The notes under the pieces: generated by a model
Databases searched by the model: none
What the model was told of the DNA's origin: nothing
The model's input: the letters and a program-made list of their open reading frames with translations, nothing else
Program-made: the position numbers and the translations under genes
Assembly (NCBI GenBank): GCA_947259365.1
Contig: CAMYMC010000050.1
Location: 1 to 64,000, forward strand
Length of the DNA stretch: 64,000 bases
Source: an uncultured Acidimicrobiaceae bacterium
GTDB lineage: Bacteria; Actinomycetota; Acidimicrobiia; Spongiisociales; UBA5794
Direction: 5' to 3'
Shown: positions 1 to 64,000 of the stretch, piece by piece
How positions within the stretch are numbered: position 1 is the first letter of the stretch
Layout of the letters: each line of letters starts with the position of its first letter

Positions 1-128
1 GTCTCGATGAGCTCGTCGTACGTCTCGCACACCGCGACGAGCTCGACATCGTCGAGGCCGCCGAGCAGCGAGACGAGCGCCTCGCGCATGAGATAGCTGT
101 CTTCGGCGAGAACGACCGTCGTCGGCAT
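1..128 (-). CDS. Response regulator, N-terminal receiver part (truncated by window edge)
   Basis: Reverse complement of 128..1 reads MPTTVVLAEDSYLMREALVSLLGGLDDVELVAVCETYDELIE, a receiver-domain start with acidic ED pocket. Confidence 0.75.
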   Translation of the reverse strand, partial: MPTTVVLAEDSYLMREALVSLLGGLDDVELVAVCETYDELIE

Positions 129-351
129 GACGAGAAGTTATCAGCCGGCGGACGCCCCATGCGGTCTGTTCGACCCGGACATGCCACCTTGTCGAGTCGG
201 CCGAAGCCCATCGAGCGTGTGCGTACGACCGCGGGCCGACGTGGTGCCGACCGACACGGCCGACGAAACGGAATCCGCCCACAACCTCGCGGGCAACGGT
301 CGAGCGAAGGACCCGGTGCCGCCGGGCACTCCACGTCACCGCCCCCGCCGG

Positions 352-768
352 CTAGCCGGACTCGAGCACTCCGGTGGCCTGGCCCACCTCGATGAGGTGG
401 CCGTCCGGATCGCGCATGTAGCAGCGGATCTCCGCTCCCCGGTCGATCGGCGGCGTGAGAAACGTGGCCCCCCTGTTCGACCATTCCTGGTACACCCGGT
501 TGATATCCGCCACCCGGATGTTCATGAACGCGCTCACCCGATCCGGGTCGGCGGGCACATCCAGGTACACCTCGGGCTTGTCGTCGGTCGGCCCACCACC
601 CACATTGATGATGACCCAGCTGTTGGCCAGCTTCACGATGGTGGGTTCACCGTCCATCACCGCAACACCGCCGAGGACCCCGACGTAGAAGTCGCGAGAT
701 CTCGCGACATCGGCCGAGACCACGAAGTGCGTGAGCACGATGCCCTCTGGGGGGGCCGGAAACTCCAT
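352..768 (-). CDS. VOC (glyoxalase/bleomycin resistance) family protein
   Basis: MEFPAPPEGIVLTHFVVSADVARSRDFYVGVLGG...MRDPDGHLIEVGQ; start set at internal Met. Confidence 0.85.
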   Translation of the reverse strand: MEFPAPPEGIVLTHFVVSADVARSRDFYVGVLGGVAVMDGEPTIVKLANSWVIINVGGGPTDDKPEVYLDVPADPDRVSAFMNIRVADINRVYQEWSNRGATFLTPPIDRGAEIRCYMRDPDGHLIEVGQATGVLESG

Positions 769-902
769 GTCGTCGACGCTTCCCACGATCGAATCCCTTC
801 CTCTCGGGAACCGCACCGTAGCGGCGGCGATGGCTCACGACGCCCCGACGACGCAGGACACCCTCCGACGCGTTCTCAACGGCCGACGAGTCCCGAGCTG
901 CG

Positions 903-1790
903 CTAGTTGAAGAACACCAGCTCGAAGATGAACACGGCAGCCCCGAGGGATAGAGCAAGCCCGACGTCTCTCCCTGAGACGTCTTCGGGGTCGGTGTGGG
1001 AGATCCCGTCGAGCCGTGGGAAGAGAGGCTTGTGAAGCGCCGCGAGGATCACGACGAAGGCGACGCTGGCACCCAGGGCGATCATTCGGTTCTGCTCGAC
1101 CATCCCCTCGGGCGAAGAGCTGGCCGTGCCGAAGAGCTGCAGATAGACCACCGCGCTCACCAACAGCAGAGGAATGCCGGCCATGAACACCAGCGCCTTC
1201 CTCCCGAAGGTGTCCTCGGCCCTGAGGCCGGCGAGAGGGATCAGCATCAGGACCCAGACGGAGCCCGCGACGAGCAAGGCGGCGGAGAGCAGTCCGATCG
1301 CCGCCGGGGGAACGCCTGCGAGCATCACCGAGACCCAGTCGGATTCGACGTCGGGGTAGTCGACGAGCCCGATGATCATTCCGACGCCCTCCTGGAGGAC
1401 GGCCACGGGTCCCCACATCACGATGGGCAGCCAGGCTGCGGAACGTCTCCGCCACGCGAGCAGGCTGACGCTCACCCCGAGCAGGACGTTGAGCACCGGA
1501 CCGGCAGCTTGTGAGAGGGCCAGCCTCAGCTGTGTGACCTCGCTGAGGTCGCCGTAGTCGTTGTACGAGAGATCGAAGGGATGGAGCACGACCCCTTCGT
1601 TGGGGACTCCGGCGATCGCGCTCCCGGCGTAGTGCCCGGCCTCGTGCACCGGGACTCCGAGCAGGTAGGCAAAGAAGGAGGCTCCCATGACCAGGGCCGC
1701 GGCACGGAGAAGGAGCGCGGGTCGGGAGCTGCCATGGTTGGGACCGACGACCTCGCGTTCGCTCACCGGCTTGCCCGATGCAGTGGTCAT
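903..1790 (-). CDS. Multi-pass membrane protein with HEAGH motif (M50-like zinc metalloprotease candidate)
   Basis: GVPVHEAGHYAGSAIAGVPNEG (HExxH) in a hydrophobic protein; AAGPVLNVLLG segment. Confidence 0.6.
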   Translation of the reverse strand: MTTASGKPVSEREVVGPNHGSSRPALLLRAAALVMGASFFAYLLGVPVHEAGHYAGSAIAGVPNEGVVLHPFDLSYNDYGDLSEVTQLRLALSQAAGPVLNVLLGVSVSLLAWRRRSAAWLPIVMWGPVAVLQEGVGMIIGLVDYPDVESDWVSVMLAGVPPAAIGLLSAALLVAGSVWVLMLIPLAGLRAEDTFGRKALVFMAGIPLLLVSAVVYLQLFGTASSSPEGMVEQNRMIALGASVAFVVILAALHKPLFPRLDGISHTDPEDVSGRDVGLALSLGAAVFIFELVFFN

Positions 1791-2003
1791 GGGGCCTCCC
1801 AGGGCCGAAGCCGAGGTGCTCCGCAGCGGAGCCAGCCGCTCGCCACCGCCAGACGGCCCGCGTCTGCCTTGCGGGACCGTACCGCGCGGGCACGTGGCTT
1901 CACCAGGGCCGGAGTGCCCTACCCCCCGGCTCGAGCGGAGGCTCGCCTCGCACGGTGCTCCCGATGAGGGTGCCTTCGAGCCGCTGCGGAGTCGTGTGCG
2001 GAC

Positions 2004-2043
2004 GCGAAGCGGGCGCCGGGAGAATGCCCGGCGCCCGCTTCGC
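2004..2043 (-). terminator. Perfect 17-bp stem, 6-nt loop hairpin downstream of the RRM gene
   Basis: GCGAAGCGGGCGCCGGG-AGAATG-CCCGGCGCCCGCTTCGC, about 25 nt past the stop of the 2068-2322 gene; no obvious U tract. Confidence 0.65.
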
Positions 2044-2067
2044 TCAAACGAGCGATCTATGCGGCCG

Positions 2068-2322
2068 TCACCGCGAGCGCTCTTTGGCGACGTTCACGGT
2101 CAGCTGACGGCCGTCGATGTTGCGGCCGTCGAGCGACGAGATCGCCTTCTTGGCGTCCTCGGAGGACGCCATCTCGACAAAGCCGAAGCCGCGGGAACGG
2201 CCGGTGTCACGCTCGGTGATCACCTGAGCCTTCACCACTTCGCCGTGCTCGGAGAAAAGTGCCTCGAGCTCGGCCGAGTTGGTGGCGAACGTCAGGTTCC
2301 CCACGTAGATGTTGGTGGACAT
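2068..2322 (-). CDS. RNA-binding protein, single RRM domain
   Basis: MSTNIYVGNLTFATNSAELEALFSEHGEV...RGFGFVEM: RNP2 and RNP1 motifs. Confidence 0.95.
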   Translation of the reverse strand: MSTNIYVGNLTFATNSAELEALFSEHGEVVKAQVITERDTGRSRGFGFVEMASSEDAKKAISSLDGRNIDGRQLTVNVAKERSR

Positions 2323-2707
2323 TGATGCTCCTTCCGAAGCGTTTGAACCGTCGGTTTCCAGACGCCCCGCAAGTTGTGTACCCGCGTACCACAGCCGACG
2401 GAGATCGGCGGGGTACGAACGAGCCCTGCGGCGACTTCACTCGACGGTACGAAGGAGCAAAGCGGCGCTGCACGTTTCAGCCGTGCACGAGCACGGAGTC
2501 TAGCCGAAGCCACGGACGAACCGGCCGCGCCCTTCACAACGGCTGCCCGACGGGATGAACTCCGCTGATGGCCGACGGACGAGCCGTCGCGGTGCCGTTC
2601 GGGCTTGTGACTCCTGGGTACCTCGGCGGAACCGAGGGATGAGCCCGCGCGGCTCGTTGCCGTCGCGGCCGGCTCGCCGACCCCGAACCACGAGGATCCG
2701 GTCCACC

Positions 2708-2853
2708 TCAGCCTTCGACGATGAGCGTTCCCTTCATGCCGTCGTCCAGTGGGCTGCGTCCTCTTCGAAGCAGCCGAAGTCCCATTCGCCGGTCGCGTCG
2801 GCGGGAATCGTGATCGACACCGTCGCCGACTCGTTCGGGTTGCGCCAACGTCC
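2708..2853 (-). pseudogene. Frameshifted C-terminal fragment of a cupredoxin-like protein
   Basis: Minus strand RNPNESATVSITIPADATGEWDFGCFEEDAAHW then, one frame over, DDGMKGTLIVEG*; in-frame stop just upstream. Confidence 0.5.
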
Positions 2854-2890
2854 TCAGATCGTGCTGTCTCGCGGCCTCCTCATGTCCTGA

Positions 2891-3301
2891 CGGGCCGCAG
2901 CTGCGGGCGATCGTCCGCACGAGGTCGCCCGCATCGCCCACCACGACTCGTGGTACCTGCTCCTCCACGCCTCGGGCTTCCCCCTCTTCCGGTGGATTCC
3001 GCCCTTCCGAGACAGCTTCGGCGCGCTCCGGGCGTCAATCGAGGCGTGGGCAGACCACGACGCGTGCCGCACGCTGCAGGAACGGCGCACCGTGGCCACG
3101 GCGATACGCTCGCTGAACCTCGGTGCGCCGGTACACGGTATCGCCACGATCTCAACCGTGGAGGGCGTGCACGAGCGGCTACGCCTGCTCGAGGACGCCC
3201 CACCGGCGATGATCCCGCCGTGGCTGCAGCCGGCTCTGTATGCAGGGTTGCTGGCCCTGGTAGTCGCGAGCACGAGCTCGCTCGTCACGTGGTGGCTCTG
3301 A
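2891..3301 (+). pseudogene. 5'-truncated M56 (BlaR1/MecR1-type) metallopeptidase remnant
   Basis: Frame 2 open after TGA 2888-2890: HEVARIAHHDSWYLLLHASGFPLFRWIPPFRDSFGALRASIEAWADHDACR...WLQPALYAGLLALVVASTSSLVTWWL*; HExxH degraded to HEVAR, no start codon before the motif. Confidence 0.45.
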
Positions 3302-3308
3302 GGACCGC

Positions 3309-4394
3309 CTACCCGACACCGTAGACGTCGTCCCAGGTCACCATGATCTCGTCGGCCTCCGCGGCGAGCGCTCCCCAATCGATGTCGAAGGCCGGGATCG
3401 ACTCGAGCCGAGGTGAGCCCTCGGGCGGTTCGACGTCGGTGCGAACGGGGTAGAAGCTCCCGATCTCGACGATGATCTCCTGCCCGGGACGGGAGAGGAT
3501 GAAATCGACGAACGCCTCGGCGGCGGCCGGGTTGCGTGAACCGGCGGTGATGGCGATCGGGCTCGGGATGATGACCGTCCCGCCGGCCGGGTAGGCGAAG
3601 TCGATGGGCGATCCGCTCGCCTTGGCAACGCGGGCCATGTAATCGAGCACGGCCACCGCGTCGAACGTTCCCGCCGCGAGGCCGTCTCGGGCGGCGCCGT
3701 TGCTGGGCACGGTGACGCCGCCGCCGGCGGCCAGCGTCGAGAAGTACTCAGTGCCGTGGTGATCCAGGAGCGCTTTGATCGTTGCCCGGGCGGCACCCGA
3801 CTCGGGAGCGGGGAATGCGCTCGAGGCGACGTCGTGGAGGTCGGCCCAATCGGTGAGGCCCTCGGGATACAGCGAGGTGTTCCAGGCGACCACCATCGAG
3901 ATGATGCGGCCCGGGACGTAGAACCCGTCGGGGTCGGCGTGGGCGGAGATGATCGGAGCATCGGCCGGCGGCTCGTACCGGGCGAGCAGACCCATGTCCT
4001 TGTATCCCTCGTAGGGTGACGGTTCGGCAAGCCAGATCACGTCGGCTTCGACACCGCCCTGCTCGATCTCAGCGGCGAGCCTCTCCTCGATGTCGGCCGT
4101 CCTGCCGCGCACGACCCTGAGGGAGATCCCGCCAACACCTTCCCCCCCGGGCGAGAGCCAGTAGTTCCCCTCGAGATCCGGAAACTGGCGCTCGACGACG
4201 CCCTTGAGCCGGTCCACGATCGGATCCGGCATCGAGGTGTACAGGACGACCTCGCCGGCCGCCGCGTCGTCCGGCGCGGGGTTCGCACACGCACCGGCAC
4301 CACCGGCGAAGGCGAGGACGAGCGCCAGCGTGGCGAGGATCGGTCTCGATTGTCGTCTGCCCGGGCCCGCCCCGAGCCCTACGGCGGCGGCCAT
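3309..4394 (-). CDS. Extracellular solute-binding lipoprotein (iron(III)/AEP-type ABC substrate-binding family)
   Basis: Lipobox GGAGACANP; GEVVLYTSMPDPIVDRLKGVVERQFPDLEGNYW; C-terminal FVDFILSRPGQEII. Confidence 0.85.
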   Translation of the reverse strand: MAAAVGLGAGPGRRQSRPILATLALVLAFAGGAGACANPAPDDAAAGEVVLYTSMPDPIVDRLKGVVERQFPDLEGNYWLSPGGEGVGGISLRVVRGRTADIEERLAAEIEQGGVEADVIWLAEPSPYEGYKDMGLLARYEPPADAPIISAHADPDGFYVPGRIISMVVAWNTSLYPEGLTDWADLHDVASSAFPAPESGAARATIKALLDHHGTEYFSTLAAGGGVTVPSNGAARDGLAAGTFDAVAVLDYMARVAKASGSPIDFAYPAGGTVIIPSPIAITAGSRNPAAAEAFVDFILSRPGQEIIVEIGSFYPVRTDVEPPEGSPRLESIPAFDIDWGALAAEADEIMVTWDDVYGVG

Positions 4395-4609
4395 GGATCG
4401 ACTATCGCCCACCGGTGGGCCCGACGCCAGTGCCATTGGTCCCCGCGTCCTCCACGTCCCTATACCGGGGATGGGCACGTGGCATGGTCGGCCGGGGTCG
4501 ATCGACCCTGGTGGCCTCAGGGCCGGTCGAGTATCAAGGGCGAAAAGGGTCGCCGGCCGTGTCCCCCGGCCGGTGCCGCCGGTTCCTACCCCGCAGGAAG
4601 GACGCGCTC

Positions 4610-5044
4610 ATGGGAATCGTCTGGGGCATCGTGATCCTCGTGCTCGGGCTCGTCGGCTGGGGTGGTCAGACGATCTCCTGGCTCGCCCCGGGCACCGCCG
4701 TGAGCTTGGGGCTGATGGAGGCCGAGGAGGACGTCGAGCCTGCGTACTGGGCCGACATCCGTGGCGAGGCGATGTGGGATGCGCTCACGCTGTGGACGAT
4801 CGTCGTCGCCGGAGCGCTCCGCGTCGCCGACAGCGCGGCCTGGGCGCCGTTCGGTCTCGTCGGGGGCGGCATGTTCGTCTACTTCGCCGGGCGCGGCATC
4901 CTCACCCGGATCGCCATGCTGCGACGCGGCCTGCGGATCGGCACACCTGCCCAGGTCCCGGTGAACCTCGCCATGCTCGCCGTCTGGGGGGTCATGGGCC
5001 TCGTCACGATCTTGGCGGCCGCCGCCGCTCTGCCTCCGCTGTGA
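4610..5044 (+). CDS. Membrane protein, hypothetical
   Basis: MGIVWGIVILVLGLVGWGG... several hydrophobic segments; RBS-like aggaagg upstream. Confidence 0.65.
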   Translation: MGIVWGIVILVLGLVGWGGQTISWLAPGTAVSLGLMEAEEDVEPAYWADIRGEAMWDALTLWTIVVAGALRVADSAAWAPFGLVGGGMFVYFAGRGILTRIAMLRRGLRIGTPAQVPVNLAMLAVWGVMGLVTILAAAAALPPL

Positions 5045-5075
5045 CCAGTCACACGTCCGCGGAGAGGAGCCTGAG

Positions 5076-5516
5076 ATGGAAGTGACCGGAGTGACCTGGG
5101 TCGTCGCCGTCGCCGGACTCGTGCTCATCGTGCTGCTCGGCTCGTTGCAACTCGTCGCCGTCGTGAGGCCGCGGGCGGCGTGGACCATCGACAACGTCTA
5201 CGGCGGCAACCCGGAGGCCACAGATCCCAAGGCGTACTTCGCCTTCAACCAGGCGTCGGCCTGGGCAGATCCGTTCCTGTGGGCGCCCCTCCAGGTCGCG
5301 GGGAGCATCGGCATGCTGGCCGGACAGCGGTGGGGGTTCCTGCTCGCCCTCGCCGCCTCGGTGCCCTTCTGGTACACCGCCGTGTTCTTCTACATCTGGG
5401 ACCGCGACCTCGGGTTCAGGGAGAACACGCTCATGTACTGGGTGGTGATTTGGGGTATGTGGCCCGTCTTCGGCGTTGTCGAGGGGGTCTACTGCTTCGT
5501 CCGGCTCCTCGAGTAG
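5076..5516 (+). CDS. Membrane protein, hypothetical
   Basis: MEVTGVTWVVAVAGLVLIVLLGSLQLVAVV..., four hydrophobic stretches; RBS-like ggagagg upstream. Confidence 0.7.
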   Translation: MEVTGVTWVVAVAGLVLIVLLGSLQLVAVVRPRAAWTIDNVYGGNPEATDPKAYFAFNQASAWADPFLWAPLQVAGSIGMLAGQRWGFLLALAASVPFWYTAVFFYIWDRDLGFRENTLMYWVVIWGMWPVFGVVEGVYCFVRLLE

Positions 5517-5623
5517 CGCCGCCTGCCGTGCCCCCGGGAACCTTCCCGGCGCCGACGGCGTCCCAGCTGCGAGTGGGATGGATCCCACACCTCGACCGCA
5601 ACCCTGAGGAAGAAAGGCACCCC

Positions 5624-6217
5624 ATGACCACCTCGCTTCGTGTCCTGCGCGGCGCCGCCGTTCTCGCCGTGCTGGTACTCGTCGCCGCAGCCTGCGGGGA
5701 CGGCTCGACCGACGACGCTCCCGCCGCGGCCGACCTGGCCGACGCCGTCAGCACCGTGTCCCTGCCCCCAAACGACGATCCCGGCGCAAGCCCGGTCCTC
5801 TCCGGAGCGTGCGTGGAGGGTGAACCCGACTGCACCGACACGCTCGTCACCGGCGACGACGAGCCACTGCCGGTACCCGGGGACGACCCGATGACCGGCG
5901 GAGCCGTCGCTTCGGGCGGGATGCTCGCCGACGGCGGCCTCTCCGTTTCCGACGCGCTCGCCACCGACGCCACCGGCACCATCGCCGTCCGCGGGTTTCT
6001 CCTCGCCGACGAAACCGGGGCCCGGTTGTGCGAGCTGCTCGCCGAATCGCTGCCACCCCAGTGCGGTGGCGCATCGCTCCCGGTCACCGGCTACGAGGAG
6101 GTGCTCGGCGTGCCGCTCGCCAGCGCACAGGGCGTCACGTGGACCGACATCACGGTGGCGCTCTTCGGTGAGATCATCGACGGGACGCTCGTCGTCGACC
6201 CGACGGTCGCCGGATAG
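5624..6217 (+). CDS. Putative secreted lipoprotein, hypothetical
   Basis: MTTSLRVLRGAAVLAVLVLVAAACGDG lipobox. Confidence 0.7.
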   Translation: MTTSLRVLRGAAVLAVLVLVAAACGDGSTDDAPAAADLADAVSTVSLPPNDDPGASPVLSGACVEGEPDCTDTLVTGDDEPLPVPGDDPMTGGAVASGGMLADGGLSVSDALATDATGTIAVRGFLLADETGARLCELLAESLPPQCGGASLPVTGYEEVLGVPLASAQGVTWTDITVALFGEIIDGTLVVDPTVAG

Positions 6218-6283
6218 ACCCTCCCATCCGCCGGCTGCAACCTCCGCCCCTCGCCGGGGTGGAGGTTGCTGTATCGTCCTTGC

Positions 6284-6652
6284 ATGGCAGCCATCGGCCG
6301 TCTGAGTCTCACCGCGCTCGACTGCCCCGACCCGCGGGCGCTCGCCGAGTTCTACGGCGCGATCACCGGATGGCCGGTCGGCTACGACGACGGCGAATGG
6401 GTCAGGCTGGCGAGCGACACCGGAGCGACGCTCGCATTCCAGCTCGCTCCCGGCCATCAGCCCCCGGCGTGGCCTTCCGACGAACGGCCCCAGCAGGCCC
6501 ATCTCGACTTCGACGTCCCCGACCTCGATGCCGCCGAGGCGCAGGTGCTCGCCCTCGGGGCCACCAAGGCAGAGACTCAGCCGGGGACGACGTTCCGGGT
6601 CTTCCTCGACCCGGCCGGCCACCCATTCTGCCTCGTCCTCATCCGTGACTGA
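6284..6652 (+). CDS. VOC family protein
   Basis: MAAIGRLSLTALDCPDPRALAEFYGAITGW...FLDPAGHPFCLV. Confidence 0.88.
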   Translation: MAAIGRLSLTALDCPDPRALAEFYGAITGWPVGYDDGEWVRLASDTGATLAFQLAPGHQPPAWPSDERPQQAHLDFDVPDLDAAEAQVLALGATKAETQPGTTFRVFLDPAGHPFCLVLIRD

Positions 6653-6713
6653 GGCTCCGCCCTCCAGGGCGTCGAATGCCCGGTCGCCAGTTCCAGCTCC
6701 GTAGCATCGGACG

Positions 6714-7334
6714 ATGGAGCGCGACGACCTCGGTGGCCCGACCAGATCGCAGCGCGTCGTCGCCGTCAGCGGGCTCGTCGCGATCGTCTTGGTCGCCCCC
6801 GTCACGGTGGGGATCTTCGGTGCGGCGGCACTGCGATGGGTGCTCACCGTCGGCGCCGCCGCCGCGATCCTCATCGGCGTCGGTGTCGCGGTCCGGTACG
6901 TCATCTCGCGCAAGTTCCCCGTGCTGGCGTTCGAGCTCTCCGACGTCTCGGAGCCGGCGGCCCGACTCGAGGACGCCCAGGCGCGCCTCGCCGCCGGTGA
7001 CTACGCGGCCTTCGCGGTCTACGCCGACGGCGGCGAAGCGAAGAGCGAGGCATCGGGTCAGATCTGGCTCTACGCCGCGAAGGGTGGCGGGATCGAGCGC
7101 ACTGCCATCGAGCTGGCCTACGACAGCCTCACCGCACCGCGACGCCACCCGGCCCTGGCCGCGCTCGTCGACGATGGCTGGCAGATCACGGGCTGGGAGC
7201 GCTCGCAGTGGGTCCTGCTCGGCCGCGACGGCGGCGTCGACGCGGCGGAGACCATCGTCGTCGTGGCCCGGGCTGCGGCCGCGCTCGCCGGCATCGGTGA
7301 AGGCAACGGATGGTCGTTCCGGGCGATCGCCTAG
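6714..7334 (+). CDS. Hypothetical membrane-anchored protein
   Basis: 206-aa ORF with two N-terminal hydrophobic segments, then a soluble domain. Confidence 0.6.
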   Translation: MERDDLGGPTRSQRVVAVSGLVAIVLVAPVTVGIFGAAALRWVLTVGAAAAILIGVGVAVRYVISRKFPVLAFELSDVSEPAARLEDAQARLAAGDYAAFAVYADGGEAKSEASGQIWLYAAKGGGIERTAIELAYDSLTAPRRHPALAALVDDGWQITGWERSQWVLLGRDGGVDAAETIVVVARAAAALAGIGEGNGWSFRAIA

Positions 7335-7337
7335 CCA

Positions 7338-8414
7338 TCAACTGGCGACGACCTTGGGAAGGGTGACCCGCACCACGGTGCCGGCGCCGGGTGCGCTGTC
7401 CATCGTGATCTCACCGCCGTGGGCCTCGACCAGGTCGCGGCTGATCGTGAGCCCGAGACCCGACCCCTTGGACGTCGAACCCTTGCGGAAGCGCTCGAAC
7501 GCCGCTGCAACCTCCGCCGGAGCGAGTCCGACGCCGGTGTCCTCGACCTCGATCTCTACGGCTGCTCCGCGGTCGCGCACCCGCAGCGCGAGCCCGCCTC
7601 CATCCGGCATGGCCCGCAGGGAGTTGATGACCAGGTTGCTCACTACCTCGCGGATCCGTACCGGATCCACGACGACGTCGGGAAGAGAGGCGGGTCCGTC
7701 CGCCGTCACGACCACCGCTCGCTCGGCGGCGATGCGCCGGTGGGCGTCGCCGACGTCGGAGACGAGATCGACGAGGTCGGTCGGCTCCGGGTGGAGCGCG
7801 AGCGCCCCGGCCTCGGCGAGGCTCAGGGTCCGGAGGTCCTCGATGAGCCGTTCCATCACCGTCACTTCGTCGAGCAGCAACTCGAGGTGGTCGGGATCGG
7901 CGTCGTGGACGCCATCGAGCATCGCCTCGATCTCACCGCGCACCACCGTCAGCGGCGTCCGCAGCTCGTGACCGAGGTCGGCGAGGAGGCGGCGGCGCTG
8001 CTCGTCGGCCGACTCGAGGCGCTCCGCCATGCGGTTGAACGACGAGACGACGGGTCGCACCGCCGGCGCCGAGGTCGTCACCCGCACCGAGTAGTCGCCG
8101 TCGGCGAGCGAGCCGGCAGCGCGGATGAGGTCGCGCACCGGTCGCCACGTGCGGAAGGCAAAGCGGCCGAAGACGAGCGCGGTGAGCACGAACACGAGTG
8201 GCACGGCGGCCAGCGCCAGCCACACCCACGGTGACACGTCGAAGACGACGGTGGCAACGACGACCACGATCGCCACGAGGAGCACCGGTCCGAAGAGGAA
8301 GAAGGCAACCATGCCCACGGCCATCCTCCGGCCGAACCCCTGCCATGCGGCCGCGCCCGGCGGCGGGCCCCACCATTCCCCGGGGCGCCCCTCGTGCCGG
8401 AAGGACCTACGCAT
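7338..8414 (-). CDS. Two-component sensor histidine kinase
   Basis: HAMP region, ADLGHELRTPLTVVRGEIEAML H-box, DTGVGLAPAE and GSGLGLTIS G-boxes. Confidence 0.93.
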   Translation of the reverse strand: MRRSFRHEGRPGEWWGPPPGAAAWQGFGRRMAVGMVAFFLFGPVLLVAIVVVVATVVFDVSPWVWLALAAVPLVFVLTALVFGRFAFRTWRPVRDLIRAAGSLADGDYSVRVTTSAPAVRPVVSSFNRMAERLESADEQRRRLLADLGHELRTPLTVVRGEIEAMLDGVHDADPDHLELLLDEVTVMERLIEDLRTLSLAEAGALALHPEPTDLVDLVSDVGDAHRRIAAERAVVVTADGPASLPDVVVDPVRIREVVSNLVINSLRAMPDGGGLALRVRDRGAAVEIEVEDTGVGLAPAEVAAAFERFRKGSTSKGSGLGLTISRDLVEAHGGEITMDSAPGAGTVVRVTLPKVVAS

Positions 8415-9096
8415 CGGCGAACTTGTACCCGACGCCGTAGACGGTGAGCACAAGGGCGGGGTGTCTCGGGTCCGGCTCGATCTTGCGGCGGATGTTCTTG
8501 ATGTGGGCGTCGACGGAGCGCTCGTACGACTCGAACGAGACACCGTGCACCGCGTCGAGGAGCTGGGCGCGGGTATAGATGCGGCCGGGCTGGCGAGCCA
8601 TCGTCAACAGGATGTCGAACTCGGTGGACGTCAGCTCGACCTCGGTCCCGTCGACCGTCGCCCGCATCTTGGGGATGTCGATGGTCAGCGGCCCCGCCCG
8701 GACCACCTCGCCCCCGCCGAGGGTTGCGTCGGCGCGGCGGAGCACGGCCCTGATCCTCGCCACGAGCTCCTTGGGGCTGAAGGGCTTCGTGATGTAGTCG
8801 TCGGCCCCCAGCTCGAGCCCGACAATCCGGTCGCTCTCCTCGCTGCGGGCCGTGAGGATGATGATGGGGACAGAGGACGTCGCCCGCAGCTGCCGGGTGA
8901 CGTCGAATCCGTCCAGTCCGGGCAGCCCGAGATCGAGCACGATCATGTCCGGCCGCTCGGCGCGCGCCATCGACAGCGCCCCGGGCCCGTCGGCAGCTTC
9001 GAGCACGTCGAAGCCCGCCTGGCGCAGGTAGTCGCGCACCAGGCGGGCGATCTTGACCTCGTCCTCGACGACGAGCACTCGTTTCATGAGGGGCAT
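8407..9096 (-). CDS. OmpR-family response regulator
   Basis: MKRVLVVEDEVKIARLVRDYLRQAGFDVLEA...DMIVLDLGLPG; winged helix C-terminus; overlaps histidine kinase start. Confidence 0.95.
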   Translation of the reverse strand: MPLMKRVLVVEDEVKIARLVRDYLRQAGFDVLEAADGPGALSMARAERPDMIVLDLGLPGLDGFDVTRQLRATSSVPIIILTARSEESDRIVGLELGADDYITKPFSPKELVARIRAVLRRADATLGGGEVVRAGPLTIDIPKMRATVDGTEVELTSTEFDILLTMARQPGRIYTRAQLLDAVHGVSFESYERSVDAHIKNIRRKIEPDPRHPALVLTVYGVGYKFADA

Positions 9097-9109
9097 TCTC
9101 GCCGGTCGA

Positions 9110-9439
9110 TCATTCGACGTCCGGCACCCAGCCGTCGACCTCTTCACGGGCGTGGGCCATACGGTGCCACTCGTCGAATTCGTTCTCGCGGGACGACCTG
9201 CTGGGCCGGTCCGTCTGCCGCTCCCGCCACGACCACGGTGGGCCGGAGCGGTAGGGCGGCCGCCGGCCGAATCCACGCCCGATGAAACCGATCAGCGCGG
9301 CGAAGAAGACGATCTTCGCGAAGAACAACAGCGGTAGCAGCAGGAGGAACCCTGCGCCTGCGGCAGCGCCGGACACGCCACCGCCGAGCAACGACACCAT
9401 ACCGATGACGGCCAGGACCACGATGGCGAGCCGAATCAT
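9110..9439 (-). CDS. Small membrane protein, hypothetical
   Basis: MIRLAIVVLAVIGMVSLLGGG...FFAKIVFFAALIGFIGRGFGRR. Confidence 0.6.
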   Translation of the reverse strand: MIRLAIVVLAVIGMVSLLGGGVSGAAAGAGFLLLLPLLFFAKIVFFAALIGFIGRGFGRRPPYRSGPPWSWRERQTDRPSRSSRENEFDEWHRMAHAREEVDGWVPDVE

Positions 9440-9894
9440 CACGTGCACTCCTTCTCTCTGAGCCTGCCGCCATGGTCTCGAGCGAATGTGGAGAACTCGT
9501 GAACGGAGCGAGGACATACACCGGATGTCGGTGCTTCCAGCGCTGGCGCAGCCTCACCGGGGGCCACCATGGCTGCGCAGCCGGCTGGATCGGTGCGGGA
9601 CGACGATGCGACACGCCGTCTGGCGCAAACGACGGAGGGCAACCACCATCACGTCCGCGTCGGGTGCGGCGTGGGCATCGATGTCCTGCTGGCGACCCAC
9701 GAGGTCGGTCCCGAGGGCAGGGCCTCGACATGCTGCCGGGGACGACCGAGAGAGGTCGCAGGGCCTCCACCGATGCCGGGGTCGCCTATGCCGAGTTCAT
9801 CGAGGGCATGATCGACGACACCCCGCTGTGGCCGTGAAGGCGGGGGCGGGCCGCCCGGCGGAGAGGTCGGCAACCCTCGCCGTCTCTGTTGCGG

Positions 9895-10935
9895 TCACGA
9901 GGCCCAGTCGGGAGAGAAGTCCGGCTGCGGATCGTCGGTCAACTGGCGGGCCTCGGTGCCGTCGATCCGCATGATCCACAGGTCCGTCGCCGCCGACTGC
10001 ATGGAGTACGCCAGCCACTCTCCATCCGGCGACCACACGGGCGGTCCGTAGAAGAACTCGTCGTCGGTGAGCCGCGTCTGGTTGGCGCCGTCGCCATCGA
10101 CGAGGTAGAGGTCACTGCGATCACCCTCCGGGCTCATCGCTGCGAACGCGATCCGGGTGCCGTCGGGCGACCACGCCGCACCGTTCACCTGCCCGGGCAC
10201 ATCGGTGACCTCAGCAATACCGCTGCCGGTCGCGTCGGCTACGAGCACCGTCAGCTTGCCACCGGGCTGATTGGAGAGAAACAGGAACCGGGAGCCGTCC
10301 GGTGCCCACCTGGCGTCCAAGTCGAATGTCGGATCGGAGTCCACCAGCTGAGTGAACCCGGTTCCGTCGAGGTTCATCACGGCGACGTCCGGCCTGTCCT
10401 GAGGCTCGCCCTCGCTGTCGTTGTTGAAGATCAGCGCCGTGCCGTCGGGGTGCCAGTCGGCGTTGAAGCTGCTGAAGTCGGAGATCTGGGTATTGCCCGT
10501 GCCGTCGGCGTTGACGACCCAGATGAGCTGCTCGCCGGTGCTCGACGTCCAGTACACGATCTTGGTGCGGTCGGGCGACCAGCGGGGGCTCACGACGTCC
10601 ACATCGCGCTCGGTGACGGCTGTCAGGTCGCCGGATTCGGGGTCGATGAGAACCATCCGCCCGACGCCGCCGATCATCTTCACGAAGACGATGGCATTGG
10701 CGAGATCGGGTTCCGGCTCCGGCGCGGTGGTCGTAGTGGTCGATGTCGTGGTCGTGGTCGACGGCGCGGCGGTGGTCGTCGTTGTCGCGGCAGTGATGGC
10801 CGTCGTTGCGGCCGACCCAGCCGGTGCCGCCGTGGTTGCCGGCGGGGCAGTCGTGGTGGTCGTACCTCCTGCACCGTCGTCGCCACAGCCGGTCGCGACG
10901 AGCACGAGGGCCATGAGCGGGATGCGCATCCTCAC
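9895..10935 (-). CDS. TolB-like/PD40 beta-propeller lipoprotein with Thr-rich linker
   Basis: MRMRIPLMALVLVATGCGDD lipobox; TTTTTAPP...TTTTTSTTTTTAPEPEPD; repeated WSPDG units. Confidence 0.85.
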   Translation of the reverse strand: MRMRIPLMALVLVATGCGDDGAGGTTTTTAPPATTAAPAGSAATTAITAATTTTTAAPSTTTTTSTTTTTAPEPEPDLANAIVFVKMIGGVGRMVLIDPESGDLTAVTERDVDVVSPRWSPDRTKIVYWTSSTGEQLIWVVNADGTGNTQISDFSSFNADWHPDGTALIFNNDSEGEPQDRPDVAVMNLDGTGFTQLVDSDPTFDLDARWAPDGSRFLFLSNQPGGKLTVLVADATGSGIAEVTDVPGQVNGAAWSPDGTRIAFAAMSPEGDRSDLYLVDGDGANQTRLTDDEFFYGPPVWSPDGEWLAYSMQSAATDLWIMRIDGTEARQLTDDPQPDFSPDWAS

Positions 10936-11246
10936 CGGCTTCCTCCTCGCTTCTCACGCCCCTCGCCGGCGAGGCTACACCCTCTCCCGTCGGCGCCAGC
11001 CGGCGCCGACGGCTCACCCGCCGCAGCGACGCGAGCGTTCGCCCGCCAGATGGGATTGGACGACATCAGGGTGGAAGAGCATCCGTCCCGGACATGGTGT
11101 CCGGCACCCGAACGAGCCCGCTCCCCGGCGTTCTTGCAGGCCGACGGCTGGAAACCGTTGGGGCACAAGGATTCAGGGTGTCCGCTGATCTGGCGTTTGC
11201 CAACGACACCGCGACGACATTCCGGGTGCGGCGAGGCGCAGAAGGC

Positions 11247-11271
11247 GTTTCCCTTGTACCACAAGGGAAAC
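11247..11271 (-). terminator. 11-bp perfect inverted repeat immediately 3' of tRNA-Leu
   Basis: GTTTCCCTTGT-ACC-ACAAGGGAAAC, about 5 nt beyond the tRNA 3' end; no clear U tract. Confidence 0.55.
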
Positions 11272-11275
11272 AGGG

Positions 11276-11361
11276 TGCCCGGGGAGGGATTCGAACCCCC
11301 ACGCCCCCGAAGGGACAGCGGATTTTAAGTCCGCCGCGGCTGCCACTTACGCCACCCGGGC
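11276..11361 (-). tRNA. tRNA-Leu (TAA anticodon)
   Basis: GCCCGGGTGGCGTAAGTGGCAGCCGCGGCGGACTTAAAATCCGCTG...GGGGGTTCGAATCCCTCCCCGGGCA; long variable arm; CCA not encoded. Confidence 0.93.
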
Positions 11362-11475
11362 GACGGGATGCAGGCTACCGGAGCCGCCCGGCGGCGCCGA
11401 GCGAGGCCCTCTGCGGCGGCGGTAATCTCTGGCACTCACCACGACGACCGCGAAGCGATATTGGAGGACTTCCCC

Positions 11476-13542
11476 GTGAAGGTGTTCCCGCCCGAGAAGA
11501 TCCGCAACGTGGCCCTCGTCGGCCACAACGGCGCCGGCAAGACGACGCTTGCCGAGGCGCTGCTCTACCGGGCAGGCGCGATCGGGCGGCTCGGCCGGGT
11601 CGAAGACGGCAACACGGTGTTCGACTACGACCCCGAGGAGCACAAGCGGAGTATGTCGCTGTCGCTGGCCATGGCTCCGTTCGAGTGGAACAGCCACAAG
11701 ATCAACCTCATCGACACCCCCGGGTATGCGGACTTCGTCGGCGATGTCAGGGCGGCGTTGCGGGTCACCGACCTCGCCGTGTTCGTCGTCAGCGCCGTCG
11801 ACGGGGTCGAGGTCCAGACGGACAACGTGTGGCGGATGGCCGAGGACCTCGGCGTGCCCCGGATGATCTTCATCAACAAGCTCGACAAGGAACGGGCCTC
11901 GTTCGACCGCACGCTCGAGGCGCTACGAAGCCGCTTCGGAGCCGGCATCGCGCCGATCGAGCTGCCGATCGGCGAGGAGGCGTCCTTCCACGGCGTCGCC
12001 GACCTGTTCTCCGATACCGCCTACTTGTACGACTCGGGATCGGGCCAGCCGGCGGAGCTCCCCGAGGAGATGGAGGGTCGCATCCAGCGGGTCCACGACA
12101 ACCTCGTCGAGGGCATCGTCGTCGCGGACGACGACCTGCTGGAGCGCTACCTCGAAGGAGACGTCCCCTCGGTGCAGGAGTTGGAAAAGACGATGGCCAT
12201 CGGCGTCGCCGACGCCACTGTGTTCCCCGTCGTCTGCGGCTCTGCGACCGGCCCGATCGCCGTCGACCGCCTCGCCAACTACATCGTCGAGATCGGGCCG
12301 CCCCCGACGGTGCGTGGCGGAGTCGAGGTCGAGGCCGGGGGCGAGCTCGTCGAGGTCGAGCCCAGCCCTGGGGGCGACCCCCTCGCCTTCGTCTTCAAGA
12401 CGCTCGCCGACCCCTACGTCGGCCAGATCTCCCTCTTCAAGGTGCTCTCGGGCACGGTCAAGTCCGAGATGACGCTCCACAACACCCGCTCCGGCTCCGA
12501 CGAGCGGCTGGCCAAGATCGCGTACATGGTGGGCAAGGAAACGGAGCTGATCGGCGAGGTTCCGGCAGGAGACATCGGGGCGGTGTCCAAGCTCAACAAC
12601 ACGTCGACCGGCGACACCCTGGCACCGAAGGGCAAGCCGGTGAGGGTCCCGGGGATCGCCCAGCCCGCCCCGGTACTTGCGGTCGCTATTTCGGCCGCGA
12701 CCCAGGCGGACGAGGACAAGCTCGCCAACGCCCTCCGCCGCCTCCAGGACGAAGACCCGGCTCTCCGCGTCGAGCGCAACGACGAGACGAAACAGACCCT
12801 GCTGCGGGGGGCCGGCGAGACGCACCTCACCATCGCCATCGAGAAGCTCCAGCGGAAGTTCGGCGTCGAGGTGGCGCGCCACCAGGTGAGGGTTGCGTAC
12901 CGGGAGACGATCACGCGGCCGGCGGACGCCGAGGGCAAGTACAAGAAACAGACCGGAGGGCGCGGCCAGTTCGGCGTCGCCATGGTGCGGGTCGAGCCCA
13001 ACGAGCGGGGAGCGGGGTTCGAGTTCATGGACGAGATCAAGGGCGGCTCCATCCCCCGCCAGTTCATCCCGGCGGTCGAGCGGGGAATTCGCGAGACGAT
13101 GGCCGACGGGGGTGTTCACGGATACCCGGTCGTGGACGTGATCGTCCACTGCGTCGACGGCAAATACCACTCCGTCGACTCGTCGGAGATGAGCTTCAAG
13201 ATGGCCGGCCGGATCGGCTTCAAGGCGGCCATGGACAGCGCCGGTCCCATCATGTTGGAGCCGATCTCGCGCATCGAGGTCACGGTGCCCGCCGACTACC
13301 AGGGCGACGTCATGGGCGACCTGTCGTCGCGACGGGGCCAGGTGCAGGGCACGACGGCGGCGGCCGGCGGCCGCCAAACGATCCTCGCGATCGTGCCGAC
13401 GTCGGAGATCCTCACCTACGCCATCGACCTGCGCTCGATCTCCCAGGGATGGGGCACATTCGTCGCCGAGCACGACCACTACGCCGAGCTTCCACCCCAC
13501 CTCGTCGAGCGCGTCGCCAAGGCCGACGAAGACGACGACTGA
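11476..13542 (+). CDS. Elongation factor G-like translational GTPase (EF-G2 type)
   Basis: GHNGAGKTTLAEALL P-loop, DTPGYADF, NKLD; EF-G C-terminal domains; GTG start with GGAGG upstream. Confidence 0.9.
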   Translation: MKVFPPEKIRNVALVGHNGAGKTTLAEALLYRAGAIGRLGRVEDGNTVFDYDPEEHKRSMSLSLAMAPFEWNSHKINLIDTPGYADFVGDVRAALRVTDLAVFVVSAVDGVEVQTDNVWRMAEDLGVPRMIFINKLDKERASFDRTLEALRSRFGAGIAPIELPIGEEASFHGVADLFSDTAYLYDSGSGQPAELPEEMEGRIQRVHDNLVEGIVVADDDLLERYLEGDVPSVQELEKTMAIGVADATVFPVVCGSATGPIAVDRLANYIVEIGPPPTVRGGVEVEAGGELVEVEPSPGGDPLAFVFKTLADPYVGQISLFKVLSGTVKSEMTLHNTRSGSDERLAKIAYMVGKETELIGEVPAGDIGAVSKLNNTSTGDTLAPKGKPVRVPGIAQPAPVLAVAISAATQADEDKLANALRRLQDEDPALRVERNDETKQTLLRGAGETHLTIAIEKLQRKFGVEVARHQVRVAYRETITRPADAEGKYKKQTGGRGQFGVAMVRVEPNERGAGFEFMDEIKGGSIPRQFIPAVERGIRETMADGGVHGYPVVDVIVHCVDGKYHSVDSSEMSFKMAGRIGFKAAMDSAGPIMLEPISRIEVTVPADYQGDVMGDLSSRRGQVQGTTAAAGGRQTILAIVPTSEILTYAIDLRSISQGWGTFVAEHDHYAELPPHLVERVAKADEDDD

Positions 13543-13589
13543 GCTGAGACGCGCTCAGTCCGGGATCGGCGCCGATCGCGTCACCCGCC

Positions 13590-14507
13590 TCACGCCCCAG
13601 CTGCTCGCAGGGCTACGCCGTCCAGGAGGTCGGACTCGGACACGACGAGCCGCTCGGTTCCCGCGACGGCCAGCGCCTGCTCGGCCACGAGGACGCCTCC
13701 GACGACGACCGGGGCCCGCGCCGGGTCGAGTGACGGGATTGCGACGATGTCGTCGAGCTCCATGGCGGCGAGTCGATCGACCAGGGAGGTGAGCTCGTCG
13801 CCGGTCAGCTCGGCGCCGTGCACCGCTGCCGGGTCGTAGGCGGCGAGCCCCTTGGCGATGGTCGCAAGCGCCGTGAAGGTCCCGGCCACTCCGATGACTG
13901 TTGCGGGCATCTCGGGGAGCGAGACGACGGCGAGCGCCTCCGCGGCGCCCGCCCTCGCCGCTTCGAGGTGAGACGGAGGCACCGGGTGGGTGCCGAGGTA
14001 GCGCTCGGTGAGCCGCACGGAGCCGGTGTCCACCGACACCGCGTACTCGAGCTCGGTGGTGCCCATGACGAACTCCGTGCTCCCTCCGCCGAGGTCGATG
14101 ACGAGTGCAGGTCGGTCGCCTTCCACACCCGACAGCGCGCCGAGGAAGGACAGCTCGGCCTCCTCGGCGCCGGAGATCACGTCGGGCCGCACCCCGAGCG
14201 CAAGCTCGGCGCGGTCGAGGAACGCCTCCCGGTTGACGGCATCACGAGCCGCCGAGGTGGCGACGGCGCGAACGCCGGCGACGTCCCAGGCACGGACGGC
14301 CTCACCGTATCCGGCGAGCACGGCGATCGTGCGCCCCATCGCCTCATCGGACAGGGTCCCGTCGGCGTCGACCCCCTGCCCCAGGCGCGTCACCGTCACC
14401 CTCCGGTCCAACCACTCGAGGCGCTGCCCGAGTAGATCGCCCCCTCCGGCCTCGGCGACGAGAAGGCGGATCGAGTTCGTGCCGATGTCGACCGCGGCGA
14501 CCCTCAC
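13590..14507 (-). CDS. ppx: Ppx/GppA family exopolyphosphatase
   Basis: VRVAAVDIGTNSIRLLVAE...VIDLGGGSTEFVMG. Confidence 0.92.
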   Translation of the reverse strand: MRVAAVDIGTNSIRLLVAEAGGGDLLGQRLEWLDRRVTVTRLGQGVDADGTLSDEAMGRTIAVLAGYGEAVRAWDVAGVRAVATSAARDAVNREAFLDRAELALGVRPDVISGAEEAELSFLGALSGVEGDRPALVIDLGGGSTEFVMGTTELEYAVSVDTGSVRLTERYLGTHPVPPSHLEAARAGAAEALAVVSLPEMPATVIGVAGTFTALATIAKGLAAYDPAAVHGAELTGDELTSLVDRLAAMELDDIVAIPSLDPARAPVVVGGVLVAEQALAVAGTERLVVSESDLLDGVALRAAGA

Positions 14508-15023
14508 CGCTTCGGCTCCCTCCAGGCGGGATTGCGAACGACGACGCCTTCGAGGTCGGCGACGCAGGCGGTGGAGCAATCCAGCGGCTCGATGTCGGCG
14601 GCGGTCTGCTCCCCCACCGGGTTGTCGTTGCCGGCGGCATGATCGGCGTAGTGGGCGTGGAGGCACTTGACCCCACCCGCCGAGCCCCCGACCCCTCCCG
14701 ACGGCCGGTGCGCCGGGGCGTCCGGGGCGATGAGCGCGTCCCGCTCGGCGGCGTAGCGGCGCATCGCTCGCTCGTAGCGGGCGGCGAAATCGCCATCGGC
14801 CTCGATGCGGGTCGCGGCGGCGACGACGCCGCCGGCCGACTCGATCCTGCCGATGCGGCGCAGGGCGAGAGGGCAGGTGAGCCAGTAGCGAGTCGGGAAC
14901 GGCGTGCCATCGTCGAGGTGAGGCGGCACGGCGATCACCGTCGGCACGCCGAGATGGCAGCGGGCCACCGCGTCGACGGGCGACCGAGGCTCTCTCTCCA
15001 GCTGGGCGGCGATCGCCGCCCGG

Positions 15024-15031
<8 letters not shown>
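14504..15031 (-). CDS. DUF501 family protein
   Basis: RCHLGVPTVIAVPPHLDDGTPFPTRYWLTCPLALRRIGRIESAGG; position between ppx and ftsB-like gene. Confidence 0.9.
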
Positions 15032-16783
<1,752 letters not shown>

Positions 16784-16790
16784 TCATCGG

Positions 16791-18296
16791 TCACTCCGCG
16801 CGTCGTGACGCCTCCGCACCGGCCACGCTGCCGCCGGCGTTCAGCTCGGTCTTCGCCGCCTCCCAGAGGGCGTCCATCTCGTCCAGGGAGAGGTCCTCGA
16901 GGCGGTTCCCCGCCGCAGTCGCAGCCGCCTCGAGGTGACGGAACCGCTCTTCGAACCGGTCGTTGGCGCGCCGCAGCGCGAGTTCGGCGTCGACGCCGAG
17001 GTGGCGGGCGACGTTGACGACGGCGAAGAGCACGTCGCCGAGCTCGTCGAGGGCGGCGGCCTCGTCGCCGGTGGCGGCCCGGAGCTCGGCGAGCTCCTCG
17101 TCGAGTTTGGCGAGCACCGGCTCGAGAGTGGCCCAGTCGAACCCGGCGGACGCCGCCCGCCGCTGCAGCTTGTCGGCTTTCGAGGTCGCCGGCAGCGCAG
17201 CCGGGATGTCGTCCATCAGCGAGTCGCGGCCCTTCTCGTGGCGCTTCAGCTCCTCCCAGTTGGCGCGGACGGTTGCCGCGTCCTCCGCCTCCACCTCGCC
17301 GAAGACGTGGGGATGGCGGCGGACGAGCTTGCGCCGGATCTGCTCGGCGATCTCCTCGACATCGAACAGCCCGGCTTCGCGGGCGAGGGTGGCGTGGAAG
17401 ACGACCTGGAGGAGCAGGTCGCCGAGCTCCTCTTCGACGAGGGCGTAGCCGGCGTGGTCGATCTCCCCGCGGGGGGCATCGGCCGGGAGGCGGCTCAGCG
17501 CCTCGACCGTCTCGTAGGCCTCCTCGACGAGGTGGCTCACCAGCGTGTGGTGGGTCTGCTCCCGGTCCCACGGGCACTCGCGGCGAAGCCGGCGGTTCGT
17601 CACCACGAGGCCGTGCCACCCCACCGGGTCGGGATCGACGAACAGGGTCGTCCTCGGTCCGGGCCGGCAGCGCGCCGCCTCCCGGAGCTCGACGGTCTCG
17701 ACCACCTCGTCGGCGTCCCCGAGGCGTTCGAGGACCACGACCGGCGTGGTGCCGGCCAGCACCTTCGAGAGGCCTCCGGCCACGTCGGAGAGCACGAGCG
17801 GCCCATCGACCTGCGTGATGAGCGTGGGAACGTGGAGGGGAAGCGGGTCCGGCAGGTCCCGGCCGTCGAGCACCTGGACGCCGCGCCCCAGCGGATCGAG
17901 CCCCAGGCGGTCCCAGACGAGGTCGAGAAAGGAGCCGCCGGCGATGACGTCGAACGTGATGCCGGCGGCCGCTGCGGCTGCCCGGACCTCTGCCACGGAG
18001 CGCTCCCCGACGTGTGCGCTGCCGGGAACGGCGTAGACCGCGGGCGCGGTAGCGGCGATGCCGACGACCCGCTCTGCGATCGCGCCGTACACGGCGTCGA
18101 GATCGGGGGCATCGTCGTAGAGGTCGTCGCAGAACGTCACCGCTCTCGATGAGGCGATTTCGGCCGCAGCCGGATGCGACGCGGTCCGCACGACGATCGT
18201 GCGGTCGGGGTCGTCCAGCGCGGCGAGCGCCGCCGGTGGTGTTGCGTCGATGCCTGCGGGCCCGAGCCCGACGACGACGAGGCGGGGCTCAGGCAT
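16791..18296 (-). CDS. mazG: MazG nucleotide pyrophosphohydrolase with N-terminal SAM-methylase-like domain (YabN-type fusion)
   Basis: MPEPRLVVVGLGPAGIDATPPAALAAL; MazG part CPWDREQTHHTLVSHLVEEAYETVEAL...ELGDLLLQVVFHA. Confidence 0.92.
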   Translation of the reverse strand: MPEPRLVVVGLGPAGIDATPPAALAALDDPDRTIVVRTASHPAAAEIASSRAVTFCDDLYDDAPDLDAVYGAIAERVVGIAATAPAVYAVPGSAHVGERSVAEVRAAAAAAGITFDVIAGGSFLDLVWDRLGLDPLGRGVQVLDGRDLPDPLPLHVPTLITQVDGPLVLSDVAGGLSKVLAGTTPVVVLERLGDADEVVETVELREAARCRPGPRTTLFVDPDPVGWHGLVVTNRRLRRECPWDREQTHHTLVSHLVEEAYETVEALSRLPADAPRGEIDHAGYALVEEELGDLLLQVVFHATLAREAGLFDVEEIAEQIRRKLVRRHPHVFGEVEAEDAATVRANWEELKRHEKGRDSLMDDIPAALPATSKADKLQRRAASAGFDWATLEPVLAKLDEELAELRAATGDEAAALDELGDVLFAVVNVARHLGVDAELALRRANDRFEERFRHLEAAATAAGNRLEDLSLDEMDALWEAAKTELNAGGSVAGAEASRRAE

Positions 18297-19251
18297 CGGG
18301 CGGGTCGATCCCGAAGTCCTCTGGCGACCAGCGACCGACGAGGATGTTGACGTCGATGTCGGCGGCGAGCAGCTCACTCGTGAACCACGGCGCGAAGAAC
18401 CCGCTCACCGCGTCGGCATCGACGTACGCGACCGGGTCGGCGAGGAACTCGTCACGGGTCGGCGCCGTCTTCTCCTCCACCCGGATGAGATGGAACCCGA
18501 ACTCGGTGGCGACCGGACCCGCGACCTCGCCCACCGGAGCCCGGGCGGCAGCGTTGCCGAACTCCGACACCCAGCGGGACATCGGTAGGGCGCACTCCGC
18601 CCCGTCGACGAGGAGGCCTCCCTGTGTTCCGCTGTCGATGGAGACCTCGTCGGCGAGGGCGGCGAAGTCCTCACCTGCTCCGAGACGATCGAGCACGGCC
18701 AGCGCCTCGGCTTCGGTGTCGACGAGGATGTGTCGGATGCACCCGGCGGTGACGAGCTCGGGGCTGTCGTCGATGATCCCCTCCAGGAACCCCGCCTCGC
18801 TCCGCATGAGCTCGGCAACGACGCGGTCGCGCAGGAGCAGGCTCTGTGCCTCCCGGCGAAGCAGCTCCTCGCCGAGGTCCGGGTTCTGGGCGATGAATGC
18901 GAAGCTCTGCGCATACCGCTCCGGAGGCTCGGCGAGCAGCGCAGCGACATCGGAATCGGTGACGGTCACCCCGAGCGAGTCCTCCGCGGCGCCGCGGATC
19001 GCCTCCGTGAAGATCAACACCCTGAGGTCGATGCGGAACTGCTCCGTGTTCGTATCGACGTCGTCGGTCTGGTAGGCGGTGCGCAGGGCCCGTACGTCGG
19101 CCATCGTGATGTCGTTCCCGTTGACCGTCGCCAGCGGCCGCTCGTCGGAGTTGCCGCAGGCGACCGCGACCAGGGCGAGGGCGAGGGCCATCGCCGTGAG
19201 CGGACGGTGGACGGTGCGCACGGAACTCCTCACGTTTGACGGGGAGGCCAC
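18289..19251 (-). CDS. SurA/PpiC-like peptidyl-prolyl isomerase lipoprotein
   Basis: Lipobox ALVAVACGN; RHILVDTEAEALAVLDRLGAGEDFAALADEVSID...EFGFHLIRVEE. Confidence 0.85.
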   Translation of the reverse strand: MASPSNVRSSVRTVHRPLTAMALALALVAVACGNSDERPLATVNGNDITMADVRALRTAYQTDDVDTNTEQFRIDLRVLIFTEAIRGAAEDSLGVTVTDSDVAALLAEPPERYAQSFAFIAQNPDLGEELLRREAQSLLLRDRVVAELMRSEAGFLEGIIDDSPELVTAGCIRHILVDTEAEALAVLDRLGAGEDFAALADEVSIDSGTQGGLLVDGAECALPMSRWVSEFGNAAARAPVGEVAGPVATEFGFHLIRVEEKTAPTRDEFLADPVAYVDADAVSGFFAPWFTSELLAADIDVNILVGRWSPEDFGIDPPDA

Positions 19252-22200
19252 ATTGTACGGATGAACCCAGTGAGCGCCGCCACCGGATCGCCCTCGGGGA
19301 ACGGGACGAACAGGCGGGAGCCGCGCACGAGCGCCCGGGGGGCGATCCTCTCGAGCCTGACCTCCTCGGACTCGGCGAGCGCGACCGGTCCGAGCCGCAC
19401 CTCGTTGTGGAGCTTGACGACCTCACCGAGCTCCACCCGGAGAGCCTCGAGGCGGAGACCGGCGACGGCGAGGAGCGACTCCGCCTCCGGCGGCAGCGGG
19501 CCGTACCGGTCGCGCCATTCCGCGGCGATGTCGTCGATCTCGGCCGGATCGGTCGTCGCCGCCAGCTTGCGGTAGGCCTCGAGACGCTGGTCGCTCGACG
19601 GCACGTATCCGGGGGGAAGATGGGCGTCGACCGGCAGGTCGATCCTGACCTCGGGTGCCTCCTTCGCGCCGTCCGGCTCGAGGCCGCGAAGCTCGGAGAC
19701 CGCGCCGGCCACCAGCTCGACGTACAGGTCGAAGCCGACAGCGGCGATGTGACCCGCCTGGGTCTCGCCGAGGATGCTCCCGGCCCCCCTGATCTGGAGG
19801 TCTCGCATCGCCAGCTCGAACCCCGAGCCGAGATCTGAGTACTCGCCGATCGCCTCGAGGCGCCGGTAGGCCTCGTCGGCCAACGTCTGCTCGGGAGGAT
19901 GGAAGAGGTAGGCATAGGCCCGCTGGGAGGACCGGCCGACCCTTCCCCGGAGCTGGTAGAGCTGGGCGAGGCCGAGCCGGTCCGCCCGCTCCACGACGAG
20001 GGTGTTGACCTGGGGTAGGTCGAGGCCGGACTCGATGATGGTGGTGGCGACGAGCACGTCGTACTCGCCGTTCCAGAAGTCGAACATGACCTGTTCCAGC
20101 TGACCCTCGCTCATTCGTCCGTGGGCCACCGCGTAGCGGGCGTCGGGGACGAGCTCACGGAGACGGGCGAGCGCATGGTCGATCGACTGGATGCGGTTGT
20201 GGACGTAGAACACCTGCCCCTCCCGCAGCATCTCCCTGCGGATCGCCGCCGACACGGCCTGGGCGTCGTAGGGACCGACGTAGGTGAGGATGGGGTGGCG
20301 ATCCTCCGGCGGGGTGCGGATCTGGCTGACGTCGCGGATGCCGGTCAGTGCCATCTCGAGCGTGCGAGGGATCGGCGTCGCGGTGAGGGTGAGGACGTCG
20401 ACCGAGGTGCGAAGCTGCTTCAGCCGGTCCTTCGCCGAGACGCCGAAGCGTTGCTCCTCGTCGACGACGAGGAGTCCGAGGTCCTTGAAGGCGACGTCGT
20501 CGGAGAGCAGCCGGTGGGTGCCGACGACCACGTCGACGGCGCCGGATGCCAGCCCGGCGATGACATCTCGCTGCTGGGCGGGAGTCAGGAACCGGCTCAG
20601 CATCTCAACGCGAACCGGAAACGGGGCCATGCGCTCGGCGAAGGTCGTGTGGTGCTGCTGGGCGAGCAAGGTGGTCGGGACGAGCACCGCGGCCTGCCGC
20701 CCGTCCTGAACGGCTTTGAAGGCTCCCCGCAGGGCCACCTCGGTCTTGCCGAACCCGACGTCGCCGAAGATGAGCCGGTCCATCGGCGCGGCCGCCTCCA
20801 TGTCGGCCTTCATCTCGGCGATGGCCGTGATCTGGTCCGGCGTCTCCTCGAAGGGGAACCCGGTCTCGAACTCGTTCTGCCACGGAGTGTCCGCTTCGAA
20901 GGCGTGGCCCGTCGCGGCGGCGCGCTGGCGGTGGAGATCGACGACCTCCTCGGCGACGACGGCGACGGCCTTGCGAACCTTCGACCGGGTCGCCGCCCAG
21001 TCCGCACCGCCCAGCCGGGACAGCCGCGGCGACTCCCCTCCGGTGTAACGGCGGACCGCCGCCAGCTGGTCGGTCGGGACGTAGAGGCGGTCCGCGCCGT
21101 GGTAGGCGACGAGGAGGTAGTCACGCTCGACGCCCGCGATCTCGCGGTGGACGAGCCCTTCGAAGCGCCCGATGCCGTGATGGTGATGGACGACGAAGTC
21201 ACCCGGCTCGAGGTCGCGATAACCGTCGCCAACGACGGCTTCGGGTCGGGGCCGGGGCCGGCGGTGCGCCCTGCGCCTGCCGGCGACTTCTCGCTCCCCC
21301 ACCACGCCGATGCCGAGCGCGGGTGCGACGAAGCCGCGATGGATCCCGCACGCCATGACCGCGGCCTCGACGGCGTCGAGAGACTCGCGAACGGGCAGGC
21401 CCATCCCCGAGCCGGCGAGAAGGCGGGCGGCGCGCTCGGTTGCGGCGTCGCCGTCCATGGCGACGACGACCGTGACACTCCGGGCCTGCCAGCGGCCGAG
21501 GGCGGCCGCCACCGACTCGGCATCACCGGGGGTCGCGTCGAGGGCGGCGATCTCCAGGAGCGGGTCGCCGGGGCCCGACGGGCGCGGAGGCACGTCGAGG
21601 AGCGACGACTCGGGCGGAGCCAGCGGCAGGTACAGCCGCGGGTGAGCTGCAGCATCGGGAGCACTCGCCCCCCACGTCGGGGCGAGAGTGATCGCCAGGT
21701 CGCTCTCTTCCTCGATGAGCTCCGCTGCCCGTGCCCCGGACTGGGCGGGGTCGAAGACCACGACATCCGCGTCGAGATCACCGAAGACGGACTCCGCCGG
21801 GGCAAGCCACGGCAGCCACGACTCCATGCCCTGGAACACCACCCCCTCGGCGAGCCGATCCCACGTTGCAGACGCCCAGCTGGCCGTCGACGCGAGTTCG
21901 CCGGCGCGGCGGCGCAACTCGTCGTCGAGACGCATCTCGCGTGCCGGGTACAGCTCGACGCCATCGACGGCCTCCAGGGCGCGTTGCGACGCGATGCCGA
22001 ACGTTCGGATCTCGTCGACGTCGTCGCCGAAGAACTCGATCCTCACCGGATCGCCCCCCTGCGCCGGCGCAACGTCGATGATGCCTCCCCGGACGGCCAT
22101 CTCCCCGCGCGCCTCAACCCGATCGGTCCGGTGGTAGCCGAGGGCGGCGAGGGCGGCGACCACCGCCTCGAACCCCGCATCAGTCCCGGCGGCGATCTGC

Positions 22201-22586
22201 AGGGGCGCCGGCGAAGACGGCGACAGGCGCTGGGTGGCGGCGCGCACCGAGGCGACGACGATCGTGCCCGCGCTCCCGGTCGCCAACGCGTGGCGGGCCA
22301 CGCAGCGGTGCGCCATCGTCCCGACGTTCGGCGACACGTGCTCGAACGGGAGGGTCTCCCACGCCGGGAGCAGCTCCACCGGCGAATGGAACAGCGCGAC
22401 GTCGTCGGCGAGCTCCTCGGCCTCACGTTCCCGGGGCACGATTGCGAGTACAGGCCGGGCTGTCGCCGCTGCCATCCCGGCGAGGAAGAAGGCGCGCAGC
22501 GGCGCGGGCACGGCGATCCGGCCGGGAACGGTGGGTAGCAGATCGCCGGTCCAGCGCTCGACGAGCGGAGCGAGTGGCGCCGTCAC
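19230..22586 (-). CDS. mfd: Transcription-repair coupling factor
   Basis: Mfd layout: [79 protein letters not shown]. Confidence 0.97.
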
Positions 22587-22627
22587 GGGGATTGGATCGT
22601 AGCCGGAGTCCGCTACGGCGCCGCCGG

Positions 22628-23182
22628 CTACACGGCGCTGCGGGACGTTCGGAGGGCGTCCCCGTACCTCGAGAAGTAGTCCCACGCCGAGAGCAGCGTC
22701 ACCGCCACCGCGACCAGCATCATCCACTCGTCGAGGAAGAGCGGGCCGAGCTCGTTTGCCGGGCGCACCATGGCGAGCCCGATGGTCGTGAACTGCACGA
22801 ACGCCTTCGACTTGCCCCACAGCGACGGCGGTACCTTCGACTTCTCCAGCGCGGCGACGCCGCGCAGGCCCATCACAGCGAGCTCACGGCCGATGATGAT
22901 GAACGCCGCCCACGACCAGGCCCTTCCGACTTCGATGAGCACCAGCAGGCTGCCGGTGACGAGCACCTTGTCGGCAACAGAGTCGAGGAACGCGCCCAGC
23001 GTCGTCGTGATCTCCCAGCGGCGGGCGAGGTAGCCGTCGGCGAAATCCGTGACGGCGGCGACGACGAAGAGGAAGGCAGCGATGCCGAAGGCGTGCTCGA
23101 TCTGATCGGACAGCAGCACGAACGCCATCACCAGCGGGGTGAGGACGATCCTCACGAGCGCCAGCAGGTTGGGGACGTTCAT
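22628..23182 (-). CDS. pgsA: CDP-diacylglycerol--glycerol-3-phosphate 3-phosphatidyltransferase
   Basis: MNVPNLLALVRIVLTPL...TDFADGYLARRWEITTTLGAFLDSVADKVLV (CDP-alcohol phosphotransferase motif). Confidence 0.95.
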   Translation of the reverse strand: MNVPNLLALVRIVLTPLVMAFVLLSDQIEHAFGIAAFLFVVAAVTDFADGYLARRWEITTTLGAFLDSVADKVLVTGSLLVLIEVGRAWSWAAFIIIGRELAVMGLRGVAALEKSKVPPSLWGKSKAFVQFTTIGLAMVRPANELGPLFLDEWMMLVAVAVTLLSAWDYFSRYGDALRTSRSAV

Positions 23183-23381
23183 CCTGCCCAGCGTACCGGT
23201 GCTGTGGCGCCACGGGCGCTCCGATGTGCGAGACCACCGTTCGAGGCAACGACATCGCGCCGCCGGTTGCTGGGCACAGGGACGCGGGCATGAAGGCAAC
23301 CGGATCGGTTGGCTGAGGCTCCCACATGACACAGCCCGGACGTGAAGCCGACGGGCCCAGGACGGCGCGGGCCCGACCCCG

Positions 23382-24032
23382 TCAGTCTGCCCCGAGCCTG
23401 CGGCGCTGTGCCAGCAGGGCCGCCTCGACACGGCTCCGGACGTGCAACTTCTGGAGGACGTTCGTCATGTAGTGCTTCACCGTCTTCTCCGCGAGGTAGA
23501 GCCGCTCGCCGATCTCCCGGTTCGTGAGCCCATCCGCCACGAGCTCGAGGATGTCGTGTTCACGGTTCGTCAGCTCCTCGAAGAGGTCCACCTCATCGTC
23601 GTGGGTCATCTCGTACAGGATTGCGCTGGCCAGGCCAGGCGACACGTACGGCTCTCCCCCGACCACGGACCTGACGGCATGGGCCAGCCCGGCAGCCGAG
23701 ACGCCCTTGAGTACATAACCCGTCGCACCCGCTTTGAACGCCGCGAGGAGATCCTCTGGACTCTCGGAGACGGTCAGCATGAGGATCACGGTCGCGGGAC
23801 AGGTGGCCGCGATCCGCTCCGCGGTCGTGATACCCCCTTCGCCGGGCATCGCGATGTCGAGCATGACGAGGTCCGGCAGGAGGTCCGCGACAACCCGCGC
23901 CGCCTCCTCGCTCGAGCTCGCTTCGGCAACGACCTCGAAGTCCTCTTCCCCCGCGAGAGAATGCACGACTCCCTCCCGGAAGAGCGGGTGATCGTCTGCG
24001 ACGACGACGCGAATGGGGTCATCCATCGACAC
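23382..24032 (-). CDS. NarL/LuxR-family response regulator
   Basis: MSMDDPIRVVVADDHPLFREGVVHSL...LTNREHDILELVADGLTNREIGERLYLAEKTVKHYMTNVLQKL. Confidence 0.96.
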   Translation of the reverse strand: MSMDDPIRVVVADDHPLFREGVVHSLAGEEDFEVVAEASSSEEAARVVADLLPDLVMLDIAMPGEGGITTAERIAATCPATVILMLTVSESPEDLLAAFKAGATGYVLKGVSAAGLAHAVRSVVGGEPYVSPGLASAILYEMTHDDEVDLFEELTNREHDILELVADGLTNREIGERLYLAEKTVKHYMTNVLQKLHVRSRVEAALLAQRRRLGAD

Positions 24033-25425
24033 CTGCCGGCATTCTCAGAGGGAGGCACACCGTGATAGTCGTCCCGGTGCCTGCTGCGCTCGTCACACGG
24101 AAGGTGCCTCCGAGCAGCTCGATGCGCTCGCGCATTCCGACGAGGCCGAGCGTGCCGGCCGGCGGGACGGTGGCGTCGAATCCCCTACCGTTGTCGGCGA
24201 TCTCGAGGAAGAGCTCGTCTCCCCTGCCCTCGAGCCGGACGGATCGAACGTCGGCATCTGCGTGACGGAAGCTGTTGGCGAGCGCCTCCTGGAGCACCCG
24301 GTATACCGTGATCTTCACGGGCAGGGATGCCGAAGCGGGTACGTCACGCTCGGTGACGGTGACGCGGGCCCCGGTCAGCTGCTCGAACTCGGAGATGACC
24401 CGCCCGACGGTGTCCGCGAGGGAGAGCTCGCCTATCTCCGGGAGGCGCAGACCTCGGGCGATCCCCCTGAGGTCGGTGATCGCGGAGTCGAGCGCGGTGT
24501 GCACCGTGTCGAGATCGCGCAGGGTGTCGTCGGGCGGCATCTCACCATTGCCCTGCACGCCCTCGGTAATCGCTTCCATGCGGAGAAGCGCCAGCGCAAC
24601 GTTCTGCGCAGGCCCGTCGTGGAGATCGGCACTGATCCGTCTGAGGAACTGCTCGTTGAGCGCCGTCGTGCGGGCCGCAGCGCGCTGTACCCGCTGCTGG
24701 AGTTCGCGGTTGCGGTCAAGGGCCGACGTGAGCTGTTCGACGCTCCCTTCGAGTTCCTCCCGCTGGGCAGATATGAGGTGACTGGCCCGTCTCGCGATGC
24801 CGACGAGCAGCAGGTACATGATGACGGTCGCAACGCCGACGATCGCCCAGCCCCGGAAGCGGGCGGCACGCAGGTCGGCCTCGAGCGCATCCGGGAGCTG
24901 ATAGAACTCGGAAACGGCGACGACGTTGGCGCTGCCCTCCAGCCGGACCGGGGCGTACGTCTCGATCAATCTGTCCCACTGCTGGGCCTCGAAGCTGTTC
25001 TCTGCTTCGCTGAGATCGCTGAGCTCGGTCACGACCTCGCCTCCGAACGCTAGCTCGAGGTCGGCCCCCACCTCGAACCTGTCACCGACGATCGAGTCCT
25101 CGGGGCTATAGAGGACCGTCCCGTCACGGGTCCAGAGCTTGAAGGACACGATCTCCCGGCCGAGAGGCGTCGCCGTCAACAGCCGGTCGAGCTCGGCCCG
25201 GTCCGCATCCGTGAGCCCTCCGGCTCCCTCGAGCCCCTGGAGGTGAGGGGAGACGAAGCTGTCAACGTAGAGGGCCGTGACGCCTGCAGTTCTCCCCGTC
25301 ACGGCGCTCTCGATCTCGGCCTGGATCCACAGGCCGATGCTCACCATCCCGGCGATGAGTATCGCGAGGCTGAGCCAGAGGAACTGGGCGGAGAAGCTCG
25401 GGGCCTTCAGCGAGCGCAGTCCCAT
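24019..25425 (-). CDS. Two-component sensor histidine kinase (NarX/DegS HisKA_3 type)
   Basis: RRISADLHDGPAQNVALALLRME; LQEALANSFRHADA; LGLVGMRERIELLGG; overlaps response regulator. Confidence 0.94.
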   Translation of the reverse strand: MGLRSLKAPSFSAQFLWLSLAILIAGMVSIGLWIQAEIESAVTGRTAGVTALYVDSFVSPHLQGLEGAGGLTDADRAELDRLLTATPLGREIVSFKLWTRDGTVLYSPEDSIVGDRFEVGADLELAFGGEVVTELSDLSEAENSFEAQQWDRLIETYAPVRLEGSANVVAVSEFYQLPDALEADLRAARFRGWAIVGVATVIMYLLLVGIARRASHLISAQREELEGSVEQLTSALDRNRELQQRVQRAAARTTALNEQFLRRISADLHDGPAQNVALALLRMEAITEGVQGNGEMPPDDTLRDLDTVHTALDSAITDLRGIARGLRLPEIGELSLADTVGRVISEFEQLTGARVTVTERDVPASASLPVKITVYRVLQEALANSFRHADADVRSVRLEGRGDELFLEIADNGRGFDATVPPAGTLGLVGMRERIELLGGTFRVTSAAGTGTTITVCLPLRMPAGVDG

Positions 25426-25626
25426 GTCGTACCACCATTGCAGGGTTCCTCGATTGTACGGGTAGCGCCCTCGGACCTTCGTCTGATCGCGACCGGGCAG
25501 AGGTCGGAGGTATGCGCGACTCTCGCCCCTACCACCGGGCGCCGCGGTCTTCATACGCTCGCGGGGGTGGCCGGCATGGATGCGCTACAGCGCCATCGGC
25601 CCCCCACCGCGACAAGGAGGTTCGCA

Positions 25627-26121
25627 GTGAGGAAGAGAGCAGCCTATGCGCTCATCGCTTTCGCGATGCTGGCGATCGGAGCTTGCGGCGGGGGCGGAGT
25701 GGATCCGAGCGCGGTCACCTTTGACATCGAGCTCATCGAAATCAAGGGAGCCACGGACGGCATCTCGGCGCCCGAGGTCGACCCGGCCACACTCTCAGCC
25801 GGCTACCGCTACAAGGCCCCTGGTGACTACGACGCCGACAACCCGGCCAAGTGGCAGGTGTCCACGTACATGTTCTCCCCCGGCGCGATGACCATTGCGA
25901 AGGGCGACGACGTCACGTTGCGCATGTTCGGGATCAACGGGGATGAACATGACATCTGGGTCGAGGCGCCCGACGGGACGCTCGCCGTTCCCTCATTCAC
26001 GGTGAACCGCGGTCGCGAAGTCAGCGTCGACTTCGAGGCGACCCAGACGGGCCATTACAAGATCTTCTGCGGGACCCACGGGCCGACGATGACTGCCGAC
26101 ATCATGGCGATCCCGTCCTGA
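25627..26121 (+). CDS. Secreted cupredoxin-domain lipoprotein
   Basis: GTG start; IGACGGGG lipobox; DEHDIWVEAP ... GHYKIFCGTHGPTM gives His/Cys/His/Met copper ligands. Confidence 0.8.
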   Translation: MRKRAAYALIAFAMLAIGACGGGGVDPSAVTFDIELIEIKGATDGISAPEVDPATLSAGYRYKAPGDYDADNPAKWQVSTYMFSPGAMTIAKGDDVTLRMFGINGDEHDIWVEAPDGTLAVPSFTVNRGREVSVDFEATQTGHYKIFCGTHGPTMTADIMAIPS

Positions 26122-26131
26122 GTCAGTCGTG

Positions 26132-27673
26132 TCATTGCGGAGAGCCGGTGGCCCCATGGCCGCCGGCTCTCTCGCGTCGCCGGTTCGCCGGCTCCTCGAC
26201 CCAGTCCAGGCTCCTCACGACCGCCTTGTGCCAGGCTGCATAGAGACGTTCTCGCTCGGCCTCTCCCATGGCTGGTTCGTAGCGGCGCTCCTCGGCCCAG
26301 TGGCTGCGCAGCTCGTCGGGCCCGCTCCAGAACCCGACGGCGAGACCGGCAGCGTAGGCGGCGCCGAGCACGGTCGTCTCCGTCACCGCCGGCCTGATGA
26401 CGGGCAGACCGAGGATGTCGGCCTGGAACTGCATGAGGAGGTCGTTGCGGACCATGCCGCCGTCCACCTTGAGCGAGGTGAGCGGGACGCCGGAGTCGGC
26501 GAGCATCGCGTCGAGGACGTCGCGGGTCTGGTACGCCACCGCCTCGAGCGCCGCCCGGGCCAGGTGACCGGCCCTGGCGTAGCGGGTGAGCCCGGCGACG
26601 ATGCCCCTGGCGTCCGAGCGCCAGTGCGGAGCGAACAGCCCGGAGAACGCAGGCACGAAGTACACGTCCCCGTTGTCGTCGACCTCGTTGGCGAGGGCTT
26701 CGACCTCGGGAGCGGCCTCGATGAGGCCGAGGTTGTCGCGCAACCACTGCACCGCGGCACCGGCGACGGCGACCGAGCCCTCGAGAGCGTATCGGGCCTT
26801 GCCGTCCCCAACCCGGTAGGCGACGGTGGTGAGCAGGCCGTGTCCGGAGCGAACCGGCCGGGTGCCGGTGTTGACGAGCAGGAAGCAGCCGGTGCCATAG
26901 GTGTTCTTCGCCTCCCCCGGCCCGAAGCACGCCTGGCCGAAGAGGGCCGCTTGCTGATCGCCGAGGATGCCAGCGACGGGGACGCCGTCGAGGACGCCGG
27001 CTGCCCGCCCCACCGTGCCCACCGAGGAGACGATGCGGGGCAGCATCGCGGCCGGGACATCCATGGCGGCGAGCAGGCCCTCGTCCCAGTCGAGCGTGCC
27101 CAGGTCCATGAGGAGGGTGCGGCTGGCGTTGGTGACGTCGGTGGCGTGGACGCCGGTGAGCTTCCACGTGATCCAGGAGTCCATGGTCCCGAACAGGGCG
27201 CGACCGGAGCCGGCGAGGTCCCGCAGACCCGCGACGTCGTCGAGCAGCCACCGCAGCTTCGGGCCGGAGAAGTACGTGGCGAGTGGGAGACCGGTCAGGT
27301 CGCGGAACCGATCCGGCCCCTCGTCGCCGCCGAGGATCCGGCACAGCTCATCGGTTCTGGTGTCCTGCCACACGATGGCGGGGGTGAGCGGCTCCCCGGT
27401 TTCGGCGTCCCACACGAGCGTCGTCTCACGCTGGTTCGTGATCCCGACGGCGCGCACCTCCGCCGGGCCGACACCGGCCGCTTCCATCGCCTCGGCAACG
27501 ACCGCCTCGGTGTTCGCCCAGATCTCGGAGGCGTCGTGTTCGACCCAGCCGGGACGCGGGTAGTGCTGGGTGTGCTCCCGCTGGGCCATCGCGACGAACT
27601 CCCCCGATCTGTCGACGAGGACGAACCGGGTGCTCGTCGTTCCCTGATCGATCGCACCTATGAGGCTCGCCAT
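26132..27673 (-). CDS. glpK: Glycerol kinase
   Basis: [52 protein letters not shown]; full-length FGGY kinase. Confidence 0.98.
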
Positions 27674-27683
27674 GGCGTCTCCT

Positions 27684-28319
27684 TCACTCGGGTGCGCTCA
27701 ATTCGCCGGCGCGCTGACGGGCGGCCTCGCCGCCCTCGAGGACGAAGAGCTCGGCGACATCGGCCGCCCGCTGGATCATGAGGGCCGCCTCCTCGCGCTC
27801 GGCAACGGCGAACGGCCGTAGCACGTAGTCGGCCGGGTCCATGCGCCCCGGGGGACGCCCCACCCCACATTTGATCCGCCAGAAGTCCGACGTCCCCACC
27901 GACCGGATGACGGAGGCGACTCCGTTGTTGCCCCCGGCCCCGCGACCGAGCTGGACCTTCAGCTTGCCGAACGGGAGATCGATGTCATCGTGGACGACGA
28001 CGAGGTCGGCGTGCTCCACCTTGTAGTACCGCACGAGAGGGGCCACCGCCTGGCCGGACTCGTTCATGAACGTCGACGGGCGTGCCACCACCATCCGGGT
28101 CGCCTCGATACGGAGTTCGGCGACCTCGGCGCGGATGAAGCGGCGCGCTCGTTTGAAGCGGGCGTCGTGGCGGTCGGCAAGCACGCTCGCGACGTCGCCT
28201 CCGACGTTGTGACGGGTCCCTTCGTAGCGGGCACCCGGGTTGCGGAGCCCGACGATGAGCGACAGCGGGGCCTCCCTAGCCCTCGTCGCCGGCCTCCTTC
28301 TCGGCCTCCGGTCCGGCAC
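27684..28319 (-). CDS. pth: Peptidyl-tRNA hydrolase (start uncertain)
   Basis: [29 protein letters not shown]...[13 protein letters not shown]...[30 protein letters not shown]. Confidence 0.93.
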
Positions 28320-28962
28320 CCTCTTCGGCGGCGGCTTCGCCTTCGACGGCCTCTTCGCCCTCGAGCTCCTCCTCGAGCTCCTCCTCGGGCACCTCTTCCT
28401 CGACGACCCGCGGGATGAGGACCGTCACGACGGGCCGATCCTCCTCGTCGAGGTATTCGACACCTTCGATCGCCGGCAGGTCACCGAACTTGATCGTGTC
28501 CCCGAGGCGCAGCTCGCTGATGTCGACCTCGATCGACGACGGGACCTGCGTCGGCAGCGCCCTGATCGTGACCGACGTCTCGATCGCTTCGACGACCCCA
28601 CCGTCCTCGGTCACTCCCGGGGGGGTCCCGACGAAGTCGAGGTTGACCTCGGCCTGGATCTCCTCGTCGAGCGAGACCTTGATGAAGTCGAGATGCGTGA
28701 TGTCGCCGCGGACCGGATGGCGCTGGATCTCGCGGGCGACGGTGAGCACAGCCGTTCCGTCGACTTCGAGGCTGATGACGGCGTTGAGCCCCGCCTCGGT
28801 GCGAAGCGCGGCGAAGAGGTCGCGGGTGGCGACGTTGACGGGGAGCGGCTCCATGTCCCTTCCGTAGACGACGGCGGGGACGAAGCCGCTGCGACGCAGC
28901 CGGCGCGCCGGCCGGCTGCCGGCCTCGAGGCGCGGGCTGGCGCTCAGCGTGACTTGATCCAT
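28276..28962 (-). CDS. rplY: 50S ribosomal protein L25/general stress protein Ctc, with acidic tail
   Basis: MDQVTLSASPRLEAGSRPARRLRRSGFVPAVVYGRDMEPLPVNV; Glu-rich C-terminus. Confidence 0.95.
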   Translation of the reverse strand: MDQVTLSASPRLEAGSRPARRLRRSGFVPAVVYGRDMEPLPVNVATRDLFAALRTEAGLNAVISLEVDGTAVLTVAREIQRHPVRGDITHLDFIKVSLDEEIQAEVNLDFVGTPPGVTEDGGVVEAIETSVTIRALPTQVPSSIEVDISELRLGDTIKFGDLPAIEGVEYLDEEDRPVVTVLIPRVVEEEVPEEELEEELEGEEAVEGEAAAEEGAGPEAEKEAGDEG

Positions 28963-29074
28963 GGTGCGTCGAACTCCTGATGTCTTGGGGCGGGCCGCGC
29001 GGTGCATCCGCCGCGGAACGGGGGAAGCGCATTATCGCGTCCCCGGCCCGACAACGGCAAGACGGAACGGGCGC

Positions 29075-29482
29075 TCAGGCGGCGAGGAACGTCAGCCTGA
29101 TCCTCCGGCTCGGGTTGCTCTCGTTCGGGTCGACGAGGACGACGGATTGCCAGACGCCGAGCGTCATCGTGCCGTCGACGACCGGGATCGTGATCGAGGG
29201 CGCGACGAATGCGGGCAGCACGTGATCGGCCCCGTGGCCGGGTGCCCCGTGGCGGTGGCGATACTCCGCATCGCGTCTGGGAAGCACGGCGTCAACGCGG
29301 TCGAGGAGGTCGAGATCGCTCCCGGCGCCCGTTTCGATGATCGCGATGCCGGCGGTCGCATGGGGCACGAAGACCGAGAGCAGACCGTCGCCCCTGCCGG
29401 CGACAAACTCGGCGAGACGGTCGGTGACGTCGAAGACACCGCGGGCGTCGCCGGTGTGGAGCCCGATCTCGGTCGTGTCCAT
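29075..29482 (-). CDS. YjbQ/UPF0047 family protein
   Basis: GLLSVFVPHATAGIAIIETGAGSDLDLLDRVDAVLP...GADHVLPAFVAPSITIPVVDGTMTLGVWQSVVLVDPNE. Confidence 0.93.
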   Translation of the reverse strand: MDTTEIGLHTGDARGVFDVTDRLAEFVAGRGDGLLSVFVPHATAGIAIIETGAGSDLDLLDRVDAVLPRRDAEYRHRHGAPGHGADHVLPAFVAPSITIPVVDGTMTLGVWQSVVLVDPNESNPSRRIRLTFLAA

Positions 29483-29507
29483 ACCGCTCGAGGGTAGCGG
29501 GGCCCGT

Positions 29508-31265
29508 TCAGCCCTCGCGATGGGTTCGTCTGCGGACGCCGGCGCCGAGCCGTCGGCTCCTCCGGTAGGGGAAGATCTCGATCACCTCGCCGGAACGAAC
29601 CCGGTCCTGGACCCGGGTCCAGAATCTCACACCGAACAGGTCGCGGTGATAGAAGTCGAAGGCTTCGCGCAGATCGCCGCGCACCCCGAGGAACCTCGTG
29701 AACTCCTCCGGGAAGATGTCGCCCTCCCCGACACCGAACCACGGGTCAGCGGACAGCTCGTCCTCTGGTTCCGTTGCCTCGGGCAGCTCGCGGAAGTTGC
29801 ATTCGGTGAGCGGGGTGAGCTCGTCGTAGTCGTAGAACACGACGCGACCCGACCGGGTGACCCCGAAGTTCTTCAGCAGCATGTCGCCGGGGAAGATGTT
29901 CGTCGCGGCGAGGTTCTTGATCGCCCGGCCGTAGTCGACGATCGCCGCCCTGGCCTTGACCGGGTTCGCCTCCCGCACATAGACGTCGAGGGGGATCACC
30001 CGCCGCTCGACGTAGGCGTGGTGGATCGTCACCGTCGACCCGTCGACGGTGACGGTGCGCGACGCGTTCGTGGCGAGGTCCTGGAGCAGCTCCGGGGTGA
30101 ACCGGGAGCGGTCGAAGCGGAGGTGCTCGAACTCGTAGGCATCGACGAGGCGGCCGGCGCGGTCGTGGTGGAACACGAGCTCGTACTTGCCCATGACCTG
30201 GCGGCGAGTCGTCTGTTTCGGGTAGGGGAACCGGTCGCGAATGACCTTGAACACGACGTCGTAGCCGGGCATCGTGAAAACGAGCATCACCATGCCGGCA
30301 ATGCCCCTGGCGTGCTCGAACCGCTCGTCGGTTACGGCGACGTGGGCCATGAAGTCTCGGTACAGCTCCGTCTTGCCGTGTTTGTGGAACCCCAGCGACG
30401 TGTAGAGCTCGGCCCGGGGCTTGTGCGTCATGAGGCCCTCGAGATAGGCGACGAAAGGGGCAGGAGCGTCGATGGCGACGTGGAACGGCGCCCGGGTGTA
30501 GCTGAAGAGGACGGAGACGTCGTCGACCTCGACGAGGGCGGCGCCGACCGCGAGACCCCGACTGGCGTGGTGGACGGCGAGTACCAGTGGAAGCCGGGTC
30601 GGCCCCGCCTCGATGGCGCCGACGAGGTAGGCGCCCTGGCCCCTGTAGAAGACCGGGCGCAGCATCTCGATGACGTCGACACCGCCGTCGAGCCCGAGGA
30701 GGGCGAGCCGCCGCTCGATCTCTTCAGCGGCGATCCTCACGTCCCGGCTGAGGTTCTGCCACCTACCCCCCAGCGGCGCGTCGGCGATGGCGAGGCGGAG
30801 CAGGTCCTCGAGGTTGTCGCCTTCGTGACGGCTGACGTCGGGCGCAGTCCCTGCCGTCGCCTCCGGCTCCAGGAACTCGATCGAGGCGTCGACACCGCGG
30901 GTGTCGAACACCCTTCGCGTGATCGAGTTGAAGAACGTCCGCGCGACTTCACCGTCGGCCCGGTCGGCGACGAGCCGCGCGTACGCCGACCTCGCCCGCT
31001 CCCACCGGGCACGGTCAGAGGTACGGTTCCCCAGCGATTCCTCGACCTTCTCCACCGTCTCCCCGACGACCCCCGGGTACAGATCCCTTCGCTCGGTGGC
31101 ATCGTCTTGGAGCCCGTGCCAGTCGCGGGCGGCGAACCGTTCGGCGGCCCGCGTCGTGATCGTCGCGAACACGGCGAGGTATCCCTCGTAGCCGGCGGCG
31201 ATCGCCGCAGCAGCGTTCTCTGCCTCGTCCACGATGATCTCCGGGCGTAGCCGCTTACCACTCAC
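29508..31265 (-). CDS. aceK: Isocitrate dehydrogenase kinase/phosphatase (AceK family)
   Basis: 585 aa; FTMPGYDVVFKVIRDRFPYPKQTTRRQVMGKYELVFHHDRAGRLVDAYEFEHLRF...YGRAIKNLAATNIFPGDMLLKNFGVTRSGRVVFYDYDEL. Confidence 0.93.
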   Translation of the reverse strand: MSGKRLRPEIIVDEAENAAAAIAAGYEGYLAVFATITTRAAERFAARDWHGLQDDATERRDLYPGVVGETVEKVEESLGNRTSDRARWERARSAYARLVADRADGEVARTFFNSITRRVFDTRGVDASIEFLEPEATAGTAPDVSRHEGDNLEDLLRLAIADAPLGGRWQNLSRDVRIAAEEIERRLALLGLDGGVDVIEMLRPVFYRGQGAYLVGAIEAGPTRLPLVLAVHHASRGLAVGAALVEVDDVSVLFSYTRAPFHVAIDAPAPFVAYLEGLMTHKPRAELYTSLGFHKHGKTELYRDFMAHVAVTDERFEHARGIAGMVMLVFTMPGYDVVFKVIRDRFPYPKQTTRRQVMGKYELVFHHDRAGRLVDAYEFEHLRFDRSRFTPELLQDLATNASRTVTVDGSTVTIHHAYVERRVIPLDVYVREANPVKARAAIVDYGRAIKNLAATNIFPGDMLLKNFGVTRSGRVVFYDYDELTPLTECNFRELPEATEPEDELSADPWFGVGEGDIFPEEFTRFLGVRGDLREAFDFYHRDLFGVRFWTRVQDRVRSGEVIEIFPYRRSRRLGAGVRRRTHREG

Positions 31266-31295
31266 CGGTCGCGGGGCGGCGGGCGGCGAACGCCA

Positions 31296-32267
31296 CTAGA
31301 TGTTCTCGCCCTGGAAGATGGCGCTCACGGACGCATCGGTGAAGATGGCGTTGATCGTCCCTGCCAGCAGCGAGCCGATCGAGAGCACCGTCAGCTTGTC
31401 GAGGTCGATCGCATCGTCGGGCACCGGCAGGGTGTTCGAGATGACGACCTCCCGGATCGGCGCGTTCTTGATGCGGTCGACGGCGGGTTCGGAGAGCACG
31501 CCGTGGGTGGCGATGACGCGGACGCTCAGCGCCCCGCGCTCCATGACGAGGTGCGCCGCTGCGGCGGCGGTCCCGGCGGTGTCGATCATGTCGTCGACGA
31601 TGATGCAGTGCCTGCCCTCGATGTCGCCGACGACCTCGAGGGCGGCGACGTCGTTGCGCACGTCGACCCGGCGCCGCTTGTGGATGAAGGCGACGTCGGC
31701 GGCGAGGTGATTGGCGTACCTCGACGCGAGCTTGACCCGTCCGGTGTCTGGCGAGACGACCGTCGTAGGCCCGTCGAGCGAGGCGAGCAGGTAGTCGACG
31801 AACACCGGCATCGCGGTGAGGTGGTCGAACGGGAAGCCGACGAAACCCTGGATCTGCCCGGTGTGGAGGTCCACCGAGACGATGCGGTCGGCGCCGGCAG
31901 CGACGAAGAGGTCACCCATCAACCGCGCCGTGATCGGCTCGCGGGGCCTGCCCTTCTTGTCCTGGCGGGCGTACCCGTAGAACGGCACGACTGCCGTGAT
32001 CCGCTTTGCCGAAGCCCGCCTGAGGGCGTCGATCATGATGAGCTGCTCCATGATGTGGAAGTTGATCGGAGCCGTGTGGCTCTGGATCACGAAGCTGTCG
32101 GCGCCGCGCACGCTCTCGGTGTAGTGCACGTAGATCTCGCCGTTGGCGAAGACCGACCGGTCCACTCCCCCGAGCTCGGTGCCGAGGATGTTGGCGACTT
32201 CCCGGGCGAGCCCTTCATTCGCGGACCCGCTGAACACCATGAGCCGCTTCCGGCTCGAGATCTCCAT
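31296..32267 (-). CDS. prs: Ribose-phosphate pyrophosphokinase
   Basis: MEISSRKRLMVFSGSANEGLAREVANILG...FYGYARQDKKGRPREPITARL...HCIIVDDMIDTAGT. Confidence 0.97.
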   Translation of the reverse strand: MEISSRKRLMVFSGSANEGLAREVANILGTELGGVDRSVFANGEIYVHYTESVRGADSFVIQSHTAPINFHIMEQLIMIDALRRASAKRITAVVPFYGYARQDKKGRPREPITARLMGDLFVAAGADRIVSVDLHTGQIQGFVGFPFDHLTAMPVFVDYLLASLDGPTTVVSPDTGRVKLASRYANHLAADVAFIHKRRRVDVRNDVAALEVVGDIEGRHCIIVDDMIDTAGTAAAAAHLVMERGALSVRVIATHGVLSEPAVDRIKNAPIREVVISNTLPVPDDAIDLDKLTVLSIGSLLAGTINAIFTDASVSAIFQGENI

Positions 32268-32363
32268 CAGCTTCGCTCCTCGCGAGGCGTTGGCTTTCCT
32301 CGCGCAGCGTAGCTCCGCTGCGGCCGGGTGTGCGACATGGCGGGGGCCGGCGCGATGTCCGGC

Positions 32364-33101
32364 TCAACCGACGCGACCGCGCGCCGTCAGCTGTGCGGAC
32401 ACGGCCGCCAGCTCCTCGACCGTGTTCACCCCGCCGGCCTCGGACCGGTCGATGAGGTGGGCGCCGACGCGATGGCCGGCGGCGGTGAGCACGGACACGA
32501 CGTCGGTGAGGTACATCTCCCCCTGGTCGTTGTCGGTTCCGAGCCGGGTGAGCGCTCGCGAGAGGAGCCCCGCCTCGAAGGCGTACACGGATGTGTTGAT
32601 CTCGGAGATCGCCTCCTCCAGGGTCGTCGCGTCGCGCTCCTCGACGATCCGTACGACCCGGTCGCCGTCGCGGACGATGCGCCCGTAGCCCGCAGCGTCG
32701 GCGACGATCGCCGACATGACCGTCGCCGCCGCATCGGCTGCGGCGTGGGCCGCGACGAGCCCGCGCATCGTCGCCCCCCGGATGAGGGGCATGTCCCCCG
32801 GCACGACGACGATCGTGTCGTCGTCGTCGGTGTCGAGCGCTTCCAGCCCGATCGCGGCGGCGTGACCGGTGCCCCGCTGCTCCGCCTGGACGGTGGCGGC
32901 GACGTGCCCGGGGAGGAGGCGCGCCACCTCGTCGGCGTGATGGCCGACGACGACGACGGTCGATGCCGCCTGCAGGGTCCCAACGGCGTCGAGGACCCAC
33001 GACAGGAGGGGCCTGCCGGCGGCGAGATGGAGCACCTTGGCGAGGTCGGAGCGCATGCGTGTGCCCTTGCCGGCGGCGAGGACGATGACATGGAGCGCCA
33101 C
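32364..33101 (-). CDS. glmU: GlmU-type UDP-GlcNAc pyrophosphorylase domain, no LbH acetyltransferase domain
   Basis: GTG start; HVIVLAAGKGTRMRSDLAKVLHLAAGRPLL...EQRGTGHAAA...GDMPLIRG; stop after about 245 aa. Confidence 0.85.
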   Translation of the reverse strand: MALHVIVLAAGKGTRMRSDLAKVLHLAAGRPLLSWVLDAVGTLQAASTVVVVGHHADEVARLLPGHVAATVQAEQRGTGHAAAIGLEALDTDDDDTIVVVPGDMPLIRGATMRGLVAAHAAADAAATVMSAIVADAAGYGRIVRDGDRVVRIVEERDATTLEEAISEINTSVYAFEAGLLSRALTRLGTDNDQGEMYLTDVVSVLTAAGHRVGAHLIDRSEAGGVNTVEELAAVSAQLTARGRVG

Positions 33102-33136
33102 AGCGCTCGTCCCCCTCTCGGTCGCGGCACGGCGCT

Positions 33137-33211
33137 TGGCTGGGGGGCCAGGACTCGAACCCGGACTGACGGGACCAAAACCCGGCGTGCTGCCAGTTAC
33201 ACCACCCCCCA
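33137..33211 (-). tRNA. tRNA-Gln (TTG anticodon), CCA encoded
   Basis: TGGGGGGTGGTGTAACTGGCAGCACGCCGGGTTTTGGTCCCGTCAGTCCGGGTTCGAGTCCTGGCCCCCCAGCCA. Confidence 0.93.
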
Positions 33212-33328
33212 ACGGATGGCGGGACCACTCTAGGAGGCGCCGGCTGCCGACCCGCCCGCGAGAGCGCAGCGATGGGCGCGCGCCAGCTGCCGGAACCATC
33301 ATGAGCTCCACCGGAGAGAGAGGACGGC

Positions 33329-33727
33329 ATGCAGGTCGAAGTAGAGCGGCTGGTCGGCAAGCATTTCGAGGTCCGAGCCAGGGGGCTCACGGTCGACGTC
33401 GACGAGCTCGAGGAAGCGGGCGGGTCGGGGCGGGGTTTCCGCCCCACCGAGCTCCTCCTCGGCGCCCTCGGGGCATGCATGGCGGGCACCATGCTCACGT
33501 TCGCGGCGAACGAATCCATCCCGGTCGAGGAGGTGGTCGTGCGCCTCGAAGACCGCGTTGCGCAGCACCCGAAACGCATCGACGGAATCCGGGTTGAGAT
33601 GTCGGTCGACGGCGACCTCAGTGAGCGTCACGTCGCGTCCCTGCGCCGGGTGGCGGCTGCATGCAAGATCCACAACACCGTGACGACCGGCGTCGCGATC
33701 GAGCTCACGTTCGAGGCCGGCGCGTGA
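33329..33727 (+). CDS. OsmC family protein
   Basis: FRPTELLLGALGACMAGTMLTFAANESIPVEEVVVRLEDR...AAACKIHNTV. Confidence 0.9.
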   Translation: MQVEVERLVGKHFEVRARGLTVDVDELEEAGGSGRGFRPTELLLGALGACMAGTMLTFAANESIPVEEVVVRLEDRVAQHPKRIDGIRVEMSVDGDLSERHVASLRRVAAACKIHNTVTTGVAIELTFEAGA

Positions 33728-34569
33728 CCGGCCCCCTGGTGACGACGGCCTGGCTCGAGGAGCGCCTCGGCGACCCGGGCACGGTCGTCGTCGAGGTCGC
33801 CCACCACCCTCCCCTGGCTGCCGCCTACTTCTCCGGCCACATCCCGGGAGCCCGCTATCGCCACTGGAAAGCGTTGTGCTGGCACGAGACGATGCGAGCG
33901 TTTCCCTCACCCGAGGCGATGGCGGCCAGGCTGGGCGAGCTCGGCGTCGGCGACGACACGACACTCGCGATCGTCGGCGACACGTTGCAGTTCGGGATCT
34001 ACGCCTACTGGGTGCTGGAGATGACCGGCCTGTCGCACCTCGCCGTCGTCCTCGACGGTGGTCACCGGACGTGGGAGGAGGAGGGACGGCCGATGACGAA
34101 CGCGGTCCCCGAGCCGGCCACGCCGGCCCTCCCCACAATCGGACGACCGGACGAGACGTCACGCATCGGGCGCGACGGCGTCCTCGCCGGGCTTCGCGAT
34201 CCCGAGAGGGTCCTCCTCGACATGCGATCCGACGAGGAGTGGCGGGGCGAGCGAGTTGCGCCGACCACCGCTCCCCACGACCACGGCGCGGAACGGTCGG
34301 GCAGGATCCCGGGCGCCCGCCATCTCAACTACGAGCGCTTGCTGCGCGACGACGGGACGTTCAAAGACCGGGAGGGTCTGCTGGTCGAGCTCACCCGCGA
34401 GGGCGTCGAGCCGCACCGCGACATCGTCACCTACTGCCGGCTCAGCCATCGCGCTTCGCTCGCGTGGTTCGTCCTGACGAAGGTCCTCGGCGGGTACCCG
34501 CAGGTCCGGGTGTACGACGGTTCCTGGACGGAATGGGGATCGATCGTGGGGACGCCGATCGAGCGCTGA
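33724..34569 (+). CDS. Sulfurtransferase, tandem rhodanese domains
   Basis: GTG start overlapping osmC stop; HIPGARYRHWKAL...DMRSDEEWRGE...GRIPGARHLNYERLL...VTYCRLSHRASLAWFVL. Confidence 0.93.
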   Translation: MTGPLVTTAWLEERLGDPGTVVVEVAHHPPLAAAYFSGHIPGARYRHWKALCWHETMRAFPSPEAMAARLGELGVGDDTTLAIVGDTLQFGIYAYWVLEMTGLSHLAVVLDGGHRTWEEEGRPMTNAVPEPATPALPTIGRPDETSRIGRDGVLAGLRDPERVLLDMRSDEEWRGERVAPTTAPHDHGAERSGRIPGARHLNYERLLRDDGTFKDREGLLVELTREGVEPHRDIVTYCRLSHRASLAWFVLTKVLGGYPQVRVYDGSWTEWGSIVGTPIER

Positions 34570-34578
34570 GGAAGGTGT

Positions 34579-35508
34579 TCAGCCGTCGAGGAGCCGGAGC
34601 CGGTCATCGTCGTCGTCGCCGAGGCACTTCCCTCGGGAATCCACGGGCTCAGCACCATCGGCCTCCACCACCCAGCCAAAGGGTGCCGGTACCGCAGCCC
34701 GGGTGGCCCGAGCTCCCGGAGGGACCTCGTCGAGCGCGTCCCCGGCTTCGTCCTCGTCGACGAAGAACGCGAAGAGCGTGGGACCGCTCCCCGACATCGC
34801 GACGGGCCGCCCCCACGCCATCTCCAGCTCCGACCGCCACTCGGCAACGGCGGGAGCGAGGTCGATCGCGGCGGGGGTGAGGTCGTTGCCGAGCGGGCCC
34901 GTCTCCCGCAGAACGGGCGGAAGGTGCCGGTCGGCGAGGGGGTCCCCGGCCGGTCCCCCGAGCCGATCCCATGCCGTATACACGGCTGCGGCGGACAGCT
35001 CGACGGGCGGCACGACGACGGCGATGGCGAAGCCTCCGAGCGGGTCCCGGGCGGCCACCCGCTCACCGATGCCCGCCACCTCGGCGAAACCGCCGGTGAA
35101 ACAGAACGGCACGTCACTCCCCAGCTCCGGTGCGAGGGCGGAGAGCCGGGACGCGGACACTCCGAGGAGCACACCGGCCGCGCCCAGAACGGCTGCCGCG
35201 TCGGCGCTGCCGCCCCCGAGCCCGGCCGCCATCGGGATTCGCTTTGTCAGCCGCAGATGGAGGGCCGCCGCTGCGCCCGCCGAGTCCCTGACGGCGAGTG
35301 CGGCGCGCCACGCCAGGTTCTCGTCGCCGTCGGGAAGCCGACCACCTCCTTCGGCTTCGAGCAGGTCCTCGTCGGCGCGGCCGAGCCAGAGCCGGTCCGT
35401 CCACGAGATCGACGTGTAGAGCCCCAGGAGCGGGTGCATCCCATCGGCTCTCACCGGCCGCACGCTGAGGCTGAGGTTCACCTTGGCGAATGCCCATGCG
35501 GCGATCAC
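34579..35508 (-). CDS. ispE: 4-diphosphocytidyl-2-C-methyl-D-erythritol kinase
   Basis: AFAKVNLSLSVRPVRADGMHPL...KRIPMAAGLGGGSADAAAVL...GSDVPFCFTGG. Confidence 0.95.
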   Translation of the reverse strand: MIAAWAFAKVNLSLSVRPVRADGMHPLLGLYTSISWTDRLWLGRADEDLLEAEGGGRLPDGDENLAWRAALAVRDSAGAAAALHLRLTKRIPMAAGLGGGSADAAAVLGAAGVLLGVSASRLSALAPELGSDVPFCFTGGFAEVAGIGERVAARDPLGGFAIAVVVPPVELSAAAVYTAWDRLGGPAGDPLADRHLPPVLRETGPLGNDLTPAAIDLAPAVAEWRSELEMAWGRPVAMSGSGPTLFAFFVDEDEAGDALDEVPPGARATRAAVPAPFGWVVEADGAEPVDSRGKCLGDDDDDRLRLLDG

Positions 35509-36329
35509 GCGGCCTCCCCGGCCGCTTCGGCGAGGGCGAGCCAGCGGTCGACGGCCAGCTCCTCGGGCCGGGCCGTAGGCGGGATGCCGGCGCGCTCGAG
35601 CACGGTCCCCGGATCGGCGAGGACCCCGCCGAGCGAGCGCCGCAGCATCTTGCGCCGCTGGTTGAAGGCGGCTGCCGCCAGCGCCTCGGCCTCGGCGGCA
35701 CGGCGCGGAGCCGGAATCCGATCGAGAACGACGACCGCCGACTCCACATCCGGTGCAGGGATGAACACCGCCGGCGACACCGTGAAGGCGATCCTGGCCT
35801 CGGCTCGCAGCCCGACGCTCACCGAGGGCAGCCCGTAGGCGGGAGTCCCGGGTGCGGCGACGAGCCGCTCGGCGACCTCCCGCTGCACCATGACGACGAA
35901 GCGCTCGATCCGGGGGGCATCACGGAGGACATCGAGCAGGAGCGGCGTCCCGACGTTGAACGGCAGGTTCCCGACGAGGGTCCAGCGCCCCGGGCCCAGC
36001 TCGGCGTCGAGCACCTTCCTCGTCGCGTCGGCGAAGCGGAGGTCGACGTCGAGCCCGGCGAGGGCCTCTTCGAGGAGGGGCGCAAGGCGTTCATCGATCT
36101 CGTAGGCGACGACGGCGGCGCCCGTCTCGGCGAGGGCGCGGGTCAGCGTTCCGGTGCCCGCTCCGATCTCGACGACGCGGTCGGCGGGCCCGACGGCGGC
36201 GGTCCGCACGGTGCGCTCCACCACTCCGGGCTCAGCGAGGAAGTGCTGGCCCAAGCGCTTGCGGGGACGCAGCCCGTGACGAGCGAGAAGGTCCCGAATC
36301 TCGCCCCGACCCTGGGCCCGGCCGGTCAC
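35505..36329 (-). CDS. rsmA: 16S rRNA (adenine1518/1519-N6)-dimethyltransferase
   Basis: LRPRKRLGQHFLAEPGVVERTV...VVEIGAGTGTLT...LVGNLPFNVGTPLL. Confidence 0.95.
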   Translation of the reverse strand: MTGRAQGRGEIRDLLARHGLRPRKRLGQHFLAEPGVVERTVRTAAVGPADRVVEIGAGTGTLTRALAETGAAVVAYEIDERLAPLLEEALAGLDVDLRFADATRKVLDAELGPGRWTLVGNLPFNVGTPLLLDVLRDAPRIERFVVMVQREVAERLVAAPGTPAYGLPSVSVGLRAEARIAFTVSPAVFIPAPDVESAVVVLDRIPAPRRAAEAEALAAAAFNQRRKMLRRSLGGVLADPGTVLERAGIPPTARPEELAVDRWLALAEAAGEAA

Positions 36330-37084
36330 GGCGGCGTGCCGAAGACGGCCGCAGCGGCAGCCGAAGTGGACCGAGCCACCTCGTCGGGAGCGACTCCCCA
36401 GACCTCGGCGAGCGCCGCTCCGACCCGCACGACGTTTGCCGGCTCGTTCTCGGCACTCCGATCGGGAGGCGGCGTGAGATACGGCGTATCGGTCTCGACC
36501 ATCGTTCGTTTCCGCGGCGCGGCCGCCGCTCCCCTCCGCACCGTGTCCCCGGTCTCGTACGTGATCGGACCGGCGAACGAGAACGTGGCACCGAGATCTG
36601 CGAACCGCCGGGTCCAATTCGGCCCCCCGGTCCAGCAGTGGAGAACGGCGCGGGCGCCGAGATCGGCGGAGGCCAGCGCCTCGTACACGTCGGCGAACGC
36701 GTCGCGACAATGCACGATGGCCGGCTTCCCCAGCTCGGCAGCGAGCGCGAGCTGCCCGCTGAAGGCTTCGAGCTGCGCCGGGCGCGGGGAGAGATCCCGG
36801 TAGTAGTCGAGGCCGCATTCGCCGACGGCGTCGGCCTCGATCGCGAGTGCTGCGATCCTCCTGGCCTCCTCGGCCCAGCGCGACGCCTGGTGGGGGTGGA
36901 GGCCGGCGGACCACCGGACCCGCCGCGAGTCGGCTGCGGCGAGGCGGCGCGCCGCCAGCGAGGTCTCGAGGTCGACCCCGGGCACCACCAGCCAGTCGAC
37001 CCCGCCGGCCACAGCGCGCCGCGTCAGCGCCGCCGGATCTGCGGTCATGAAGAGGTGACAGTGGCTGTCGACCCAGCCACTCAT
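36326..37084 (-). CDS. TatD family hydrolase
   Basis: MSGWVDSHCHLFMTADPAAL...SAGLHPHQA...AVGECGLDYYRD...PAIVHCRDAF...VETDTPYLTP. Confidence 0.95.
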   Translation of the reverse strand: MSGWVDSHCHLFMTADPAALTRRAVAGGVDWLVVPGVDLETSLAARRLAAADSRRVRWSAGLHPHQASRWAEEARRIAALAIEADAVGECGLDYYRDLSPRPAQLEAFSGQLALAAELGKPAIVHCRDAFADVYEALASADLGARAVLHCWTGGPNWTRRFADLGATFSFAGPITYETGDTVRRGAAAAPRKRTMVETDTPYLTPPPDRSAENEPANVVRVGAALAEVWGVAPDEVARSTSAAAAAVFGTPP

Positions 37085-37085
37085 G

Positions 37086-38747
37086 TCACACCTCGTCGTT
37101 GGACGGCTCGACCTTGCTGTACAGCGGCTCGGCTTCGCCGATCCTGGCACCGGCCGGCACCTCGAGCCGGAGCCATCGGGGACCGGTGTCGGGGATCTCG
37201 AGACCGAGGGTCGCGAACACCCGCCGGGTCGTGAATGGCAAATACGGCCCGAGCGCGGCGGCGATGCCGCTGATCGCCTGGAGGGCGACCCACAGCGTCG
37301 TGGCGGTGCGCTCCTCGTCGTCTTTCGCCGTCGCCCAGGGTTGTTTCTCGGAGAGGTATTGGTTTGCCGCCTGGGCGGCGCCCATCGCCGTGCCGAGCGC
37401 GGCTCGGAGCCGGACGGCCGCGAGCTGCTCGCTCCCCCCAACGAGTGCCGCATCCACTGCGCCGAGCAGCGCCTCGTCGGCCTCGTCGAGATCGGTGGGC
37501 GCAGGCACCGCGCCGTCGAAGTAGCGGTGCGTCATCGACACGACACGGTTGACGAGGTTGCCCCAAGTGGCAACGAGTTCGTCGTTGATCCGCCTCACCA
37601 TCTCCTCCTCGGTCAGGTCGACGTCGGAGGTCTCGGGGAGGTTGGCGGCGAGCGCGTAGCGGAGTGCATCCGGCTCGAAGCGGTCGAGCGCCTCGCCGAC
37701 GGTCAACCCGACGCCCCGGCTCGCCGAAGCCTTGCCGCCCTTGAACGTGACGTACTGGTTCGCCGGGACATCGGTCGGCAGGTTCAGGCCCCCGTAGCCG
37801 AGCAGCATGACGGGCCAGATCACCGCGTGGAAGGCGATGTTGTCCTTCCCGATGAAGTAATAGTGCTCGGCGTCCGGGTTCTCCCACCACTCCCGCCACG
37901 CATCCGACGTGCCCCGGAGCTGAGCCCATTCCTTGGCGGCCGACAGGTACCCGATCACGGCGTCGAACCACACGTAGATCTTCTTGCCCGGCCCGAGGTC
38001 GTCGACCGGGATGTCGACTCCCCAGTCGATGTCGCGGGTGATGGCCCGGTCCTTGAGCCCCTCTTCGACCCACCCGAGGGCGAAGTTGAGGACGTGCTTG
38101 CGCCAGCCGGCGCGGGACCGCAGCCAGTCGCCGAGCGGCTTCTCGAACTCGGAGAGCCTGAGGTAGAAGTGTTCGGTCGTGCGCAGCACCGGCTCGGCCC
38201 CCGTCAGCTTGGACCGAGGATCGATGAGGTCGATCGGGTCGAGGGTCCTGCCGCAGTTCTCGCACTGGTCGCCCCTGGCGTGGTCGTAGCCACAGTGGGG
38301 GCAGGTCCCCTCCAGATACCGGTCGGGTAGGAATCGCTCCGCCTCCGGGTCGTAGAACTGATCGGAGGTTCGCCTGTCGATGTGGCCCTTCTCGTAGAGA
38401 CGCAGGAAGACATCCTGGGTCACGGCGTGGTGGTTGGGAGTGCCGGTGGAGGTGTAGAGATCCCAGTCGAAACCGAGCGCATCCCACTGCTCGACGAACT
38501 CGGCGTGGTACCTGTCGACGATCGCCTGGGGCTCGACGCCTTCCTCCTCCGCCCGCACCGTGATTGGCGTGCCGTGGACATCGGATCCCGAAACCATGAG
38601 CGGCCGGTTGCCGACGGCGCGGTGGTACCGGGCGAAGATGTCGGCGGGCAGATAGGCGCCGGCGATGTGCCCGACGTGGCGCGAGCCGCTGGCATACGGC
38701 CAGGCGACCGCGACGAGGACGGGGGTCGAGGAAGGGGTATCGCTCAC
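37086..38747 (-). CDS. metG: Methionyl-tRNA synthetase
   Basis: VAVAWPYASGSRHVGHIAGAYLPADIFARYHR...CPHCGYDHARGDQCENCG...ASASRGVGL. Confidence 0.96.
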   Translation of the reverse strand: MSDTPSSTPVLVAVAWPYASGSRHVGHIAGAYLPADIFARYHRAVGNRPLMVSGSDVHGTPITVRAEEEGVEPQAIVDRYHAEFVEQWDALGFDWDLYTSTGTPNHHAVTQDVFLRLYEKGHIDRRTSDQFYDPEAERFLPDRYLEGTCPHCGYDHARGDQCENCGRTLDPIDLIDPRSKLTGAEPVLRTTEHFYLRLSEFEKPLGDWLRSRAGWRKHVLNFALGWVEEGLKDRAITRDIDWGVDIPVDDLGPGKKIYVWFDAVIGYLSAAKEWAQLRGTSDAWREWWENPDAEHYYFIGKDNIAFHAVIWPVMLLGYGGLNLPTDVPANQYVTFKGGKASASRGVGLTVGEALDRFEPDALRYALAANLPETSDVDLTEEEMVRRINDELVATWGNLVNRVVSMTHRYFDGAVPAPTDLDEADEALLGAVDAALVGGSEQLAAVRLRAALGTAMGAAQAANQYLSEKQPWATAKDDEERTATTLWVALQAISGIAAALGPYLPFTTRRVFATLGLEIPDTGPRWLRLEVPAGARIGEAEPLYSKVEPSNDEV

Positions 38748-38906
38748 GAGGCGAGCGATGGTACCAGCGCCCCGGCATCGTCCCCGGAGGCGGGCGGTGG
38801 CGGCTCACGTGCACAGATGGCCGACCCGGCCCGGCGTACAATGCCGGCGACACCGGCCGCCGGGGACGAGGCCGCGGCAAATCGAGATCGTCCGCTGGAG
38901 GTCGTT

Positions 38907-39146
38907 GTGGAGACGGGAATGGTGCGCAAGATCGACGACCTCGGCCGCATCGTCATTCCTGCCGAGACGAGGCGACTCCTCAACATCCGCGAGGGCGACA
39001 CGCTGACGATCTCGGTCGACGACAACGCGATCGTCATCTCCAAGCTCGAAGCGACCTGCGTCTTCGACGGCACGACCGAGGGCGTGCGCACGTACCGGGG
39101 CCGCGGCGTGTGCGGTTCGTGTCTTCGCGGCATGAAGGAGTTGTGA
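38907..39146 (+). CDS. AbrB/SpoVT-family transcriptional regulator with C-terminal CxxC
   Basis: MVRKIDDLGRIVIPAETRRLLNIREGDTLTISVDDNAIVISKLEATCVF...RGRGVCGSCLRGMKEL. Confidence 0.92.
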   Translation: METGMVRKIDDLGRIVIPAETRRLLNIREGDTLTISVDDNAIVISKLEATCVFDGTTEGVRTYRGRGVCGSCLRGMKEL

Positions 39147-39152
39147 GCCGGA

Positions 39153-39977
39153 TCAGCCCGGCTCCGTGCCGACGACCCGCTCGTAGAGCTCCCGCCTCGA
39201 GACGCCGTGGTCGGCGGCGGCCCGCCGCACCGCTTCCGAGGGCCGGGCCCCGGCGGTGATCGCCGCGGAAGCGGCGGCGACGGCCTCCTCGAGGTCACCG
39301 GCGGCGGGAGCGGCGCCCTCGATGACCAGCGTCAGCTCTCCTCGTGCGTCGGGGCCCCATCGCCGGGCCGCCTCCTCGAGGGTGCCCCGCCATACCTCCT
39401 CGTGGAGCTTGGTGAGCTCGCGAGCGACCACGACCCGCCGCTCCCCGAGCGCACCGGCCAGCTCGGCGAGGTCCGCACCGGCCCGATGCGGCGAGAGGAA
39501 CACGACGGCGGTCCGGGCCTCGGTGACCAGACCCGCCACGGCCCGGGTCCGCTCCTTGCCCTTCTTCGGTAGGAAGCCCTCGAACACGAACCGGTCCGCG
39601 AGGAAACCGGACACGGCGAGCGCGGCGGTGACCGCGCTCGGGCCGGGGACGACGGTGACTTCGGCGCCGGCGGCGGCGGCGACGGCGACCGCCGAAGCGC
39701 CCGGGTCGCTGACCGCCGGGGTCCCGGCATCGGTCACGAGGGCGACGACCCGGCCCCGAGCCAGCTCCTCGTCGAGCTCGGCGGCGCGGGACCGCTCGTT
39801 GCCGGCGTAGTACGACCGCAACGGCACGTCGATCCCGAACGCGGAGAGCAGCTTCCTCGTGCGGCGGGTGTCCTCGGCGTACACGAGATCGGCACCGCCG
39901 AGCGCCTCGACGAGCCGCGGCGGAGCATCTCCCAGGTTGCCGATGGGGGTTGCGCACACGATGAGCCGGCCGGTCAC
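39153..39977 (-). CDS. rsmI: 16S rRNA (cytidine1402-2'-O)-methyltransferase
   Basis: RLIVCATPIGNLGDAPPRLVEALGGADLVYAEDTRRTRKLLSAF...VTDAGTPAVSDPG. Confidence 0.96.
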   Translation of the reverse strand: MTGRLIVCATPIGNLGDAPPRLVEALGGADLVYAEDTRRTRKLLSAFGIDVPLRSYYAGNERSRAAELDEELARGRVVALVTDAGTPAVSDPGASAVAVAAAAGAEVTVVPGPSAVTAALAVSGFLADRFVFEGFLPKKGKERTRAVAGLVTEARTAVVFLSPHRAGADLAELAGALGERRVVVARELTKLHEEVWRGTLEEAARRWGPDARGELTLVIEGAAPAAGDLEEAVAAASAAITAGARPSEAVRRAAADHGVSRRELYERVVGTEPG

Positions 39978-40351
39978 GGCCGAAGCTTACGCCGGAGCAT
40001 CCGCAGCCCCTCATGGGGAGGCGGTGGGTCACACTCGCCGGGAAGCTCGAGCAGCCAGGTCGCGGAGGCGACGACGACGACCCGCCGCCGACCGAGCCTG
40101 CGGATCTCGCACACGCCGCCGTCGCGGTCGATCCCGACGACCGTCAGATCGCACCGCATCCCGAAGCCGTGCACCGAGCGTGCCCGGACCAGAAGGCCTC
40201 GCCCGACCGGGTCGGGGCGCAAACCCTGCAGCCGCTGCCACGGCGTGACCGCGACCGAAAGCGGAGGGGATCGCCACCCCCCGCCTCCGCTCACCGCTCT
40301 CCACTCGCGGATTGCACCGCCACCACCTGCTGGTACCCTTCCGCCCCTCAT
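39974..40351 (-). CDS. DUF192 family protein
   Basis: VAVTPWQRLQGLRPDPVGRGLLVRARSVHGFGMRCDLTVVGIDRDGGV. Confidence 0.8.
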   Translation of the reverse strand: MRGGRVPAGGGGAIREWRAVSGGGGWRSPPLSVAVTPWQRLQGLRPDPVGRGLLVRARSVHGFGMRCDLTVVGIDRDGGVCEIRRLGRRRVVVVASATWLLELPGECDPPPPHEGLRMLRRKLRP

Positions 40352-40433
40352 GGCCAAGGCAAAGCGACGCAAGCTCCGCGCCCGCCGCAAGAAGGCGAAC
40401 CACGGCCGCAAGCCGAACGCGGGCCGCGGCTGA
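40350..40433 (+). CDS. bL37-like mini ribosomal protein (27 aa)
   Basis: MAKAKRRKLRARRKKANHGRKPNAGRG: short, extremely basic, carries the ANHGxxPNA signature of actinobacterial bL37. Confidence 0.75.
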   Translation: MAKAKRRKLRARRKKANHGRKPNAGRG

Positions 40434-40541
40434 GCCGCGCCGCCGTCCCCACCCCGTAGCGCCGCCTCCGATGACTCGTGGACCGGTCGGCGCGGCATCC
40501 CGGCACCGTACCCGGCCCCGGCGCCGCACTGAAGTGACCCG

Positions 40542-41912
40542 TCAGGGCACCCGGAGCTGGGCGCGAAGCGCTCGCCCGGCGACGGCGTCGGTCGCAGCGA
40601 CGAAGACGAGGCCGTCACCGATGCGGTGGACGATGACCCACGGCCCTGCGGCATCGAAGACGACGGCGCCGTTCTCCTCTCTGCCCTCGCCGGCGCCCAT
40701 CGCGGTGCCGGCATGGGTGACGAGGGCGTCGGCCACCTCGGCAGCGTCCTCCTCGGTGTCGGCGCCGTACGTGAGGGCGAAGGCGAGGTCGTCGCCTCCA
40801 TCGAGGATGCCGTAGAGGTCCGCTCCCCACCCGTCTGCCGTCTGGGTGGTCAAACCGGGAGGGAGCGACACGCCGAGCATCAACCTGAGCCCCCACTCGC
40901 CGAGCGAGCCGGTTGCGGCGACCGAGTAGCCCTCGAGCTCGAGCGCGAGCTCCGGTATCTCGCGGACGGTCTCTCCGACCTCGTATCGCACCGGGTGGAG
41001 CACATGTTCGGTAGACACGGGTGGATCGAGATAGGCGCGGTCGACGGCGGCGATGCCGCCGCCGGTGACGAGCCGCTCGACGAAGCCGAGACCGTCGTCG
41101 TAGGGGAATGCGAGGTCCTCGCGGATCCAGCGCGGAGCGGCGTCGAGGGTCGACGTCCCGAGCGAGCGCGCCTCCCGGGTGAGCTCGGCCCGCTCAGGGC
41201 CGGGGAGGTCCTGGATGAAGACGAACTGGAAGTACGTGGCGTCTCCTTCGATGAGTGCCTCGAAGGCGGCGGCTTCGTCGGTCCGCTCCGCAACGTCGAG
41301 CGTGCGGCGACGGCGGTCAAAGTCGAAGTGCTGGTCGGTGAGGGCGTGCACGAGCTCGTGGACGAGGACGCTGCGCCGGAGCGGGGTGAGCTCCGCCTCG
41401 TCGCCTGCGATGACGAGCTCTCCGGTGTCGGCGTCGTAGAAGCCGGTTGCCTGCTCGGAGACCAGCTCGATGAGCATGTCCCTCAGGTCGGTGCCCTCGT
41501 CGAGCATCCCGACGAGGCGGAGAAGGCGCTCGTCCAGCGCGACCTCTTCCGGATCGAGGTCTTCGGCGGCTTCGGATGCGACCCGCTCGGCGAACGCGGC
41601 CGCGGGGAGAATCACGATGCCGGGCTCCTCGAGGAACTCGAGCCCGCGAATCGCCTCGGTTTCGGCGATGAGACCCTCCAGCTCTGCCTGGAGCTCGGCG
41701 GCGACGGAAGCGTCGACGCCCGCGACGATGGTCGTCGACGTCGTCGAGCGCTCCGGGAACGCGATCGTCGTGGTCGTCGTCGTAGTCGTCGCCGCGGTGG
41801 TCGTGGTCTCGCCGCTGACGAAGCTGCAGGCCGTGGCGACGAGCGCGAGTGCCGCCCCCAGGCGCCACAGCCGGGAGCCTCTTGCCGGCATGCACGCACC
41901 GGGGACCCGCAT
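40542..41912 (-). CDS. Lipoprotein with HELVH metallopeptidase-like domain and Thr-rich linker
   Basis: ALVATACSF lipobox; TTTTAATTTTTTTTIAFPERSTTSTT; RRSVLVHELVHALTDQHFDFDRR ... EALIEGDATYFQFVFIQD. Confidence 0.75.
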   Translation of the reverse strand: MRVPGACMPARGSRLWRLGAALALVATACSFVSGETTTTAATTTTTTTTIAFPERSTTSTTIVAGVDASVAAELQAELEGLIAETEAIRGLEFLEEPGIVILPAAAFAERVASEAAEDLDPEEVALDERLLRLVGMLDEGTDLRDMLIELVSEQATGFYDADTGELVIAGDEAELTPLRRSVLVHELVHALTDQHFDFDRRRRTLDVAERTDEAAAFEALIEGDATYFQFVFIQDLPGPERAELTREARSLGTSTLDAAPRWIREDLAFPYDDGLGFVERLVTGGGIAAVDRAYLDPPVSTEHVLHPVRYEVGETVREIPELALELEGYSVAATGSLGEWGLRLMLGVSLPPGLTTQTADGWGADLYGILDGGDDLAFALTYGADTEEDAAEVADALVTHAGTAMGAGEGREENGAVVFDAAGPWVIVHRIGDGLVFVAATDAVAGRALRAQLRVP

Positions 41913-41953
41913 CGCGGCGTGAGGCTACCGGCCCACCGCTCGCACGCCGGGCA

Positions 41954-43189
41954 TCACGCCAGAACCTCGTCGCCCTTGCCGATGACGACGATGCCGCTGT
42001 CGGTGACGGTGAATCGCTCCCTGTCGCGCTCGAGGTCGACGCCGATCGAGGCCCCGGCCGGCACGCGCACGTTCTTGTCGATGATCGCCTTGCGCACCAC
42101 GGCACCCCTCTCCACCTCGACGCTCTGGAGAAGCACCGAGTCCTCCACGGTGGCGTAGCTGTGGAGTCGCACCTCGGACGAGAGGACGGACCGCCGCGCC
42201 GTCGCACCCGAGACGATGACACCGGCGCCCACGATCGACTCGGCCGCAATGCCTCTGCGGTCGGCCTCGTCGAAGACGAACTTCGCCGGCGGGAGGGAAG
42301 GACGGTAGGTGTGTACGGGCCAGTCGGAGTTGTAGAAGCTGAACACGGGGTCGACCGTGACGGTGTCCATGTTGGCCTGGTAGTAGGCATCGATCGTCCC
42401 CACGTCCCGCCAATAGCCCCGCTCGCGCTCGGTCTGGCCGGGAACGACGTTGTCGGCGAAGTCGTAGACATGCGCCTCGGAGCGGTCCACCAAGGCCGGA
42501 ATGATGTCCCCGCCGATGTCGTGGGCCGAGCCGTCGTCGGTCTCCGCATCGAGGCTGACGATCTCCCGAAGAAGAGCCGCGTCGAAGACGTAGTTGCCCA
42601 TCGACACGTACGCATGGGCCGGATCGCCCGGCACCGGCGAAGCGTCGGCGGGCTTCTCCCGGAACGAGACGATCCGACCCGAGCCGTCTGTCTCGATGAC
42701 CCCGAACGCGGACGCCTCGGCGAGGGGAACCCGGATGCCGGCGACGGTGACTCCGGCGCCGGAGGCGACGTGGGCCTCGACCATCTGCCTCGGGTCCATG
42801 CGGTAGATGTGGTCGGCCCCGAAGACGATGACATGGTCGGGCGACTCGTCGGTGAGGATGTTGAGGTTCTGGTAGATGGCGTCGGCCGAGCCGGCGAACC
42901 AATGGGGCCCACGCCGCATCTGGGCGGGCACCGGCGTCACGTAGTTTCCGAGGAGCGTCGACATCCGCCAGGTGAGTGCGATGTGCCGGTCGAGGCTGTG
43001 GGACTTGTACTGGGTGAGCACGGCGATCCTGCGGTACCCCCCGTTGGCGAGGTTGGAGAGCACGAAGTCGATGAGCCGGTACACCCCGCCGAACGGGACG
43101 GCGGGCTTGGCCCGGTCGCGAGTCAACGGGTAGAGCCGCTTCCCTTCGCCGCCGGCGAGGACGAGCGCGATGACCTTCGGCGTGCTCAT
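41954..43189 (-). CDS. glgC: Glucose-1-phosphate adenylyltransferase
   Basis: [46 protein letters not shown]...[18 protein letters not shown]. Confidence 0.96.
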
Positions 43190-43251
43190 GGTGTCGAAGT
43201 TAGTGCCGGGGGCGGCCGTCGGCGCATCGACCCGCGACGCTCCGGCGCCGG

Positions 43252-44967
43252 TCAGCGGCCCGGCGGGATGACCGGCAGCAACACCGACGAGGGGTGATCC
43301 GGCCCCGTCCACACGGTGACGTCGCCACCGAAGATCGCCGGCGGGCGGTCGCGGGGATCGTCGTGGAGGAACGGGCCGCAGCCTCGCAGCGGGTTCTTGA
43401 AGGTCCCGAGCCTGGCGTCGTCACCGGCGAGGTCGTGCTCGAAGTCCCGCCCCCGCACCGTCAGGCCCAGCCGGTGACCCGCCGGGACCACGATCGACGT
43501 CGGCCAGATCTCGACGGCGAGCTCGTAGACGTGGCCTGGCATCAGCGGGTGACGGGTGGCGTGGGGGTGATATGGGCGGTACTGGGTCGACAGCACCGGG
43601 TCGAGCTCGCGGTGGGAGGCCCTCAGCCATCCCTGCCCGATCGGCGTGTGGGGGTCGATGGCGCCTTGGAAGGTGACTTCTCCGCCGTCGGGGTCGAAGA
43701 GGCGGAGCACGACGAAGAGATCGGCGTCCTCGGTCGCCGACGAGACGAAGAGCGTGGCAGCCGACGGACCGGTGATCTCGGTGGCGCCCTCGAACGGGGC
43801 CGTACAGAACGTCACACCGTCGCCGGAGGGGGCGTAGGTCACTGATGCCGCGCCCGCCGGCGCCGACGTCGCGAGCGCTGCTGCTTCGGGATCGAGGTAG
43901 AGGCGGGTCCATTCCGTCCCGACGAGCGGCCACTCGTCCTCGGCCCGCTCTTCGAAGTGGTCGAGGTGACGGACCTGGAGTAGCACCGGCGGGCGCTCCC
44001 GCCACCCGTTGTCCTCACCCTTGAGAAAGCAGCCGAAGAACTGCTTCTGGAGTGCGACGCCGTAATCGGTGTAGAAGTGCGTCCAGTGCTCGAGGCCGTG
44101 GAGCTCCAGCCACTTGTCCGCAGACGCCGACCGAACGAAGCCCTCGACGTTGCCCCGCAGATGGAGGCCCTGGCCTCCCCAGTTGCCCGCCGTCAGCAGC
44201 GGCACCCGGATCCGGTCCCAGTGCGCCGACCGCTCCCGGTGATAGTCGTCGTCGAACGCATGGCCGCGGATGTCGTCCCCAAAGTCGGCGCGGTTGGCGG
44301 TCAACTCGCCGGGGCCAAGCGCCTCGTCGCCACACGCCGGGACACCCGTGTTCGGGTTCGCCGGCCCCTCGGGCCCGATCCCGTGCTGGACGGTCTTGAC
44401 CTGCATGTCGTACCAGTGCTCCCAGAACGTCGAGAGGATGCCGCCGTGGTGGGTCATGTCCCGGTAGAAGTCGGCCGCTCCCTCCCAGACGCACATCGCG
44501 GCGAGGTGGTCCGGCTGGAGCGACGCCACCTGCCATTGGTTGATGCCGTAGTAGGAGATGCCGTTGAGCCCCACCTTTCCGGAGCTCCAATCCCGGGTTG
44601 CCGCCCACTCGATGCACGCGGCGAGGTCACGGGTCTCCCGCGGCGAGAAGTGGTCCACGAACCCCGGCGAGCGGCCACAGCCCCGGGAGTCGACCCGCAC
44701 GACGACGTACCCGTCCGGGACCCACTTCTCCGGGTCCACCACCTCCCAGTTCTGGTAGCGGCAACTCGAGTCCGCAGCGACGTCGGGGTGCTGCTCGGTC
44801 ATGATCCGCCACTGGTCGGGGTAGCCCTCCTGGAAGGCGAGACCCTTCGCGTAGGGCCCGTACGAGAGGATCACGGGATGACGGCCCCCGGCGGCGGGTC
44901 GGAACACATCGGCCCGCAACACGGTCCCGTCATCGACCTCGATCGCGACGTCCCAGTCGATCTCCAT
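43252..44967 (-). CDS. CocE/NonD family hydrolase (S15 acyl esterase type)
   Basis: [56 protein letters not shown]. Confidence 0.92.
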
Positions 44968-45128
44968 GCCAGCCGGCGGTTCCGCAGAACCGACGACCGG
45001 AGTCGCGTCGCCGTCCACGGCGGTGGAGCCTACCGCCCGCGTTCGATCATCGACCGCCGCCGGAGCACGTACCGGAATGGAGGCGGCGGCGCCCGGGTTG
45101 CACAGGTTCACCTGCGAATGGGGATTCG

Positions 45129-45527
45129 ATGGACGCCGCCATCGAGGACGCGCTCACCACCGGGGGCGTCGCCGACATCACGACGACGGGACGACGCTCC
45201 GGGCTGGCGCGCCGCATCGAGATCGTGTTCCACAACCTCGACGGTTCCCTCTACATCACCGGCCGGCCCGGCGCCCGCGACTGGTATGCGAACGTCGTCG
45301 CCGACCCGGCGATGACGCTGCACCTCAAGCGGGGGGTCACCGCCAACCTGGCGGCGACGGCGACGCCGGTAACCGGCGACGACACGAGGCGCGAGGTCCT
45401 GACGAGGATCATGACGGACGGGTTCGGGATGCCGCCCGACGATGTCCGCACACGACTCCAAACATGGGTAGACGGTGCTCCCCTCGTTGCCCTCGCCCTG
45501 GTCGGGAGCGAGGGCTCCGCGAGGTAG
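45129..45527 (+). CDS. Deazaflavin (F420)-dependent nitroreductase-family protein
   Basis: TTTGRRSGLARRIEIVFHNLDGSLYITGRPGARDWYANVVADPAMTLHLK. Confidence 0.85.
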   Translation: MDAAIEDALTTGGVADITTTGRRSGLARRIEIVFHNLDGSLYITGRPGARDWYANVVADPAMTLHLKRGVTANLAATATPVTGDDTRREVLTRIMTDGFGMPPDDVRTRLQTWVDGAPLVALALVGSEGSAR

Positions 45528-45543
45528 CCGGCCCGGCGCGATC

Positions 45544-45987
45544 ATGGCGCCGCCGACCGGAGGCGCGATGCGACTCACAGACGACGAGGCGTGGGAGCGG
45601 CTCGCCGCCGCCCGCAACGGGGCGCTGGCAACCGTCCACCCCGAGCGCGGCGTCGACGTCGTCCCCGTCGTGTTCGCGGTCGACGAGCAGCGCCAGATCT
45701 TCGTGCCCATCGACACCGTGAAGTCGAAGTCGACGACACGGCTGCAGCGCATCGCCAACATCCGACGCGACCCGAGGTGCGCGCTCCTCGTCGAGCACTA
45801 CGCCACAGACTGGGCCCAGCTGTGGTGGGTCCGGGTTCACGGCGTCGGCCGCGAGGCGGGTCCCGACGACATCGCCTCCTCTGTCGCGGCCCTCGCTTCG
45901 CGATACGAGCCGTACCGGGAACCCGGGACCGTCGTCGGAGGCATCGTGATCATGCCGGAGCGGATCGCCGGCTGGGCCGCCGGGTGA
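45544..45987 (+). CDS. PPOX-class F420-dependent split-barrel protein
   Basis: NGALATVHPERGVDVVPVVFAVD...KSKSTTRLQRIANIRRDPRCALLVEHYATDWAQLWWVRVHG. Confidence 0.9.
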   Translation: MAPPTGGAMRLTDDEAWERLAAARNGALATVHPERGVDVVPVVFAVDEQRQIFVPIDTVKSKSTTRLQRIANIRRDPRCALLVEHYATDWAQLWWVRVHGVGREAGPDDIASSVAALASRYEPYREPGTVVGGIVIMPERIAGWAAG

Positions 45988-45993
45988 GCGGGC

Positions 45994-47100
45994 TCAGCCC
46001 CAGATGCCCTCCGCCGTCTCGACGACGAGGCGCAACTTCGCCCACTGGTCGTCCTCGGTGATCTCGTTGCCGTGCACGGTGCTGGAGAACCCGCACTGTG
46101 GGCTGAGGCACAGGCGCTCGAGCGGCACGTACCGGGAGGCCTCGTCGACCCTCGCCTTCAGCTCATCGGCGTCCTCGAGTTCGGGTCGCTTCGTCGTCAC
46201 CAGGCCGAGCACCACGGTCTTGTCGTCGGGGACGTGACGAAGCGGGGCGAAATCGCCCGATCGCTCGTCGTCGTACTCGAGGAAGTAGGCGTCCACGTCG
46301 AGGTCGTTGAAGAGGACCTCGGCGACCGGTTCGTAGCCTCCGCTGGCGAACCAGGTGCTGCGGAAATTGCCCCGGCACAGGTGGATGCCGACGGTGAGGT
46401 CGTCCGGTTTGTCCTTGATCGCTTCGTTGATGAGGGCGGCGTACGTGCGGGGGAGCTCGTCCGGGTCGTCGCCGCGGTCGATCGCGCCCTGGCGCATCTT
46501 GGGGTCACAGAGGTAGGCGAGGTTCGTGTCGTCGAGCTGGACGTACCGTGCCCCGGCCGCATAGAGCGCGGCGATCTCGTCCCGGTAGCACTGGGCGAGG
46601 TCCTCGAAGAAGTCGTCGAGGTCGGGGTAGGACTCGATGTCGATTGCCGCCCGTCCCCCGCGGAAGTGGACCATCGTCGGCGACGGGATCGCCACCTTCG
46701 GCGTCGCGGACGTGTGCGTCGCGACGAAGCGGTAGTCGTCGACCTGGATGGTCCGGGCGTGGCGCAGTTTGCCGGTCACCGCCAGCCGCGGCGGCGTCAC
46801 GCCGACCGTCACCTGGGAGTCCGAGCTGGAGGCGATCGCGCCGCTGACGGTGACGCCGTCGAGCTGCTCGAGGAAGTCGAGATGGAACCAGGCGCGGCGG
46901 AACTCACCGTCGGTGATGCTGCGGATGCCGGTCGATTCGAGCTGGCCGATCGCCGCGGCGATGGCCTCGTCCTCGACGGTCCGTAACTCGTCGGCGTCGA
47001 TCTCGCCCCTCGCCCGGCGGTCCCGGGCCGCGAGCACCGACGGCGGCCGCAGGAGGCTGCCTACGTGGTCGGCGCGGAAAGGTGGATTCAGCTTGCTCAT
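45994..47100 (-). CDS. MetE-like cobalamin-independent methyltransferase family protein
   Basis: MSKLNPPFRADHVGSLLRPPSVLAARDRRARG...SITDGEFRRAWFHLDFLEQLDGV...LCLSPQCGFSSTVHGN. Confidence 0.9.
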   Translation of the reverse strand: MSKLNPPFRADHVGSLLRPPSVLAARDRRARGEIDADELRTVEDEAIAAAIGQLESTGIRSITDGEFRRAWFHLDFLEQLDGVTVSGAIASSSDSQVTVGVTPPRLAVTGKLRHARTIQVDDYRFVATHTSATPKVAIPSPTMVHFRGGRAAIDIESYPDLDDFFEDLAQCYRDEIAALYAAGARYVQLDDTNLAYLCDPKMRQGAIDRGDDPDELPRTYAALINEAIKDKPDDLTVGIHLCRGNFRSTWFASGGYEPVAEVLFNDLDVDAYFLEYDDERSGDFAPLRHVPDDKTVVLGLVTTKRPELEDADELKARVDEASRYVPLERLCLSPQCGFSSTVHGNEITEDDQWAKLRLVVETAEGIWG

Positions 47101-47176
47101 CGACGAAACCCCTGGTCGGTGTGAGTCGATTATCGCCCGAATCGCCCGGCAATGCCGTGGGAGGTCCCGAGCCACG

Positions 47177-48859
47177 TCAGGGCGCAGACGCGGCCGTCAG
47201 CACCGACACCGTCCCGGTGGTGCCGTCGACGGCACCGAGGCGGATCGCAGCGTCGATGTCCTCGAGCGGTGCGCCGAACGCTGCGGCAACGTCGGCACCG
47301 CAGACCGCCGGCACCCCGAGGGAGGCGGCGACCTCGAAGAGGTGCGCCCCTCTGCCGCCGGCGACGGTGACGATGGCGGCCGCCTCCCACAGCAACGGCG
47401 CGAGGTTGTTGACGGGGTAGACCGCCACGACGATCTCGCGGGGGCCGAAGCGGGAGGCGTCGTCCGCGTCGCCCACGAGGCGCAACACACCGGCGCCGGT
47501 TCCGGCTACCACGGCGTCGCCCTCCACCGATGTGCCCAGCGCGGCGACCGACCCGTACAGGAATGGCTCCCACCTGCCGACGCCGAAGCGGGCCGATGCC
47601 TCGGTCGATTCGTGGCCCCGGCTCACCAACCTCTCGATCGCCCCCAAGGGGAGATGGCGGAGGGTCGAAGGCTTCGTGATGGCGCCGCGCTCCGCGAGGA
47701 CGACGGCGAGCCGATCGAGCGCGCCGAGCACGTCGGCGGCGAGTCGTTGGTCCGGTGGGGCAGATGCCGAGATGCGGTCGAGGGTCGCCCCCGGGTCGGG
47801 GCCCCGAAGTGAGGCGAGAACTCGTTGCGGCTCGGAGGGGTCGTCCCACCGTTGCGCAACGAGCCGGGATGCCGCCCGCCGCGCCCTCTCCCAGAGCCGT
47901 TGCGGATCAAGACCGGGTGCGGGCGTTTCAGGCGCCGGGAGCCGGGCGAGGCCGAGCGCCCACGGAAGCACGAGCGCCTCCCCTACCGGACCAGGGTGCA
48001 GAGCCAGGAGACCCGCCACGGCGGCGAGGCGGGGATCCGTAGCGACGGGGGGCCGGGGAGCGGACGCGGCGGCGGGCGCCACCGCGTTGCGCGCCTGGAG
48101 GAGCCACACGCCGTCGTCGTCTTCGGCCCACTCGATGAGGTCGTGACCCGTCTCGGAGCGCACCGCCCTCGCCAGAGACGCGACCTCGCTCACCAACGCC
48201 CCGGAGAGGCGCTGTCCCCCCACCGCCTCGACACCGTCGTCGCCGCCGACAACGACGGTGTCGCCGGCCACGTGGCCGGACGCGATCGCCGCCGGGTGGC
48301 CCGGGGTGCCGACGACGGTCACGGTGCCGTCGTCACCGGCCGAGGCGGATCCGCCGTGGCGGGGACGGAGCTCCGGCTGGACGAGCACGGCCATCTTCGT
48401 CGCTCCCGGCGCGACCCCGGTTGCCCGCGCCCTGCCGAGGGCGTCTTCGGTGAACACCGATGCCCAGCAGCCGGACACCGCTCGCGGCAGCTCCTCGGGA
48501 GCCGTCTCACCGTACGACGCGAACGCACCGGCCCACGCCGCCTCCGCCTCGCCCAACGTCGAAGACCGCACCACGAGGCGGCTGCCGAGGCGACGGCCGG
48601 CCGCGACGACCTCCGACGCGAGCGCATCGTCGAGGCCCCGGCCGGAGATGAAGAGCCTCGCCGCCCCCGACCCTCCCTCGGCGAGGACCCGGGAGCCGGC
48701 CTCGATTGCCGCCGACCCGGCCCCGATCACCACGACGAAACCTGGTAGCACCGGGAGCCCGGCGGCCCGGGTGGCCGAGAGCGACGCAGCCTTGGCGCCG
48801 GCGACGGCGGGGTCGGCGGCCCGGTCGTCGTCGAGGTCGACGATGCCGGTGGTGCTCAA
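47177..48859 (-). CDS. PEP synthase/PPDK-like phosphotransferase: ATP-grasp plus phosphohistidine domain, 560 aa
   Basis: AGAKAASLSATRAAGLPVLPGFVVV; RLVVRSSTLGEAEAAWAGAFASY; C-terminal TVAGGRGAHLFEVAASLGVPAVCG. Confidence 0.85.
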   Translation of the reverse strand: MSTTGIVDLDDDRAADPAVAGAKAASLSATRAAGLPVLPGFVVVIGAGSAAIEAGSRVLAEGGSGAARLFISGRGLDDALASEVVAAGRRLGSRLVVRSSTLGEAEAAWAGAFASYGETAPEELPRAVSGCWASVFTEDALGRARATGVAPGATKMAVLVQPELRPRHGGSASAGDDGTVTVVGTPGHPAAIASGHVAGDTVVVGGDDGVEAVGGQRLSGALVSEVASLARAVRSETGHDLIEWAEDDDGVWLLQARNAVAPAAASAPRPPVATDPRLAAVAGLLALHPGPVGEALVLPWALGLARLPAPETPAPGLDPQRLWERARRAASRLVAQRWDDPSEPQRVLASLRGPDPGATLDRISASAPPDQRLAADVLGALDRLAVVLAERGAITKPSTLRHLPLGAIERLVSRGHESTEASARFGVGRWEPFLYGSVAALGTSVEGDAVVAGTGAGVLRLVGDADDASRFGPREIVVAVYPVNNLAPLLWEAAAIVTVAGGRGAHLFEVAASLGVPAVCGADVAAAFGAPLEDIDAAIRLGAVDGTTGTVSVLTAASAP

Positions 48860-50091
48860 TCCACCACGATGATCTCGTGGGACTTGTACGTCGTGACCAT
48901 CTCGATGCCCGTCTCGGTCACGTACAGCATCTCCTCGAGCCGGACCCCGAAATCGTGGAGCTTGCCGTGCTGGGTCTCGAGGGCGAACGTCATGCCCGGC
49001 TCGATCGTGACCGGATGGTCGAGTGACCAGATGCGCGAGATCACCGGCGGGTCGTATTGAGCGAGCCCGAGGCCGTGGCCCCAGTTGTTCGCCGCCGCCT
49101 GGTCCTCCTCCTCATAGCCCCAGATCTCCGCCGCCGGCCACTTCGCCGCCACGTCGGCGGTGGTCACCCCGGGCCCGGTGGCCTCGATGGAGTCCCACAG
49201 CCAGGTGTGCGCCTCGTCGTAGACCGCCTTCATCTCATCGGTCGGGGTGCCGCCGACGCAGTACGTCCGGTAACAGCACGACTTGAACCCGTTCCACGTC
49301 AGTGCGGCGAGGTCGATGATGACGAGGTCGCCGGGGCGGATCATCCGGTCGGAGAAGTTGCGCCAGTTGGGCCAGGCGTTGGGGCCCGAAGACACGATGA
49401 CGTCCTCGACGTCCTCCATGCCCTGGATCGAGTAGAGCTGCTCGAAGCCGAACGCGGCGACTTCGTTCTCGGTGAGGCCCGGCTTGAGGAACTGGGTGAA
49501 CTCGTAGTGGACCTTGTCGCAGATCGAGCCGACGACCTGGAACGCCTTGACCTCGTCCGGGCTCTTGATGGCCCTGGCCTCCATCATCGGGGTCATCCCG
49601 TCGGTCCACTCGATGCCGTGCTCTTCGAAGGCGCGGACGAGGTTGATGTCGATGAAGTCGACCCCGAGCGGCTTGTCGCGGATGCCGGCAGCTTCGAGGT
49701 CGGCGATGAGGGCACGAGTGAACTTGTCGACCTGCTGCTTCGACGCCGGCCCCACCGCCCCCTTGATCCAGGCGTACGAGTACCGGATGTTCTCCTTCGG
49801 GATCCACGGGTTGTGGACCTCGAGGTGGAAGCCGATGTCGCCCTGCTCGTAGACGATCGGCTTCTGCCCCTCGATGAGCACCACGTAGCGGAGCCCGGGC
49901 TTGAGCCGGTTCCAGCCGGGAGTCAGCGTCGATGAGACATAGCGCATGTTCTCGTCGTAGAAGAGAAGGAGCGCCCCGAGGCCGTGGCGCCGCATCGCCT
50001 CGTGGGCCCTCGTGAGGCGCCATTGGCGCACGGCCTCCCAGTTGATCCCTTCCTTCCAGTCGGTGCTGAGGACGCCGAAGGCTTCCCTCAT
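48856..50091 (-). CDS. M24 (aminopeptidase P/creatinase-fold) family protein
   Basis: VIIDLAALTWNGFKSCCYRTYCVGG; NNWGHGLGLAQYDPP; IEPGMTFALETQ; RLEEMLYVTETG. Confidence 0.9.
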   Translation of the reverse strand: MREAFGVLSTDWKEGINWEAVRQWRLTRAHEAMRRHGLGALLLFYDENMRYVSSTLTPGWNRLKPGLRYVVLIEGQKPIVYEQGDIGFHLEVHNPWIPKENIRYSYAWIKGAVGPASKQQVDKFTRALIADLEAAGIRDKPLGVDFIDINLVRAFEEHGIEWTDGMTPMMEARAIKSPDEVKAFQVVGSICDKVHYEFTQFLKPGLTENEVAAFGFEQLYSIQGMEDVEDVIVSSGPNAWPNWRNFSDRMIRPGDLVIIDLAALTWNGFKSCCYRTYCVGGTPTDEMKAVYDEAHTWLWDSIEATGPGVTTADVAAKWPAAEIWGYEEEDQAAANNWGHGLGLAQYDPPVISRIWSLDHPVTIEPGMTFALETQHGKLHDFGVRLEEMLYVTETGIEMVTTYKSHEIIVVD

Positions 50092-50215
50092 CTGCCCTCC
50101 TCCGCGCTAGGGGCCTGCCCGCACCGCGGGCGCCTGATCGTCGTGGTGGATCTCGTTGTGGCGGCCGGGACGCGATCCTGCCGGGACCCGGCTCTTCCAG
50201 GAAGGTAGTTCGGAC

Positions 50216-51463
50216 TCAAGACGGCGTCGCCCCCGGCAAGACCTTCTCGACGAGGGCGAGAAACTCGGATTCTTCGAGAAGGTCCCGCTTGGCGAGCGAT
50301 GCCTCCTTGACGAGCACGAGGATCTCCGTCATCTCGTCGACGGACGCAGTGATCCCGTGACGGTCGAGCCAGATCGCCACCGAGTCGAGCCCGGAGCCCT
50401 TGCCGAGGACGATCGTCGGCGGTGGCTGGCCGACGAGCTCCGGCCGATAGGGAAAGGCCTCCGTGAGGTGCTCTTCACCGACGTTGTTGACCCAGCTGGC
50501 GATGATCCCCGACTCCACGTAGAACAGCTGCTCGCCGATGACCGGTCGGTTGGACGGCTGCTCGACGTCGGCGAGGCCGAGGACGAGGCGGGAGATGTCG
50601 TAGAAGCGCTCGGTCTTGATGCCGGTGTCGACGCCGTACATCGTCAACAGCGCGAGCATCGTCTCCTCCATCGGCGCGTTGCCGGCGCGCTCCCCCATCC
50701 CGGCGACCGTGGTCTGGATGACGGAGGCACCTTCGGCGACGGCGAGCACGGTGTTGGCAACGCCCATGCCGAAGTCCATGTGGAAGTGGGTCTCGAGAGG
50801 CACTCCGAGCCGCTCCCTGACGTTCTTGGCGAAATACGTCACGGCGTGGGGGGAGATGACGCCGAACGTGTCGACGAGCCCGACGGTGTCGACATGGCCG
50901 TCGCGGGCCACGGTCGCGAGATCCTCGAGGAGCTCGACCATGCCGGCCCGAGTCGCGTCGATGGGGAAGAACGACACCTTGAGCCCGTGCTCGTGGGCGT
51001 AGGACGTGGCCTCGATCGACAGCTCGATCGCCTTCTTCACCTCCCACCGGTACGCCCGTTCGATCAGATGGTGACTCGCCGGGATCTCCATGACGACCCC
51101 GGACACGCCGGTGTCGATGGCCAGCTTGACGTCGTCGAGCATGCAGCGGGAGAAGGCGTAGATCTCGGCGTCGAGCCCGGCGGCGGCGATGCTGCGCACG
51201 GCGACCTCATCGGCGGGGGACACTGCGGGAAGGCCGGCCTCGATGCGATGCACCCCGGCTTCGGAGAGCGCCGCGGCGATGCGGAGCTTGTCGTCGGCGG
51301 AGAACTCGACGCCCGCCTGCTGCTCACCGTCCCGCAGCGTGACGTCGTGGACCTGCAACCCGGGGTCGATGGCGAAGCCGTCCGTGACCTCGGGGAGGTA
51401 GTTCCACGGGCTGGAGAACCAGCGGTCCGACTTCCAGGGCGTGGGGCCGTCCGTCATCGGCAT
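50216..51463 (-). CDS. DRE-TIM metallolyase family protein (isopropylmalate/homocitrate synthase- or HMG-CoA lyase-like)
   Basis: LQVHDVTLRDGEQQAGVEFSADDKLRIAAALSEAGVHRIEAGLP...THFHMDFGMGVANTVLAVAEGASVIQTTVAGMGERAGNAPMEE. Confidence 0.9.
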   Translation of the reverse strand: MPMTDGPTPWKSDRWFSSPWNYLPEVTDGFAIDPGLQVHDVTLRDGEQQAGVEFSADDKLRIAAALSEAGVHRIEAGLPAVSPADEVAVRSIAAAGLDAEIYAFSRCMLDDVKLAIDTGVSGVVMEIPASHHLIERAYRWEVKKAIELSIEATSYAHEHGLKVSFFPIDATRAGMVELLEDLATVARDGHVDTVGLVDTFGVISPHAVTYFAKNVRERLGVPLETHFHMDFGMGVANTVLAVAEGASVIQTTVAGMGERAGNAPMEETMLALLTMYGVDTGIKTERFYDISRLVLGLADVEQPSNRPVIGEQLFYVESGIIASWVNNVGEEHLTEAFPYRPELVGQPPPTIVLGKGSGLDSVAIWLDRHGITASVDEMTEILVLVKEASLAKRDLLEESEFLALVEKVLPGATPS

Positions 51464-51568
51464 CCTGTTGACCTCCCGGTGAGCGGCCGCGGCGACCCGG
51501 CCGACCCTACACGGTGAGCCCGACGCGGGGCCGGTCGGCCCCGTCCCGTCTCACCCCGCTTCGATCCC

Positions 51569-52600
51569 TCACGCATGCGCGCCCTGACCGGCGGGCGACA
51601 GGTCGAGGACGACCTTGAGGTTGTCTCCTCCCACCGCGGCGAATGCGGCGGCCGCGTCATCGAGTCGGAAGCGGGCGGTGACGAGGGGCTCGAGGTGTAA
51701 CCGCCCCCCGGCCGTGAGCGCGATCGCCGCGTCGTAGTCGGCGGGGCCGGCGGCGCGAGGGCTGTGCACTGTGAGCTCCTTGAAGTACAGCTGGTAGTAC
51801 GGAAGCTCCCCGGTGCCGTCGGTCACGGTGCCGAACGCGAGGACGTGTCCTGCCGGCGCGGCGAGCTCGATCGCGCGGGCCAGGGTGGCCTCGGTGCCGA
51901 CCGACTCCACGACGAGGTCGGCGCCCCTGCCGCCGGTGGCTTCGGCGACGATCTCCGCCGCCTCGTCCGGGGTTGTCGTCCTCCCTGCTCCGAGCCCGGC
52001 GGCGAGTTCACGCTTCCAGCGCGACCGGGTCACCCCGATCACGTTCGCTCCACGGGAGGCGAGCAACTGGGCGTGGAGCTGACCCGCGACGCCGAGGCCG
52101 ATGACAGCAGCGGTCTCGTCTGGGAACACCGACACGGTCCGCTGGGCGTGGACGACGGTGGCGAGCACCTGGAGCACCGCCGCCGCATCCCGGGAGACGG
52201 CGGCGGGAATGACGTGGAGGAACACCTCGTCGATCTCGATCTCCTCGGAGAAGACTCCGTCGACGTCGCGGCCGAGAAGGCCCCCGGCGGCGCAGAGGTG
52301 GCGCAGGTCGCGGCGGCACAGGTCACAACGCCCGCAGAAGGTGGCGGGGTTGATGAGGACCCTGGACCCGGCAGGGATGTCGCCGCCCGGCGCGCCGTGA
52401 ACGACCTCCCCCACCATCTCGTGACCCATCACCCGCGGGTACTCGACGGGGATCGACCCGGCGAGGATCTTGAGGTCGGTGCCGCAGATCCCGGCTTGGT
52501 CGACGCGCACCACCGCGCGGTCGGATCGCGGCGGCGCCGGCATGTCGCGAACCTCGACCGAGCCCGGCCCGGTTGTCACGACGGCGCGCACAGCCCTCAT
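51569..52600 (-). CDS. Zinc-dependent medium-chain alcohol dehydrogenase
   Basis: QAGICGTDLKILAGSIPVEYPRVMGHEMVGEVV...CGRCDLCRRDLRHLC...AAVIGLGVAGQLHAQLL. Confidence 0.93.
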   Translation of the reverse strand: MRAVRAVVTTGPGSVEVRDMPAPPRSDRAVVRVDQAGICGTDLKILAGSIPVEYPRVMGHEMVGEVVHGAPGGDIPAGSRVLINPATFCGRCDLCRRDLRHLCAAGGLLGRDVDGVFSEEIEIDEVFLHVIPAAVSRDAAAVLQVLATVVHAQRTVSVFPDETAAVIGLGVAGQLHAQLLASRGANVIGVTRSRWKRELAAGLGAGRTTTPDEAAEIVAEATGGRGADLVVESVGTEATLARAIELAAPAGHVLAFGTVTDGTGELPYYQLYFKELTVHSPRAAGPADYDAAIALTAGGRLHLEPLVTARFRLDDAAAAFAAVGGDNLKVVLDLSPAGQGAHA

Positions 52601-52921
52601 CTCGGGCCCGGGGCCGACCCGCCGGCCGCGGTACCGCGACCGGTGTTGCGCGCACGCGATGTTGCCATCAACCCTCCCTGTGCGAACGGACGAGCGGGTC
52701 GGTCATTATGCATGATTGCCCCTCCCGGACTCGGGCGCCTTCGCCAGCCCGGCGACCTCAGCCGCACCCGACGACGAGGGCGGCCGCCGGCCGTTCGACG
52801 TCGGTCGTCAGCCAGGCGGAACCGGGGGGCCTCCCTCCGAGCCGTGTCATACGTCTCGACGGTGACCGATGCCGGCGCAGCCTCCACAGAGAGCGTTCGT
52901 CGACGGCTTCGAGGATCCGGG

Positions 52922-52995
52922 TGGAGGTGACGGGATTTGAACCCGTGACCCCTACGTTGCGAACGTAGTGCTCTGCCAGACTGAGCTACACCCCC
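52922..52995 (-). tRNA. tRNA-Ala (CGC anticodon)
   Basis: GGGGGTGTAGCTCAGTCTGGCAGAGCACTACGTTCGCAACGTAGGGGTCACGGGTTCAAATCCCGTCACCTCCA; CCA not encoded. Confidence 0.93.
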
Positions 52996-53052
52996 GGGCG
53001 GGGCGACAGGATAACGGATCGACGTCCGTCGGCATCCAGCCCCGAAACGAGT

Positions 53053-53694
53053 TCAGCCGCCGGGTGGCTGCAGCGTCGCCCTGAGGCGCTCCTGGACGAT
53101 CGTCGTCGTGAGGTCGGCCCGGCTGCGTTCGATGAGGGAACGAGCCACGTCGGTCGTCCTCCGCAGACCGGCCGTCATGCCGTCGGGGTAGTCGAGCGAT
53201 TGGAGCAGATCCTGGATCGCCTCCATGTCGCGAAACGTCGCCTCGGCGGCATCGAGCTCGCCGGTGCGGAGCTGGTCGAGGAGGCGCCGCCGCTGCTCCC
53301 CCACGGCCTCGCCGAGCCCCTTGAGGTACGGAACAGAGTCGAGGCCGAGGTCTGCCGGCAGCGGCAGCGTCTCGCCGGCGAGGAGGGCCGCAGTGAGCTC
53401 GGCCTCGGCGTACTCCTTGACGGCGTCGTAGAAGAACCCGGCGTAGTAGATGTCGCGATGCTCGGCGAGCGGGGCCTCCGTCTCGGCGATGAGCGCGCCG
53501 ACCTCGTCGAGCAGCCCGCGCGCCCGCGCCGTCTCGCCGCGATGGAGCGCCCGGATCGCGTTTGCAGACGAGCGGATCATCCGGCGGCAGTTCTTCAGCG
53601 CCATCTCACGGACGTCGTTCTTGGCGTCGAGTTCGGCGCGGACCGCGGTCTCGAGCGCCTCGAGGTCGACGGACCGGCTCACCGAGCCGGTCAC
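53053..53694 (-). CDS. Translin family protein
   Basis: REMALKNCRRMIRSSANAIRALHRGE...HRDIYYAGFFYDAVKEYAEAELTAALLAGETLPLPADLGLDSVPYLKGLGEAVGEQRRRLLD...DYPDGMTAGLRRTTDVARSLIERSRADL. Confidence 0.85.
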   Translation of the reverse strand: MTGSVSRSVDLEALETAVRAELDAKNDVREMALKNCRRMIRSSANAIRALHRGETARARGLLDEVGALIAETEAPLAEHRDIYYAGFFYDAVKEYAEAELTAALLAGETLPLPADLGLDSVPYLKGLGEAVGEQRRRLLDQLRTGELDAAEATFRDMEAIQDLLQSLDYPDGMTAGLRRTTDVARSLIERSRADLTTTIVQERLRATLQPPGG

Positions 53695-54134
53695 CCGGCG
53701 ACGACGCGAACGGTATGCCGCTGCGGATCCTTCGCCGGGCCGGATGTCTCCCGGGGCGGCATGGCTACCGTCGTCTGTTCGGCGAGCGCACGCGCCTGGC
53801 GGGCGTACAGCAGCATCGTCACGAAGCCGGCGAGAGCGACGTCGAAGGCGAGGCTGACCCCGAGCCAGACCACACTCGAGCGCCAGATGGCGAGCGCGAG
53901 CGTGGCGAAGGCTCCCGCGGCGAAGATGACGAGCGTGCGCTGTCGCCGCGCCGTCGCCCGGCGCCGTGCCGCGACCTCCTGAGCGGTGCTCGACGCGACG
54001 GTCGCGAGCAGCGCCGTGTTGCGCGCGAACGTCCGGGTCGTCGCCATCGGGGCCCTGCGCCGGTTCTCAACGACCGAAGGCAGCAAGAAGGCGGCCCAGA
54101 TCACAACGATCAAGATGAAGCCGATCAGCTGCAT
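53691..54134 (-). CDS. Membrane protein, hypothetical
   Basis: MQLIGFILIVVIWAAFLLPSVVENRRR...TLVIFAAGAFATLALAIW; overlaps translin start. Confidence 0.7.
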   Translation of the reverse strand: MQLIGFILIVVIWAAFLLPSVVENRRRAPMATTRTFARNTALLATVASSTAQEVAARRRATARRQRTLVIFAAGAFATLALAIWRSSVVWLGVSLAFDVALAGFVTMLLYARQARALAEQTTVAMPPRETSGPAKDPQRHTVRVVAG

Positions 54135-54203
54135 TGGTGGTCCCTTACTCCGCCAGCCTGCCGAGCGTAGGCCGACGTGCCGCCCGTACCAAGGATCGTT
54201 GGT

Positions 54204-54692
54204 TCAAGAGTCGAAGGCATTGTGGTCGGTGTCCGCCGACAACAGCAAACCCACACCGTGGGCCAGAGCCGGCCCGATGACGCCCAGGGACTCCTCGACG
54301 CCCTTCACCGACCCGGGCAGGTTCACGATGAGGGTCGTGCCCCTGATTCCGGCGACGCCGCGCGACAGCATCCCGTGCGGATTGACACCGAACGTGGCCG
54401 CCCGCATCGCCTCGGCGAGCCCCGGCGCGGGCCGGTCGATGACCGACCGGGTCGCCTCCGGGGTGAGATCTCGCGGGGCGAATCCGGTGCCGCCAGTCGT
54501 CAGCACGAGATCGGCCCGACCGGCATGGGCGAGGAGCGCATCGGCGACCGAGTCGACGCCGTCGGGTACGACCGCGGTGGCCACGACCTCGAACCCGTAC
54601 GACTCGACGAGGCGTGCAGCCACCGGACCGGAGCGATCGTCCGCTTCCCCCCGGCTCACGCGATCGCTCACGGTGATGATCGCGGCCTTCAA
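54204..54692 (-). CDS. Molybdopterin adenylyltransferase (Mog/MoaB family), TTG start
   Basis: LKAAIITVSDRVSRGEADDRSGP...DLVLTTGGTGFAPRDLTPEATRSV...TLIVNLPGS. Confidence 0.92.
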   Translation of the reverse strand: MKAAIITVSDRVSRGEADDRSGPVAARLVESYGFEVVATAVVPDGVDSVADALLAHAGRADLVLTTGGTGFAPRDLTPEATRSVIDRPAPGLAEAMRAATFGVNPHGMLSRGVAGIRGTTLIVNLPGSVKGVEESLGVIGPALAHGVGLLLSADTDHNAFDS

Positions 54693-55159
54693 CGCGACCA
54701 GTCTCCGGACTTGCCGCCCGTCTTCGAGAGGAGGCGCACCGAACGGATCGTCACCCCTTTGTCGAGGCCCTTCACCATGTCGTAGAGGGCGACGGCTCCG
54801 ACCGCGGCGCCGGTGACGGCCTCCATTTCGACTCCGGTCCTCGCCGTGACCCTCGCCGTGACCTCGATGCGCGCTCCGGGCTCGATCCGCTCGACCTCCA
54901 CCGACACGCTGTCGATGGGAAGCGGATGGCACAGCGGAACGAGCTCTGAGGTCCGCTTCGCCCCCATGATCGCCGCGATCCTCACCACCGCCAGGGCATC
55001 GCCTTTGGGAAGATCGCCGCCGAAGAAGCGTTCCGCCACGTCGGGTGCGAGCTCGACGACGGCTTCGGCAACCGCGGTCCGAGAGGTGGCGTCCTTGGCG
55101 GAGACGTCCACCATCCGGGCGTTGCCCCGATCGTCGAGGTGCGTGAGCTCGTCAGCCAC
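54689..55159 (-). CDS. moaC: Cyclic pyranopterin monophosphate synthase
   Basis: LTHLDDRGNARMVDVSAKDATSRTAVAEAVV...AAIMGAKRTSELVPLCHPLPI...VEMEAVTGAAVGAVALYDMVKG. Confidence 0.96.
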   Translation of the reverse strand: MADELTHLDDRGNARMVDVSAKDATSRTAVAEAVVELAPDVAERFFGGDLPKGDALAVVRIAAIMGAKRTSELVPLCHPLPIDSVSVEVERIEPGARIEVTARVTARTGVEMEAVTGAAVGAVALYDMVKGLDKGVTIRSVRLLSKTGGKSGDWSR

Positions 55160-56390
55160 CGATCGCCTCCATCCTCGTGCGGGCCTCCGCCGAACGGAAC
55201 AGCTCCAGCTCGACCGTGTCCCCTGCGCTCACGGTACCCGTGCCAACGGGCACGACGGCGAACGCGTCGGCGGCGGCAAGCGCCGAGATGATGTTCGAGC
55301 CTTGGGCGCCGCTGCCGCGGGCCTCGGGCGATCCGTCGCTGCCGGGCGAGATCGCGACCCGCACGAAAACGATCTTCGCCGGGTCGGTGCGCATGTCCTC
55401 CCGTGCGACGCCTGCAAGCCGCGGCCGGAAGAGCCGGCGCGAGCCCATCATCTGCAACAGCGCCGGGCGGACGAACTGTTCGAAGGCGACGAAGACCGAC
55501 ACCGGATTCCCCGGGAGCCCGAAGAGCGGCGTACCCCCGAGCGACCCGAAGGCGAAAGGCTTCGCCGGCTGCATGGCGACCCGCCAGAACTCGACCGACC
55601 CCAGCTTGCGGAGCTCTTGTTTGATGAGGTCGTATTCGCCCATCGAGACACCGCCGCTCGTCACGACGGCGTCGGCGTTGCGGGCGGCGTGACCGAGTGT
55701 CTGGTTGAGTGCCGATGCGTCGTCGGGAACGATGCCGTGGTCGACAACCACGGCGCCGAGCTCCTCGAGGAGGGCGCGAAGGATGAAACGGTTCGAGTCG
55801 CGGATCTTGCCCGGCTCCAACGCCGATGTCTCCGGGGGCACGATCTCGTCGCCGGTTGACATGAGGGCGACCGTGGGCCTGCGATGCACCGCCGGGTGTG
55901 CTTCCCCTACCGACGCCAGCAGGCCGAGATGAGCCGGACCGAGGCGTACCCCGGCGTCGAGCACCACCGAGCCGGCGGCGATGTCGCCCCCGGCGGGGCG
56001 CACCGAGGTGCCGGGAGCCGCACCGGCGAGGATCGTGACGCTCCCATCACCCGGCTCGGTGTCCTCCACCTTGACCACGGTGTCGGCCCCCAGCGGCATC
56101 GGCGCCCCCGTCATGATCTTCGTCGCGGTGCCGGCCTCCACCGTCATCGTCGGCACGCTGCCCGCAGGGACGTCCTCGAGGACGGGAAGGGTCACAGGCG
56201 TGTCCGCGACGTCGGTTGCGCGCACGGCGTAGCCGTCCATGGCCGAGTTGGGGAACGGGGGGATGTCGTGGGCCGCCACCACCGGCGCGGCGAGCACGAG
56301 ACCGGCCGCCTCGCGCAAGGTCACCTCCATGACGGGCAGCGGCCTCATCGCGTCGAGCACCTCGGCCTGAGCATCCTCGAGCGGCCTCAC
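55152..56390 (-). CDS. moeA: Molybdopterin molybdotransferase
   Basis: HDIPPFPNSAMDGYAVRATDVADTPV...IMTGAPMPLGADTVVKVEDTE...VVTSGGVSMGEYDLIKQEL...LPGNPVSVFVAFEQFV. Confidence 0.95.
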   Translation of the reverse strand: MRPLEDAQAEVLDAMRPLPVMEVTLREAAGLVLAAPVVAAHDIPPFPNSAMDGYAVRATDVADTPVTLPVLEDVPAGSVPTMTVEAGTATKIMTGAPMPLGADTVVKVEDTEPGDGSVTILAGAAPGTSVRPAGGDIAAGSVVLDAGVRLGPAHLGLLASVGEAHPAVHRRPTVALMSTGDEIVPPETSALEPGKIRDSNRFILRALLEELGAVVVDHGIVPDDASALNQTLGHAARNADAVVTSGGVSMGEYDLIKQELRKLGSVEFWRVAMQPAKPFAFGSLGGTPLFGLPGNPVSVFVAFEQFVRPALLQMMGSRRLFRPRLAGVAREDMRTDPAKIVFVRVAISPGSDGSPEARGSGAQGSNIISALAAADAFAVVPVGTGTVSAGDTVELELFRSAEARTRMEAIGG

Positions 56391-56968
56391 GACGAGCTCA
56401 CCCTCGATTCGCTCCCGGAGACGAGCCTGCGGATGTTCGGCCAGTGGCGTGCCACGACGAGCATCGCCGTCGCACCCGCCCACGCCAGGGACCAGCCCGG
56501 GTGACCGGTCACGGCGAATGCGGGGACGTACAGCGCCATGGCAACGAGCGAGGCGATCGACGCCGTCTTGAAGACGAGCACGATGAAGAGCCAGACGACC
56601 GCGAGCACGAGCCCCGCCACCGGCTCGAGCCAGACGGCCGCACCGATCGCGGTTGCGACGCCGCGACCGCCCTTGAAGCGAAGCCAGGCCGGGAACGCGT
56701 GCCCGACGACGGCCAAGAACCCCGCGGCGAACCCAACGACCTCACCCGCCCACAGGTCGCCGATGGCCGCGGCCGCCATGCCTTTGGCGAGGTCGCCGAC
56801 GAGCACTGCCGCCCCCGCCCGCTTCCCCAACGTCCGAAACACGTTGGAGGCGCCGGGGTTCCCCGAGCCGTGCTTGTAGATGTCGACGCCGAGGGCGCGT
56901 GGCACGAGCGCCCCGAAGTCGAGCCCCCCGAGGAGATAGGCGATGACGGCGGCGAGAAAGGCCTCCAA
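56387..56968 (-). CDS. plsY: Glycerol-3-phosphate acyltransferase
   Basis: VDIYKHGSGNPGASNVFRTLGKRAGAAVLVGDLAKG...VGHAFPAWLRFKGGRGVATA. Confidence 0.94.
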   Translation of the reverse strand: MEAFLAAVIAYLLGGLDFGALVPRALGVDIYKHGSGNPGASNVFRTLGKRAGAAVLVGDLAKGMAAAAIGDLWAGEVVGFAAGFLAVVGHAFPAWLRFKGGRGVATAIGAAVWLEPVAGLVLAVVWLFIVLVFKTASIASLVAMALYVPAFAVTGHPGWSLAWAGATAMLVVARHWPNIRRLVSGSESRVSSS

Positions 56969-57027
56969 GGCGATGGAAGTCTAGGGCTGATACCATCCCG
57001 GTCTTCCTAGGTCATCAGCGGGTAGGG

Positions 57028-57798
57028 GTGGACATGATCGGTGTGTTCGGAGGCTCGGGGTTCTACGAGCTACTCGACGGTGCGCGCCAGGTGAAGGTCG
57101 ACACACCGTACGGCTCGCCGGCGGCGTCGTACATGGTCGGCACCGTCGACGGCGTCGACGTCGCGTTCCTGCCCCGCCACGGCGCCGACCACCAGTTCCC
57201 GCCGCACCTGGTGCCGTTCCGGGCCAACGTCTGGGGCATGAAGGAACTCGGGGCGACGTGCATCATCGGGCCGTGCGCCGTCGGCTCACTTCAGGAGCGT
57301 TATGCCCCCGGCAGCTTCGTCGTCTGCGACCAGCTCGTCGACTGGACGGGCGGCCGGGAGCGCACCTTCTTGGACGGGCCCGAGGTCGACCACCTGTCCT
57401 TCGCGGACCCTTACTGCGAGGATCTCAGGCAGATTGCCATCGCCTCGCTGTCCGACGTCGGCGCCGCCGTGCACGATGGTGGAGCCGTCGTCGTCATCGC
57501 CGGCCCTCGGTTCTCGACACGGGCCGAGTCGTCCTTCTTCTCGAGCCAGGGCTGGGCCGTCGTGAACATGACCCAGGAGCCGGAGGTTGCGCTCTCGCGT
57601 GAGCTGGGCATGTGCTACGTGAACATCTCCGTGGTCACCGACTACGACGTGGGTGTCGAGGGGGAGATCGAACCCGTGACCCACGAGGAGGTGCTCGCCC
57701 GCTTCGGCGAGTCGCTCGGAACGCTCAGGAAGGCGGTCCTCGAGATGATCCCGCGGGTCGACTCAGCGGCGTGCTGTGGACAAGAAACAGGAGAGTGA
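57028..57798 (+). CDS. S-methyl-5'-thioadenosine phosphorylase family
   Basis: MIGVFGGSGFYELLDGARQVKVDTPYGSPAASYMVGTVDGVDVAFLPRHGADHQFPPHLVPFRANVWGMKELG. Confidence 0.93.
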   Translation: MDMIGVFGGSGFYELLDGARQVKVDTPYGSPAASYMVGTVDGVDVAFLPRHGADHQFPPHLVPFRANVWGMKELGATCIIGPCAVGSLQERYAPGSFVVCDQLVDWTGGRERTFLDGPEVDHLSFADPYCEDLRQIAIASLSDVGAAVHDGGAVVVIAGPRFSTRAESSFFSSQGWAVVNMTQEPEVALSRELGMCYVNISVVTDYDVGVEGEIEPVTHEEVLARFGESLGTLRKAVLEMIPRVDSAACCGQETGE

Positions 57799-58026
57799 CA
57801 AAACCGAACCCGGGAATCCGTAGCCGCCCCACTCCCCACGCGCAACAATGGAGAGCGGGCATGACCCCCCTGCACCCAACGCCTACAGATCTCGTCCGGC
57901 ACCGGCTCCGTCGACCGGCCGGACGTGAGTCCGCTTCGCGGGCTCGACTGCTGCGCTCCGCGTCACCGACCGATCCCGTGGGGGAGATCGGCGGATCACC
58001 GGCATGGAGTGCGGATTCGACGGCTC

Positions 58027-58151
58027 GGGGCTTCGTCAGGCTGACTGTCGAAGGCCCCCTCCCCGTACCGCTGAACGCAAGTCCCCCACCATTCCCCCTG
58101 CTTGCGTGAGGCGACCCTCCCTCCCTTCGGGGAGGGAGGGAACGGGGAGGG
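58027..58151. repeat. Nested multi-hairpin intergenic element
   Basis: Outer stem 58057-58066/58142-58151 (CCCTCCCCGT/ACGGGGAGGG) encloses 58075-58081/58101-58107 (ACGCAAG/CTTGCGT) and 58115-58125/58130-58140 (CCCTCCCTCCC-TTCG-GGGAGGGAGGG); adjacent imperfect hairpin 58027-58058. Confidence 0.6.
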
Positions 58152-58235
58152 TAACGACACCTGTTTCGAGTCGAGCAACCGCCCCGACGCGACCGGGTCA
58201 TCGGCGCCGACCCCGAGTCGTCGCAGGCTGGATCG

Positions 58236-58486
58236 AACGACGACGTCTGGGTCTATTCGGAGTTCTTTGAAGCGCTACGCGACTGGTTGTCTGCGAATCA
58301 CCCCGATGTCGTGACAACGAACCAGCTCGACACGTCGCGCATGTCGTTCGATTCCTCCCGACTGTTCCGACTTCGGCAAGCGTGCCGACCGCGCTCGAAT
58401 ACGTCGACGAGTTCGTCTCCGAACCGGACGCCTATCCGCTCACCGAGCCGGTGCCCGAAACTGACGGCGGCGGTCCGCTGTCCTGA
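58236..58486 (+). pseudogene. Possible frameshifted gene remnant
   Basis: NDDVWVYSEFFEALRDWLSANHPDVVTTNQLDTSRMSFDSSRLFRLR in one frame, then VPTALEYVDEFVSEPDAYPLTEPVPETDGGGPLS* in another; protein-like composition, no intact ORF. Confidence 0.35.
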
Positions 58487-58647
58487 ACATGGGGTGCCGC
58501 GCCCAAGCAACGCCACCGGAGCGCGCCCAAAGCCGGCAACGTGCTGGCTGACCTGAGCGGCCGCCGCCTCGACGCAGCTGCGGCGGGGCGGCGGCCCGGG
58601 GGACGGCGCTCTTCCCCCGCCGGCCCGGGTCGGGTACGTTCGCCGCG

Positions 58648-59166
58648 ATGTTCTGGTTCCGCAGGCCGCCCTATCTGCGCTGGGTCGCGGCCGGCGGCCT
58701 CGTGGTCGTGGCCTTCCTCATGGACCTCCGGGACGCCGCCGGGGAGCCCTACCCCTTCGCAGCGCGCGACGTCACGGCGGGTGAGTCGCTCGACGCCGGC
58801 GCCGTCGAGTGGCGCCAGATTCCCGCAGGCCTGCTGCGACAGCCCGACCTCACTGCAGCAGTCGCCGCCCGCGACCTCGCCGAGGGCGAGCCGATCCTGC
58901 CCGCCGTCCTCCGATCGGTTCGAGAGGTCCCCGACGGCTGGTGGGCGGTGCCGCTCGCCATCCCCGAGCAGGCGGCTCCGGGTTCGGCCTTGCGCCTCGT
59001 CGTCCTCGACCCGCCGCTCGTCGTCGACGGAGTCGTCGTCAGAGCCGGAGCGCCGGGGACGTTCGGTGTGCCGGAAGCGGGCCTCGTTGCCGTACCGGGC
59101 GAAGATGCCGTCGTCGTCGCCGGTGCCGCCGTCCGCGGCGAGTTGACCGTCCTCGTCGAGCCGTGA
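58648..59166 (+). CDS. SAF-domain (CpaB/FlgA-like) membrane-anchored protein
   Basis: N-terminal TM, then AARDVTAGESLDAGAVEWRQIPAGLL...AARDLAEGEPILPAVL. Confidence 0.75.
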   Translation: MFWFRRPPYLRWVAAGGLVVVAFLMDLRDAAGEPYPFAARDVTAGESLDAGAVEWRQIPAGLLRQPDLTAAVAARDLAEGEPILPAVLRSVREVPDGWWAVPLAIPEQAAPGSALRLVVLDPPLVVDGVVVRAGAPGTFGVPEAGLVAVPGEDAVVVAGAAVRGELTVLVEP

Positions 59167-59247
59167 GCCGACCCCCTCCGTGTCCGAGCCCGCCGCAGCG
59201 TGCCACCGATCATGGAGAACCGGTCAAGCACCGTATGCTGCCGCCCC

Positions 59248-60006
59248 ATGTTCGACGCCGCGTTGTGGGGGCTGGTCCAGGGCCTCACCGAGTTCCTTCC
59301 GATCTCGTCGAGCGGGCACCTCGTCCTCGTCCCCGAGCTCCTCGGGAGGGAGGCGCCATCGCTCGCGACTTCCGCCGTCCTGCATCTCGGCACTCTCACC
59401 GCGCTCCTCGTCTACTTCCGCTCCGAGGTCGTCGCGATGGTGCGCCGCACCTCCGAGGGGCGACGCCTGCTCAGATGGCTCGTCATCGGGACAGTCCCTG
59501 CGGCCATCGGGGGCATCGTCTTCAGGTCCTGGCTCACCGAGTTCAACAACAGTCCCCGCCTCGTCGCCGCCGCCTTGTTTCTCACCGGCGTCGCTCTTTT
59601 AGGCACGCGCTCCTTCCGCCCCGGCTCCCGCAAGCTCGTGGAGTCGTCGAACGTCGATGCCTTGCTCATCGGCGCCGGCCAGGCCATCGCCCTCATCCCG
59701 GGCGTGTCCCGCTCGGGTGCGACGATCGGCGCCGGCCTCGCCCTCGAGTTCGATCGCACCGAGGCGGCCCGCTACGCCTTCTTGCTCGGGATCCCGGCCA
59801 TCGCCGGTGCCGGCCTCGTCGAGCTCGTCGAGCTGGCCGGCCAACCGGGCGGGATCCCCGGCTCCACGTGGGTGGGCCTCGCCGTGGCCGCCGCCTCGGG
59901 GTACTTCGCGATCGCCGCCCTGCTCCGCCTCATCGGAAAGGCGGGGCTCGTGCCGTTTGGCGTGTATTGCGTCGTTGCCGGGGGCGTCGCCTTCGTTCTG
60001 GTCTGA
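59248..60006 (+). CDS. uppP: Undecaprenyl-diphosphatase
   Basis: LWGLVQGLTEFLPISSSGHLVLVPELLG...LIPGVSRSGATIGAGL. Confidence 0.96.
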   Translation: MFDAALWGLVQGLTEFLPISSSGHLVLVPELLGREAPSLATSAVLHLGTLTALLVYFRSEVVAMVRRTSEGRRLLRWLVIGTVPAAIGGIVFRSWLTEFNNSPRLVAAALFLTGVALLGTRSFRPGSRKLVESSNVDALLIGAGQAIALIPGVSRSGATIGAGLALEFDRTEAARYAFLLGIPAIAGAGLVELVELAGQPGGIPGSTWVGLAVAAASGYFAIAALLRLIGKAGLVPFGVYCVVAGGVAFVLV

Positions 60007-60038
60007 GATCCCCGGCGCCCCCGGTAGCCTCCTCAGCG

Positions 60039-60434
60039 ATGAAGATCGACAACACGCTCCGCTCCAGGCTCGAAGAAGAGCTGGTCATCTGGATGACCAC
60101 GGTCTCGTCCGACGGCCCGCAATCATCCCCGGTGTGGTTTCTCCTCGACGGCGACGAGCTCCTCGTCTACTCGCTCGACTCGGCGCGTGTGCGCAACATC
60201 GCGACGACGCCGGCTGTTGCGGTGAACCTCAACAGCAACCGGTACGGCGGCCACGTCCTCACCATGGAGGGTGTGGCCCGCATCGACGACGGCGCTCTCG
60301 CCGCGGATCACAACGAGCCATATGTCGCCAAGTACCGGGACCGCATCGCCGCCGCGGGGTGGACACCCGAGAGCTTCGCCCGCGACTACCCGGTACCGAT
60401 CCGCATCGCGATCACCAAGGTGAGGGCGTGGTGA
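60039..60434 (+). CDS. Pyridoxamine 5'-phosphate oxidase-like, probable F420-binding split barrel
   Basis: VIWMTTVSSDGPQSSPVWFLLDGDELLVYSLDSARVRNIATTPAVAVNLNSN. Confidence 0.9.
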   Translation: MKIDNTLRSRLEEELVIWMTTVSSDGPQSSPVWFLLDGDELLVYSLDSARVRNIATTPAVAVNLNSNRYGGHVLTMEGVARIDDGALAADHNEPYVAKYRDRIAAAGWTPESFARDYPVPIRIAITKVRAW

Positions 60435-60535
60435 GCCGCACCGACCCGACGCCGGATCGATCGGGCATACACGCCGGGTCGGCGAGGTTGACCCGACGTG
60501 AACGGCCGCGACCACGACGGGACCTGGGATAGCCG

Positions 60536-60958
60536 ATGGCCCTGTTCAGCAAGAAGCCCAAGGCACAGAAGATCCACCATCTCGACGAGCTGAAGCCGAT
60601 GCTCGCCTCGGGCAAGCCGGTGCTCATCGACTTCATGCAAGTCAACTGCGGGCCGTGCCAGATCATGGACGGGATCGTCAACGAGCTGGCCCGGGAGTAC
60701 GGCGAGTCCGCGCACATCGTCAAAGTCGACGTCACCAAGGTGTCCGGGGCAGCCCAGGTCTTCAACGTCCGCTCGACGCCGACCTTCGTCCTCGTCGGCC
60801 GCACGCCCGCGAAGCGTTCGAAGAAGGCTTCGCGCGCGAAGAAGGCCGCGAGGTCAGACGGCCGGATCTCGGCGCGCTGGCGCACGTCCGGGCTCGTGAA
60901 GAAGGATCAGCTCACCAGGGTCCTCGAGAGCAACGGCGCGTTCCGACCGGCGGACTGA
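60536..60958 (+). CDS. Thioredoxin-like protein with basic insertion
   Basis: KPVLIDFMQVNCGPCQIMDGIVNELAREYGESAHIVKVDVTK...NVRSTPTFVLVGRTPAKRSKKASRAKKAARSDGR. Confidence 0.85.
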   Translation: MALFSKKPKAQKIHHLDELKPMLASGKPVLIDFMQVNCGPCQIMDGIVNELAREYGESAHIVKVDVTKVSGAAQVFNVRSTPTFVLVGRTPAKRSKKASRAKKAARSDGRISARWRTSGLVKKDQLTRVLESNGAFRPAD

Positions 60959-60967
60959 GCTCGCCGA

Positions 60968-61825
60968 TCAGCCGTAGTCGTAGAAGCCCTTCCCCGTCTT
61001 GCGGCCCAGAAGCCCGGCCTCGACCATGCGCTTCAGCAGCGGTGGCGGCGCATACCGGGGCTCGCGGAACTCCTCGAAGAGCGATTCGGCGACGAACAGC
61101 ATGGTGTCGTTGCCGATGAGATCACTCAACGCCAGTGGGCCCATCGGATAGTTCGCGCCGTTCACCATGCCGGCGTCGATGTCCTCCTTCGACGCGAAGC
61201 CCTCCTCGTACATGGCGATCGCATCGATGATGTAGGGAACGAGGAGCTTGTTGACGACGAAGCCGGCCCGGTCCTTGGCGTGAACCACGGTCTTCGCGAG
61301 TTGCTTCTCGGCCAACGTCGCCGCTCTGTCCACGACCTCCGGTGCGGTCACGACGCTGCGGACGATCTCGACGAGGGGCATGACCGGTGCCGGGTTGAAG
61401 AAGTGCATCCCGACGACGCTCTCCGGCCGGCCGGTCGCGCCGCCGATCCGGGTGATGGGGATCGACGAGGTGTTCGAGGCGAGGATGCCGTCGTCGGCCG
61501 CGACGATGCGGTCGAGGTCGGAGAAGATCTGACGCTTGAGCTCCTCGTTCTCGACGACCGCTTCGATGACGACCTCGCGGTCCGCCATGACGGACAGGTC
61601 GGAGACGAAGATGATCCGGCCCAGTGCGGCGTCGTGGTCCTCGGCGCTGAGCTTGCCCCGCTCGAGCGCCCGGCCGAGCGACTTCGCCACCCGGACCCGC
61701 GCCGCCTCGGCGAGCTCCTCGGTCGCCTCGTGCACGGCGACCTCGATCCCGGCTTTGGCGCAGACTTCGGCGATCCCGGCGCCCATCTGGCCGCCGCCGA
61801 CGATGCCGACGCGTTCGATAGCCAT
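60968..61825 (-). CDS. 3-hydroxybutyryl-CoA dehydrogenase family protein
   Basis: [33 protein letters not shown]...[10 protein letters not shown]...[17 protein letters not shown]...[11 protein letters not shown]. Confidence 0.95.
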
Positions 61826-61899
61826 CCGCCCTCCCATCGTTGCGCTGCCGTCTCACGAGCGTAGCCGGGCGACGTCGGCCCGGGCTCGGCGACTGCGGC

Positions 61900-62850
61900 T
61901 CAGACGTGCCCGGGCGGGTTCTGGATCGTGGAGAACGCCTGGCGCCGGTTCTCCACGATCTCGTAGCCGATCTGCTCGAGGGAGTCCATGAGCCAGAGGT
62001 GCGCCGCCTCACCGGGCCGGTAGTCGGCGGCGGCCATCCCCTGGATCCTGCCCTGCTCCTGGAGCTGTTTGACCTGCTTGTGGTTGTTGCGGGGCTCGAT
62101 CGTGTAGACACCGAGCGTCTTGCCGCCGTGCTGGTTGAGGATCGAGAACGCCGGAACGTCGCTGGGGCCGTCGGCGATGTAGATCATGTTGCGCAACGGC
62201 ACCCTGCGCTGCGACTCCGACATCCGGGAATTGACGTCGAGCTCGGGGTTCTTGTTGACCCCCTTGTTGATCTCGAACAGCGCCCTCGTCTTCGACGTGT
62301 TGTCGATCGTGTAGCCGAGGTGGCGGATGGCGCCGCCCGCCGGCTCGACGGGGAGCCGGGTCACGTACCCAGGCGGTGCCGAGTCCTCGACGAACGTGTT
62401 CGCCCAGATGCCGTCGACGTGGGCCGCGATCGGGCTGCCCTCGATCATCGGCCGGATACCGGTCGACGCGATGTAGTGCTCGACGGTGATGCCCTCGCGG
62501 GCGAATTCGGGAATCTCGCGAGCTCTCGCCCTCGTCGCCTCGAAGAACTCGGGAATCCCCGGGCAGGCCTCGAGCTTGCCGCCGAGCTGGCGCAGCTTGG
62601 CGTTCGTGAGTCCACTGAAGACGCCTGCCTCGACGTAGGTGAGGATGTGGAGGAGGTACGCCATGTCCTTGGCGAGGATCTCGCCGTGGGCGGCGTGATA
62701 GCCGACAAGACCCTCGACCTCGCGCCAGAACACCTCTTCGTCGACTCCGTACTCCTCGAAGATCGGGCCCTGCATGTTGTCGGCGATCAGGGTCCGGTCG
62801 AAGTCCCACAGAAAGGCAATCACCGTCTGGGTGTGGAGCGGGACGGGCAT
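61900..62850 (-). CDS. HAD superfamily hydrolase
   Basis: AFLWDFDRTLIADNMQGPIFEEYG...NMIYIADGPSDVPAFSILNQHGGKTLGVY. Confidence 0.85.
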   Translation of the reverse strand: MPVPLHTQTVIAFLWDFDRTLIADNMQGPIFEEYGVDEEVFWREVEGLVGYHAAHGEILAKDMAYLLHILTYVEAGVFSGLTNAKLRQLGGKLEACPGIPEFFEATRARAREIPEFAREGITVEHYIASTGIRPMIEGSPIAAHVDGIWANTFVEDSAPPGYVTRLPVEPAGGAIRHLGYTIDNTSKTRALFEINKGVNKNPELDVNSRMSESQRRVPLRNMIYIADGPSDVPAFSILNQHGGKTLGVYTIEPRNNHKQVKQLQEQGRIQGMAAADYRPGEAAHLWLMDSLEQIGYEIVENRRQAFSTIQNPPGHV

Positions 62851-62859
62851 GTCCAGAGG

Positions 62860-63252
62860 TTAGGGCGTCTCGAAGCTCCCGAACGAGACCTCGCCGCCGT
62901 CGATCCACCACGGTTGCAGCCGGCAGGGAGAGCCGCGGAGCGCGGCATGAGCGGCGCCGAGGCGGTGGCTGGGCGTGAGGATGTCGATGCTCCAGCCCCT
63001 CGCCGCCAGCAACCAGACCGCAGACGCGAGCGAGCCGGCCTCCATCTCCTCCGGCAGGACGACCTCGACGATCCGCAGGTCGCCGGCGACCACGGCCCGA
63101 GCCCCGGTCACGTCTCCGGCCACCGCACCGTCGAGCAGCTGGGACAGGGGCACCTCAGCCACCCGCTCGTGTCTCGCCGCGTAGGTACGAACGGCCGACG
63201 TCGCCACCCTCGCCTCACTCGTGACCGCTGCGGCCTGAACCATGACGGCCAT
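62860..63252 (-). CDS. Hypothetical protein
   Basis: MAVMVQAAAVTSEARVATSAVRTYAARHERVAEVPLSQLLDG...; coding-like composition, no family recognised. Confidence 0.5.
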   Translation of the reverse strand: MAVMVQAAAVTSEARVATSAVRTYAARHERVAEVPLSQLLDGAVAGDVTGARAVVAGDLRIVEVVLPEEMEAGSLASAVWLLAARGWSIDILTPSHRLGAAHAALRGSPCRLQPWWIDGGEVSFGSFETP

Positions 63253-63411
63253 CGCCACCCCTTCTCCTCGATATGACTTACACGAGTGTAATTCGCTCGC
63301 GGCCGCGCCGCGCCCACCCCGAGGGGACCGGCCAGGGCGGCGGGTGCTCCGGCCGGCGAGAGCGGTACCCGGTGCGTGAGCGATGAAGGCGCGGCCGGGT
63401 ACCCTCGGCGC

Positions 63412-64000
63412 ATGGCCACGGAGATGCGAGACGCTCCCGCTGCGATGCCGGGGCTGACGAGTGCGCAGGTGCGCGACCGCATCGCCAGGGGCGCCGTCAA
63501 CACGATCCCGGCCGGCCCGAGCCGGACGACGGCCGAGATCGTGCGGGCGAACCTCGTCACCCGGTTCAACATCCTGCTCGGCGTCCTCCTCGTCGTGATC
63601 CTCGTCGCCGTCCGCGAGCCGCGCGATGCTCTCTTCGGCATCGTTCTCGTCACCAACGCCGCCATCGGCATCGTCCAGGAGCTGCGTGCCAAGGCGACGC
63701 TCGACCGGCTCGCCGTGCTCACCTCGCCCGCCATCCGGGTCGTTCGAGACGGGGCCCTGCGCGAGATCGCCGTCGACCAGATCGTCGTCGACGACGTCAT
63801 CGAGCTGCGCTCCGGAGATCAACTCCCGGTCGACGGCACCGTCCTCGGCGCCCGTGGTCTCGAGATCAACGAATCGCTGCTCACCGGGGAGTCGGATCCC
63901 GTCGTGAAACAACCCGGGGACGGTGCGCTCTCCGGGAGCTTCGTGGCGGCGGGGACGGGAAGGTACCGGGCCGACAGAGTGGGGGCGCACGCATACGCCG
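63412..64000 (+). CDS. Cation-transporting P-type ATPase, N-terminal part (runs off window)
   Basis: ATG at 63412: MATEMRDAPAAMPGLTSAQVRDRIARGAVNTIPAGPSRT...TNAAIGIVQELRAKATLDRLAVL...ESLLTGESDPVVKQPGD. Confidence 0.92.
   Translation, partial: MATEMRDAPAAMPGLTSAQVRDRIARGAVNTIPAGPSRTTAEIVRANLVTRFNILLGVLLVVILVAVREPRDALFGIVLVTNAAIGIVQELRAKATLDRLAVLTSPAIRVVRDGALREIAVDQIVVDDVIELRSGDQLPVDGTVLGARGLEINESLLTGESDPVVKQPGDGALSGSFVAAGTGRYRADRVGAHAYA

Follow-up and report, generated by a model that had tools for sequence, protein, structure and literature searches.

The M24-fold ('pita-bread') protein and the PPDK-like dikinase encoded side by side in the window, which denotes the whole stretch of 64,000 nucleotides from an uncultured Acidimicrobiaceae bacterium that was analysed, form an invariant gene unit, and the DRE-TIM metallolyase-fold protein (DRE) and the Zn-dependent alcohol dehydrogenase (ADH) encoded beside them are frequent, modular partners. 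Judged from sequence, the pair is probably an undescribed, catabolic one that extends over multiple phyla; a literature search for the M24-dikinase pair, for M24 together with PEP-utilising proteins and for pita-bread catabolism gave no description of it. The earlier note's claim of an undescribed conserved gene association without a named pathway is borne out, for these two genes. The pair may constitute a co-inherited catabolic module, ATP-dependent and two-component, that acts on some (hydroxy)carboxylate, a reading to which we give slightly less than even credence.

The interval of 45994-52600 contains five open reading frames, all on the minus strand, whose order and family assignments, as given in the earlier note, agree with the window coordinates and are each backed by Pfam matches. 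In the direction of transcription, they encode the ADH (51569-52600, 343 aa; ADH_N and ADH_zinc_N), the DRE protein (50216-51463, 415 aa; HMGL-like), the M24 protein (48856-50091, 411 aa; Peptidase_M24), the dikinase (47177-48859, TTG start; PPDK_N and PEP-utilizers), and a MetE C-terminal-like methyltransferase (45994-47100, 368 aa; Meth_synt_2), of which the M24 and dikinase genes are the core. For the last gene, the ATG start is favoured and a longer GTG open reading frame, up to 47175, is less likely. The M24 and dikinase genes overlap by 4 bp, as had been claimed, and the gap between the dikinase and MetE-like genes is 76 bp, close to the claimed value of about 77 bp; the ADH/DRE and DRE/M24 gaps are 105 bp and 124 bp, respectively. 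A CocE/NonD-type (S15-like) hydrolase of 619 aa is encoded outside this interval, at 43252-45111 on the minus strand (TIGR00976, 242.9 bits vs a cut-off of 66.3).

The conservation of the pair was determined using the best 80 of 286 candidate loci, which were gathered via M24 homology, so that they cover the nearer members and, outside the one class tested, only dikinases that accompany M24. These 80 loci span Acidimicrobiia, Actinomycetes, Rokubacteria and Proteobacteria, and their M24 orthologues are 63-91% identical. Within this best 80 of 286, the M24 and dikinase genes are adjacent on the same strand in 68 of the 69 sufficiently sequenced loci; by position, the first bin after the 3' end of M24 contains the dikinase in 68/70 loci, the second bin in 2/59 and the remaining bins in none. 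Locus L046 has M24 and no dikinase within its 1.6 kb of downstream sequence. In the class of the window, both genes are confined to the same 14 of 198 genomes, at a single neighbouring place each, and a reciprocal search with the dikinase as the sole query matched exactly these 14 M24-bearing genomes, always adjoining M24. A search for more M24 orthologues in the class that contains the L110 genome gave none beyond that genome. No match was found in a plasmid search with the dikinase; the plasmid matches of M24 are relatives of 34-36% identity, and three regions inspected had no annotated dikinase nearby. By the positional counts and the shared set of 14 genomes, the adjacency is far beyond chance. 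The MetE-like gene, and the absence of ADH and DRE beside M24 in many loci, would fit a chance neighbourhood of unrelated housekeeping genes, but this explanation is refuted for the core pair by the adjacency in several phyla and the identical distribution over 198 genomes, and conflicts with the frequency at which DRE and M24 share a genome, so that it is extremely improbable.

The flanking genes behave differently from the pair. In the best 80 of 286 loci, DRE is the gene that immediately precedes M24 in 20/73 loci, and ADH takes this place in 16/73, which are not the same loci; a related ADH is present within 6 kb in 23/41. Both DRE and M24 are present in 8 genomes, where 0.8 would be expected (Fisher p of about 9e-9, with no correction for phylogeny), which indicates that their co-occurrence in genomes is non-random; genomes without M24 carry DRE in a different catabolic cluster. 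The MetE-like protein belongs to the PRK06520 subfamily (NCBIfam NF005085, 478.7 bits vs a cut-off of 313), and its gene was found near the pair in 0 of the 41 well-flanked loci among the best 80 of 286, with no conserved adjacency, while its orthologues in other genomes lie on separate contigs. It is a probable bystander. The earlier note had proposed that the five genes form a single pathway of oxidation, C-C bond chemistry, phosphoryl transfer and one-carbon or sulfur transfer, which the same-strand order and the short gaps could suggest; moreover, the five genomes with MetE-like homologues of at least 60% identity all carry M24, which may reflect either common ancestry or a functional link. 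However, among the five families, co-occurrence in other genomes is obligate for M24 and the dikinase alone, given the positions of DRE, ADH and the MetE-like gene described above and the separate cluster of DRE where M24 is absent, and a five-gene pathway is very improbable.

The CocE-type hydrolase is a recurrent outer partner of the pair, with homologues of 60-66% identity near the pair in L055, L061, L066, L072, L108 and L115, a partial match in L104, and a further occurrence in the L170/L174 region. Around the pair, there are also threonate/3-hydroxyisobutyrate dehydrogenase-like, D-2-hydroxyacid dehydrogenase and Ldh2-type genes, together with amidohydrolase, NMT1-type ABC or TctC transporter and GntR genes, and these neighbours look catabolic. 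In L174/L175, the D-2-hydroxyacid dehydrogenase, Ldh2-type and TctC genes are all close to the pair. The sulfolactate (SlcC/ComC-type) pathway comprises two opposite 2-hydroxyacid dehydrogenases, a TTT transporter and the sulfo-lyase SuyAB.

The dikinase consists of an ATP-grasp domain (about 1-260), a helical insert (about 277-441) and a phosphohistidine swivel domain (about 446-560). The swivel motif T498-x-x-G-G-x-x-x-H506 fits the T/SxxGGxxxH phosphohistidine motif described for this domain (PMC12167813), and residues including G21, K23, R98, E243 and Q255 are invariant in an alignment of 29 dikinases. The AF2 model has a pLDDT of 89 and an insert of about 175 aa, and a PDB fold search with this model gave rifampin phosphotransferase (RPH) first, with HpeI also among the matches. 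PEP synthase and PPDK were rejected as assignments, since the sequence stops after the swivel domain, has no PEP-barrel Pfam match and scores far below the equivalog cut-offs; the protein is, by these sequence features, a dikinase of the RPH/HpeHI small-molecule type, whose members convert ATP to AMP and Pi with a phosphorylated small molecule as the product, and not a PEP-forming enzyme. In domain spacings measured with profile HMMs, 22 of 68 dikinases lack the insert at the acceptor position or keep a much shortened one (about 22-73 aa vs about 113-230), including those of the cultured Paractinoplanes, Phytohabitans and Jiangella, while the K/R/E residues of the ATP-grasp domain and the swivel His are at least 95% conserved in long and short forms alike among the 68 homologues. 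On the M24 tree, the insert length requires 6 changes by parsimony, of which at least 5 are forced by well-supported branches.

Because the insert was repeatedly lost while the catalytic His and the ATP-site residues persisted, the phosphate acceptor is probably held outside the dikinase insert, most simply by M24, since no other gene accompanies the dikinase constantly in the inspected loci among the best 80 of 286. The same observations speak against a dikinase that alone phosphorylates a soluble phenol, alcohol or enol in its ATP-grasp/swivel cleft, with M24 as a separate, sequential enzyme. Such an arrangement would match the pathway logic of HpeHI/CreHI and the RPH-like fold, and the long forms keep about 17 conserved positions in the insert, which could thus itself bind the acceptor there; nevertheless, we consider it rather unlikely. 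It is also unlikely, and more so, that the dikinase is a regulatory kinase that phosphorylates M24 or a neighbouring enzyme as an on/off switch, as proposed for VadK. The form without an acceptor region, found in 22/68 homologues, has the VadK domain content (PMC13400623), and the faster divergence of the dikinase (mean column identity of 46% vs 81% for M24) would suit a regulator. However, the long forms retain a folded helical insert at the position where RPH binds its substrate, the known relatives beside catabolic genes, namely, HpeHI, CreHI and PpsAB, are metabolic kinases, and no candidate phosphosite was identified on M24.

The M24 protein retains four of the five canonical metal ligands (D260, H339, E372 and E386), and the fifth, the second Asp of the set D, D, H, E, E, is replaced by Cys272, which is invariant in the alignment. 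The catalytic His near the HE/HD motif is replaced by the invariant Tyr346, in an active-site loop (338-351) that is a low-confidence region of the AF2 model. Owing to these two replacements, a metallopeptidase was rejected. A PDB fold search with the AF2 model gave DddP as the closest structure; a DMSP lyase of this type was rejected owing to the replacements of the ligands and base and a score of 105.6 bits vs a cut-off of 600.

The DRE protein, which the earlier note had rightly singled out for follow-up together with the dikinase, scores below the NCBIfam cut-offs listed. It retains the metal/2-oxo-acid site (R44, D45, Q48, T199, H226, H228 and N262), of which R44, D45, T199, H226, H228 and N262 are invariant in the alignment. 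At the acetyl-CoA positions, the invariant I168 and I321 stand in place of Glu and His, as placed through IPMS and HCS alignments and not directly against BjMAMS, in which Glu227 and His388 are needed for activity (PMC11532901). With both residues lost, an acetyl-CoA Claisen synthase was rejected, and the C-C bond chemistry of the earlier note is unlikely in the form of an acetyl-CoA condensation.

In the proposed mechanism, His506 of the swivel domain would receive the beta-phosphate of ATP and pass it to a small (hydroxy)carboxylate, which M24 would bind and then cleave or eliminate. If M24 binds and cleaves the substrate, it would stand in for the missing acceptor-binding domain of RPH and HpeH, giving a two-component, ATP-driven pita-bread enzyme. 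The much stronger conservation of M24 relative to the dikinase, and the precedents HpeHI, CreHI and PpsAB, also speak for this mechanism. The side enzymes, namely, ADH, beta-hydroxyacid and 2-hydroxyacid dehydrogenases, the CocE-type hydrolase and DRE, could be exchanged according to the substrate or host, with DRE acting as an aldolase or lyase instead of an acetyl-CoA synthase. The gene pairing, kept catalytic residues, repeated insert loss, altered M24 and DRE sites and catabolic-looking neighbours can be read from the sequences, and from them we infer the role of M24 as the acceptor holder, the small-molecule acceptor and the order of the steps; the conserved adjacency is not proof of a complex. 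The specific proposal that a dikinase whose acceptor domain was lost on several occasions phosphorylates a substrate bound by a second protein, the Cys-modified M24, is put forward tentatively, as a possibility well short of even. In routine annotation, M24-fold proteins are labelled as peptidases and PPDK-like proteins as PEP synthases; if the proposal is true, these labels would be wrong for a multi-phylum family, ATP would be coupled to an M24 enzyme in a new mode, by a phosphorylation-dependent M24-fold function for which the literature search found no description, and catabolic clusters of soil, marine and other Actinobacteria would be opened to substrate discovery.

The comparison with known systems shows partial likeness in each case. 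DRE shares R-D-G-E-Q, the HxH metal site and GERxGN with homocitrate, isopropylmalate and methylthioalkylmalate synthases, but differs from this Claisen group in the Ile residues at the positions of BjMAMS Glu227 and His388 (PMC11532901) and in having no C-terminal regulatory domain. DddP is the closest solved structure to M24 by both sequence and fold, with a full-length alignment that includes the N-terminal domain; its metal ligands are D295, D297, D307, H371, E406 and E421 and its proposed base is D377, whereas A262, C272 and Q345 of M24 correspond to D297, D307 and D377, respectively. In Mycobacterium tuberculosis, the truncated PPDK VadK (Rv1127c) likewise has an ATP-grasp and a His domain without the PEP barrel; it interacts with methylcitrate-cycle enzymes and acts with partner proteins, not on a small molecule, and a regulatory role is proposed for it (PMC13400623), with no M24 partner named in the accessible text. 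RPH has the same order of ATP-grasp domain, acceptor region and C-terminal swivel His, with the ATP-site and His residues kept, but it carries a large RIF-binding domain where the present family has a helical insert of about 175 aa, or little or none in about a third of its members, alongside the M24 neighbour; the RPH equivalog score is 43 bits vs a cut-off of 999. The two-component catabolic dikinases HpeHI, CreHI and PpsAB resemble the pair in their adjoining components, catabolic setting and ATP-grasp and swivel His chemistry (PMC12167813). In these systems, the ATP-grasp domain stands alone and the acceptor and swivel domains are joined, whereas here a single protein unites the ATP-grasp and swivel domains and M24 would carry the acceptor, which, if true, would be a two-component dikinase split unlike that of HpeHI, CreHI and PpsAB.

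The five ORFs claimed in the earlier note were found on the minus strand at 45994-52600 in the order of an alcohol dehydrogenase (ADH), a DRE-TIM protein (DRE), M24, a PPDK-like protein (the dikinase) and a MetE-like methyltransferase, where the M24 and dikinase genes overlap by 4 bp as claimed, the other gaps are short, and all five families were confirmed with Pfam. A tRNA-Ala gene is located directly upstream of the ADH gene. The genome assembly comprises 3.34 Mb in 50 contigs, and close relatives of the M24 gene are contained in public Acidimicrobiia genomes. A CocE/NonD-type hydrolase gene (43252-45111, minus strand) is probably a member of a wider cluster; its homologues, 60-66% identical, occur near the M24-dikinase pair at no fewer than six other loci and in a Qaidamihabitans region. 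The CocE-type and MetE-like genes are separated by two small plus-strand genes (45129-45987), of which the second comes near the TIGR03668 F420-dependent PPOX family with 109.9 bits at a cut-off of 119.

An M24 protein search with one genome per species gave 286 candidate loci, and the best 80 of the 286 were kept, which are those closest to the M24 of the window and mostly metagenome-assembled. The five window proteins were mapped onto these loci, and the neighbouring ORFs were clustered and counted by distance from M24. Of the 69 loci in which 1.5 kb or more follows M24, 68 have the dikinase gene there in the same orientation; counted by distance bin, it adjoined M24 in 68/70, occurred in 2/59 in the next bin and in 0 in all others. 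Co-occurrence of the five families, the check proposed in the earlier note, held for M24 and the dikinase and in part for DRE and ADH, which lie directly upstream of M24 in 20/73 and 16/73 loci, respectively, but not for the MetE-like gene, found near the pair in 0/41 loci that have 5 kb on both sides. Locus L046, with DRE upstream of M24 and no dikinase found in 1.6 kb downstream, is the single exception among the loci with enough sequence.

Recurrent neighbours include a threonate/3-hydroxyisobutyrate dehydrogenase-like gene (23/41 loci), an amidohydrolase (16/41) and a D-2-hydroxyacid dehydrogenase (D2HADH; 12/41), together with Gfo/Idh-type and Ldh2-type dehydrogenases, GntR regulators and transporters. 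Against the distance bins from M24, an internal comparison that is the sole control for recurrence, the HIBADH-like gene (15/59) and D2HADH (9/59) peak just past the dikinase, whereas the amidohydrolase and GntR are almost flat. Phytoactinopolyspora halophila carries DRE, dikinase, M24, Gfo/Idh, D2HADH, Ldh2 and TctC genes inside about 14 kb, and Qaidamihabitans albus carries CocE, DRE, the same dehydrogenases, TctC, dikinase and M24 inside about 16 kb.

Because the 80 loci had been gathered via M24, a reverse test was performed using a dikinase-only profile on 198 genomes of the window's class. The dikinase was present in exactly the same 14/198 genomes as the M24 orthologue, adjoining M24 in each. 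DRE orthologues occurred in 11 of the 198 genomes, eight of them with M24 relative to 0.8 expected (Fisher p about 9e-9, uncorrected for phylogeny). MetE-like homologues (at least 60% identity) were found in five genomes, all with M24, on separate contigs from M24 except in the window. In the genomes with DRE and no M24, DRE adjoins an NMT1-type ABC transporter, FAH-type hydrolases, and RraA-like, beta-hydroxyacid dehydrogenase-like and GntR genes; L155, L156 and L157 are regions where this DRE-TIM cluster is conserved.

The DRE-TIM protein stays under the cut-off of every NCBIfam model listed and retains R44, D45, Q48, T199, H226, H228 and N262. However, the Glu and His conserved in homocitrate and isopropylmalate synthases are replaced in alignments by the invariant Ile168 and Ile321, so acetyl-CoA condensation is unlikely. 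In BjMAMS, mutation of the corresponding Glu227 or His388 abolished activity, except for E227Q and H388N (PMC11532901); the correspondence with BjMAMS is one step removed, since it was drawn via the alignments to IPMS and HCS. The DRE-TIM protein may instead act as an aldolase or lyase.

Among solved structures, the DddP DMSP lyases are nearest to M24 in both sequence and fold (AF2 model, mean pLDDT 79; loop 338-351 low). D260, H339, E372 and E386 are shared with canonical M24 enzymes, whereas the second Asp and the catalytic His are replaced by the invariant Cys272 and Tyr346; the DddP ligands D297 and D307 and proposed base D377 correspond to A262, C272 and Q345. The Cys is common to relatives of about 35% identity on Phaeobacter, Paenarthrobacter and Haloferax plasmids and in related genomes, and no annotated dikinase was found near the plasmid relatives in the three plasmid regions opened. 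The same Asp-to-Cys change at the metal ligand marks a wider bacterial and archaeal M24-fold clade (L125, L126, L127, L016, L018, L023, L042:12008-13249), and the clusters surrounding its plasmid members look catabolic. M24 is far more conserved than the dikinase, with mean column identities of 81% and 46%, respectively.

In the dikinase, an all-helical insert separates the ATP-grasp domain from the C-terminal swivel domain with T498-x-x-G-G-x-x-x-H506, and the PEP/pyruvate barrel is absent. The top PDB fold match is rifampin phosphotransferase, which is built of ATP-grasp, RIF-binding and swivel domains (PMC4844700), and HpeI is also among the matches. The insert, which occupies the acceptor-domain position, was surveyed with profile HMMs for the three dikinase regions, applied to the ORFs that follow M24 at each of the 80 loci. 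Among the 68 dikinases with both ATP-grasp and swivel, the insert was long in 46, counting L049 and L050 with roughly half an insert, and little or none (22-73 residues) remained in 22. Short forms are carried by cultured Paractinoplanes, Phytohabitans and Jiangella and include every Rokubacteria and Proteobacteria dikinase measured. On a 'quick' M24 tree with SH-aLRT support only, the long/short trait requires six changes, at least five of them forced by well-supported branches; the insert is dispensable whether lost or gained, the tree leaving the direction unfixed. The M24 genes of L089 and L095 are nearly identical to those of L090 and L092, yet the dikinase inserts differ in length between them, which suggests an assembly difference or a deletion of recent date. 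Long and short forms alike keep the swivel His and the K, R and E of the ATP-grasp domain at 95% or more, which, together with the dispensable insert, argues that, in the short forms at least, the acceptor would be bound outside the dikinase.

The best-supported reading of the pairing, the preserved dikinase residues, the dispensable insert and the altered M24 site, as read from the sequences, is a catabolic two-component module of dikinase and M24. ATP would charge the swivel His, the dikinase would pass the phosphate to a substrate bound on M24, and M24 would then cleave or eliminate; we infer the acceptor site on M24, the small-molecule acceptor, the reaction type and the order of these steps. 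The genes neighbouring the pair suggest a small (hydroxy)carboxylate as the candidate substrate. The rival explanations are a regulatory kinase, the role proposed for VadK, the truncated PPDK of Mycobacterium tuberculosis (PMC13400623), and an ordinary small-molecule dikinase acting sequentially with M24. No description of the M24-dikinase pair was found in searches of an open-access collection without most subscription journals. HpeHI, CreHI and PpsAB are two-component dikinases that initiate aromatic catabolism (PMC12167813). We place the present dikinase among the known small-molecule dikinases, with M24 as an unusual partner.
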